Shown: piece after piece, positions 1 to 36,577 of the stretch
How positions within the stretch are numbered: the first letter of the stretch is position 1
Layout of the letters: each line of letters starts with the position of its first letter
Assembly (NCBI GenBank): GCA_017437285.1
Contig: JAFSBM010000142.1
Span: forward strand, 1-36,577
Length of the DNA: 36,577 nucleotides
From: Ruminococcus sp.
Lineage (GTDB): Bacteria > Bacillota > Clostridia > Oscillospirales > Ruminococcaceae
Reading direction: 5' to 3'
Made by a program: the position numbers and the translations under genes
Notes under the pieces: model-generated
What the model was told of the DNA's origin: nothing
Seen by the model: the letters and a program-made list of their open reading frames with translations, nothing else
Database searches by the model: none

Positions 1-1673
1 ATAGGACACATTCTGCCGTAGTGGCTGTAGTGAACGTCACGAACCTCAAATCCTGCACGATCTCTTGAAAGACCGCCGGGACCGAGGGCTGAAAGTCTTC
101 TCTTATGAGTAAGTTCAGCAAGAGGGTTATTCTGATCCATGAACTGTGAAAGCGGTGAGGAGCAGAAGAATTCCTTCATAGCTGAGGAGATAGGTCTGAT
201 ATTGATAAGAGTCTGTGGTGTAAGGGAGTTTACATCCTGTGTCTGGATGTTCATTCTCTCACGGATACCACGCTCCATACGTGCGTAACCGATACGGAAC
301 TGATTCTGGAGAAGTTCGCCAACGGAACGGATACGACGGTTTCCGAGGTGGTCGATATCATCTACTGTACCAACGCCCTCGCAGAGGTTGAGGAAGTAGC
401 TGATAGTAGCGTAAATATCGTCGAGGATAATGTGCTTTGGAACAAGCTCATCAGCCTTTTTCTTTACATTTTCCTCAATTTCGTCAGCGTCGGAGGAAGT
501 TTCAAGGATTTCTTTCAGCACCTTGAAAGAAACAAGCTCATTGATGCCGTACTTTTCAGCGTCAAAGTCAACATAGCCCTTGATGTCAACCATGCCGTTA
601 CCGATAATCTTGGCAACACGCTCAACAAGACGAATCTGAGTTTCGCCTCTGTCGTTGGTGTAGTACTCCTTAGCCTCAACTGTTACGAAAGCATGGTCTA
701 CACCTGCCTGCTCAATTTCACGAGCCTTGTCGTAGATAACAGTTTCGCCTGCTTCTGCCATAATCTCGCCTGTAAGGGGATTAACAACAGGCTCAGCAAG
801 AGTGTGACCTGCAAGACGTGAAGCAATACCGAGCTTCTTGTTGTACTTGTATCTACCGAAACGGCAGAGGTCATATCTCTTAGCGTCAAAGAACAAGTTG
901 TTCAGGTGAGTTACCGCACTTTCAACCGTGGGAGGCTCGCCCGGACGAAGCTTCTTGTAAACATCTATAAGACCGTCGGAGGTATTCTTTGTCTGGTCTT
1001 TCTGGAGAATTGTCTGTTTAAGACGCTCATCAGCACCGAAAAGCTCATAGATTTCCTCATCTGAGCCTACGCCGAGAGCACGGATAAATGTAGTAAGGGG
1101 AATTTTTCTGTTCTTGTCGATACGGACATAAACTACATCGTTTGAGTCCATTTCGTATTCAAGCCATGCACCTCTGTTAGGGATAACAGTTGCACTGAAA
1201 AGATCCTTACCTGTCTTATCCTTTTCGAATGCGTAATATACACCGGGAGAACGTACAAGCTGTGATACGATTACACGCTCAGCACCGTTGATTACGAAGG
1301 TACCGCTGTCTGTCATAAGCGGGAAATCGCCCATATAGATTTCACTTTCGCTTACTGCACCTGTTTCCTTGTTGCAGAGAGTAGCAGTTGCAAACATTTT
1401 AACCTGATATGTTGCACCTCTTGACTTACATTCTGCAAGGCTGTATTTCGGGACATCATCAAAGCGGTAGTCCTTGAAGTTAAGTACGAGATTACCGTTA
1501 TAGTCGGTAATCGCCGTCATATCACGGAAAACCTCCTTGAGTCCTTCTTCTCTGAACCACTTGTAAGAGTCCTTCTGAACCTCGATAAGGTTAGGCATTT
1601 CGAGAGGCTCGGTAATTTTACCGAAGCTCATTCTGACATTTTTTCCCAGCTGCTTAGGTGTTACATTCACCAT
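1..1673 (-). CDS. rpoB: RNA polymerase beta subunit, 5' part (runs off the window)
   Basis: Catalytic beta subunit of RNA polymerase. The first 557 codons are present; the rest lies beyond position 1. The protein opens [20 protein letters not shown] and holds the protrusion and lobe regions. Near the window edge is the rifampicin-binding cluster ([19 protein letters not shown], then [20 protein letters not shown]). The start ATG at 1673 follows TAAGGAGG by 8 bases. In that cluster the usual FFGSSQLSQF reads [10 protein letters not shown], so G507 and Q510 (E. coli numbering) are Cys and Pro, while D516, H526 and S531 are unchanged. In most Firmicutes rpoB follows rplJ-rplL directly; here those genes lie about 11.6 kb away on the other strand, and rpoB has its own promoter and a leader of about 140 bases. 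Identity is certain. Confidence 0.98.
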
Positions 1674-1743
1674 AGGCGGAACCTCCTTATTTGTTTTTCG
1701 TATTGACTTTCAGGTATCCTCCGAAAAAATTTTCGGAAAACTA

Positions 1744-1773
1744 TTGACAAAGGCATATCCCTTATGCTATAAT
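1744..1773 (+). promoter_or_regulatory. Canonical promoter reading away from rpoB, inside its leader
   Basis: TTGACA (1744-1749), an 18-base spacer and TATAAT (1768-1773) match the sigma-A consensus exactly. No protein gene follows on this strand; the next structure is an intrinsic terminator ending near 1920. Confidence 0.6.
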
Positions 1774-1821
1774 AAATAGCTAAGGATAGGGGATACCATT
1801 CACATACTGATACATTATACT

Positions 1822-1850
1822 ATTTTATCACATTCCCCTTTCTTTGTCAA
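1822..1850 (-). promoter_or_regulatory. rpoB promoter
   Basis: On the minus strand TTGACA (1845-1850) is followed after 17 bases by TAAAAT (1822-1827). Transcription would start near 1815, giving a leader of about 140 bases before the rpoB ATG. The leader contains a symmetric hairpin, TCCGAAAA/TTTTCGGA (1720-1737), and a longer-range pairing GGTATCC/GGATACC, so it could carry an attenuator or a processing site. Confidence 0.75.
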
Positions 1851-1887
1851 GGGATTTTCCCCGATTTTTCAAAACATTGGCTGTTTC

Positions 1888-1920
1888 GTCGGATTTGCTT
1901 TGCATTATCCGACTTTTTTT
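1888..1920 (+). terminator. Intrinsic terminator without an upstream protein gene
   Basis: GTCGGAT (1888-1894) pairs perfectly with ATCCGAC (1907-1913) and is followed by seven T. The T run is only on the plus strand, so it does not serve rpoB. Confidence 0.7.
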
Positions 1921-1932
1921 GTGCGTTTATGC

Positions 1933-2245
1933 TTTAGAGGTTAGAGGTTAGAAATTAGAAATTAGAAATATTGCTTCACCAATTAAACCTTGTCAAAAAG
2001 ACGAAGGCAGAAAGGAAATTTATCAAGGAAGAAAAACGCAGGAATGCTACCGCATTTCAAGCTTTTCTGACGCAGAGAAATTTTCTTTATGCCGAGTATT
2101 TGACGGCAAGGTTTAGTTGGTGGAGCAATAGTATCAGCATACAAAAAACGGACGGTGGAAATAAATCTACCGTCCATAAAAAATTCCGAATTTGCCGTTC
2201 TTTTCTAACCTCTAACTTCTAACTGCTAACCTCTAACCGCTAACA
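1933..2245. repeat. Facing heptamer arrays around a non-coding core
   Basis: The left array (1933-1963) reads in TTAG-based heptamers (AGGTTAG, AAATTAG). The right array (about 2206-2245) reads in the opposite sense (CTAACCT, CTAACTG, CTAACCG). The core holds a hairpin GACGGT/ACCGTC near 2151-2175 and no gene I can support. The right array runs into the 3' end of the hydrolase gene and supplies its stop codon. The unit matches the CTAANNG arrays at 21.8-28.6 kb. The non-coding stretch from 1674 to 2225 is made up of the rpoB leader and promoter, the possible small RNA and this element. Confidence 0.7.
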
Positions 2246-3050
2246 GGAGCTTTTCCCCGTTTTTGTGGAAAATCAAGTCCTTTTCTTCATCTGAAAGGGG
2301 CAGTTCAGCAATCATTTTCACTTCTTTCAGCGGATTATCCCACGGTGCATCACTGGCAAAAAGAATTTTATCTGCTCCGTGTGCCGAAATTATGCGGAAA
2401 AGCTGCTCTATTGAAATGTAATCCGCAACTGCTGCCGTATCAAAATAGATATTGCCGAATTTTCCTGCAAGGCAGTCCTCAACCTCGTCAAACTGCCTCA
2501 TACCGCCCATATGAGCCGCAACAACCGTCATTTCGGGGAATTTTTCAGCTATCTTTGCAAAGCTTTTCGGCGGTGCAAGAATTTCTCCCTTGCCGATAGG
2601 GTCCCAGCCTGCATGAAATACCACAAACAGCCCCAACTCAGCACATTTGCGGTATATCGGGAAAAGCCGTTCCTCATCAGGGCGGAAGAACTGGTATTCG
2701 GGGTGGAGTTTCACGCCGCACAAGCCGAGGGATTTGATACGTTCAAGCTCCTCCACGGCATTTTCAGCGTCAGGGTGAATTGTTCCGCAGGAGTAAATTC
2801 CGCTGCCCATAGATTCAGCCGCCCAGTTGTTGATAGTCGTCTGCTGTGAGGGCTTTGTGGCAATTGGCAGAAGCAGGGATTTGCTCACTCCCTTTTCCTG
2901 CATAAGCAAACGGAGTCCCGAAATTGTACCGTCAGTATAAGCTTTCATATGCTCCGTTTCTTTATTATTCTTCGTTGTATTCAAAAGAGATGCCATTGCT
3001 CTTTCGGCTATGGCATCAGCAAAAGCATGGGTATGAAAATCAAAAAGCAT
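2226..3050 (-). CDS. Amidohydrolase-2-like TIM-barrel metal hydrolase
   Basis: A 274-residue protein of the metal-dependent amidohydrolase superfamily, probably cytosolic. Visible metal and active-site motifs are FHTHAF (H6, H8), GVKLHPEY (K114, H116), VVFHAGWDP (H146), VVAAHMGG (H180) and FASDAPWDNP (D234). These lie in the order expected for a TatD/amidohydrolase-2 barrel. The substrate cannot be read from sequence. The ATG at 3050 is preceded by GGAG embedded in the last codons of the upstream arsR-like gene, only four bases away, so translation is probably coupled. The C-terminal codons (AVRG) and the TAG stop fall inside a heptamer repeat array, suggesting that the original end was replaced when the repeat arrived or expanded. 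Confidence 0.85.
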   Translation of the reverse strand: MLFDFHTHAFADAIAERAMASLLNTTKNNKETEHMKAYTDGTISGLRLLMQEKGVSKSLLLPIATKPSQQTTINNWAAESMGSGIYSCGTIHPDAENAVEELERIKSLGLCGVKLHPEYQFFRPDEERLFPIYRKCAELGLFVVFHAGWDPIGKGEILAPPKSFAKIAEKFPEMTVVAAHMGGMRQFDEVEDCLAGKFGNIYFDTAAVADYISIEQLFRIISAHGADKILFASDAPWDNPLKEVKMIAELPLSDEEKDLIFHKNGEKLLLAVRG

Positions 3051-3054
3051 AGTT

Positions 3055-3402
3055 TTACTCCATTACATGTTCCATTGCACAATGGATTATTTCCTGTACG
3101 TGGTCATCACAGAGAGAGTAGAAAATAGTCTTTCCGCTTCTTCTTGCCTTGACTAAACGAGCCTGCTTGAGTACCCGCAATTGATGTGATACAGCCGATT
3201 GAGTCATATTTATCAGTCGTGCGATATCGCAAACGCACATCTCACTCTCACCCAGCACAAAGATAATTCTGATACGTGTAGGGTCACCGAAAACTTTCAG
3301 CAGCTCCGCCGCATCATACAGAATATTTTCATCGGGCATAGCCTTTGCAACCTTTTCCACAATGTCCTCATGGACACCGCAGCCGCATAAAATCTCCTCC
3401 AT
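3055..3402 (-). CDS. ArsR/SmtB-family metal-sensing repressor, CadC-like
   Basis: A 115-residue winged-helix repressor of the ArsR/SmtB family. The start is set at the ATG with GAGGAGG six bases upstream; a TTG 27 bases further up lacks such a site. FGDPTRIRIIFVL and the recognition helix MTQSAVSHQLRVLKQA are typical. Two metal sites known from S. aureus CadC can be seen. One is a Cys site made of C6 and C8 plus C56 and C58 (EMCVCDIA). The other is an alpha-5 site with spacing D99-x-H101-x10-H112-x2-E115, the same as SmtB. A Zn, Cd or Pb sensor is inferred. It sits between a membrane protein gene and a hydrolase gene in one unit, so it probably represses its own operon. Confidence 0.9.
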   Translation of the reverse strand: MEEILCGCGVHEDIVEKVAKAMPDENILYDAAELLKVFGDPTRIRIIFVLGESEMCVCDIARLINMTQSAVSHQLRVLKQARLVKARRSGKTIFYSLCDDHVQEIIHCAMEHVME

Positions 3403-3412
3403 AGCAGCCTCC

Positions 3413-3859
3413 TCATATAATATATTCAAAGTTACGGATTATACTAATCGTAATCGCAACCGCAGTAATACTGAAAATCAATCCCACTATGCAGGTAGCA
3501 ACCGCCCATATATCATAGACTTTTTTCAGATTTTTACTGTATCTGACCTTGTATGTCTTTTCTGTGCTGTAAGCGGAAGAAAATCCCGATTCCTTGGGAA
3601 AAACACAGGGGTATTCCTCTCCGTCGATTTTATAAAAAGCAACCTTGAATTTTCCCTTTTTTGATGTGTCGATTTTAGTAAATTCTGCGGTTTTCTTTTT
3701 TGTAAAGATGAGATTTATGGTATGGAATACGAAAAACAGAAACATAAGGATTATAAGCAGCTCAATGATGCCTAAAAAGCCTAAAATCAGCACAAAATTG
3801 CTGACACCAAGTATTTTGCATATGACCACAATTACCACGAGGGCAACGAAAACTTCCAT
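3413..3859 (-). CDS. Small membrane protein, DUF3592-like
   Basis: A 148-residue protein with a long hydrophobic N-terminus (about residues 3-52, probably two membrane segments), a polar central part with short beta-type strands (KGKFKVAFYKIDGEEYPCVFP), and a C-terminal membrane segment (about 116-140). The layout resembles the DUF3592 protein at 3979-4542. The ATG at 3859 has AAAGGAG upstream; an in-frame TTG 18 bases earlier lacks a site. It is first in the unit with the metal-sensing repressor (gap 10 bases) and the hydrolase. Function unknown; a link to metal stress is inferred from position only. Confidence 0.75.
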   Translation of the reverse strand: MEVFVALVVIVVICKILGVSNFVLILGFLGIIELLIILMFLFFVFHTINLIFTKKKTAEFTKIDTSKKGKFKVAFYKIDGEEYPCVFPKESGFSSAYSTEKTYKVRYSKNLKKVYDIWAVATCIVGLIFSITAVAITISIIRNFEYII

Positions 3860-3888
3860 TATCTCAACTCCTTTCAAGGGTTATTTTC

Positions 3889-3917
3889 ATTATACCACAA
3901 TTTTTTCTATAAGTCAA
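3889..3917 (-). promoter_or_regulatory. Promoter of the membrane protein-repressor-hydrolase operon
   Basis: TTGACT (3912-3917), 17-base spacer and TATAAT (3889-3894) on the minus strand. No clear 12-2-12 ArsR-type operator could be recognised around it. Confidence 0.7.
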
Positions 3918-3939
3918 ATACACAGCTTAAGGGCATCTC

Positions 3940-3970
3940 TAAAAAAATCCCATAGAAAAATCTACGGGAT
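3940..3970 (-). terminator. Terminator of the DUF3592 gene
   Basis: On the minus strand ATCCCGTAGA pairs with TCTATGGGAT around a TTTT loop (3947-3970) and is followed by seven T. The T run merges with GGGCATCTCT (3931-3940), which resembles the ends of the small foldback element at 32.0 kb. Confidence 0.8.
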
Positions 3971-3978
3971 TGATAGTT

Positions 3979-4542
3979 TTACGCAGCAATCAGCACATAA
4001 CATTCAACAGCAATTGCACCAATTAACAAAAATGCCGAACCAATCACCAGAGCAATTGCGGTAACGGAATCATTCTTTTTCATATAGGATTTTTGCGGAT
4101 TTTCGGGCGAATATATAACCGTTACGCTGTCGCCCACTTTCAATTTTTCTCCTTGTGACAATGTGGAGGCGGTGAAAGTATATTCCTGATTATTTACACG
4201 ATATCTGATTTTATAGCCGCTTCCCCTGCCATAGCCTATATCGAAAATTTCCCCTGCTGTAATGCAGCAATTTCTTTTAATTTGCACTATACGTACAAGC
4301 TCTTTCAAGGAAATGCCAAACATAACTCCCGTGAATGACGTAAAACAGGATAATACGGTAAAAATAGCAACATTATCCCTGAAAAACCGCATACCAATAA
4401 GGATAAAAACAGCAACAACCGCCGCTGAAATTAATAATCCCAACGAAATTTTTAACATAACTTTTCTTGTGCCTTTGAAGAATATTAAGGCAGCAATAAC
4501 AGCCAAAATCAGCAATATCTGCAAAAATCCGCCTAATCCCAT
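3979..4542 (-). CDS. DUF3592-family membrane protein
   Basis: A 187-residue protein with three hydrophobic N-terminal segments (about 5-24, 30-52 and 57-80), a soluble beta-rich part (IRYRVNNQEYTFTASTL, then VGDSVTVIYSPENPQKSYM) and a C-terminal membrane segment (about 162-185). The VTVIY-PENP-KSY signature is characteristic of DUF3592 proteins, whose role is unknown. The ATG at 4542 follows GGGGGTG. It is transcribed alone from a consensus promoter and ended by its own terminator. Confidence 0.8.
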   Translation of the reverse strand: MGLGGFLQILLILAVIAALIFFKGTRKVMLKISLGLLISAAVVAVFILIGMRFFRDNVAIFTVLSCFTSFTGVMFGISLKELVRIVQIKRNCCITAGEIFDIGYGRGSGYKIRYRVNNQEYTFTASTLSQGEKLKVGDSVTVIYSPENPQKSYMKKNDSVTAIALVIGSAFLLIGAIAVECYVLIAA

Positions 4543-4571
4543 AGCCGCACCCCCATATTTAATGTATAAAA

Positions 4572-4600
4572 ATTATACCAAATTGATGATATTTTGTCAA
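4572..4600 (-). promoter_or_regulatory. Promoter of the DUF3592 gene
   Basis: TTGACA (4595-4600), 17-base spacer and TATAAT (4572-4577): a full consensus match on the minus strand. Confidence 0.8.
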
Positions 4601-4613
4601 TACATTATCTTGT

Positions 4614-4639
4614 AAAAAACCTCCCGAAAAATCGGGAGG
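4614..4639 (-). terminator. Terminator of the ECF S-component gene
   Basis: CCTCCCGA and TCGGGAGG form a perfect 8-bp stem with a four-base loop (4620-4639), followed by six T on the minus strand. Confidence 0.9.
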
Positions 4640-4658
4640 CTGTGTTGTATTGTATTGT

Positions 4659-5294
4659 TTAAGCCGTAACGGACTTTGATTTCTTGAATTTTTCGGGCAG
4701 TTCAATAAACTTCGCCTGACAAAGTGCAAAGCCTACACCGCCTGCAAATATGGTTGCGGCAACCATTTCGAGAATTGCGTTAATGCTGATTGCACCGACA
4801 ATATACGCAATAGCAGACTGTCCCTTCATATATGTTTCAACAAATCCCTGATCATTGCCAAAGAGAATTACAAGCGCACTCATAAAGAAAATTGTATTCA
4901 TCAGAGCAGTTGCAAATCCTGTGATAAAGCAGGAAATCTTAGGATGAGTTGCCTTAGAAACAAATCTGAATACCCAGCCTGCACAGAATCCCTCGAGAAC
5001 ACGGGGAACAAAACGCTGTAAGAATGTGAGTACAGGGCTGATTTGAACAGTAAATACACCCATTCCGCTTACTCCTAAAATGCCGAAGCACTGGAGAAAA
5101 CTGCACACGCCCCATACGGCTCCTATGACAGCACCGCCTATAGGTCCAAGAGCAATTGCAGCAATAGCTACGGGAATTACCGTCATTGATATTGAAAGAG
5201 GTCCGATTGGCAGGTTGAAGTAGGTAAGCACCACTACAAGAGCCGTCAGAAGTCCCAGCAATACCAATTGCTTAGTGTTGAAATTTTTGTTCAT
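4659..5294 (-). CDS. ECF transporter substrate-binding (S) component
   Basis: A 211-residue membrane protein with about six hydrophobic segments. It matches the ECF S-component fold (PF12822 type): an N-terminal LVLLGLLTALVVVLTYF segment, then IPVAIAAIALGPIGGAVIGAV, in which small residues line the helix that docks on the energising module. These proteins bind a vitamin or similar solute and work with the EcfT-EcfA module, which is absent here and presumably encoded elsewhere. The substrate cannot be assigned; pantothenate or folate-type transporters are possible. The ATG at 5294 follows AAGGAGG. The leader is only about 50 bases, so no vitamin riboswitch fits. Confidence 0.85.
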   Translation of the reverse strand: MNKNFNTKQLVLLGLLTALVVVLTYFNLPIGPLSISMTVIPVAIAAIALGPIGGAVIGAVWGVCSFLQCFGILGVSGMGVFTVQISPVLTFLQRFVPRVLEGFCAGWVFRFVSKATHPKISCFITGFATALMNTIFFMSALVILFGNDQGFVETYMKGQSAIAYIVGAISINAILEMVAATIFAGGVGFALCQAKFIELPEKFKKSKSVTA

Positions 5295-5350
5295 ATTAAA
5301 TTTTCCTCCTTGTTATTATTCTTCCGAAGAAGATACAATACAACAATGCT

Positions 5351-5379
5351 ATAATAGCACATTTTTCGCCATATGTCAA
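5351..5379 (-). promoter_or_regulatory. Promoter of the ECF S-component gene
   Basis: TTGACA (5374-5379), 17-base spacer and TATTAT (5351-5356) on the minus strand. Confidence 0.75.
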
Positions 5380-5567
5380 GAGATACGGGAAAATTTTTTC
5401 ATACAAACAGGAAAATTTTCCTTATATTCAAAAATATTATCAGTTCACAGAAAATTAATCTTCTGTTATCCGATTAATAACATTCTCTTTCTTAAAATAT
5501 GTTAAAATAATATAATAGGATTATTGTGTATTCAGGGATATTAATATTAAAGGGAGGAGTTGATTTG

Positions 5568-6725
5568 ATGAACAGCAATGAAACTACCAAAAATATCATT
5601 GATGTTATTGAAGAATTCGACTACTCAACTCAGAACGAAAAATATAACGAAAGCTTCCGTGATTGGAGAAAACGCAAAAATAACAGATATTCATTCAATT
5701 TCAAAAAAGACCAGCGTGAGCGTGTATATGTAGACGGCAGAGGATTTATTGAAAAATCCTGCAAAAATGCCGAAAAAAAGACGCTGGCAAATATCTTCCA
5801 CACTCTCGGATATGCTTCACTTATATTGATTGTTTTTGAGGATGTAATTTCAAAACTTCTTATTTATTCGTTGGAACTGCTTGGAGTGAACATCCAGACA
5901 AGCTTTATGACAAGAACAATCAGCGGCGGCTGTACTGAGGTTGCTGCCGTAATTATTCTTATAAATACGCTGAAAATCATTCTGCCCGTCATCTATCTCC
6001 AAATAAAATTCAAAATGCCGAAAAAACTGGCTTATATGAGCAGTATGAATAACCCCGTTGCCCTTATCGGCTCTATTTCAGCCGCATTTATTCTCAGCGT
6101 TGTAATTTCGCTCCCCACGGCATTTTCCAGCGAAACCCGTGAGGTAATCTCCTTTTTCGACTCGGCAGCCACAGAGCTTTCAATCTGGGACCAGCAAGAA
6201 TTTGTTCTCTACACATTCTTTGATATGTTGATTATTCCCATTATTTCCCAGTTTCTTTTCTGCGGTGCAGCTTTCACTGTTCTGCGGCAATTCGGCGATA
6301 TTTTCGCAATATTCATTACTTCCCTTTCAGCGGCTGTGCTTACACAGGATTTGCGAAGTATGCCTGCGGTTTTCATTATAACTTTCATAGGCTGCTGCGG
6401 AATGTTAGCAAGCGGCTCAATATTCACTCCCATTGCGGTAAACATCATATTCAGAATGTATCAGACCACAATCGTACTTATTGAAACGGACTCCTCTGAG
6501 AATATGCCTATAATACGTAATTTATTTATGGCGGCAGTTGTTGTTGCAGGTGCGGTGGGACTGATTTATTTCCAACTGCACACTAAAAAACATCCCTTGA
6601 AACTGGCACGGTACAATGGTGAAATGTCCTTTTTTCAGCTGAATTATCAGGCTTTGAAGATATTCCCATTCTCAACCGTTGCAATGCTGTGTGTTCTTTG
6701 TGCAATTATGTGGGTGCTTGTGTAA
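5568..6725 (+). CDS. CPBP-like membrane protein lacking the catalytic residues
   Basis: A 385-residue protein with a polar N-terminal part (1-70) and about eight membrane segments. Residues 220-300 follow the layout of CPBP (CAAX protease / bacteriocin-processing) proteins, but every catalytic position I can align is changed. The EExxxR motif reads SQFLFC (S227, Q228, C232), the next His is T259, and the third motif has N292. It may be a pseudo-protease or a remote relative. The start is the ATG at 5568 after GGGAGG; a GTG 42 bases earlier has no ribosome site. The stop overlaps the tadA start (TAATG), so the two are probably translated together. A weak -10 TATAAT lies at 5511-5516. Confidence 0.65.
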   Translation: MNSNETTKNIIDVIEEFDYSTQNEKYNESFRDWRKRKNNRYSFNFKKDQRERVYVDGRGFIEKSCKNAEKKTLANIFHTLGYASLILIVFEDVISKLLIYSLELLGVNIQTSFMTRTISGGCTEVAAVIILINTLKIILPVIYLQIKFKMPKKLAYMSSMNNPVALIGSISAAFILSVVISLPTAFSSETREVISFFDSAATELSIWDQQEFVLYTFFDMLIIPIISQFLFCGAAFTVLRQFGDIFAIFITSLSAAVLTQDLRSMPAVFIITFIGCCGMLASGSIFTPIAVNIIFRMYQTTIVLIETDSSENMPIIRNLFMAAVVVAGAVGLIYFQLHTKKHPLKLARYNGEMSFFQLNYQALKIFPFSTVAMLCVLCAIMWVLV

Positions 6726-7186
6726 TGGATTATATGGAACGTGCTTTGGAGCTTGCTCAGGAGGCTTTCGACGAGGGGGAAGTCCCTGTGGGAGCAGTTG
6801 TTGTAAAGAAATCCACCGGGGAAATTATCGGAGAGGGAAGAAATCGCCGTGAATCGGACAAAAATGCCCTTGCCCACGCTGAGCTTTTCGCTATTGATGA
6901 AGCCTGCAAAAAGCTTGGCGGCTGGCGGCTTCCCGACTGTGCGATATATGTTACCCTTGAACCCTGCCCTATGTGCTGTGGTGCGATAATCAACTCCCGC
7001 ATAGATGATGTCTATTTCGGTGCATATGATTACAAAAGCGGCTCGGCTGAATCCGTACAGAAGATGTTCAATCTGCCCTATAACCATAAACCTGCGGTAT
7101 ATGGCGGAATCTGCGAACATCAATGCTCAGAAAAGCTTACGGAATTTTTTAAAATGCTTCGTAATAAAAGAAAAAACAACGGCTGA
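6725..7186 (+). CDS. tadA: tRNA-specific adenosine deaminase
   Basis: Converts the wobble adenosine of tRNA-Arg(ACG) to inosine in the cytosol. The 153-residue protein has the zinc deaminase signature: HAE (H51, E53) and PCPMC (C81, C84), plus the N-terminal helix and EVPVGAVVV typical of TadA. The ATG at 6725 overlaps the stop of the upstream membrane protein gene. A second ATG three codons later is possible, and an upstream in-frame ATG at 6689 lies inside the previous gene and is less likely. The stop codon lies within the terminator stem. Confidence 0.95.
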   Translation: MDYMERALELAQEAFDEGEVPVGAVVVKKSTGEIIGEGRNRRESDKNALAHAELFAIDEACKKLGGWRLPDCAIYVTLEPCPMCCGAIINSRIDDVYFGAYDYKSGSAESVQKMFNLPYNHKPAVYGGICEHQCSEKLTEFFKMLRNKRKNNG

Positions 7187-7213
7187 TTTCTGCAATCAGC
7201 CGTTGTTTTATTT
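7173..7213. terminator. Bidirectional terminator between tadA and the unknown gene
   Basis: A 16-bp perfect stem (7173-7188 with 7194-7209) with a five-base loop. A-rich and T-rich flanks on both sides let it serve tadA on the plus strand and the unknown gene ending at 7239 on the minus strand. Confidence 0.85.
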
Positions 7214-7238
7214 CAATCATGATGTTTCCTCCAAGATA

Positions 7239-8150
7239 CTATTTCATATATTTAAGAACTCTGATTTCATAGTCTGTTTCACCCGACGAGAAATCAACTG
7301 CTATTTGTTTATTCAAATCAATTAAGGTGAAATCTCTGTTAGGATTCAGTTCTATCAGTTCTCTTGAAAAATCATTATATGAAATAACCTTAATTTTGCA
7401 CCACAGCCGCACACCGTCCAGAATTACAGCCAATTCTTCGGACAATCCCAAGGATTCAAACACAGTATTCAGCCATTGACAATAAACATCATTATTGAGT
7501 TTTTGTTCTTTTCTGTAAGCAACAGGAGCGTCATACTGAAAAATTTTTCTTACTTTTGCAAGAATTTCTTCGTCCTCGAAAAAGGAGATAAAATCAAAGG
7601 AAGAAAAATCCTTAATTCTGATTTTCACGCTGTTCTGCAACTTTTTCAGTTCATACAATTTTCTTTTAAATTTCGAATTTTCATCTAAAATCGCTTTTAC
7701 AAATAATTCTTCTTTGTAATCATCAAAAACATCGTTCATACACTCTGCCGCATTTTGTTTTATTTCTTCATCAGATGAATTAACAGAGAGTTTTAACAGC
7801 TGCTTGTAAACATCAAAATCACAAACAATCAGTAATCCCTGCAAATCGACGTAATCCTCCAAAAATACAGGATTATCACAAGAACCGTATGTCTTAAAAA
7901 AAGCAGATGAGAAATTATTTCTGAAACGTACAGGATCTCTTTCACGAAGCAGCATCAGATAGCAGGAGCCTGTATATCTCCATACAAAGTTTGACGCACA
8001 CCCCTCATGCATAAAGAAGGCATACAGAGAATTATATTCATCATCGTTCAGCAGCGAAAGATTTTCCAATGCACAGCCTATTCTTTTATCCGTTTTCGCT
8101 TTTTCCATTAAAAATTCTTCCGGTAAAATTGATGCGTAATATTCTTTCAT
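7239..8150 (-). CDS. Unknown protein, 303 residues
   Basis: I do not recognise this family. The protein has no signal peptide or membrane segment and looks soluble and mostly helical. Its central part is rich in Lys, Glu and Phe (about residues 150-200), and a C-terminal part may be a small beta domain (RDFTLIDLNKQIAVDF). Clusters of acidic and aromatic residues are common. The ATG at 8150 has GGAG 11 bases upstream, a little far. It lies 31 bases after the lipoprotein gene on the same strand and ends at a strong terminator, so it is probably the last gene of the polA-rimI-tsaD unit. Confidence 0.7.
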   Translation of the reverse strand: MKEYYASILPEEFLMEKAKTDKRIGCALENLSLLNDDEYNSLYAFFMHEGCASNFVWRYTGSCYLMLLRERDPVRFRNNFSSAFFKTYGSCDNPVFLEDYVDLQGLLIVCDFDVYKQLLKLSVNSSDEEIKQNAAECMNDVFDDYKEELFVKAILDENSKFKRKLYELKKLQNSVKIRIKDFSSFDFISFFEDEEILAKVRKIFQYDAPVAYRKEQKLNNDVYCQWLNTVFESLGLSEELAVILDGVRLWCKIKVISYNDFSRELIELNPNRDFTLIDLNKQIAVDFSSGETDYEIRVLKYMK

Positions 8151-8181
8151 TTTTAGCTGTTCTCCATTTTAAAACTTTCCC

Positions 8182-8895
8182 TTATTTATTTTCATCAGCC
8201 TTGAAATAAACCTCAGGATCTGCCCCCTCAATGTCAATCATGGTCATTTTAAGAGAATCATATTCAATGGTGTAATCGTAGGACATAGCCTCATAATTTC
8301 CCTTGATATAGGCAGCAATCAGCTCACCGAACATATCAACTTTGCCGTCAACAGTTTCATAGTCAAAACAATCAACCATATAAATTATAAACTTATCGCC
8401 CTCAACCTTACCCTCAAAATCGAACTTCTCAGGAGGAATTCCCAGCTGTTCCGCAAGAACATCTGTAGCAACACCGCCGTAAATGTGGTAGTACCCGTCA
8501 AGACTGTCGGGATTAGGCTCGTCAAGACGCTCCATATCAATAAGCACAGAGGTTACATCCTCCTGATAATCCTCATTGTAAGCCGTATTTGTAACATAAA
8601 CTCTCTTGCCGTCATAATCCATATTTTCTTTCGGAATAAGAGCATTCATAGTCTGCATCTGACCGTTTTCGGTGAAATGTGCATTCTCAGAAAAGTCGAT
8701 AATAAGCGAAACCTTGCGGTTTTCTCCGAATCGGTAGCCGCTTAATTCGTTCATCCATGTGCCGATAATTTCAGGGTCAATAGGTGCTGTGCTTACCCTT
8801 GAATTCGTATTGTTATCAGTTGTTTTATCGCCTGAACAGGAACAAAGACTGATAATACACATAAACGCTGTAACTGTCGCTAAAATTCTTTTCAT
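8182..8895 (-). CDS. Predicted lipoprotein of unknown function
   Basis: A 237-residue exported protein with a lipoprotein signal: Lys-Arg at the N-terminus, a hydrophobic core (residues 4-18) and a lipobox LCSC with C20 as the likely lipidated residue. A Thr/Asn-rich stretch follows. The mature part begins IIGTWMNELSGYRF, reminiscent of lipocalin-like GTW domains, and appears acidic and beta-rich; a firm family assignment is not possible. The ATG at 8895 has AGGAG seven bases upstream. It lies 15 bases after tsaD and is probably cotranscribed with it. Confidence 0.75.
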   Translation of the reverse strand: MKRILATVTAFMCIISLCSCSGDKTTDNNTNSRVSTAPIDPEIIGTWMNELSGYRFGENRKVSLIIDFSENAHFTENGQMQTMNALIPKENMDYDGKRVYVTNTAYNEDYQEDVTSVLIDMERLDEPNPDSLDGYYHIYGGVATDVLAEQLGIPPEKFDFEGKVEGDKFIIYMVDCFDYETVDGKVDMFGELIAAYIKGNYEAMSYDYTIEYDSLKMTMIDIEGADPEVYFKADENK

Positions 8896-8910
8896 TTCAG
8901 TTCTCCTATT

Positions 8911-9927
8911 TTAAAATTTTATGGAATCTATGGGCATTGTAGCCACCGCATTAAGACTTTCGTCAGCGATAATTCCTGCGTTAAAATTGTAGCTGCCCTG
9001 ACAGGCAATCATAGCTGCATTGTCGCCGCAAAGACTCAGTTCAGGCATATAAAACTCAAATCCACGGTCACTGCAAGCCTTTGCAAGTGCCGCACGAACT
9101 CCCGAATTTGCTGAAACACCGCCTGCAAGGGCGATTTTTTTATAGCCGTAAGCCTCAGCTGCTCCCATAGTTTTCTCAGTGATAATCTCGGAAATCGTAT
9201 GCTGAATACTTGCCGATAAATCGTTTTTGTCGATTATCTCACCTTTCTGGTCGGCTCTGTGAAGCATATTTATAACGGAGGTTTTCAGTCCCGAAAAGCT
9301 GAAATCGTACTCATTTCCTGCAACAACAGGGTGCGGAAGCTTGAAAGTCAGCGGATTTCCCTCCTGTGCATGGCGGTCAATGTGAACGCCTCCGGGGTAG
9401 GGAAAACCCATTGCCCTTGCACATTTGTCGAAGCACTCCCCTGCCGCATCGTCACGGGTTCTGCCGATTACACGGAATTCCGTGTAGCTGAGAACCTCAA
9501 TAAGGTGGCTGTGAGCACCGCTGGCAACAATGCAGAGATATGGCGGTTCAAGCTTCTCGTGGCAAATGTAATTTGCGGCAATATGCCCCGAAATGTGATG
9601 AACGGGAATAAGCGGCTTTTCGGCGGCAAATGCCAGAGATTTGGCAAAATTCACGCCTACAAGCAACGCCCCGATAAGTCCCGGAGCGTATGTCACCGCA
9701 ATTCCGTCAAGGTCGGCAAGGGTAACATCTGCGTCACGCAGAGCCTGTTTTGTAACTTCGAGAATGTTCTCGCAATGGCGGCGGGAGGCGATTTCAGGCA
9801 CTACTCCGCCATATTTTTTATGCTCCTCAATCTGTGTTGAAATCACCGAAGAACGAATTTTTCTGAAATCCTCGCAGACGCTTGCAGCGGTTTCATCGCA
9901 GGAGCTTTCAATTCCTAAAATTAACAT
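8911..9927 (-). CDS. tsaD: tRNA threonylcarbamoyladenosine transferase
   Basis: The Kae1/Qri7/TsaD ASKHA-fold enzyme transfers threonylcarbamoyl to A37 of ANN-decoding tRNAs, with TsaB and TsaE as partners. Its 338 residues match the family. Seen are GIESSCDETAASV at the N-terminus, the metal site HHISGH (H111, H115), SGAHSHLIEV, FSFSGLKTSV and GGVSANSGVR. The ATG at 9927 lies two bases after the rimI stop, and its ribosome site overlaps the last rimI codons. In many Firmicutes tsaB lies between tsaE and rimI; neither tsaB nor tsaE is present here. Confidence 0.97.
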   Translation of the reverse strand: MLILGIESSCDETAASVCEDFRKIRSSVISTQIEEHKKYGGVVPEIASRRHCENILEVTKQALRDADVTLADLDGIAVTYAPGLIGALLVGVNFAKSLAFAAEKPLIPVHHISGHIAANYICHEKLEPPYLCIVASGAHSHLIEVLSYTEFRVIGRTRDDAAGECFDKCARAMGFPYPGGVHIDRHAQEGNPLTFKLPHPVVAGNEYDFSFSGLKTSVINMLHRADQKGEIIDKNDLSASIQHTISEIITEKTMGAAEAYGYKKIALAGGVSANSGVRAALAKACSDRGFEFYMPELSLCGDNAAMIACQGSYNFNAGIIADESLNAVATMPIDSIKF

Positions 9928-9929
9928 TT

Positions 9930-10388
9930 TTAACCTTCTTTATTTAATATTTTTTGCATTACAACTGCATTTTCATCGGGAAAACTGTAAAAGTTTTTCC
10001 TGATTGATATTTTTTCAAATCCGAATTTTTCATACAAGCCGATTGCAGGGGAATTTGATTCACGGACTTCAAGAAATATACTATTTGTAATTTCAGGCAA
10101 TGCCTTGAGATATGCGTTCATCAGCTGCCCTGCAATGCCCTTTCGGCGATGTTTCGGAGAAACTGCAACACTTGTGATTTCCGCCTCATCTGCTGCATGG
10201 AAACCGCAGATAAGTCCCGATATTTCGCCATTTTCTACGGCATACAGCACAACTCCGTTATCCTTTTCAGCTTCGGATTTGAAAGAATCCGCAGACCAGC
10301 CGTCATTGCCCACGCACATTTTATCAAGGTCGGACAGGGCGGCAAAAACCTCAGAATCAGTATTTTTATCGGCACGGATTATTTCCAT
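9930..10388 (-). CDS. rimI: Ribosomal-protein-alanine N-acetyltransferase-like GNAT
   Basis: A 152-residue GNAT enzyme. The acetyl-CoA motif is RRKGIAGQL, preceded by the strand ITSVAVSP. Then come FLEVRESNSPAIGLYEKFGF and a Tyr-containing end (RKNFYSFPDENAVVM), all typical of RimI. In the family RimI acetylates the N-terminus of ribosomal protein S18; in some bacteria related genes associate with tsaD without a known link. The ATG at 10388 follows GAGGTGG. It lies 38 bases after polA and two bases before tsaD. Confidence 0.9.
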   Translation of the reverse strand: MEIIRADKNTDSEVFAALSDLDKMCVGNDGWSADSFKSEAEKDNGVVLYAVENGEISGLICGFHAADEAEITSVAVSPKHRRKGIAGQLMNAYLKALPEITNSIFLEVRESNSPAIGLYEKFGFEKISIRKNFYSFPDENAVVMQKILNKEG

Positions 10389-10426
10389 TGTACCACCTCA
10401 AAATCATAGCAATATAGTACAAAATA

Positions 10427-12961
10427 TCAGCCTTTCGCATCATACCAGCTGCTACCTGTATGGACATCAACTGCAAGTGGTGCTTTCATCTCACAGACAT
10501 TGAGCATTTCCTCTTTCAGCAATTCCGCACAGCGTTCAGCACAGGATAAATCAGCCTCGATAATCAGTTCATCGTGTACCTGCAATATCAGTTCCGCATT
10601 GAGATTTTCAGCTTTCAAACGGCGATATACGTTAATCATTGCGATTTTTATAAGGTCAGCGGCAGTTCCCTGAACAGGTGTATTCATGGCAATTCTCTTG
10701 CCTGCCGCCTGTAACATTTTGTTGGATGAAAGTAGTTCGGGAATGAGTCTTTTTCGCCCGAACATAGTCGTTACAACTCCTGTTTTCATGGCATTGTCAA
10801 CGGTGTTATCCATAAACTTCTGCACCTTTGGATACTTAGCAAGATAGTCCGAAATATACTTCTTCGCCTGTGCCACAGATGTGCCGATATCTTTTGACAG
10901 GGAGAATGGTCCCATACCATAGATAATGCCGAAATTTACGGCTTTTGCGGCACTTCTCATCTCGGAAGTAACCATAATCGCAGGCATATCAAACACCTGT
11001 GAAGCCGTGGAAGTGTGAATATCCTCCCCCGATGTAAAGGCGGAAATCATATTTTCATCGCCGCACAGATGTGCCATAACTCGCAGTTCAATCTGGCTGT
11101 AATCCGCATCAATCAGCACTTTCCCCTCATCGGCAACGAAGAATTTCCGCATCTCCGCACCTAACTCGGTACGGACGGGAATATTCTGCAAATTCGGCTC
11201 AGTTGAGGAAATTCTGCCTGTTCTGGTTTCCGTCTGCTTGAAAGATGTGTGAATTCGTCCGTCCTCGGCAACCTTTTCAAGAAGTCCGGTAACATAGGTG
11301 GAGTTCAATTTTGTATACTGTCTGTATTTTAGCACGTTATCCACAATGGGGCAGAAGCTTCGCAATTCCTCCAAAACTTCGGCATTTGTGGAATATCCGC
11401 TTTTGGTTTTCTTCTTCGCAGGCAGTCCGAGTTCCTCAAAAAGCACAACTCCAAGCTGTTTCGGAGAGGAAATATTAAACGTATGCCCTGCTTCGTCGTA
11501 TATTAATTGTTGAGTTTCCTCAATCATTTCCGTAAGATATTTACCAAACTCCTCAACACCCTGCTTTGTAATGAGAATTCCCTGATGCTCCATTGACGCA
11601 AGAACCTCGCAAAGGGGCATTTCAATATTGTCCAGCAAGTCGGTCATTCCCTCAGCATCAACAGCTTCACGGAGCTTCTTCACAAGTCGTGGAAGTGACG
11701 CTAATTCGGCAAAATCGCCATTTTCTGTGCAGTAGTGAACACCATACTCACCGCACAGCTTTTCCGTGCCGTAGTCGGATGCGGCAGTATTCAGCAGATA
11801 GCCGCAGATTTCCCCGTCAGTTCTGAGATTGCGGAGATTTCCGCCACGTGCCATTGCCCAGCGATAATGAGGTTTAGCGGACATAGTGATTTTTTCGCAG
11901 TCCGAAGCCAAAAATTGAAGTATCAGTTCCTCAGAATTTGTTTGGTAAACCGTTGTATCATCAAGAATTGTCAGCTTTTCGCCGTCAAATAAATAGGCTG
12001 TTGACGCAAATTTGTCGATTATTTCAGCTGTCAGTTCTCCGAAAGAAAGCTCCACAGGAACGTATTTCTCCACAGGCTTTTCAACGGATTTTTCAGCGGC
12101 TGAGGCGGAAATTTCAAGCTTATCGAGGAGCTTGTACATCTCCAGTTCCGTGAGAAAACGGCTCAGTTCAACCTTGTCAGCCTCCCCGATTTTATAAAAA
12201 TCAAGGCATTTTTCCACAGGTGCATCACGGACAATGGTAGCAAGCCATTTGCTCTCTTTTGCTGATTCTTCGCCATTTTCAAGCTTTGTCTTAACTCCCT
12301 TTGTAAGGTTTGACTGGGCATAATTTTCATAGAGATTTTCAATCGTGCCGTACTCTTTAATAAGAGCAGTCGCCGTTTTTTCGCCGATTCCCGCCACGCC
12401 CTTGATATTGTCGGAGCTGTCGCCCATAAGGGCTTTCAGGTCGATAAGGCGGATTGGCTCAAAGCCGTAATCCTCCATAAATCGGGCAGGAGTGTAGTGA
12501 ATCGTTTCTTTGTTTGTAGCAAGAAGAACGGTGACATTTTCGTCAATCAGCTGCAAACTATCCCTGTCACCCGTGAGGACATAACATTCACAGCCGCAAT
12601 CGGTGCAGCTTTTCGACAAAGTTCCGAGAATGTCGTCTGCCTCGAAACCCTCACACTCCACAATCTTAATGCCCATAAGCGTCAGAAGTTCTTTTATTAA
12701 TGGCATCTGCTGGGCAAGTTCAGGGGGCATACCCTTGCGGTTTACCTTATAGCTTTCCACTTTTTTATGGCGGAAAGTCGGGGATTTCAGGTCAAATGCA
12801 ACTGCCACGGAATCGGGCTGCACATCGTTAAAATTTTTTAGATATATGTTCATAAAGCCGAAAATGGCATTGGTGAAAACGCCTTTTTTATTGGAAAGCA
12901 GCTTTATACCGTAAAACGCACGGTTCAGAATACTGTTTCCGTCAATGGCGAGAAGCTTCAT
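10427..12961 (-). CDS. polA: DNA polymerase I
   Basis: Fills gaps and removes RNA primers during replication and repair. The 844-residue protein has an N-terminal 5'-3' exonuclease domain (MKLLAIDGNSILNRAFYGIK; ECEGFEADDILGT; ALMGDSSDNIKGVAGIGEKT). A middle region (about 295-440) is in the place of the proofreading domain but lacks its DEDD acidic residues. The C-terminal polymerase domain has motif A DADYSQIELR, motif B RSAAKAVNFGIIYGMG and motif C QVHDE (794-798). The loss of proofreading residues is common in Firmicute PolA. The ATG at 12961 follows GAGGTG. It is the first gene of the rimI-tsaD unit. Confidence 0.98.
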   Translation of the reverse strand: MKLLAIDGNSILNRAFYGIKLLSNKKGVFTNAIFGFMNIYLKNFNDVQPDSVAVAFDLKSPTFRHKKVESYKVNRKGMPPELAQQMPLIKELLTLMGIKIVECEGFEADDILGTLSKSCTDCGCECYVLTGDRDSLQLIDENVTVLLATNKETIHYTPARFMEDYGFEPIRLIDLKALMGDSSDNIKGVAGIGEKTATALIKEYGTIENLYENYAQSNLTKGVKTKLENGEESAKESKWLATIVRDAPVEKCLDFYKIGEADKVELSRFLTELEMYKLLDKLEISASAAEKSVEKPVEKYVPVELSFGELTAEIIDKFASTAYLFDGEKLTILDDTTVYQTNSEELILQFLASDCEKITMSAKPHYRWAMARGGNLRNLRTDGEICGYLLNTAASDYGTEKLCGEYGVHYCTENGDFAELASLPRLVKKLREAVDAEGMTDLLDNIEMPLCEVLASMEHQGILITKQGVEEFGKYLTEMIEETQQLIYDEAGHTFNISSPKQLGVVLFEELGLPAKKKTKSGYSTNAEVLEELRSFCPIVDNVLKYRQYTKLNSTYVTGLLEKVAEDGRIHTSFKQTETRTGRISSTEPNLQNIPVRTELGAEMRKFFVADEGKVLIDADYSQIELRVMAHLCGDENMISAFTSGEDIHTSTASQVFDMPAIMVTSEMRSAAKAVNFGIIYGMGPFSLSKDIGTSVAQAKKYISDYLAKYPKVQKFMDNTVDNAMKTGVVTTMFGRKRLIPELLSSNKMLQAAGKRIAMNTPVQGTAADLIKIAMINVYRRLKAENLNAELILQVHDELIIEADLSCAERCAELLKEEMLNVCEMKAPLAVDVHTGSSWYDAKG

Positions 12962-12993
12962 ATAATCACCTCATAATAATCATTATAAAACTC

Positions 12994-13022
12994 ATTATAT
13001 CACGTTTTCGCCCAAATAGCAA
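12994..13022 (-). promoter_or_regulatory. polA promoter
   Basis: TTGCTA (13017-13022), 17-base spacer and TATAAT (12994-12999) on the minus strand. It is back to back with the rplJ promoter. Confidence 0.7.
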
Positions 13023-13061
13023 GGGATTTTAAAAAAATCCGAAAAAATTTCAAAAAAGGGG

Positions 13062-13090
13062 TTGACAAGCTGTGAAATGTGTGATATAAT
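13062..13090 (+). promoter_or_regulatory. rplJ-rplL promoter
   Basis: TTGACA (13062-13067), 17-base spacer and TATAAT (13085-13090). It drives the L10 leader and the two ribosomal genes. Confidence 0.85.
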
Positions 13091-13099
13091 ATAAAAGCT

Positions 13100-13260
13100 G
13101 ATTTCAGCAAATATCGTATTCTAAAGACAGCTGGCAAGGCGAAAGCCCGTAAGTCCCGCCGAGGAGTGCAATTGATAAGAGTTATCATTGTCCTTTTCCG
13201 AGCTGTCGGCAAAGGATTTTTTTATTGCTCCGAATACGATAAAAAATAATTCGGAGGTGA
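13100..13260 (+). promoter_or_regulatory. L10 leader RNA with attenuator
   Basis: The leader matches the known L10 leader pattern: AAAGACAGCTGGCAAGGCGA, then GAAAGCCCGTAAGTCCCGCC and a GAGG-containing turn. It is the site where L10 (with L12) binds its own mRNA. Three pairings can be seen. TATCGTATTC (13112-13121) pairs perfectly with GAATACGATA (13232-13241). An intrinsic terminator hairpin, TCCTTT/AAAGGA (13191-13216), is followed by seven T. GACAGCT (13126-13132) can pair with AGCTGTC (13201-13207) in the terminator, giving an antiterminator. Feedback attenuation by L10 is inferred from this. Confidence 0.85.
13191..13223 (+). terminator. Attenuator hairpin inside the L10 leader
   Basis: Outer stem TCCTTT/AAAGGA and inner stem CCGA/TCGG, followed by seven T, 45 bases before rplJ. 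Confidence 0.7.
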
Positions 13261-13267
13261 ATACACA

Positions 13268-13780
13268 ATGCCAAGCAATGCAGTTCTCGAAGCCAAGAAG
13301 GCTAAGGTTGAACAGCTCACAGACCTCATCAAGAACTCCGTATCAGGCGTTCTCGTTGACTACAAGGGCATCACCGTTGAGGAAGACACAAAGCTCAGAA
13401 AGGAGCTTCGTGAGGCAGGAGTTAACTACTTCGTAGAGAAGAACACTCTGCTCCTCCGTGCATTCCAGAATTGCGGTATTGAGGGATTCGAGGAGGTTCT
13501 TAACGGAACAACAGCTATCGCTCTCTCAAACGACGACCAGACTGCTCCCGCACGTATTCTCGGTAAATTCGCTGAGAAGTCAGGCGACGAAAAGTTCAAT
13601 CTCAAGGCAGGTTACGTTGAAGGTGAAGTTTACGACAAGGCAGGAGTTGTTGCTCTTTCCAAGATTCCTTCAAAGGACGTTCTGCTCGCACAGCTCGTTG
13701 GCTCTCTCCAGGGTCCAATGCAGAAACTCGCAGCTACTCTCAAGGCAGTTGCAGACAAGAAGTCAGAAGAAGCTGCCTGA
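13268..13780 (+). CDS. rplJ: 50S ribosomal protein L10
   Basis: L10 forms the base of the ribosomal stalk and binds the L7/L12 dimers through its C-terminal helix. The 170-residue protein has the family pattern: LIKNSVSGVLVDYKGITVEE, LRKELREAGVNYFVEKNTLL, then ALSKIPSKDVLLAQLVGSLQ. The ATG at 13268 follows CGGAGG. It is preceded by the L10 leader and followed after 76 bases by rplL. rplK and rplA are not in the window upstream, where polA diverges instead. Confidence 0.97.
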   Translation: MPSNAVLEAKKAKVEQLTDLIKNSVSGVLVDYKGITVEEDTKLRKELREAGVNYFVEKNTLLLRAFQNCGIEGFEEVLNGTTAIALSNDDQTAPARILGKFAEKSGDEKFNLKAGYVEGEVYDKAGVVALSKIPSKDVLLAQLVGSLQGPMQKLAATLKAVADKKSEEAA

Positions 13781-13856
13781 TTTCACTTGTTTATTTAAGT
13801 TGTCAGCTTAATACTATCGCCGTAATCGGCAAATAATTATAAAGGAGATTATTATC

Positions 13857-14228
13857 ATGGCTTCAGAGAAGATCACAAATTTTGTAGAAGAAATCAAGAC
13901 TCTTTCCGTTCTTGAGCTTGCTGAGCTCGTAGAGGCAATTCAGGAGGAATTCGGTGTAACAGCAATGGTTGCTGCTGCTCCTGCTGCTGGCGGTGCAGCT
14001 GCTGCTGCTGACGCTAAGACAGAGTTCGACGTAATCCTCGCTTCTTTCGGTGACGCTAAGATGGCTGTTATCAAGGCTGCTAAGGAAATCCTCGGTCTTG
14101 GTCTTAAGGAAGCTAAGGAAGTAGTTGAGTCTGCTCCTAAGGCTATCAAGGAAGGCGTTTCAGAGGCAGAGGCTAACGAGCTTAAGGAAAAGTTCGAGGC
14201 TGCTGGTGCTACAATCGAAATCAAGTAA
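13857..14228 (+). CDS. rplL: 50S ribosomal protein L7/L12
   Basis: The 123-residue stalk protein recruits translation factors. It has an N-terminal dimerisation helix ([20 protein letters not shown]), an Ala-rich hinge (about 40-52) and the conserved C-terminal domain ([20 protein letters not shown], then [15 protein letters not shown]). AAGGAG lies ten bases before the ATG. A strong terminator follows, so rpoB is not in this transcript. Confidence 0.98.
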
Positions 14229-14247
14229 TTTTTTACTTAACATTTCA

Positions 14248-14277
14248 AAGGCTGTTCCGTTTGGAGCAGCCTTTTTT
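14248..14277 (+). terminator. Terminator of rplJ-rplL
   Basis: AAGGCTG (14248-14254) pairs with CAGCCTT (14267-14273), followed by a T run. The -35 of the next promoter starts three bases later. Confidence 0.9.
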
Positions 14278-14279
14278 AT

Positions 14280-14308
14280 TTGACAAAATCAGCTGAATAT
14301 GATATAAT
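14280..14308 (+). promoter_or_regulatory. Promoter of the CPBP protease gene
   Basis: TTGACA (14280-14285), 17-base spacer and TATAAT (14303-14308). The whole 29-base stretch, spacer included, is shared at 27 of 29 positions with the promoter at 15587-15615. Confidence 0.85.
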
Positions 14309-14347
14309 TTCATTGGTCAAAACAATAACAAATAGGAAGTGAACGTA

Positions 14348-15073
14348 GTGTCCAACAAAATTTCGAAATCCATAATCTTTTTAATATTAACCGTCATTTT
14401 ATTTGTTATACAATACTTTTTTAGCAAAATCGGCTGGATTATTGCAGATATTTTTGATTATTCGTCAATAGATAAAGACGGTCTATTTATGAGTTTGTCA
14501 GTTCACCACATTATGCAAATGCTTCTTGCACTTGTTGTTATATTTATACTTCATAAAACATCGGATAAAACAGATTTCAAGCTAAAGCCAAAGTATGATA
14601 AAAATGGAATAAAATATACTTTTATTTTTTGTGCTGTAATTTTCGCTTATTTTTTGGGAGCATACATAATAGGCTCTTTTTTAGGAACAATCGGAATTTA
14701 TGATTATAAGCTAACAGCAACAAATGTTATCGGAACATTGGCATTTCAACTGTTGCTATCAGGCACTTCAGAAGAATTATCATTCCGTTCTCTGCCTATC
14801 GTGTGGTATAAAACGTTAATCAAATCAGATAGCAAATTCTTCAACATAGGTGTTGTCTTAGCCGTATCATTTCTATTTGCAATTGCTCATTACAACGCAG
14901 CTATGCCGCTTCCGCCGCAATTATTTCAGATAATCTATGCCTTTGTTCTCGGCTTAGCATATGGATTTGTTTTTCTGAAATCCAAAAGTGTCGTTTATCC
15001 CATGATAATGCACGGAATGAGCAATTTTATTTCAGTCGGCGGATGTTACATTTATATGTATTTCTTTATGTAA
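14348..15073 (+). CDS. CPBP-family intramembrane metalloprotease
   Basis: A 241-residue protein with about seven membrane segments and the intact motifs of the CPBP (Abi / CAAX protease) family: SEELSFRS (E142, E143, R147), FLFAIAH (H181) and HGMSN (H222, N226). The catalytic Glu and His residues are all present. Family members cut prenylated proteins, bacteriocin precursors or regulators in the membrane; the target here is unknown. I choose the GTG at 14348, with AGGA about ten bases upstream, over the GTG at 14339, which would leave no space for a ribosome site. A GNAT gene follows after 72 bases. Confidence 0.85.
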   Translation: MSNKISKSIIFLILTVILFVIQYFFSKIGWIIADIFDYSSIDKDGLFMSLSVHHIMQMLLALVVIFILHKTSDKTDFKLKPKYDKNGIKYTFIFCAVIFAYFLGAYIIGSFLGTIGIYDYKLTATNVIGTLAFQLLLSGTSEELSFRSLPIVWYKTLIKSDSKFFNIGVVLAVSFLFAIAHYNAAMPLPPQLFQIIYAFVLGLAYGFVFLKSKSVVYPMIMHGMSNFISVGGCYIYMYFFM

Positions 15074-15145
15074 AAGTCAATATATAGCCGTTTTCTCTTA
15101 TTTTTATTGAGAATTCAGATTTACCAAGAAAGCTGAGAAAATACT

Positions 15146-15598
15146 ATGAACATACGTGAAATCAAAGAAAATAAAAAGCAGTATCTTTCACTTTTGCTGT
15201 TGGCTGACGAGCAGGAAGATATGATTGACCGCTATATCGACAGAGGGACAATGTACGTCCTTGACGATGACGGGGTAAAATGCGAATGTGTGGTGACGGA
15301 CGAGGGTGAGGGAATCCTTGAAATCAAGAACATCGCCACAGAGCCGCAATATCAAGGAAAAGGCTATGCAAGGGCAATGATTGACTTCATCTGCCGCAAA
15401 TACAATGGGGATTTTTCTATATTGCAAGTCGGCACAGGCGATAGTCCGCTGACTGTGCCTTTCTACGAAAAATGCGGATTTGTCCGTTCCCATACCGTGA
15501 AAAATTTTTTCACCGACAACTACGACCACCCTATTTACGAATGTGGAGTTCTTCTTACTGATATGGTTTATCTGAGGAAAATTTTGTTGACAAAATAA
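15146..15598 (+). CDS. GNAT-family N-acetyltransferase (YvbK-like)
   Basis: A 150-residue acetyltransferase. The acetyl-CoA loop is QYQGKGYARAM. LLLLADEQEDMIDRYIDRG, LQVGTGDSPLTVPFYEKCGF and the C-terminal NFFTDNYDHPIYECG follow the pattern of B. subtilis YvbK-type proteins. The substrate is unknown. The ATG at 15146 has only a weak ribosome site (CTGAG). Its last codons (LLTK) contain the -35 hexamer of the next gene's promoter. Confidence 0.88.
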   Translation: MNIREIKENKKQYLSLLLLADEQEDMIDRYIDRGTMYVLDDDGVKCECVVTDEGEGILEIKNIATEPQYQGKGYARAMIDFICRKYNGDFSILQVGTGDSPLTVPFYEKCGFVRSHTVKNFFTDNYDHPIYECGVLLTDMVYLRKILLTK

Positions 15599-15615
15599 GC
15601 TAAATATGATATAAT
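15587..15615 (+). promoter_or_regulatory. Promoter of the zinc-ribbon gene
   Basis: TTGACA (15587-15592), 17-base spacer and TATAAT (15610-15615). The -35 lies inside the end of the GNAT gene. Almost identical to the promoter at 14280-14308. Confidence 0.85.
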
Positions 15616-15660
15616 ATTTATGCAAAAAACTGCACGATATAGGTTAAGGAGGATTTAAAA

Positions 15661-15876
15661 ATGAAATGTCCCGAATGTGGAAAAGAATGTCCAAAGGGAG
15701 TAATCGAAGCTCAGGATATGGGCAGCCTTACTCAGCTTACTACACTTTTGTCATGGTGTCCTGACGACCAAAAGGGCAAATTTATAAAAAAAGGCGTGGT
15801 TAATCTCAAACTTCATGGCGAGGGTTACTACTGCGACGAGTGTATGAAAGTTTTCGCTGTTTTTCAGGAAAAATAA
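15661..15876 (+). CDS. Small zinc-ribbon protein (PF20097-like)
   Basis: A 71-residue protein with CPECG (C3, C6) at the N-terminus and YYCDEC (C58, C61) near the C-terminus, giving a four-cysteine zinc ribbon. The pattern, in which a GYYCDEC strand ends the protein, matches small zinc-ribbon proteins of the DUF6487/PF20097 kind, whose role is unknown. The ATG follows AAGGAGG by eight bases. It has its own promoter and a terminator right after the stop. Confidence 0.85.
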   Translation: MKCPECGKECPKGVIEAQDMGSLTQLTTLLSWCPDDQKGKFIKKGVVNLKLHGEGYYCDECMKVFAVFQEK

Positions 15877-15880
15877 AACG

Positions 15881-15912
15881 AAGCCTGCGGTTATTCCGCA
15901 GGCTTTATTTTG
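15881..15912. terminator. Bidirectional terminator
   Basis: AAGCCTGCGG (15881-15890) pairs perfectly with CCGCAGGCTT (15896-15905). It serves the zinc-ribbon gene on the plus strand and overlaps the last codons and stop of the ylbJ-like gene on the minus strand. Confidence 0.85.
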
Positions 15913-16916
15913 TGAATTTTCGCCATTTCCGCTACCACCACCCCCGTCATTATGATAAGCATAACCGACGGCACAGGGGAGCTTTCACGGTAAAGTTTCT
16001 GCCCTGCCGCAAACGCCTGAACATCTCCCACAATAAAATATGGCTGGAGTATCCGACATATGAAAAAACTTGAAACTGCCGCAAAAGAACGCATTATCAC
16101 AAGGGGCAGAATTGACAGTTTTCCTCGAAATATAGCCGAAATCTGAAAGAAAACGCATACTCCCCCAAAGGATACAAGGGCGGATTTTACAGCTATATCC
16201 GCTGATATATCATTTATTGCGGTAACATCAAGCACCGCCTTATACAAATCGCAGCCGAAAACTCGTGATAATCCGCAGTATTCAGCCATTTCTGCAAATA
16301 CAGCAAAAATTATAACACACAGGCACATTTCACCTAATGCCCTACCCGATGATGATACGGATTTTGTGAGAATATTGCCGTTAACCGCTATACTGCGTGA
16401 TTTTTCTTCTATGGGAGTTCTTCTGAAATACGGCGATAATATAAGCAGAATTAAAAATTCCGCCGCAATATTTGATAATAAAATCAGCCTGCCTATTTCC
16501 ACCGTGGGAGCAACACAGCCGAAAATAAATGCAGTTCCCGAACCATAGCACAAACCCGACAAAATTTCAGCCATTCTCTTGGGCAATCTGCCATTTGTAT
16601 ACAATGTGTAAATCATTTTAGCCCCCACAGGATAACCTGCAACGAGGGAAAAGAAAAATATAGCTGCAAGTTCCCCATTCAAGCCGAAAAGCCCCTTTGT
16701 TACGGGAGAAATCCACCGTCCTACAACTGATATTGCACCGCTGTCAAGGAGAATTGCCGAGGCTGTCATCATAGCATACAGAGAGGGAATAATCACCGTA
16801 ATACAGCGATTTAATCCCTCCCCTGCCCCATTCCTCACCTCAACCGGAAATAACAGGCAGAATAACCCGAAACTCACAGCAAATACAACTATGAGTATTT
16901 TTTTTGCATTTTTCAT
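15891..16916 (-). CDS. ylbJ: Sporulation-type integral membrane protein, YlbJ-like
   Basis: A 341-residue protein with about eight membrane segments and a nucleoside-recognition/gate-like repeat. LFGLNGELAAIFFFSLVAGYPVGAKMI is the signature of YlbJ-type proteins, where Gly-Tyr-Pro-x-Gly-Ala-Lys is strongly conserved; LSGLCYGSGTAFIFGCVAPT follows. In Bacillus YlbJ is made in the mother cell under sigma-E and is needed for spore cortex and resistance. The ATG at 16916 is preceded by a weak GGGTGA. It diverges from yqfC-yqfD across a 55-bp gap, and these are also sigma-E genes in Bacillus. Confidence 0.85.
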   Translation of the reverse strand: MKNAKKILIVVFAVSFGLFCLLFPVEVRNGAGEGLNRCITVIIPSLYAMMTASAILLDSGAISVVGRWISPVTKGLFGLNGELAAIFFFSLVAGYPVGAKMIYTLYTNGRLPKRMAEILSGLCYGSGTAFIFGCVAPTVEIGRLILLSNIAAEFLILLILSPYFRRTPIEEKSRSIAVNGNILTKSVSSSGRALGEMCLCVIIFAVFAEMAEYCGLSRVFGCDLYKAVLDVTAINDISADIAVKSALVSFGGVCVFFQISAIFRGKLSILPLVIMRSFAAVSSFFICRILQPYFIVGDVQAFAAGQKLYRESSPVPSVMLIIMTGVVVAEMAKIHKIKPAE

Positions 16917-16971
16917 AACATCACCCGATTAATCATATTATTAAACGTAAACGATTATTCGGAGGTTGACA

Positions 16972-17232
16972 ATGTTTAATAAATTAACAGATAAATTCAA
17001 TGCCGCATTCTTTGAAGAAGCCGGAATTCACATTGCAGGAAATCGGGAGATAATACTGGAAAATTGCCGTAGAATCGAGGAATGCAGCGATGTGCTGATG
17101 TCACTTGCCTGCGGAAAACTGCTCATTCACATCTGGGGAAATGACCTGCGAGCCTTTGACTACAAGACGGGAGGGCTTGTAATTCGTGGAAAAATCGCCC
17201 AGATTGAACTGGAAGAAAGGAGCCGCAAATGA
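16972..17232 (+). CDS. yqfC: Sporulation protein YqfC
   Basis: An 86-residue protein with a YabP/YqfC-type fold. GIHIAGNREIILENCRRIEE and KLLIHIWGNDLRAFDYKTGG fit the family's strand pattern. In Bacillus the gene is in the sigma-E regulon, ahead of yqfD. The start is the ATG at 16972, six bases after GGAGG; an upstream TTG two codons earlier overlaps the ribosome site. The stop overlaps the yqfD start as ATGA. I could not find a convincing sigma-E promoter in the 55-bp gap. Confidence 0.85.
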   Translation: MFNKLTDKFNAAFFEEAGIHIAGNREIILENCRRIEECSDVLMSLACGKLLIHIWGNDLRAFDYKTGGLVIRGKIAQIELEERSRK

Positions 17233-18392
17233 AAAATCAGTTCCGTGGCTGTGTGAAAATCAACGGAAAGGGCAAAAATCTCTACGGCTTTGTAAATGCC
17301 CTACACAGCCGAAAAATCCCGATTTTCAGCCAATACATCAAGGGCGGAGTTCTCTCTGCGGAGATTTACCACGGCAGCCTTGACGATGTCCATGAGACTG
17401 CGGAGGAATGGGGAATTGAGCTGAGGCACTTTGAATACGGCACGATTTCTGAAAATATCCGCCGCAGAAAGGGCAGATTTGGCTTAATACTGGGAATTAT
17501 CATCATTCTCGGAGCGTCCCTCTACTTTTCAGGAGTAATCGTCACCATTGACATTCAGGGCAACGAAACGGTCAGCGACGGGGTTATTCTCAATGCCCTC
17601 GGTGAAATCGGCATCGAGGAGGGTACAAATTTCGGGCAGATTGACTATATCTGGAGTGAAAATCAGCTTCGGCTGATGCTTGACAAAATCGCTTGGGTGG
17701 GAATGCACCGCACAGGTCATCGGCTTGTGGTGGAGGTCACGGAGGTGGTAGAAAAGCCGAAAATGCTTATTGAACGTGTCCCCTGCAACGTGGTTGCCGC
17801 CCGTGAGGCTGAAATCGTCAGCGTTCTTGTCCGTGACGGTCAGCTGATGCATATGGTCGGGGACTACGTTTTTGAGGGGGATATGCTCATAAACGGCATC
17901 ACCACAGACCAAAACGGAACTGTGGTTAAGCATCACGCCATGGGCGAGATAATCGGCAAATATACAGAAACTGTCGAATTTTCGGGAACTTTTACCAATG
18001 AACAGCTGCTCCCCACAGGCAAAACCGATAACCGCCGTTCCCTCAAACTTTTCAGCCTTGATATTCCGCTGTATTTCGGCAAAAACAGCTATGAATACTC
18101 CGAAAATGAGTTGTCTGAAAATTCCCTTTACTTCTTTGAAAAAAAGCTGCCAATAGGCATTAAAACCACGAAATACAGGGAATTTGACCGTATAACCTCA
18201 ACATTATCCGAAGCTGAACTGAAAGAACAGATAATGGAGAAAATTTACCTCTATGAGAAAAATTTTTTACAGGATTGCGAAATAATTTCCCGTGACATAA
18301 AAGAGGAAATCACCGATGAGGGAATGACTCTGAGGGTTACGTATAAATTGCAGGGTGACATTTGCGAACAGCGTGAAATCCCCGTAAAATAG
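17229..18392 (+). CDS. yqfD: Sporulation protein YqfD
   Basis: A 387-residue protein with a soluble N-terminus (1-90), one membrane segment (about 90-113, GLILGIIIILGASLYFSGVI) and a large outer part that begins with the POTRA-like VTIDIQGNETVSDGVI and runs to a beta-rich domain. This is the YqfD pattern; in Bacillus it is needed for efficient sporulation, and the molecular role is unclear. The start overlaps the end of yqfC (ATGA), so the two are translationally coupled. Confidence 0.9.
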   Translation: MKNQFRGCVKINGKGKNLYGFVNALHSRKIPIFSQYIKGGVLSAEIYHGSLDDVHETAEEWGIELRHFEYGTISENIRRRKGRFGLILGIIIILGASLYFSGVIVTIDIQGNETVSDGVILNALGEIGIEEGTNFGQIDYIWSENQLRLMLDKIAWVGMHRTGHRLVVEVTEVVEKPKMLIERVPCNVVAAREAEIVSVLVRDGQLMHMVGDYVFEGDMLINGITTDQNGTVVKHHAMGEIIGKYTETVEFSGTFTNEQLLPTGKTDNRRSLKLFSLDIPLYFGKNSYEYSENELSENSLYFFEKKLPIGIKTTKYREFDRITSTLSEAELKEQIMEKIYLYEKNFLQDCEIISRDIKEEITDEGMTLRVTYKLQGDICEQREIPVK

Positions 18393-18401
18393 CGAAAAAA
18401 G

Positions 18402-18428
18402 AACACCGCAACTGCGGTGTTTCTCTTT
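18402..18428. terminator. Bidirectional terminator between yqfD and the cellulase gene
   Basis: AACACCGCA (18402-18410) pairs with TGCGGTGTT (18413-18421). A-rich and T-rich flanks on both strands let it end both convergent genes. Confidence 0.8.
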
Positions 18429-20515
18429 TATTCAGCTCCTGAAATTATACCTTCAAGGAGTGTATTATTCCACTTCATTGACTTTCTGTCGATTATTCCG
18501 TAACCGTCCTCGCCCTTTGCCTTGTTGTTATCCCAGACAAAGCACTTAATTCCACGCTTTTTCGCCGATGATACGTAGTAATTGTAGTATTCCTTTCTTG
18601 TGGAATCGTCTGCAATGCCTACACAGCCGAATTCAGCGATAATAAGCGGAGTTCCCTTGTCAATAAACTTTTTCTTCATAGAGTCGAATTTCGCATCAAG
18701 TTCAGACTTTTCAGCCTGTCCGAATGTGGTGCTTTCTCCCGACGCAAATCGCCAAGGGGCATAATAATGAATCGACACAATGAGGTTTTTGTCGTTTGGA
18801 ACGATAACGTCATTCATTGCAACTTCCTCGGCACAAGCACCGTATGCCGAGATAATCAGCGTTCTTTCGGTATTTTTTCCGCCGCTGGCACGTACAGTAT
18901 CAACGAAATCCTGCACGTATTTATTCACAACAGCACGTTCTGCCGCAGTTCCGCCCATCCATTCGTTAGTACTTCCGATTGTTCGGGCTTCGTTCATTCC
19001 CTCGAAAATCAGCCTGTCACCGTAATCTTCGAAATAGTCGGCAACCTGAGACCAGATTTTCTTGTATTTCGCACTATCTCCCGAATATTCGGCTTCTGTG
19101 GGATTGAACCAGATATAGTCATCGTGGTGCATATTGATAATTACAAACAAATCGTTGTCGTAGGCGTAATCCACAACCTCTTTTACACGTCCGAGCCAGT
19201 CTTTCTGAATTACATCGCCATCCATATGCTCTCCCCAGGTTACAGGGATACGGATTGCGTTAAATCCTGCATCTTTGACGGATTTTATCAGCTCCACGTT
19301 AGTTTTTGGATTGCCCCAGCCAAGCTCCGTAGCAAGTCCAGTTCTGTTCGTATTGTAGCTTTCAAGGCTGTTTCCGAGATTCCAGCCCACCTTTATCTCC
19401 TTAACAATTTCAGCTGAACTTCTAAAGCCATAAGACTCCGATTCCACGTTATTCTGCGGTTTTTCCTCCTTGACAGCAGGCACTGCCTCTGTGGAATCAC
19501 CAAGGCTGTATTTAATTGAAACCGAATCAAGAGTAGCCTCTTCCTGCTCACTCCACCAGTAGCCCAAAATAAGCTCACCGTCCTCATTTGCATAATTTTT
19601 CGCCTGTGGTTCGATAATCCAAGTAAGAGAAATTTCTGAGCTGTCGGTGAATTCCGCCACATCGTTTGACATATATTTTCCCTTTGAGGACTCATAGCCG
19701 AATGCTCCTGTAAATTTACCGAAGCCGCCTCCCGATGAGATTTTATATGTAACCGACTGTGGAACTGCTCCCTTGGGAAGCGTATCTGTAGGAATTCTGA
19801 TTGTATTGTCCTCGCTGTTATGGTTAACACTTTTGCCAACTTCAACGTCAACTGTGCCGTCACAGGGAATTTCAGTTGTACGTGTGATATTGCATATAAC
19901 ATTTTCAATGCGTAAGCCTGAGGTTCCGCCCCACCAGTAGCCGAAAAGCACCTCTCCGTTAGCTGAAACATAATCGGAAACATCATCGGGGAGAGTCCAC
20001 GTAATCTCGCCGTATGTACCCTCTGTGGGAGCTGTGAAGTCACCTGACTGATACCAGCCCTCATCGGTAGCCGCAGGACAATCCTCGGTTACTGAGATAC
20101 CGCAGCCGCCCTTGAACTGCCCGATATTATAGCCGTCTGTGGAATATATTACAAAGGTGAACGAGTTGATTTTATCTCCCTCACGCATAAAATCCGCAAG
20201 GGGAAGTTTCAGCGTATTATCGCCGTTTGTACGTCCTATGACAGCATCTGCATTCTGCTGTATTCCAAGATTTGCGGTAACTGTTTCAACAGGGCTTACG
20301 TGCTTTGTGGGAGGCTCTGTAGTTGGCTCTGTGGGAGCAGTTTCAACCTTGTCCGCCGTTGTTTCGGAGCTGTCTGTTTTATCCGTCTTATTCCCCTTTT
20401 CATCTGTGGGAACAATGTCCGTATTCCCCGATTTTTCGGGAATTAACTTTCCGCTGAATGTTGCCGCAGCTGCAAGAAACAGTGCAGAAAATATAACAGC
20501 TAACTTTCTTTTCAT
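18428..20515 (-). CDS. Secreted GH5 endoglucanase with two repeated N-terminal modules
   Basis: A 695-residue exported beta-glucanase. The domains in order are a signal peptide (1-22), a Thr/Glu/Pro linker (about 30-75) and two related beta-rich modules (about 78-212 and 225-340). Each module carries GE-[VL]-[LI]-x-GYWW (GYWW at 192-195 and 318-321) and is probably carbohydrate-binding. After a short linker comes a GH5 catalytic domain (about 362-692), probably subfamily 4. The acid/base is E509 (FEGMNEA) and the nucleophile is E628 (IIAEFG); VGWNLGNSLE, IRIPVTWGEH and NMHHDD are also seen. It would cut cellulose or related beta-glucans outside the cell. No dockerin follows, so it is not anchored to a cellulosome in the classical way. 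The start is the ATG before KRKLAVIF, with AAAAGG upstream. Confidence 0.9.
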   Translation of the reverse strand: MKRKLAVIFSALFLAAAATFSGKLIPEKSGNTDIVPTDEKGNKTDKTDSSETTADKVETAPTEPTTEPPTKHVSPVETVTANLGIQQNADAVIGRTNGDNTLKLPLADFMREGDKINSFTFVIYSTDGYNIGQFKGGCGISVTEDCPAATDEGWYQSGDFTAPTEGTYGEITWTLPDDVSDYVSANGEVLFGYWWGGTSGLRIENVICNITRTTEIPCDGTVDVEVGKSVNHNSEDNTIRIPTDTLPKGAVPQSVTYKISSGGGFGKFTGAFGYESSKGKYMSNDVAEFTDSSEISLTWIIEPQAKNYANEDGELILGYWWSEQEEATLDSVSIKYSLGDSTEAVPAVKEEKPQNNVESESYGFRSSAEIVKEIKVGWNLGNSLESYNTNRTGLATELGWGNPKTNVELIKSVKDAGFNAIRIPVTWGEHMDGDVIQKDWLGRVKEVVDYAYDNDLFVIINMHHDDYIWFNPTEAEYSGDSAKYKKIWSQVADYFEDYGDRLIFEGMNEARTIGSTNEWMGGTAAERAVVNKYVQDFVDTVRASGGKNTERTLIISAYGACAEEVAMNDVIVPNDKNLIVSIHYYAPWRFASGESTTFGQAEKSELDAKFDSMKKKFIDKGTPLIIAEFGCVGIADDSTRKEYYNYYVSSAKKRGIKCFVWDNNKAKGEDGYGIIDRKSMKWNNTLLEGIISGAE

Positions 20516-20571
20516 TATATACATCCTTTTCAACTTGCCTTGAATTTCAAAGCAATAAAACTTCTCCGAGC

Positions 20572-20591
20572 GTATGCAAAAAACTGCATAC
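20572..20591 (-). promoter_or_regulatory. Possible operator at the cellulase transcription start
   Basis: GTATGCA-N6-TGCATAC is a perfect 7-bp inverted repeat that begins seven bases downstream of the -10 box, that is, at the expected transcription start. A repressor site or a 5' stabilising hairpin are both possible. Confidence 0.5.
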
Positions 20592-20597
20592 AAGCTG

Positions 20598-20626
20598 ATT
20601 ATAGCATATTTTCGCCAATTTTGCAA
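20598..20626 (-). promoter_or_regulatory. Cellulase promoter
   Basis: TTGCAA (20621-20626), 17-base spacer and TATAAT (20598-20603) on the minus strand. Confidence 0.7.
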
Positions 20627-20720
20627 TATATGGAGCTATTTCTAATTGCAAATAATTTGTGAATAATTAAATTGTTTCAAGTAATATAAAATTGCAGATA
20701 ATTTGATAAATATGTTATAA

Positions 20721-20749
20721 TTGACTTTTCGGAAAATTTAGTGTATACT
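20721..20749 (+). promoter_or_regulatory. Promoter of the D,D-carboxypeptidase gene
   Basis: TTGACT (20721-20726), 17-base spacer and TATACT (20744-20749), about 70 bases before the ATG. Confidence 0.7.
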
Positions 20750-20819
20750 GTATTTGTATGCGAATTTTTTGCTCTCATAAAAGAAAAAGAAAAAAGAGGG
20801 CAATGCCAAGGAGAACAAA

Positions 20820-21827
20820 ATGAAAAGAATTCTGCTATATATAAGCATCTGCGTTCTTGTTTTGCTGACGGGGTGCAGTAATACTGAGCGTAAAAAGCCA
20901 CAATCGTGGTACGGAATTATTCCGAATATGATTTACAAAAACAGTGAACCGCCTGTCACTACAACCACAACTACCACCACGGCAACTACAAAGCCTACCA
21001 CCAGAGCAACTACGACTACCACAGCTGCTCCCACTGAGCCGCCTGTGCGATACTACAAAACTGCGGCGGTTTATGCACCTGCAAAGGATAAAATGCTTTT
21101 TGAGGACGGCGTTCACGACTCCGTATCCCCTGCAAGTATAACTAAGCTTATGACAGCCTGCGTTGCGTTGAAATATATCCCGACTAATACGGTTTTCACC
21201 GTTGGCTCAGAACTGGCACTTGTCAGCCCATATTCAAGTATGTGCTATATCCAGCCGGGACAGCAGTTTACTCTGTATGACCTGCTGACGGGAATGTTAC
21301 TTTCTTCGGGCAATGATGCGGCATATACAATAGCTGTGAATACTGCAAGAATTCAGTCCGAAAACGGCAATATGACTGATTATGAAGCGGTGGAATATTT
21401 CTGTCAGCTGATGAATGAATATGCAGCTGAACTTGAAATGACGAATTCACATTTTGCAACTCCCGACGGCTGGGACCACCACCAACAGCTCACTACAGTT
21501 TACGATTTGCTGAAACTGACAAAGCACACTATGAAGTACAAGGAAATCCGTGAAATAGTTTCCATTGCGGAAAAGGACGTAACGGCGGTTACAGGTGAAA
21601 CTTTCAACTGGAAGAACTCCAACCGACTAATTCACGAGGAAAGCGATTACTACTGCCCTTATGCCGTAGGTACAAAAACAGGCTCAACGGTAAATGCAGG
21701 AAATTGCCTTATATCGCAGTTTTACGTAAATGCTACAGAGTATATCATCATTGTTACAGGCTGTCCCACCGATGAAAGCCGATTTGAGGAAACCCTGAAA
21801 CTTTTCGATGAATTCTGTATGAATTAG
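20820..21827 (+). CDS. D-alanyl-D-alanine carboxypeptidase (S11) lipoprotein
   Basis: A 335-residue penicillin-binding carboxypeptidase that trims the terminal D-Ala of peptidoglycan stem peptides. It has a lipoprotein signal (LLTGC, lipidated C19), a Thr-rich linker (47-73) and an S11 domain with all three active-site motifs: SITK (S106, K109), SGN (S163-N165) and KTG (286-288). The beta-rich C-terminal domain usual in PBP5-type enzymes is missing, so the protein stops soon after the catalytic domain. AAGGAG lies before the ATG. Repeats begin about 15 bases after the stop. Confidence 0.93.
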   Translation: MKRILLYISICVLVLLTGCSNTERKKPQSWYGIIPNMIYKNSEPPVTTTTTTTTATTKPTTRATTTTTAAPTEPPVRYYKTAAVYAPAKDKMLFEDGVHDSVSPASITKLMTACVALKYIPTNTVFTVGSELALVSPYSSMCYIQPGQQFTLYDLLTGMLLSSGNDAAYTIAVNTARIQSENGNMTDYEAVEYFCQLMNEYAAELEMTNSHFATPDGWDHHQQLTTVYDLLKLTKHTMKYKEIREIVSIAEKDVTAVTGETFNWKNSNRLIHEESDYYCPYAVGTKTGSTVNAGNCLISQFYVNATEYIIIVTGCPTDESRFEETLKLFDEFCMN

Positions 21828-21841
21828 CGTTAATGCAATTA

Positions 21842-22103
21842 AAAGCCGTTAGCTGTATTAAAGCCATTAGCCTTTAGCTGGCAGGTTAATTAAGAATTAT
21901 GGGCGGTAGTCTTAACGATTACCGTCTTTTCTTATATATTTAAAATGGGCGGATAATATCCGCCCCTACACAGATTGACGGTATACCGCAATATTCACCG
22001 CCCCCAATAGCTAATAGCTAAAGGCTAACGGCTAACGGCTTTGATATGGCTGACGGCTAATAGCTAACAGCTAAAAGCTAAAAGCTAACAGCTAACAACT
22101 AAA
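21842..22103. repeat. Composite repeat: facing heptamer arrays around GGGCGG modules
   Basis: The left array (21842-21881) is in the AGCNNTT sense. The right array (22006-22103) has about 13 units in the AANNGCT sense, with one break. Between them are GGGCGGTAGTCTTAACGATT (21901-21920) and a 57-bp module (21947-22003) that begins GGGCGGATAATATCCGCCC and ends ACCGCCC. The 57-bp module recurs at 24337-24393 with one difference. The 380-bp stretch between the carboxypeptidase and metG holds this repeat and the metG promoter, and no gene. Confidence 0.85.
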
Positions 22104-22126
22104 TGCAAAAAAATTTCTCAAAACAC

Positions 22127-22155
22127 GTGACAAACAGAGAAATATGTGGTATAAT
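22127..22155 (+). promoter_or_regulatory. metG promoter
   Basis: GTGACA (22127-22132), 17-base spacer and TATAAT (22150-22155). The leader of about 45 bases has only a small hairpin (GCTGA/TCAGC) and is too short for a T-box or SAM riboswitch. Confidence 0.65.
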
Positions 22156-22207
22156 AGAAGTGCTGATTTCATTCGTCAGCAAAAATTTCCAAAAGGAGCG
22201 ATTTTTT

Positions 22208-24193
22208 ATGTCAAAGAAACCCTTTTACATTACCACACCTATTTATTACCCCTCAGGTAATCCACATATCGGTCACAGCTACACAACTGTAGCCTGCGAC
22301 TCTATTGCACGTTTCAAGCGAATGCAGGGCTATGATGTAATGTTCCTCACAGGTACAGATGAGCATGGTCTGAAAATCGAGCAGAAAGCCGCTGAACAGG
22401 GCGTTACACCAAAGGAATACGTTGATGTTATCGTTGACAAATTCAAGAACCTCTGGCAGTATATGAATATTTCCTACGACAGATATATCCGTACAACTGA
22501 CGACTATCACGTTGAATCCGTGCAGAAGATTTTCAAGGCACTCTACGACAAGGGATACATCTACAAGGGCGAATATTCGGGAAAATACTGCACTCCCTGC
22601 GAAAGTTTCTGGACTGATTCACAGCTTGACGAAAACGGCTGCTGCCCTGAGTGTCACAGACCTGTGAAATTCGCCAAGGAGGAGGCATACTTCTTCAAGA
22701 TGTCACCCTTTGCAGAGCGTATTGAGAAACTTCTCCTTGAAACTGACTACCTCCGCCCAAAAACAAGAGCAATTGAGCTTGTAAATAACTTCATCAAACC
22801 AGGTCTGGAGGATTTGTGCGTATCAAGAACAACTTTCAAGTGGGGCGTTCCCGTTTCATTTGACGACAAACACGTTGTTTATGTATGGATTGACGCACTT
22901 TCCAACTACATCACAGCTCTCGGCTATATGAACGACAAGTATGACGATTTTGAAAAATACTGGAGTGCAGATGTTCATATGGTTGCAAAGGATATTATGC
23001 GATTCCACGCTATTATCTGGCCTGCAATGCTTATGGCACTTGACCTGCCGCTCCCTAAACACCTTGCAGTTCACGGCTATATCACAATGCAGAGCAAGGG
23101 CGGCGAAAGCGTTAAGATGTCAAAATCTCTCGGCAACGTGGTTGACCCATTTGTACTTGGCGAGCGTTACGGCTGTGACGCTATCAGATACCACATTCTC
23201 CGTGAAATGGCTCTCGGTGCTGACAGCCTTTTCTCCAACGAGATTATGATTAACCGTATCAACTCCGACCTTGCAAACGGCTTTGGAAACCTTGTTTCAC
23301 GTACCGTTGCAATGGCTGATAAATATTTCGGCGGAACTCTCCCCTCTGACCGTCAGGCTGACGCTCTCGACGAGGATTTCAAGAGTGTAGTTCTCGGTGC
23401 TGTATCAGCTGTTGAAGCTGCTATGGACGAAACAAAAATCAAGCAGGCTCTGGAGGAAATCTTCAAGGCTGTTGACCGTGCAAACAAGTATATTGACGAA
23501 ACTGAGCCGTGGAAGCTGGGCAAGGACGAGTCCGCAAAGGGCAGACTTGCAACGGTTCTCTACAATCTCCTTGACGGTATCAGAATTATTTCAACTCTCC
23601 TCAGCCCATTTATGCCTGCAACTATGCCTGAGGTATGGAAGCAGATTGGTGCAGCTGAGGCTGATGTGGCTTATGACAAGCTGTCTGTATTCGGAGTTCT
23701 CCCCGAAAATGTAACAGTATGCAAGGGTGCAATCCTGTTCCCAAGAATTGACGTTGACAAGGAAATTGAGGAACTCAACTCAATTATTCAGAAGAATATG
23801 GAAGCTGCACAGTCCAGCCTTTCCGCTGAGGAAAAGGGCGAGGCAGCTATGGAAATCCCCGAACTTGCTGAGGAAATCTCCATTGATGATTTTGCTAAGG
23901 TTGAGCTGAGATGTGCAAAAATCCTCTCTGCTGAAAAGGTGAAGAAGTCCGATAAGCTTCTCTGCTTACAGCTTGACGACGGAATGGGCGGCAGACAGGT
24001 AGTTTCGGGAATTGCCGAATACTACACTCCCGAGGAGCTTGTAGGAAAGAAAATTCAGCTTGTGGCAAATCTCAAGCCTGTAAAGCTCCGTGGTGTTGAA
24101 AGCTGCGGTATGATTTGTGCCTCTGATACTCCCGACGGTGTAAAGGTGCTGTTCCTTGATGACAGTATCCCCTGCGGTGCGAAGATTAGATAA
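22208..24193 (+). CDS. metG: Methionyl-tRNA synthetase
   Basis: Charges tRNA-Met in the cytosol. The 661-residue class I synthetase has PHIGHSYT (the HIGH box), a zinc knuckle with CTPC and CCPEC, the VKMSKSLGN box, an anticodon-binding helical domain, and a C-terminal OB-fold tRNA-binding domain (about 560-661, DFAKVELRCAKILSAEKVKK, then GVESCGMI). The start is the ATG at 22208, nine bases after AAGGAG; the frame is open further upstream, but that part contains the promoter. Flanked on both sides by composite heptamer repeats. Confidence 0.98.
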   Translation: MSKKPFYITTPIYYPSGNPHIGHSYTTVACDSIARFKRMQGYDVMFLTGTDEHGLKIEQKAAEQGVTPKEYVDVIVDKFKNLWQYMNISYDRYIRTTDDYHVESVQKIFKALYDKGYIYKGEYSGKYCTPCESFWTDSQLDENGCCPECHRPVKFAKEEAYFFKMSPFAERIEKLLLETDYLRPKTRAIELVNNFIKPGLEDLCVSRTTFKWGVPVSFDDKHVVYVWIDALSNYITALGYMNDKYDDFEKYWSADVHMVAKDIMRFHAIIWPAMLMALDLPLPKHLAVHGYITMQSKGGESVKMSKSLGNVVDPFVLGERYGCDAIRYHILREMALGADSLFSNEIMINRINSDLANGFGNLVSRTVAMADKYFGGTLPSDRQADALDEDFKSVVLGAVSAVEAAMDETKIKQALEEIFKAVDRANKYIDETEPWKLGKDESAKGRLATVLYNLLDGIRIISTLLSPFMPATMPEVWKQIGAAEADVAYDKLSVFGVLPENVTVCKGAILFPRIDVDKEIEELNSIIQKNMEAAQSSLSAEEKGEAAMEIPELAEEISIDDFAKVELRCAKILSAEKVKKSDKLLCLQLDDGMGGRQVVSGIAEYYTPEELVGKKIQLVANLKPVKLRGVESCGMICASDTPDGVKVLFLDDSIPCGAKIR

Positions 24194-24216
24194 TTCTTTA
24201 ATGCGTAATTATTAAA

Positions 24217-24448
24217 AAAGCTATTAGCTATTAGCTTTTAGCCTTTAGCTATGTGGGCGGCTGATATAATTTGTAATGACAGGTTGTACCGTGTCCGCAA
24301 TTTCGTTACGAAATTCAGTTTTTTTCATAATCTTACGGGCGGATAATATCCGCCCCTACACAGATTGACGGTATATCGCAATATTCACCGCCCACAATGG
24401 CTAATAGCTAATGGCTAAAGACTAACGGCTTTAATACGGCTAATCTCT
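24217..24448. repeat. Composite repeat between metG and a zinc-ribbon membrane protein gene
   Basis: The left array (24217-24251) is in the AGCNNTT sense and the right array (24396-24448) in the AANNGCT sense. The core holds AATTTCGTTACGAAATT (a near-perfect palindrome) and the 57-bp GGGCGGAT module (24337-24393). The palindrome has a counterpart at 28080-28096. No gene lies in 24194-24461. Confidence 0.85.
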
Positions 24449-24461
24449 AAAAGGTGCTTTT

Positions 24462-24941
24462 ATGGAAATTATAACATTGAAATGTAAAAATTGCAATAAA
24501 AAGCTGATGACATATATTCCCCCGAGTTCACGGAAATACAAAAGTCCCCTGAAAACCTGCAAGAAATGCGGCACAGAATACCTTGACCCACGCTGTCACG
24601 AAATAGCCGCTGAGGGACTGCCCCCCGATACATACAGCATCACATCTAATGTGATTATGGGCATAGTGGGAGGACTTATCCTGTGGAGAGGACTTTATCT
24701 GTTCACCGTTCATCAGCTGGGAACTTCCGAAAATATCCAATGGCTTTATCCCACAACTTTCACAGTAATGGGAATTTTCTGCATTCTCTTTGCAATTTAT
24801 CAGATAATCATAATTTTAACCGGCATAAAACGCAAAAAATTTGAAAAATTAAGGCAGGAATCGGAAGAACGACTGCAAGACTACAACTATGCGAAAACCC
24901 TTGTATCCCTTGGTTACAGCGTTCCCGAAGAATACCTGTAA
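24462..24941 (+). CDS. Membrane protein with N-terminal zinc ribbon, unknown
   Basis: A 159-residue protein of unknown family. The N-terminus has two CxxC pairs (C8/C11 and C33/C36), a small zinc ribbon. Two membrane segments follow (about 62-83 and 96-123), then a charged C-terminal helix (KRKKFEKLRQESEERLQDYN). Both ends would face the cytosol. The ATG follows AAAGGTG. It is 12 bases from the next gene, with which it probably forms a pair. Confidence 0.7.
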   Translation: MEIITLKCKNCNKKLMTYIPPSSRKYKSPLKTCKKCGTEYLDPRCHEIAAEGLPPDTYSITSNVIMGIVGGLILWRGLYLFTVHQLGTSENIQWLYPTTFTVMGIFCILFAIYQIIIILTGIKRKKFEKLRQESEERLQDYNYAKTLVSLGYSVPEEYL

Positions 24942-24953
24942 AAGGTGATTTAT

Positions 24954-25541
24954 ATGAGAAAAGGCTTTAAAATATTCTTAGGTGCAATTTTTGTACTGGC
25001 ACTTGTGATTCATCTTTTGATAATGCCAATTGTGAATCTCACCGACAAGGAAAATACTCACACAGTCACAATTAATGGAGCCGGAGAGCTTATTGTGGTT
25101 GAACATTCAATCAACGGCTTGATTCCTATGGGAAAGGATTATTATTACATAGGAATTAACGAGGAAAACGCTGAGGCTTACACTATAAAAGCTCCCAAAA
25201 AGTGGCTTGAAAAGAATTTTAATTCCGAACATACGGCTCTTACAGCAGGGGGACTTGAAATAACTGCCCTTGCAAAAAAACTTGACTATAAAATAGAGCA
25301 AGAGGTATATTCAACTCTTACATCAGTTGAGGGGATTACATATCCCATTTCAGCGTCATATTATCTTGACACAGGCTATGTTGCGAATTGTATTACAAGA
25401 CTTGCACTTTTCGCTGTATTGCTGTTTCTTGTGATTTCATTCCTCGTAATTCTGAAAAAAGGCACTCCCTCTGTATTTTCAAAAATACTGGCTATCATTG
25501 CCCTTGTGTGGTTGATTGTGATGCTTATAGTCACTGTATAA
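24954..25541 (+). CDS. Membrane protein with outer domain, unknown
   Basis: A 195-residue protein with an N-terminal membrane segment (about 7-27), a soluble outer part (about 30-142) that looks beta-rich, and two C-terminal membrane segments (about 147-168 and 174-194). I do not recognise the family. The ATG at 24954 is placed six bases after AAAGGTG; a GTG at 24945 overlaps that site and is rejected. Probably cotranscribed with the zinc-ribbon membrane protein; a heptamer array begins eight bases after its stop. Confidence 0.7.
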   Translation: MRKGFKIFLGAIFVLALVIHLLIMPIVNLTDKENTHTVTINGAGELIVVEHSINGLIPMGKDYYYIGINEENAEAYTIKAPKKWLEKNFNSEHTALTAGGLEITALAKKLDYKIEQEVYSTLTSVEGITYPISASYYLDTGYVANCITRLALFAVLLFLVISFLVILKKGTPSVFSKILAIIALVWLIVMLIVTV

Positions 25542-25548
25542 TTATAAA

Positions 25549-25600
25549 AAGCTTTTAGCTGTTAGCTTTTAGCCTTTAGCTATTTGGGCGGCTGATTTGT
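25549..25600. repeat. Half composite repeat (one array and GGGCGG)
   Basis: Five heptamers in the AGCNNTT sense (25549-25582), then TTTGGGCGGCTGAT, which matches the left part of the element at 24217. The facing right array is missing, so the element looks truncated. Confidence 0.75.
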
Positions 25601-25632
25601 TCAATTCATAATTAAGAAAGTGTAAAACCATA

Positions 25633-26043
25633 ATGAGGTATATTATATTAAGTGTGCTGCTATGTGCCAAAAATGCATATTGCCTAAAACCATCACTACA
25701 GTTTCTCCGTGCTGTCAAAGCAAATACATATATTCAGTGTCAGGCTGAAATCATTTGGGCATTTGGCACGTCGAATGGAACTTATTTCACAAGAAAATAT
25801 GCCAAGGCAGTCTATACAGTTGACGGGAAACAGATATTTGGCAAAATGATTTGTACATGTGATTTCAGAATAGATAAAGGCGATAAAGTTACTGTTATAT
25901 TTCCTAAAAGCAATCCGAAAATATTCGCCTTTTCAGAACAACATGTAAAAAACGCAGTTTTGACTTATAGCGTACTAACAGCAGTTTTCGCACTTTGTGC
26001 CATTTGTTTGACTGTTGTATACCTGCTTGCATTTTTTGAGTAA
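25633..26043 (+). CDS. Small membrane protein, possibly a shortened DUF3592 relative
   Basis: A 136-residue protein. The central part (YTVDGKQIFGKMICTCDFR, then IDKGDKVTVIFPKSNPKIF) resembles the soluble part of the DUF3592 protein at 3979-4542, and the C-terminus has a membrane segment (about 110-132). The N-terminal membrane part is short and poorly formed. The ATG at 25633 lacks a good ribosome site, and the gene begins about 30 bases after a truncated repeat. Its 5' end may therefore have been altered, and the gene could be a remnant. Confidence 0.5.
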   Translation: MRYIILSVLLCAKNAYCLKPSLQFLRAVKANTYIQCQAEIIWAFGTSNGTYFTRKYAKAVYTVDGKQIFGKMICTCDFRIDKGDKVTVIFPKSNPKIFAFSEQHVKNAVLTYSVLTAVFALCAICLTVVYLLAFFE

Positions 26044-26107
26044 ATGAATTGAAATTATTTATTATCTATCCATTATTAATACGACTAACTACATTGTAGT
26101 TTAGCAG

Positions 26108-26405
26108 ATTTTTAGGGCGGCGGATTAATTAAGAATTCAGAATTAAGAATTAAGAATTATGGGCGGTAGTCTTAACGATTGCCGAAAGGCTAATGGCTAA
26201 CAGCTAAAAGCTAAAGGCTTTAATACGGCTAATAGCTAATGGCTAAAGGCTAACGGCTTTAAAAAAGCTAAATGAAGAATTCAACAATTCACTTTTTCAC
26301 AGACACAAATTCTTGAATTCTTGAATTCTTCGTGCATATTATACAAAATCTTACACTCGCATTTGTGCAGATTTTTAGGGCGGCGGAAATTTTTTCTGCC
26401 GCTTA
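26108..26405. repeat. Composite repeat, left copy flanking the ExbB/ExbD-like operon
   Basis: It contains AT-rich GAATTAAGAATT units, GGGCGGTAGTCTTAACGATT (26161-26180), a heptamer array (26185-26262), then a module of GAATTC-rich sequence ending in GGGCGGCGG near 26392. The last 150 bp recur in inverted orientation at 28259-28405. The 437-bp stretch 26044-26480 holds only this repeat and the operon promoter. Confidence 0.85.
26256..26349 (+). repeat. Inverted repeat arm 1 (94 bp)
   Basis: Starts GCTTTAAAAAAGC and ends ATTATACAAAAT. Its reverse complement is identical to 28312-28405 over all 94 bases by eye; weaker similarity continues to 26405. Confidence 0.9.
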
Positions 26406-26433
26406 TTTTTATTCGGTATTTTGTCGAAAACTA

Positions 26434-26462
26434 TTGCAAATTCTCGGATTTTGCTGTATAAT
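26434..26462 (+). promoter_or_regulatory. Promoter of the ExbB/ExbD-like operon
   Basis: TTGCAA (26434-26439), 17-base spacer and TATAAT (26457-26462). The transcript would start about 12 bases before the ATG, just enough to include the GAGGTG ribosome site. It lies just inside the left repeat arm. Confidence 0.65.
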
Positions 26463-26480
26463 TGTATATGAGGTGATTTA

Positions 26481-26969
26481 ATGGAAATTTTAGCAAAATT
26501 CAAAGAGGGTTTCTGGGGATTTGACTGGATAATCCTCCTTGTTGCAGTTATAAATATTCTGCTTTTCCTTGAAACAAAGCGTATGAATGGCGAAATATCG
26601 GGAAATCTCAAAGAACTCGAAAAACAGGAAAATCTCCTTGCCGCCAATAAGGCATATTCGCAGTTCACTAAACGATACACAATTTTCCTGACGATTATCT
26701 CAATTTTCCCTCTGCTTGGTATGCTCGGCACAGTATGGTCACTCCTGAGCCTTGACATCACGGTAATTGACGACAATCTGAAATCCAACTTCTTTGCGGC
26801 TCTGACTTCCACAGCATGGGGAATTATCTGTGCTGTTGGCTTTAAACTGGCAAATTCTCTTATTTCCACATCTGTTGAAAATACAATCCAAAAGCTTGAA
26901 ACGCTTATAAATAAGTTTGAAGATATGGAAATATCCTCGGAAAATCAAAAAAGCAGGGTTGAAATATGA
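26481..26969 (+). CDS. MotA/TolQ/ExbB-like proton channel subunit
   Basis: A 162-residue membrane protein with three segments (about 12-31, 66-90 and 103-128), as in ExbB and TolQ. The two conserved channel helices are visible: FPLLGMLGTVWSLL, with T84 at the position of the pore Thr, and FFAALTSTAWGIICAV, with T111. Residues 33-62 are charged and would form the cytosolic loop, and the C-terminal helix is coiled-coil-like. Known members use the proton gradient to drive a partner in the cell envelope. The GAGGTG ribosome site precedes the ATG. The stop overlaps the start of the next gene (ATGA), as in exbB-exbD pairs. No TonB or outer-membrane receptor is nearby. Confidence 0.82.
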   Translation: MEILAKFKEGFWGFDWIILLVAVINILLFLETKRMNGEISGNLKELEKQENLLAANKAYSQFTKRYTIFLTIISIFPLLGMLGTVWSLLSLDITVIDDNLKSNFFAALTSTAWGIICAVGFKLANSLISTSVENTIQKLETLINKFEDMEISSENQKSRVEI

Positions 26970-27526
26970 AAAAAAGAGAGATATTTCTTGACTTCACATC
27001 TCTCCTTGATGTAATTATGATTATTCTTTTCTTCTTCATTCTGTTCAGCACCTTTGAAATTGATGAAGCTACAAAGGCGGCAAATCAGACAAAAGCTGAA
27101 TATGAAACTAAAGTTGATGAAGCTGAGGCTGTGCTTGCTGAATACCAAAAAGAAAAGGACAGGCTTTTGAGCATTGACAAAAATGCTGTTAAAAATCAGG
27201 AGGCACTTCTCCAATATCAAGGGCAGATTTTAACAATTAATCTCTATGATAAATTCGATGATGATACCCTTTACATCAATATCAAAAAAGGCGAAAACAA
27301 ATTAGACGAATTTATTTACACAGAGTCTGTTGATATGAAAACAAAATTGACGGATACCATTAAAATGACAGAGTTCACAAATGACGATGTTATTATTTGT
27401 AATTTAACATATAACGGCGATGATTTATACTCCGCCAATGCCGTTAAACAAATAGAAAAATCTGTAAATGATTTGCAAAAGGAATACGAAAATTTCTATT
27501 TTGCGGCAATTAATATTTCAAAGTGA
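26966..27526 (+). CDS. ExbD/TolR-like channel partner
   Basis: A 186-residue protein with one membrane segment near the N-terminus (FTSLLDVIMIILFFFILFS). D15 stands where the essential Asp of ExbD, TolR and MotB lies. A charged coiled coil follows (about 37-75), longer than in ExbD. The outer domain is beta-alpha (ILTINLYDKFDDDTLYINIK; DDVIICNLTYNGDDLYSAN, then a helix and FYFAAINIS) and fits the ExbD/TolR outer fold. No OmpA-type peptidoglycan-binding domain is present. Translation is coupled to the channel gene. Confidence 0.78.
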   Translation: MKKREIFLDFTSLLDVIMIILFFFILFSTFEIDEATKAANQTKAEYETKVDEAEAVLAEYQKEKDRLLSIDKNAVKNQEALLQYQGQILTINLYDKFDDDTLYINIKKGENKLDEFIYTESVDMKTKLTDTIKMTEFTNDDVIICNLTYNGDDLYSANAVKQIEKSVNDLQKEYENFYFAAINISK

Positions 27527-27537
27527 GGTAGATTATT

Positions 27538-27954
27538 ATGGGAAAAGAAAAGAAATCATCTTCCGGTTTCGGCTTTGCAGCTGTAATAGCCGCAGGTGCT
27601 TTGCTATTATCGCAGAAAAGCTGCGGTACAGAAATCGGAATAGGCAGAGAGGGCTTAACAGGAACTGATACAGGTGTTGTTGTACAAGCCACTAATCCAA
27701 ATAACAGCCAAGCAGAAACACCTGAAATTACATCACCTCAGCAGATAACAGTTGAAATCACAATTGACGGCAGGGATTACATCTGCAATAACAAGAAAAT
27801 GACTCTCAATGAATTAATGGCAGAGCTGAATTCTGTGGACACATCGGCAGAAATATACATTACCTGCGAAAGCTCAGCCACGGTAAATGCCAAGGAAAGC
27901 CTTGATGCTGAACTGCAATCAAAGGGATTTTATAATATTATTTATAAAAGCTAA
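27538..27954 (+). CDS. Membrane-anchored protein with ExbD-like outer domain
   Basis: A 138-residue protein with a short N-terminal anchor (about 11-27, FGFAAVIAAGALLLSQ), a Thr/Asn/Pro-rich linker (about 40-72) and a C-terminal domain. The C-terminal domain (ITVEITIDGRDYICNNKKMT, LNELMAEL, EIYITCESSATVNAKESLDA, GFYNIIY) follows the order of the ExbD/TolR outer domain. The usual channel Asp is missing from its membrane segment, so it could not itself be the ion-conducting partner. I infer that it is a third component that contacts the ExbD-like protein outside. GAGG precedes the ATG and overlaps the previous stop. Confidence 0.65.
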   Translation: MGKEKKSSSGFGFAAVIAAGALLLSQKSCGTEIGIGREGLTGTDTGVVVQATNPNNSQAETPEITSPQQITVEITIDGRDYICNNKKMTLNELMAELNSVDTSAEIYITCESSATVNAKESLDAELQSKGFYNIIYKS

Positions 27955-27960
27955 CAGCCT

Positions 27961-28606
27961 TAAATGAGCCGTTAGCTATTAGCTTTTAGCCTTTAGCTAT
28001 GTGGGCGGCAGTCTTAACGATTGCCGTCCATTTTTTGCACGATGATATAATTCGTAGGGACACAGCGTGCTGTGTCCGCAATTTCGGTACGAAATTCAGT
28101 TTTTTCAACAATCTCGGGCGGATAATATCCGCCCCTACACAGAATTACGGTATACAGCTGATTATGTAAATACACAAAAAATGACGGCAGAAAAAATTCC
28201 GTCGTCCTAAAAAGCTAACGGCTAAAGGCTAACGGCTAAAAAGCTTTTATACAAAAAAAAGCGGCAGAAATTAATCCGCCGCCCTTAAATCTGCACAAAT
28301 GCAGGTATAATATTTTGTATAATATGCACGAAGAATTCAAGAATTCAAGAATTTGTGTCTGTGAAAAAGTGAATTGTTGAATTCTTCATTTAGCTTTTTT
28401 AAAGCTTTTAGCTTTTAGCTATTAGCCTTTAGCTTTTCGGCAATGCGTAATTATTTTAAAGAACCTATAGCTAATGGCTAAAGGCTGACGGCTAACGGCT
28501 TTAATAAAGCTAAAGGCTAAAGGCTTTTATACAAAATTGGACGACAGAAAATATTTCCGCCGCCCATAATTCTGAATTCTTAATTAATCCACTGCTAAAG
28601 GCTAAA
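27961..28606. repeat. Nested composite repeats downstream of the ExbB/ExbD-like operon
   Basis: This 652-bp gene-free stretch is made of repeats. Heptamer arrays lie at about 27965-27999, 28210-28245, 28398-28436 and 28467-28529. GGGCGG(C/T)AGTCTTAACGATT (about 28003-28022) is followed by a perfect hairpin GGACACAGC/GCTGTGTCC (about 28058-28077) and the palindrome AATTTCGGTACGAAATT. The GGGCGGAT module (28116-28158, partial) and the inverted copy of the 26256-26405 module come next. At the end is CCCATAATTCTGAATTC, the mirror of 26128-26165. Several elements appear to have inserted into each other. Confidence 0.85.
28312..28405 (-). repeat. Inverted repeat arm 2 (94 bp)
   Basis: Reverse complement of 26256-26349 with no difference seen; similarity continues to 28259 with a few changes. 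The 1.9 kb between the arms holds the three-gene operon. Confidence 0.9.
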
Positions 28607-31021
28607 TCAGCCGAGAACTACAGCAATCTCGTTTACATCGGCAAGCTTGTCAGCAGCGATGTAATTTCCGTCAATAGCCTCGCCATTGAGAGTTACGGAC
28701 TTAACACCGCTTTCAACGTGTGCGGAGTTATCCACAACGATATTGAGTTTCTTTCCTCTGAACATCTTTTTAATCTTAAAGCTGTCCCAAGCAGAGGGGA
28801 TAGAGGGAGAAATTGCAAGACCGTCAGCGTCGGGACGCATACCGCAGATACCCTCAACGCAGCCAACCATAACAGTTGAAGCTGTACCTGTGAGCCAATG
28901 AACGTGTGAACGTCCCTCGTATGGAGATGCCTTACTCTCTGTGAACTGACCGTGTACATATGGTTCCATAACACGGATTTCAGCCTTGTCGTTCATAGCA
29001 GCAGGTGAGGACTCCATAAAGTACTCAAATGCACGGTTGCCGTGTCCCATAAGAGCCTCAGCAAGAATAAGCCAGCCCTGTGACTGTGAGAAGATACCGC
29101 CGTTTTCCTTAGTATCGAGGTTGAACACCTGCATTAACGCACCCTTGAAGTGGTGATACTTATAAGGTGGGTCAAGAAGCTTTGCACCGTAAGGTGTGTT
29201 GAGAATTCTGTAAACGCTGTCCATAGCCTTTTCAGCCTGCTCCTCAGACGCAAAGCGTGAAATTACGCTCCAAGACTGGGGATTGAGCCACATATTAGCC
29301 TCTGGGTCATTCTTAGCACCGACAATATCGCCGTTTTCACGAATTCCACGGATAAATCTATCCTCGTCCCAGCACTTTTCGAGAGCATCAGCAAGCTTTG
29401 CCTGTACCTCGTCAATATATGCGATATAGTCTGTATCATTTTTAAGTACAGCCATTTCCTTGATAGCTGTCATAGCGTAGTAAAGCTGGAATGCAACGAA
29501 TGTTGACTCGCCCTTTGCACCAAGACGCAGACAGTCGTTCCAGTCAGCGTGAAGTCCTGCAGGCATATCGTGGTCGCCAAGACGCTCCATAGAGAAGCGA
29601 ATAGCGTTCTTGAGATGCTCGTAAACAGTAGCTTCGCCGCCGCCCTCCTCGGCATATGTGATAACCTCGTCAAGGAATGACTTGTTGCCGCTTTCGCCGA
29701 TATACTTCATAATTGTGGGGAACAGCCAGAGAGCGTCGTCCGCACGGTATGAGGGGTGACCTGTTTCCTTAGCATATACGCTGTTTTCATCGTTCTCATC
29801 GGGACAAGTTTCGTGACCTGCATCGTGAGTGAACTTTACAAGGGGAAGTCCGCCGCCGTTGCTTACCTGAGCAGAAAGCATAAAGCGGATTTTTTCAGCA
29901 GCCATTTCGGGGTCAAGGTGGATAATACCCTGAATATCCTGAACTGTATCACGGTAGCCGTAACCATTTCTAAGACCGCAGTAAATGAAAGAAGCTGCTC
30001 TTGACCAGATGAAAGTGATAAAGCACTGGTAAGCGTTCCATACGTTAATCATATTGTTGAACTCGTCTGAGGGAGTTTCAACGGAGAAGTTTGAAAGCTG
30101 GCTGTGCCAGTAGTCCTTTAACTGCTGAACTTCCTCGTCAACCTTGCCTGCTGTCTTGTATTCGTTGAGAATAGCAGTAGCCTCGGCATCGGTTTTCTGT
30201 CCCATAATATAGATGAATTCCTTAGTTTCGCCTGGAGCAAGAGTAATATCGCTCTGAAGCGCACCGCAGGAATTGGAGTTATAGTTCATAACACCGTCAC
30301 ACTTGCCGTTTTCAACAGCAATAGGATTTGAGAAAGTTCTGTAAGGTCCGATGAAGTTGCTGAGAGAGCCGTTATAGCCTGTGATAGGCTGTCCAACCAT
30401 ACCGAAAAATCTCTCGCTGCCGTTGTAGCCGTTTTCGTCAAAGCCTGTATTTTCATTCATATGCTGAATGATTTTGTTTTCCTCAAAGCTTGTACGTGTG
30501 ATGAAAAGTGTGTACTGGAGGTTAATCTGGTCCTGTTCGTAGTTAGGCTCGTTTGTGAATTCAACAAAGCCGAAAACAGAGAGTTTTCTCTCCTTGTCTG
30601 AGTTATTTGTAACCTTTGCACGCCATACCTCATATGTCTTGCCGTAGGGAACATAATATGTAACCTCTGACTTTATGTCGGTATACTCAGCAGAAATTAC
30701 AGTATAAGCTGTACCGTGGCGGCACTCGGACTTATACTGGTCAAGGGGCTTGCCTACAGGCTGCCATGAAGCTGACCAATAGTCGTTAGCCTCGTTATCT
30801 CTGATGTAGATATAACGTCCCGGGAGAGCCATATCTGAGTTGAAACGGAAACGTGATACACGGCCGTTTGCACCTGATTTTACAAAGCTGTAGCCTGCTG
30901 CGTTATTGGAAATCATAGCACCGTATTCGGGGTCACCGAGGTAGTTTGCCCAAGGTGCAGGCGTTGCAGGGTTTGTAATGACATATTCCTTGTTCGCAAG
31001 GTCGAAATGTCCGTAATTCAT
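28607..31021 (-). CDS. Cellobiose phosphorylase (GH94)
   Basis: Cytosolic enzyme that splits cellobiose with phosphate into alpha-glucose-1-phosphate and glucose. The 804-residue length and N-terminus (HFDLANKEYVITNPATPAPW) match clostridial cellobiose phosphorylases of about 810 residues. The N-terminal beta domain (about 1-310) is followed by the alpha-barrel. GLRNGYGYRDTVQDIQGI (349-366) and the catalytic-acid segment HADWNDCLRL (491-500) are intact, as is GRSHVHWLTGTAS near the end. No signal peptide. AAAGGAG precedes the ATG at 31021. It pairs in function with the secreted GH5 enzyme at 18.4 kb. Confidence 0.95.
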   Translation of the reverse strand: MNYGHFDLANKEYVITNPATPAPWANYLGDPEYGAMISNNAAGYSFVKSGANGRVSRFRFNSDMALPGRYIYIRDNEANDYWSASWQPVGKPLDQYKSECRHGTAYTVISAEYTDIKSEVTYYVPYGKTYEVWRAKVTNNSDKERKLSVFGFVEFTNEPNYEQDQINLQYTLFITRTSFEENKIIQHMNENTGFDENGYNGSERFFGMVGQPITGYNGSLSNFIGPYRTFSNPIAVENGKCDGVMNYNSNSCGALQSDITLAPGETKEFIYIMGQKTDAEATAILNEYKTAGKVDEEVQQLKDYWHSQLSNFSVETPSDEFNNMINVWNAYQCFITFIWSRAASFIYCGLRNGYGYRDTVQDIQGIIHLDPEMAAEKIRFMLSAQVSNGGGLPLVKFTHDAGHETCPDENDENSVYAKETGHPSYRADDALWLFPTIMKYIGESGNKSFLDEVITYAEEGGGEATVYEHLKNAIRFSMERLGDHDMPAGLHADWNDCLRLGAKGESTFVAFQLYYAMTAIKEMAVLKNDTDYIAYIDEVQAKLADALEKCWDEDRFIRGIRENGDIVGAKNDPEANMWLNPQSWSVISRFASEEQAEKAMDSVYRILNTPYGAKLLDPPYKYHHFKGALMQVFNLDTKENGGIFSQSQGWLILAEALMGHGNRAFEYFMESSPAAMNDKAEIRVMEPYVHGQFTESKASPYEGRSHVHWLTGTASTVMVGCVEGICGMRPDADGLAISPSIPSAWDSFKIKKMFRGKKLNIVVDNSAHVESGVKSVTLNGEAIDGNYIAADKLADVNEIAVVLG

Positions 31022-31067
31022 ATTTTCATTCTCCTTTTGCCGTTTTCGGCTATTTGTACGTTCTTCT

Positions 31068-31096
31068 ATTATATCATTTTTTCAAAGATAATGCAA
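31068..31096 (-). promoter_or_regulatory. Cellobiose phosphorylase promoter
   Basis: TTGCAT (31091-31096), 17-base spacer and TATAAT (31068-31073) on the minus strand, between the lipoprotein and phosphorylase genes. Confidence 0.7.
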
Positions 31097-31124
31097 TAGG
31101 TTTTTTATATGTTATTATATTTTA

Positions 31125-31961
31125 TCAAGAGGAAGAAATATCCTCACCGCTTTCTTCGGCAGGTGCGGATTTTTCAATGGGCAGGGAATTGCCCTCCTCG
31201 TCAAAGAAAACTATATTGTCAATATAGAAATTGCCCTCATTCTGAGCACCCCAACGCATAACCTGAAATGTTGCTTCGTCCATTTCTTCATTCCAGCATT
31301 GACCGCCAAGAGCAAGGAGGAATTTCATTTCAACGTGAGCAGCTCCCGACATTGGGAAATTGTACTCGCCGCCCTCCCATTCTGCGAAATCATACCATTT
31401 ATCCCCTGCTACATTAGCACCGCCGCCGCCGCCAATCCAGCCGGGAGCGTTGACATTTTCGCCGTCATCGTTCTTGAATTTATCCGATGTAGCGTCAGCA
31501 TAAACGTCCATTTCAATTGAACGAACCTTTGCAAGATTTTCGGGAGAGAGCAGTTTTGCGGCATCAAGCTTGATTTTCTGAACTGTTCCGTCAGCGAAAT
31601 TTGTGCCTGAATCCTTGAAACAGAGCATTTTATTTCCCTCAACTGTTTCAATTGAGAGTGTACCCTGTGCGGAGTCAACATCCTCCACAGTAGGCTGTGC
31701 AAAGCTGAAATCCTCATCATCAAAGGTAATTCCATTGGGGTCATCGCACTCAGCAGGCACAGGGGGAACGAGTTCCTCCTCGGTGATTTCTTCGGTAACT
31801 TCTTCCGTAGCTTCCTCTGTGATTTCCTCTGTGGGAGCTTCAGTAGTTTCAGAAACTTCGGAAACAGACTCAGATGATGAAGAATTATTTTTTTCACATC
31901 CGACAAATGCAGCAGCCATAGCCATAGCGGAAAAAACCGCAAGTAATTTTTTCATTTCCAT
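31125..31961 (-). CDS. Surface lipoprotein with a carbohydrate-binding-like domain
   Basis: A 278-residue exported lipoprotein with a lipobox FVGC (lipidated C22). A Ser/Glu/Thr-rich linker follows (about 26-66) with repeated EEITEEATEE-type units. The beta-rich domain (about 75-262) ends in GNFYIDNIVFFDEEG, a pattern common at the end of CBM beta-sandwiches. Aromatic residues W176, W189 and W195 could bind sugar. Sugar binding is inferred, not shown. The ATG at 31961 has GAGGAG nine bases upstream. It lies directly upstream of the cellobiose phosphorylase on the same strand, so it may capture or present cello-oligosaccharides. Confidence 0.75.
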   Translation of the reverse strand: MEMKKLLAVFSAMAMAAAFVGCEKNNSSSSESVSEVSETTEAPTEEITEEATEEVTEEITEEELVPPVPAECDDPNGITFDDEDFSFAQPTVEDVDSAQGTLSIETVEGNKMLCFKDSGTNFADGTVQKIKLDAAKLLSPENLAKVRSIEMDVYADATSDKFKNDDGENVNAPGWIGGGGGANVAGDKWYDFAEWEGGEYNFPMSGAAHVEMKFLLALGGQCWNEEMDEATFQVMRWGAQNEGNFYIDNIVFFDEEGNSLPIEKSAPAEESGEDISSS

Positions 31962-32010
31962 ATTAATTATCTCCTCATAGAATAAATACTGCGTAAATCA
32001 ATGTGTATTA

Positions 32011-32174
32011 GGGAACCTCTAAAAATCTCCCTCACGGCAGACTTCCTATGATATACATCATTTACTGCGTTGACAAACCTTGCAATACATCAAGTATTAC
32101 TGCGGTTTGTCGCCTTATAACTGATATATGTCATATACGGAATTCTGCTCGTGTTCCGCTTTTTAGAGAACCCC
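32011..32174. mobile_element. Possible 164-bp foldback element (MITE-like)
   Basis: The ends GGGAACCTCTAAAAA (32011-32025) and, inverted, GGGGTTCTCTAAAAA (32160-32174) match at 12 of 15 positions. The interior is an imperfect palindrome centred on GACAAACC/GGTTTGTC (32072-32111). No transposase is present, and no clear target duplication could be read. Related ends occur at 3931 and 36430. The 300-bp stretch 31962-32261 holds this element and no gene. Confidence 0.6.
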
Positions 32175-32261
32175 TTTAATTTTAACATAAAACAGCAAAT
32201 TTTAAAAGAGTAATAACAAACAATATTAAAAAGAAATTTTTGTCATTTTGCACAAAATATG

Positions 32262-35200
32262 TCATTCTGCCTTATCAATTGTATCAATTACATCTTTCAT
32301 AATGTCAAACACAGAGATTTTAGGCAAAATTTTTACCGATACATAAGGCTTTTCCGTTCCGCCGAATGTGACTTTCCCCTTGTATGCAGTGGAAAGTGCC
32401 GCTATACGCTCGATTGTGAGAGTTTTTGTGTAGAAGTACATCTGACCGTTTTTCTGCGATATTTCGGAAATCCCAAGATGTGCCGCCTTATTTCTTATAA
32501 GGGAAACATCAAGAAGTCCCATAACCGATTTAGGCGGTTCACCGTAGCGGTCAATCAACTCGTCCACCAGTTCATATTTGTCCTCGTCCGTCCTTATAAT
32601 CATAATTCTGCGGTATATCTCAACACGCTGATTAAGGCTTGAAATGTAGCTTTCGGGGATATGTGCGTCAATCTGAATATCCACAAGACATTCGGGAGTT
32701 TTTTCGGGAATTTCGCCTTTTTCCTCGCAGATAGCCTCGGATAAAAGCTGCAAATACATATCATATCCCACCGATTCCATATGACCGTGCTGACTGCCGC
32801 CGAGAATACTTCCTGCACCTCGGATTTCAAGGTCACGGAGGGCAATGCGGAATCCGCTGCCGAATCGGGTAAATTCTTTCATTGCACTAAGCCGCTTTGA
32901 AGCAATTTCCGTGAGAACTTTGTCACGCTTGTATGTGAAATATGCGTAGCCACGGCGGCTGGAGCGTCCAACTCTGCCTCGCAGCTGATACAGCTGTGAC
33001 AAGCCGAATCTATCGGAATCCTCAATAATCAGCGTATTTACGTTGGGAACATCAACGCCAGTTTCAATAATTGTGGTGCATACGAGAATATCAATTTCGT
33101 GTTCCACAAGCTGCTCCCATATATCGGACAATTCCTCCTGACTCATCTGACCGTGAGCAACGGCAATTCGTGCTTCGGGAATCATATCCTTTAATTTTGA
33201 CGCACAGGAAACGATAGTTTCAACACGGTTGTGAATGTAGTAAACCTGACCGCCACGGCGGAGTTCCCTTGTAATTGCCTGTGCAAGGACAGAGGCATTG
33301 TACTCAATAACATAAGTCTGCACAGGATAGCGATTCTGCGGCGGTTCTTCAAGAACTGACATATCACGGATACCGCTCATCGCCATATTGAGAGTACGTG
33401 GAATTGGGGTAGCCGACAGCATAAGCACATCAACTCCCGAAAAACTTTCCTTGAACTTCTCCTTATGGGCAACGCCGAAACGCTGTTCCTCGTCAATTAT
33501 TGCAAGTCCCAAGTCTTTGAAAACAACGCTTTTCTGAATGATTTTATGAGTGCCGATAAGTATGTCAATTCGTCCCTGTTTCAGCTTTTTGATAATTTCC
33601 GCCTGCTGTTTTGGATTGCGGTAACGGCTTAAAAGCTCGATATTTACGGGGAACTGGTCAAATCTGCGGAGTGCCGTCTGATAGTGCTGAAATGCAAGAA
33701 CAGTGGTAGGAGCAAGGATTGCACATTGCTTTCCCGAAAGAACGCATTTCATTGCCGCACGGAATGCAACCTCGGTTTTTCCGAATCCTACGTCACCGCA
33801 GAGAAGCCGCTCCATTGGGCGGATTCGCTCCATATCTGACTTTATTTCCGAAATTGCAGTAAGCTGGTCATCGGTTTCAACATAGGGGAAACGGTTTTCA
33901 AAATCGTGCTGCAATTCATCATCGGGATAAAAAGCAAATCCCTCGCTTTTTTCACGCTTTGCATAAAGAGCAATAAGCTCCTGTGCCATATCCTTTACGG
34001 CACGTTTGACATTGTTCTTTTTCTTCTGCCATTCCCCTGAACTCAGCTTTGTAAGCTTAACTCCCGTATCGTCACGGGGACCGATATATTTTGACACCAT
34101 ATCAAGCTGAGTTACGGGAATATAAAGCTTATCCGTACCTGCATACTGAATGGTGATGTAATCCTTTGTGACACCCTCGATTTCAAGCTTGCGTATGCCG
34201 ATAAATCGTCCGATACCGTGGGAACTGTGAACGATTAAATCGCCCTCGGTAATATCTGCAAGACTGCGGATTTCCTCGGATTTCGGCTTTTTCTTCTTCC
34301 TTGCTCTTGTGGATTTGCTCTCCATTGTAAGTCCCTGTGTGATAAGCACGGAATGGTTTTCGGGAAACTCAAATCCGCCGCTTAATCCCGAGGGAATAAG
34401 GCAGACTCTGCCCTGTATCATAGTGGAATTTTCGTTGGCTATGTCACAGGGGATATTCTTATTTTCGAGGTCACTTTTTATAATCGGCAGAGTTTTTTCG
34501 CTGCCTGCACAAAGGGCGATTTTATAGCCCTGTCGGATATAGTCCTCCAACTCCTCGGCAAGGTGCTGTAATTCGCCGTTCCACAGGGAATTCTGCATAG
34601 CCTCAAAGCTGATAATTCTGCGGAAGTCAATACGCTCTCCGCCCTGCAAAAATGTGCTGATATAGAAACATACTTTCTTTTCCGCTATATGCTGGATTTC
34701 AGGCAGTTCCACAATCAGATTGTCAAGCCCTCTGCAAAGGAGTCCCTCCTCCATAAGGATTTTCACATCTTCGCTGAAACGTGTGGTTATGCCGTGGGCA
34801 GCTTCGGCGATATTTGAAAAATCGCTGAAAAGAACTGCACCGTCGATATAGTCAAAAACTGTTGAAAGCTTTTCATATGCAAGGCTGTAATACTTCATAC
34901 CGTGGGGCAGGATTTCCCCCGAATTAAGGCGGTTCACATCTGCTCCGAGATGATTTCTGACAAGCTCGGTACGCTTGCCCCTCACCTTTTTAAGAAGTGC
35001 GTCAAGCCGCTCCGCCAAAAGAGTGCAGTCGCAGAGAAGTTCGCTTGCAGGGGAAATTGAAAGGGTATCCACAGCTGTATCAAGTCGCCGCTGAGTTGCC
35101 GTATCAAATTCAGAGATACTTTCAATTTCATCGTCCCAAAGCTCAATACGCACAGGTTTATCCGACTGAACAGGGAAAATGTCGATAATACTTCCCCTTA

Positions 35201-35720
35201 CGGAAAACTGTGACGCTCCCTCGACCTTTTCACATCGCTGATAACCGCATTTTGTAAGGTTAAGGCACAGCTTGTCACGGTCAATTGTATCTCCTGCGGA
35301 AATTTCAATTGCCGATGAAATGAGAATATCGGGTGGAATTACAGGCTGCATAACCGCTTCAATGCTTGCACAAATAACGTCACAGTCATTGTGCGACGCT
35401 CTTGAAAGTGCGGAAATACGCATATATTCGTATTCGTGGTTAGAGCTGTCAACAGGGGTGAAAACCTGTTCACGGGAGGGGAAAAGCACAGCGGATTCCC
35501 TGCCCGTCATAATATTTATATCCTCGCAGAGTTTTTTCGACTCCGCCTCCGTACCTGTAACAACAAGATTAACCCTGTTTCCCACAAGTGAGGAAACAAG
35601 GCAGGCTCGGTGGATATGTGAAAGACCTGTTACGGAAACAGGTGAAATCTTTTTGTCAAGACATTCGAGAATACTTTTATATCCCGAAAGCTCGCTGAAA
35701 ACATTACTGAAAAGCTTCAT
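32262..35720 (-). CDS. mfd: Transcription-repair coupling factor
   Basis: Removes RNA polymerase stalled at DNA damage and recruits UvrA. The 1152-residue protein has a UvrB-like N-terminus, the CarD-like polymerase-binding module (EGDLIVHSSHGIGRFIGIRK), a RecG-like motor with Walker A CGDVGFGKTE, the DEEQ box (AIIDEEQRFGV) and HNRVETI. The translocation segment is RIALRDLEIRGAGSILGGSQ, and the C-terminal UvrA-masking domain is present. The ATG at 35720 lies nine bases after the pth stop, with AGGAG overlapping that stop. The usual pth-mfd pairing is kept. Confidence 0.98.
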   Translation of the reverse strand: MKLFSNVFSELSGYKSILECLDKKISPVSVTGLSHIHRACLVSSLVGNRVNLVVTGTEAESKKLCEDINIMTGRESAVLFPSREQVFTPVDSSNHEYEYMRISALSRASHNDCDVICASIEAVMQPVIPPDILISSAIEISAGDTIDRDKLCLNLTKCGYQRCEKVEGASQFSVRGSIIDIFPVQSDKPVRIELWDDEIESISEFDTATQRRLDTAVDTLSISPASELLCDCTLLAERLDALLKKVRGKRTELVRNHLGADVNRLNSGEILPHGMKYYSLAYEKLSTVFDYIDGAVLFSDFSNIAEAAHGITTRFSEDVKILMEEGLLCRGLDNLIVELPEIQHIAEKKVCFYISTFLQGGERIDFRRIISFEAMQNSLWNGELQHLAEELEDYIRQGYKIALCAGSEKTLPIIKSDLENKNIPCDIANENSTMIQGRVCLIPSGLSGGFEFPENHSVLITQGLTMESKSTRARKKKKPKSEEIRSLADITEGDLIVHSSHGIGRFIGIRKLEIEGVTKDYITIQYAGTDKLYIPVTQLDMVSKYIGPRDDTGVKLTKLSSGEWQKKKNNVKRAVKDMAQELIALYAKREKSEGFAFYPDDELQHDFENRFPYVETDDQLTAISEIKSDMERIRPMERLLCGDVGFGKTEVAFRAAMKCVLSGKQCAILAPTTVLAFQHYQTALRRFDQFPVNIELLSRYRNPKQQAEIIKKLKQGRIDILIGTHKIIQKSVVFKDLGLAIIDEEQRFGVAHKEKFKESFSGVDVLMLSATPIPRTLNMAMSGIRDMSVLEEPPQNRYPVQTYVIEYNASVLAQAITRELRRGGQVYYIHNRVETIVSCASKLKDMIPEARIAVAHGQMSQEELSDIWEQLVEHEIDILVCTTIIETGVDVPNVNTLIIEDSDRFGLSQLYQLRGRVGRSSRRGYAYFTYKRDKVLTEIASKRLSAMKEFTRFGSGFRIALRDLEIRGAGSILGGSQHGHMESVGYDMYLQLLSEAICEEKGEIPEKTPECLVDIQIDAHIPESYISSLNQRVEIYRRIMIIRTDEDKYELVDELIDRYGEPPKSVMGLLDVSLIRNKAAHLGISEISQKNGQMYFYTKTLTIERIAALSTAYKGKVTFGGTEKPYVSVKILPKISVFDIMKDVIDTIDKAE

Positions 35721-35729
35721 TTAACGCTC

Positions 35730-36356
35730 CTATGAGTTGAATTTGTTCATAGCCTCGTCTGTTTTGCCCTGCACCATAAGCTTGATGCACTCACAGGCAT
35801 TTTCAGCTGCAGATTTGAATTTCTCCGTATCCTCCTTGCTGAATTTTCCCAGTACCCATTTTGCTAAATCATAGTCGGGGTGAGGCTTTTTGCCCACTCC
35901 CATTTTAATGCGTGGGAAATCGTCCTTGCCAGTCAATTCGATGATACTTCGCATACCGTTGTGACCGCCGTGGCTGCCCTTTCTGCGTATGCGGAGTTTG
36001 CCCGGTTCAAGGGAAATATCGTCATAAACAACAATAAGACGGCTTGTGTCAAGCTTGTAGAATTCAAGAGCCTGAACAATAGATTCGCCGCTGTTATTCA
36101 TATATGTAGTGGGTTCAAGGAGCAGACAGCGGACACCGTTTATGTTGACTTCGGCAGTTTTGCCCTTGAATTTAAGGCGGCTTATACTTTCGCCCATTTG
36201 TGAAGCGAGAGTTTCAAGAGTGCAGAAGCCTGCATTGTGGCGAGTTCCCTCGTACTGCATACCGGGGTTGCCCAGACCTGCTATTATATATTCTATTTTA
36301 CCCTGTGGGGCGTGGGAATTTTGTGAAATCCTGTCGAACACATCAAAAATACTCAT
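35730..36356 (-). CDS. pth: Peptidyl-tRNA hydrolase
   Basis: Frees tRNA from peptidyl-tRNA dropped by ribosomes. The 208-residue protein has the motifs GLGNPGMQYEGTRHNAGF (with the catalytic His), TYMNNSGESI, VVYDDISLEPGKLRIRRKGS and GGHNGMRSI. About 25 residues precede the usual start (IEYIIAGLGNPG), longer than most Pth proteins. The chosen ATG at 36356 has GGAG nine bases upstream; an upstream TTG at 36371 overlaps that site. Translation is coupled to mfd. Confidence 0.96.
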   Translation of the reverse strand: MSIFDVFDRISQNSHAPQGKIEYIIAGLGNPGMQYEGTRHNAGFCTLETLASQMGESISRLKFKGKTAEVNINGVRCLLLEPTTYMNNSGESIVQALEFYKLDTSRLIVVYDDISLEPGKLRIRRKGSHGGHNGMRSIIELTGKDDFPRIKMGVGKKPHPDYDLAKWVLGKFSKEDTEKFKSAAENACECIKLMVQGKTDEAMNKFNS

Positions 36357-36389
36357 ATCATTTTTCTCCAATACATAATTATTCAGTTT

Positions 36390-36419
36390 ATTATATCACA
36401 TTCAGGCGGAAAAAGTCAA
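36390..36419 (-). promoter_or_regulatory. pth-mfd promoter
   Basis: TTGACT (36414-36419), 18-base spacer and TATAAT (36390-36395) on the minus strand. Confidence 0.7.
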
Positions 36420-36503
36420 GAAAATTTAAGGGCATCTCCAGACCCTACGCATGAAAAAATCCCCTTTTTCAAGTTGCGAGTCTTGTAACCGGATTGTAAC
36501 CAT

Positions 36504-36577
36504 TTAAAGAGACATAACATAATCAAGGTGTTTAGCAGGGTCAAGTGAAATTATGAACATCTTCTTGCGTATAGATA
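36504..36577 (-). CDS. Possible 3' end of a gene running off the window
   Basis: One minus-strand frame is open from the window edge to TAA at 36504, ending KHLDYVMSL. Only 24 codons are visible, too few to assign. Sequence like the foldback element end (GGGCATCTCC at 36430-36439) lies just beyond its stop, so a mobile-element protein is conceivable, but a chance open frame is equally possible. Confidence 0.25.
   Translation of the reverse strand, partial: SIRKKMFIISLDPAKHLDYVMSL

Follow-up and report, generated by a model that had tools for sequence, protein, structure and literature searches.

A three-gene ExbB/ExbD-type operon of Ruminococcus in which the ExbD outer domain appears to be carried by a separate tethered protein

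The best-known task of the membrane complexes ExbBD and TolQR is to energise the outer membrane. The residues given as essential for ExbBD, in the part of the source available to us, are Asp25, Thr148 and Thr181 (PMC12905483). Whether and how orthologues of the Ton system act in Gram-positives was described as yet to be tested in the available portion of a 2022 review (PMC9389320), and a 2025 study, in the sections accessible to us, calls the Ton systems of monoderm Clostridia likely non-functional (PMC12204202). PMC12505986, in the excerpted text, counts such proteins as ‘generic ion transporters’, a structurally heterogeneous set with some members of unknown function. Among the results listed for the open-licence PMC literature, represented mostly by titles and the starts of abstracts, we found no description of the operon presented below, and none of the papers that pair Ruminococcus with ExbB seems, from the same parts, to describe it.

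We analysed a stretch of Ruminococcus sp. DNA of 36,577 bp (the window), which is one entire contig of a genome of 235 contigs totalling 4.1 Mb. A check of the open reading frames placed three plus-strand genes, here called B, D and T, where the original prediction had put them. Gene B (26481..26969) encodes a short ExbB/TolQ-type channel protein of 162 aa. Gene D (26966..27526), which overlaps B by 4 nt (ATGA), encodes a putative ExbD/TolR-type axle of 186 aa, and gene T (27538..27954) a protein of 138 aa with a membrane anchor, a Gly/acidic linker and an outer domain that is assigned as ExbD-like mainly via its relatives. A predicted sigma-A-type promoter (TTGCAA-N17-TATAAT; 26434..26462, plus strand) ends 18 bp before the start codon of B. 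Downstream of T there is a terminator-like stem-loop (28001..28031, plus strand), a weak candidate with similar repeats close by; five terminator-like sites were counted in the region against a shuffle mean of 2.3.

B had matches at E ≤ 0.001 in 54 of the 100 genus genomes sampled, including that of the window, and in 39 of the 55 high-quality ones. Loci were retrieved from 40 of the 53 other carrier genomes, with 13 left out, and all 40 have D and T on the 3′ side of B; in one (L043) B lies in two frames. The spacing between B and D is −14 to +9 nt in 40/40 loci and that between D and T is −8 to +42 nt in 39/40, the remaining locus (L056) having 164 nt. A promoter-type element lies 10–45 bp 5′ of B in 35 of 40 loci, where 50 shuffles gave a mean of 0.16 and a maximum of 2. 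Patterns for sigma-E, F, G, H and K at the operon promoters were close to shuffle level. B, D and T are a fixed unit with a promoter element of its own, and not a relic. The residue counts given below come from alignments of B (A1, 40 rows, from which L042, near a contig edge, and L043 were excluded) and of D and T (A2 and A3, 41 rows each, L042 excluded); the loci found later (L082–L095, L111 and L112) lie outside these alignments.

Profile comparison places B in the MotA/TolQ/ExbB proton channel family: it matches PF01618 (MotA_ExbB) with an E-value of 2.7e-11 and 43.7 bits (curated cut-off 22.9), as expected for the ExbB/TolQ-type protein that had been predicted. A MotA_ExbB search of the same genome gave nothing except B above the cut-off. 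The best NCBIfam match of B was TolQ (E = 1e-5), at 25 of 221 bits and far under the cut-off, and the best match of the B profile by sequence to a solved structure was MotA (2.3e-4). The aligned B proteins range from 132 to 242 aa. Alignment with ExbB predicts three membrane helices; a simple hydropathy rule calls two in the B of the window and two to five across the family. Residues P77, T84 and T111 are invariant (40/40) and align with P141, T148 and T181 of E. coli ExbB, and the B family therefore has the equivalents of the pore threonines T148 and T181. The position aligned with ExbB E176 is Glu in 0/40, so the B pore is no copy of that of E. coli ExbB.

When the pair was compared with the ExbB and ExbD profiles, as the original prediction had proposed, B passed the PF01618 cut-off, but D matched PF02472 below the curated cut-off of 25.4 (E = 1.2e-4, 22.6 bits). 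A PF02472 match at E ≤ 0.01 was found for 22 of the 41 aligned D proteins, and that of the window D extends to residue 118. The presumed proton-binding residue, D15 (codon 27008..27010, plus strand), is Asp in 41/41 and sits inside a membrane helix predicted at residues 10–28. The claims that D is of the ExbD/TolR type, that it overlaps B by ATGA and that its membrane segment keeps a key Asp were thus borne out. An hhalign comparison of D with four ExbD/TolR proteins gave a probability of 82% over 30 columns, covering the membrane segment (i.e. the Asp helix) only. No MotB/OmpA family was among the matches listed for D.

Residues 33–76 of D (27062..27193, plus strand) may form a coiled-coil shaft. 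Heptad scores reached z > 1.5 relative to shuffles in 23 of the 41 D proteins (mean z 2.1), with a z of 1.1 for the D of the window. The outer domain that follows (27197..27523, plus strand) appears to be family-specific, with no ExbD similarity detectable in profile searches. Taken alone, D outer halves matched the ExbD model in 0/9 fragments, eight of them from outside the window’s clade, where the same part of E. coli ExbD, used as a control, scores 5e-15. A profile of four ExbD/TolR outer halves likewise matched 0/41 D outer halves at E ≤ 0.05, and 0/41 when these were reversed. The idea that the D outer domain is itself ExbD, which is plausible by eye, was rejected as having no profile support at all. 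Searches by sequence against solved structures gave chance-level matches only, for D and for T.

The T proteins are about 120–190 aa long across the family. The hydropathy rule calls a helix in 39 of 41, with the T of the window and that of L003 under the threshold, and none of the 39 called helices contains an Asp or Glu. The T of the window has no Pfam family above cut-off and matches TIGR02804 (ExbD_2) with an E-value of 0.041; its outer domain (residues 67–138; 27736..27951, plus strand) gave no match when searched alone. Across the aligned set, full-length T proteins matched TIGR02804 in 18 of 41 cases at E ≤ 0.1 (best 2.4e-8) and PF02472 in 14 of 41 at the same threshold (best 5e-4); where given, T scores against these two models are all under the curated cut-offs. 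Ten T proteins were also scanned singly against PF02472 and two matched, at 16.4 and 20.3 bits (cut-off 25.4). The match spans the ExbD outer domain, corresponding to positions 47–119 of the 121 in TIGR02804. Isolated T outer domains matched TIGR02804 in five of ten cases (best 8.2e-7), and these five belong to a single synteny group.

The profile of four ExbD/TolR outer halves matched 23 of 41 T outer domains at E ≤ 0.05 (best 4.8e-5), including some outside the strongest synteny group (e.g. L049, L051 and L063). Reversed T outer domains also matched in 5/41 (best 1.2e-3), and part of the T score is therefore compositional. Profile–profile comparison of T with the four ExbD/TolR proteins was weak (probability 18%, E = 1.4e-3), one clade giving 27% and the rest 11%. 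Because the isolated domain of the window T has no match of its own, its ExbD assignment runs via homology to the relatives in A3. A spaced-pattern search for the SHLS docking motif of TonB and TolA found it in 0/41 T proteins. At five loci (L086, L089, L092, L093 and L095) a second T-like gene lies in tandem.

Neither Pfam nor the small profile detected an ExbD-type outer domain in the protein that holds the Asp helix. Since the D outer halves lack an ExbD match and the T domains have one, ExbD looks split between an axle, D, and a protein that carries the outer domain, T. On these sequence comparisons, D looks like an ion-binding axle with a family-specific head, and T like the ExbD outer domain on a tether of its own. 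T had originally been described as an anchored protein with a second ExbD-like outer domain lacking the Asp. The separate, anchored, Asp-free domain is retained here; ‘second’ is not, given the null results for the outer half of D (0/9 and 0/41).

In the wider family, the D profile matched 15 of 148 genomes, 12 of them strongly (E ≤ 1e-10), and all strong full-length T matches (E ≤ 1e-12) fell in the same 12 genomes. The T profile at E ≤ 1e-4 reached 31 of the 148, the other 19 matches being weak and mostly confined to the helix and linker. At the level of the order, the D profile matched 4 of 197 genomes, one of which (G391, with locus L095) is outside the family. The phylum and class scans scored the best eight or so candidates per genome, so that misses are possible. 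In the phylum, the D profile matched at least 2 of 398 genomes (the window’s own and one with an ordinary ExbB–ExbD pair, L096); in the class, the B profile matched at least 5 of 391 (the window’s own, two with B-D-T loci in other families, L111 and L112, and two with MotA-like proteins). Profile matches set aside as unrelated were those in G240 (a cellulase-like open reading frame), G108 (no matching open reading frame), G793 (ordinary ExbB–ExbD), and G972 and G1117 (MotA-like, 270 aa).

In total there are 57 D-T loci (the window, L003, L024–L063, L082–L093, L095, L111 and L112), and B adjoins in 56. However, 44 of the 57 (the window, L003, L024–L063, L111 and L112) served as the start or were reached through B, so the fair figure for B is the 12 of 13 among loci found through D (L082–L093 and L095). 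The exception, L084, has D and T with no adjacent B, and a gene named by eye as aroQ-like precedes D. The same gene order and spacing are found again in dozens of genomes, other families included; therefore, the trio is more than a chance arrangement.

The trio occurs in at least three gene contexts, each stable within a group of genomes, and B identity falls to 50%, 61% and 64% there. In the first context (10 loci), an LPG_synthase_TM gene lies upstream, and genes for a U32 peptidase and an MltG-like protein lie downstream. In the second (6 loci), aroB lies downstream together with two genes called aroA and aroC by eye, and in the third (5 loci) the downstream genes are an amidohydrolase and a decarboxylase-family gene. 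The Pfam names of these neighbours come from single representatives, ten neighbours having been scanned. Families shared between contexts include Spo0A (nine loci) and several large ones, none of them constant. Genes of about 570–730 aa are often found some 3 kb upstream of the trio. A single recurring signalling partner was considered for these and rejected, as one of six carries a GGDEF motif and they are not one family.

Where computable, dN/dS values for B, D and T were 0.01–0.33 in eleven species pairs, ten of which were chosen as close pairs; one D and one T value were saturated and several dS values exceeded 1. The trio is under purifying selection. The B genes of the window and L003 encode proteins that are 98% identical (dS 0.04), and dS is about 1 for D and T; the upstream stretches are 93–97% identical and more distant ones 73–77%. 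Rapid or diversifying evolution of D and T was rejected as an account of this pattern, which we attribute to recombination, the tract ending close to the B/D border. The trio is missing from about half of the genus and is therefore dispensable.

Omp85 was found at E ≤ 0.001 in 0 of 20 carrier genomes, including that of the window (controls positive 7/14), and the Plug domain of TonB receptors in 0 of the same number, again including the window’s, at the same threshold (controls positive 3/14). The host had been predicted to be monoderm-looking, with no TonB, Pal or OmpA nearby; the marker counts agree with the former, and the latter holds among the neighbours that were scanned or read by eye. 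PF02472 at E ≤ 1e-5 was found in 0 of 99 sampled genomes of the class, a result that concerns ordinary ExbD only, because this threshold also misses the D of the trio.

The reading we favour, with a probability of roughly 0.5, is that the three proteins assemble into a single proton-driven envelope motor belonging to the ExbBD/TolQR (5:2) class, with T as the transducer to the wall or surface. Its parts differ in strength. That the trio is an ion-driven motor of the ExbBD class is likely, and that T transmits force falls a little short of an even chance. More tentative is the broader proposal of a motor class native to monoderms, in which ExbD would be split into the axle D and a tethered, sometimes duplicated T that passes force to the wall or surface.

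By analogy with the described 5:2 motors (PMC9389320, PMC12905483), we infer the stoichiometry, the flow of protons, the contact between T and D, the transmission of force and the load. Five copies of B would surround the membrane helices of two copies of D, and protons would pass D15 of D and Thr84 and Thr111 of B, turning or rocking D relative to B. D would take this motion outward to its family-specific head, in much of the family through a helical shaft. T would be held by its own helix, which lacks the Asp, and would extend through a flexible Gly/acidic linker to the ExbD-type outer domain that is absent from D. It could then dock on the D head and hand the movement to the cell wall or to a surface structure, occupying the position that TonB or TolA has in Gram-negatives. 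Counting against this model, the ExbD signal of T is sub-threshold, strongest in one clade and partly compositional, and its profile–profile match is weak. The missing SHLS motif in T, the lack of Glu at the E176 position of B, the D-T pair of L084 with no B beside it, the two-frame B of L043 and the trio’s absence from about half of the genus also speak against it. The D head may also not bind T, its outer half having no recognised family, and none of the neighbours examined identifies a load.

The sequence data fit a channel or sensor equally well, and no load-bearing partner is visible. A gated ion channel or envelope sensor, in which B and D would pass protons when T senses wall or surface stress and would signal with no mechanical work, is also in keeping with a T that is tethered, linker-rich, small and sensor-like. 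We nevertheless consider it unlikely, as described members of the 5:2 family are treated as generators of force or torque in the available parts of PMC9389320 and PMC12905483, and the heptad pattern in 23/41 D proteins suggests mechanical reach. An anti-phage role similar to that of Zorya, with the trio as a membrane sensor whose ion flow signals attack and T in place of the usual effector, would suit the patchy occurrence of the trio (54/100 genus genomes). Among the 41 D proteins, nine give weak matches to a ZorB model (best 8e-4), and a few of the 40 B proteins match ZorA models (best 1.9e-3), values not well above background. However, D is matched at least as well by the coiled-coil models LmuB, JetC and PbeC as by ZorB, so the Zor matches look like chance. 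PADLOC gave no match for the B or T of the window; its sole match for D, the candidate family PDC-M24A (5.3e-5), is common to only 2/41 members and is treated as chance for that reason. What recurs beside the trio is a set of housekeeping genes in stable places (U32 peptidase, MltG-like, aroB and others) rather than a defence island, and no defence partner was found among neighbours scanned by profile or read by eye. We hold this role to be improbable. A phage-borne origin was rejected, scans of viral contigs with the B and D profiles having given no relative.

Slightly less probable again is a gliding-like motor for surface motility or pili, or an accessory role in type IV pili or the cellulosome. 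The genus does carry PilB/PilT-type ATPases (88/100) and dockerins (100/100), but these are near-universal while the trio is found in about half, so the distribution of pili and cellulosomes does not follow that of the trio. In the families that recur beside it, ten neighbours having been checked by Pfam, we saw no pilus or cellulosome gene. The Spo0A gene lies about 300 bp upstream of the trio in L050, L054 and L061 (by Pfam for L061 and by BLAST cluster for the others) and no more than about 10 kb away in six loci that share another context, which would be compatible with a sporulation machine acting between the mother-cell and forespore membranes. With a sigma-A-type promoter in 35/40 loci and sporulation sigma patterns near shuffle level, such a machine is very improbable. 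Finally, the trio might be vestigial or horizontally acquired Ton-type genes that are functionless in a monoderm, consistent with the view of clostridial Ton systems in the accessible sections of PMC12204202 and with the class-wide PF02472 count (0/99), although that threshold misses the trio’s own D. Against this, all three proteins have dN/dS values well under 1 in every computable pair, the motor residues are invariant, the promoter element is conserved, the operon is stable and the TonB-receptor plug is absent in the 20 carriers. This last reading is largely refuted by the selection data, and we give it hardly any weight.

The operon is conserved, under selection and common in a genus without outer-membrane markers, and thus offers a defined set of three genes in which the question of Ton-system orthologues in Gram-positives can be tested. 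An ExbD divided over two proteins, as proposed here, would be a natural dissection of the driving part from the transmitting part. If the proposal of a monoderm class with a split ExbD is true, the 5:2 motor family would gain an additional type of load (the wall or surface) and a distinct transducer.

Compared with known systems, the trio shares with Zorya ZorAB a motor pair and the weak model matches given above. ZorB, the B-type partner with a membrane Asp, resembles D in this respect, and B (132–242 aa) lacks the long tail of ZorA. No Zorya effector was noticed among the recurrent neighbours and, judged by profile, the trio is not Zorya. It shares with the MotAB stator an Asp helix in the partner protein, and MotA is the best solved-structure match of the B profile, but the ExbB alignment gives B three membrane helices instead of four, and the matches listed for D include no MotB/OmpA family. 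The tethered vWA transducers that lie next to TolQ homologues, as described in the available text of PMC12204202, are similar in that a TolQ-type pentamer serves an extracytoplasmic partner other than TonB; they differ in having a vWA rather than an ExbD-type domain and in carrying SHLS or an Asp helix, where T has neither.

In layout the trio is like the Tol and Ton systems. As in E. coli TolQ-TolR-TolA, there are three genes in the order Q-R-A, the third of which would encode a tethered transducer. In contrast, Omp85 is absent in the 20 carriers, E. coli TolA has 421 aa where T has about 120–190, D differs in its head and in having a heptad-rich stretch, and no TolB or Pal was noticed among the neighbours read by eye. 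As in ExbB-ExbD-TonB, B has the ExbB/TolQ core and the Thr148 and Thr181 equivalents, D has the Asp helix of ExbD, and T is, like TonB, a third partner with a one-helix tether, a linker and a small outer domain. The differences are that T lacks SHLS, that no Plug and no Omp85 were found in the 20 carriers, that B has no equivalent of E176 and that the ExbD-type outer domain is detected on T rather than D. Because there is no receptor plug, Omp85 or SHLS motif, we do not class the trio as Ton or Tol; by analogy, its layout would nonetheless work in the manner of ExbBD-TonB or TolQRA.

Between the window and L003, a locus from a Ruminococcus sp. metagenome-assembled genome that is the nearest named record found, the aligned stretches from metG to B (the gene for the ExbB/TolQ-type channel protein; window 22088-26966) were 93-98% identical. 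Stretches farther away were 73-77% identical, and D and T, the genes for the ExbD/TolR-type protein and the membrane-anchored protein with an ExbD-like outer domain, gave a dS of about 1. Judged from these alignments, window 22088-26966 appears to be a recombination-like tract with one border near the B/D junction.

The B-D-T cassette is flanked by the arms of a 147-nt inverted repeat (window 26228-26374 and 28287-28433; arms 93% complementary), which are built from AGCTAAAGGCTAACGGC-type intergenic repeats, a type that recurs in the region. In the window genome, the cassette could be able to invert, or could have arrived together with its flanking repeats.

In L084, a locus from another genome, D-T occurs without an adjacent B (8700-10334), immediately downstream of an aroQ-like gene named by eye. 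L086, L089, L092, L093 and L095 each have another T-like gene after the first T; in L095 this additional gene starts with a Cys-containing signal-like sequence, identified by eye, which may be a lipoprotein signal. One genome (G194) contains both a standard trio and a divergent four-gene version, B-D-T-T′ (loci L088 and L092).

In L050, L054 and L061, which share one context, about 300 bp separate B from an upstream Spo0A gene; in six loci of another context, Spo0A is found within about 10 kb. Near the window trio, a cellobiose-phosphorylase-like Glyco_hydro_94 gene (Pfam; 28607-31021) and a gene for a secreted cellulase-like protein (by eye; 18428-20626) are present, as in a fibre degrader.
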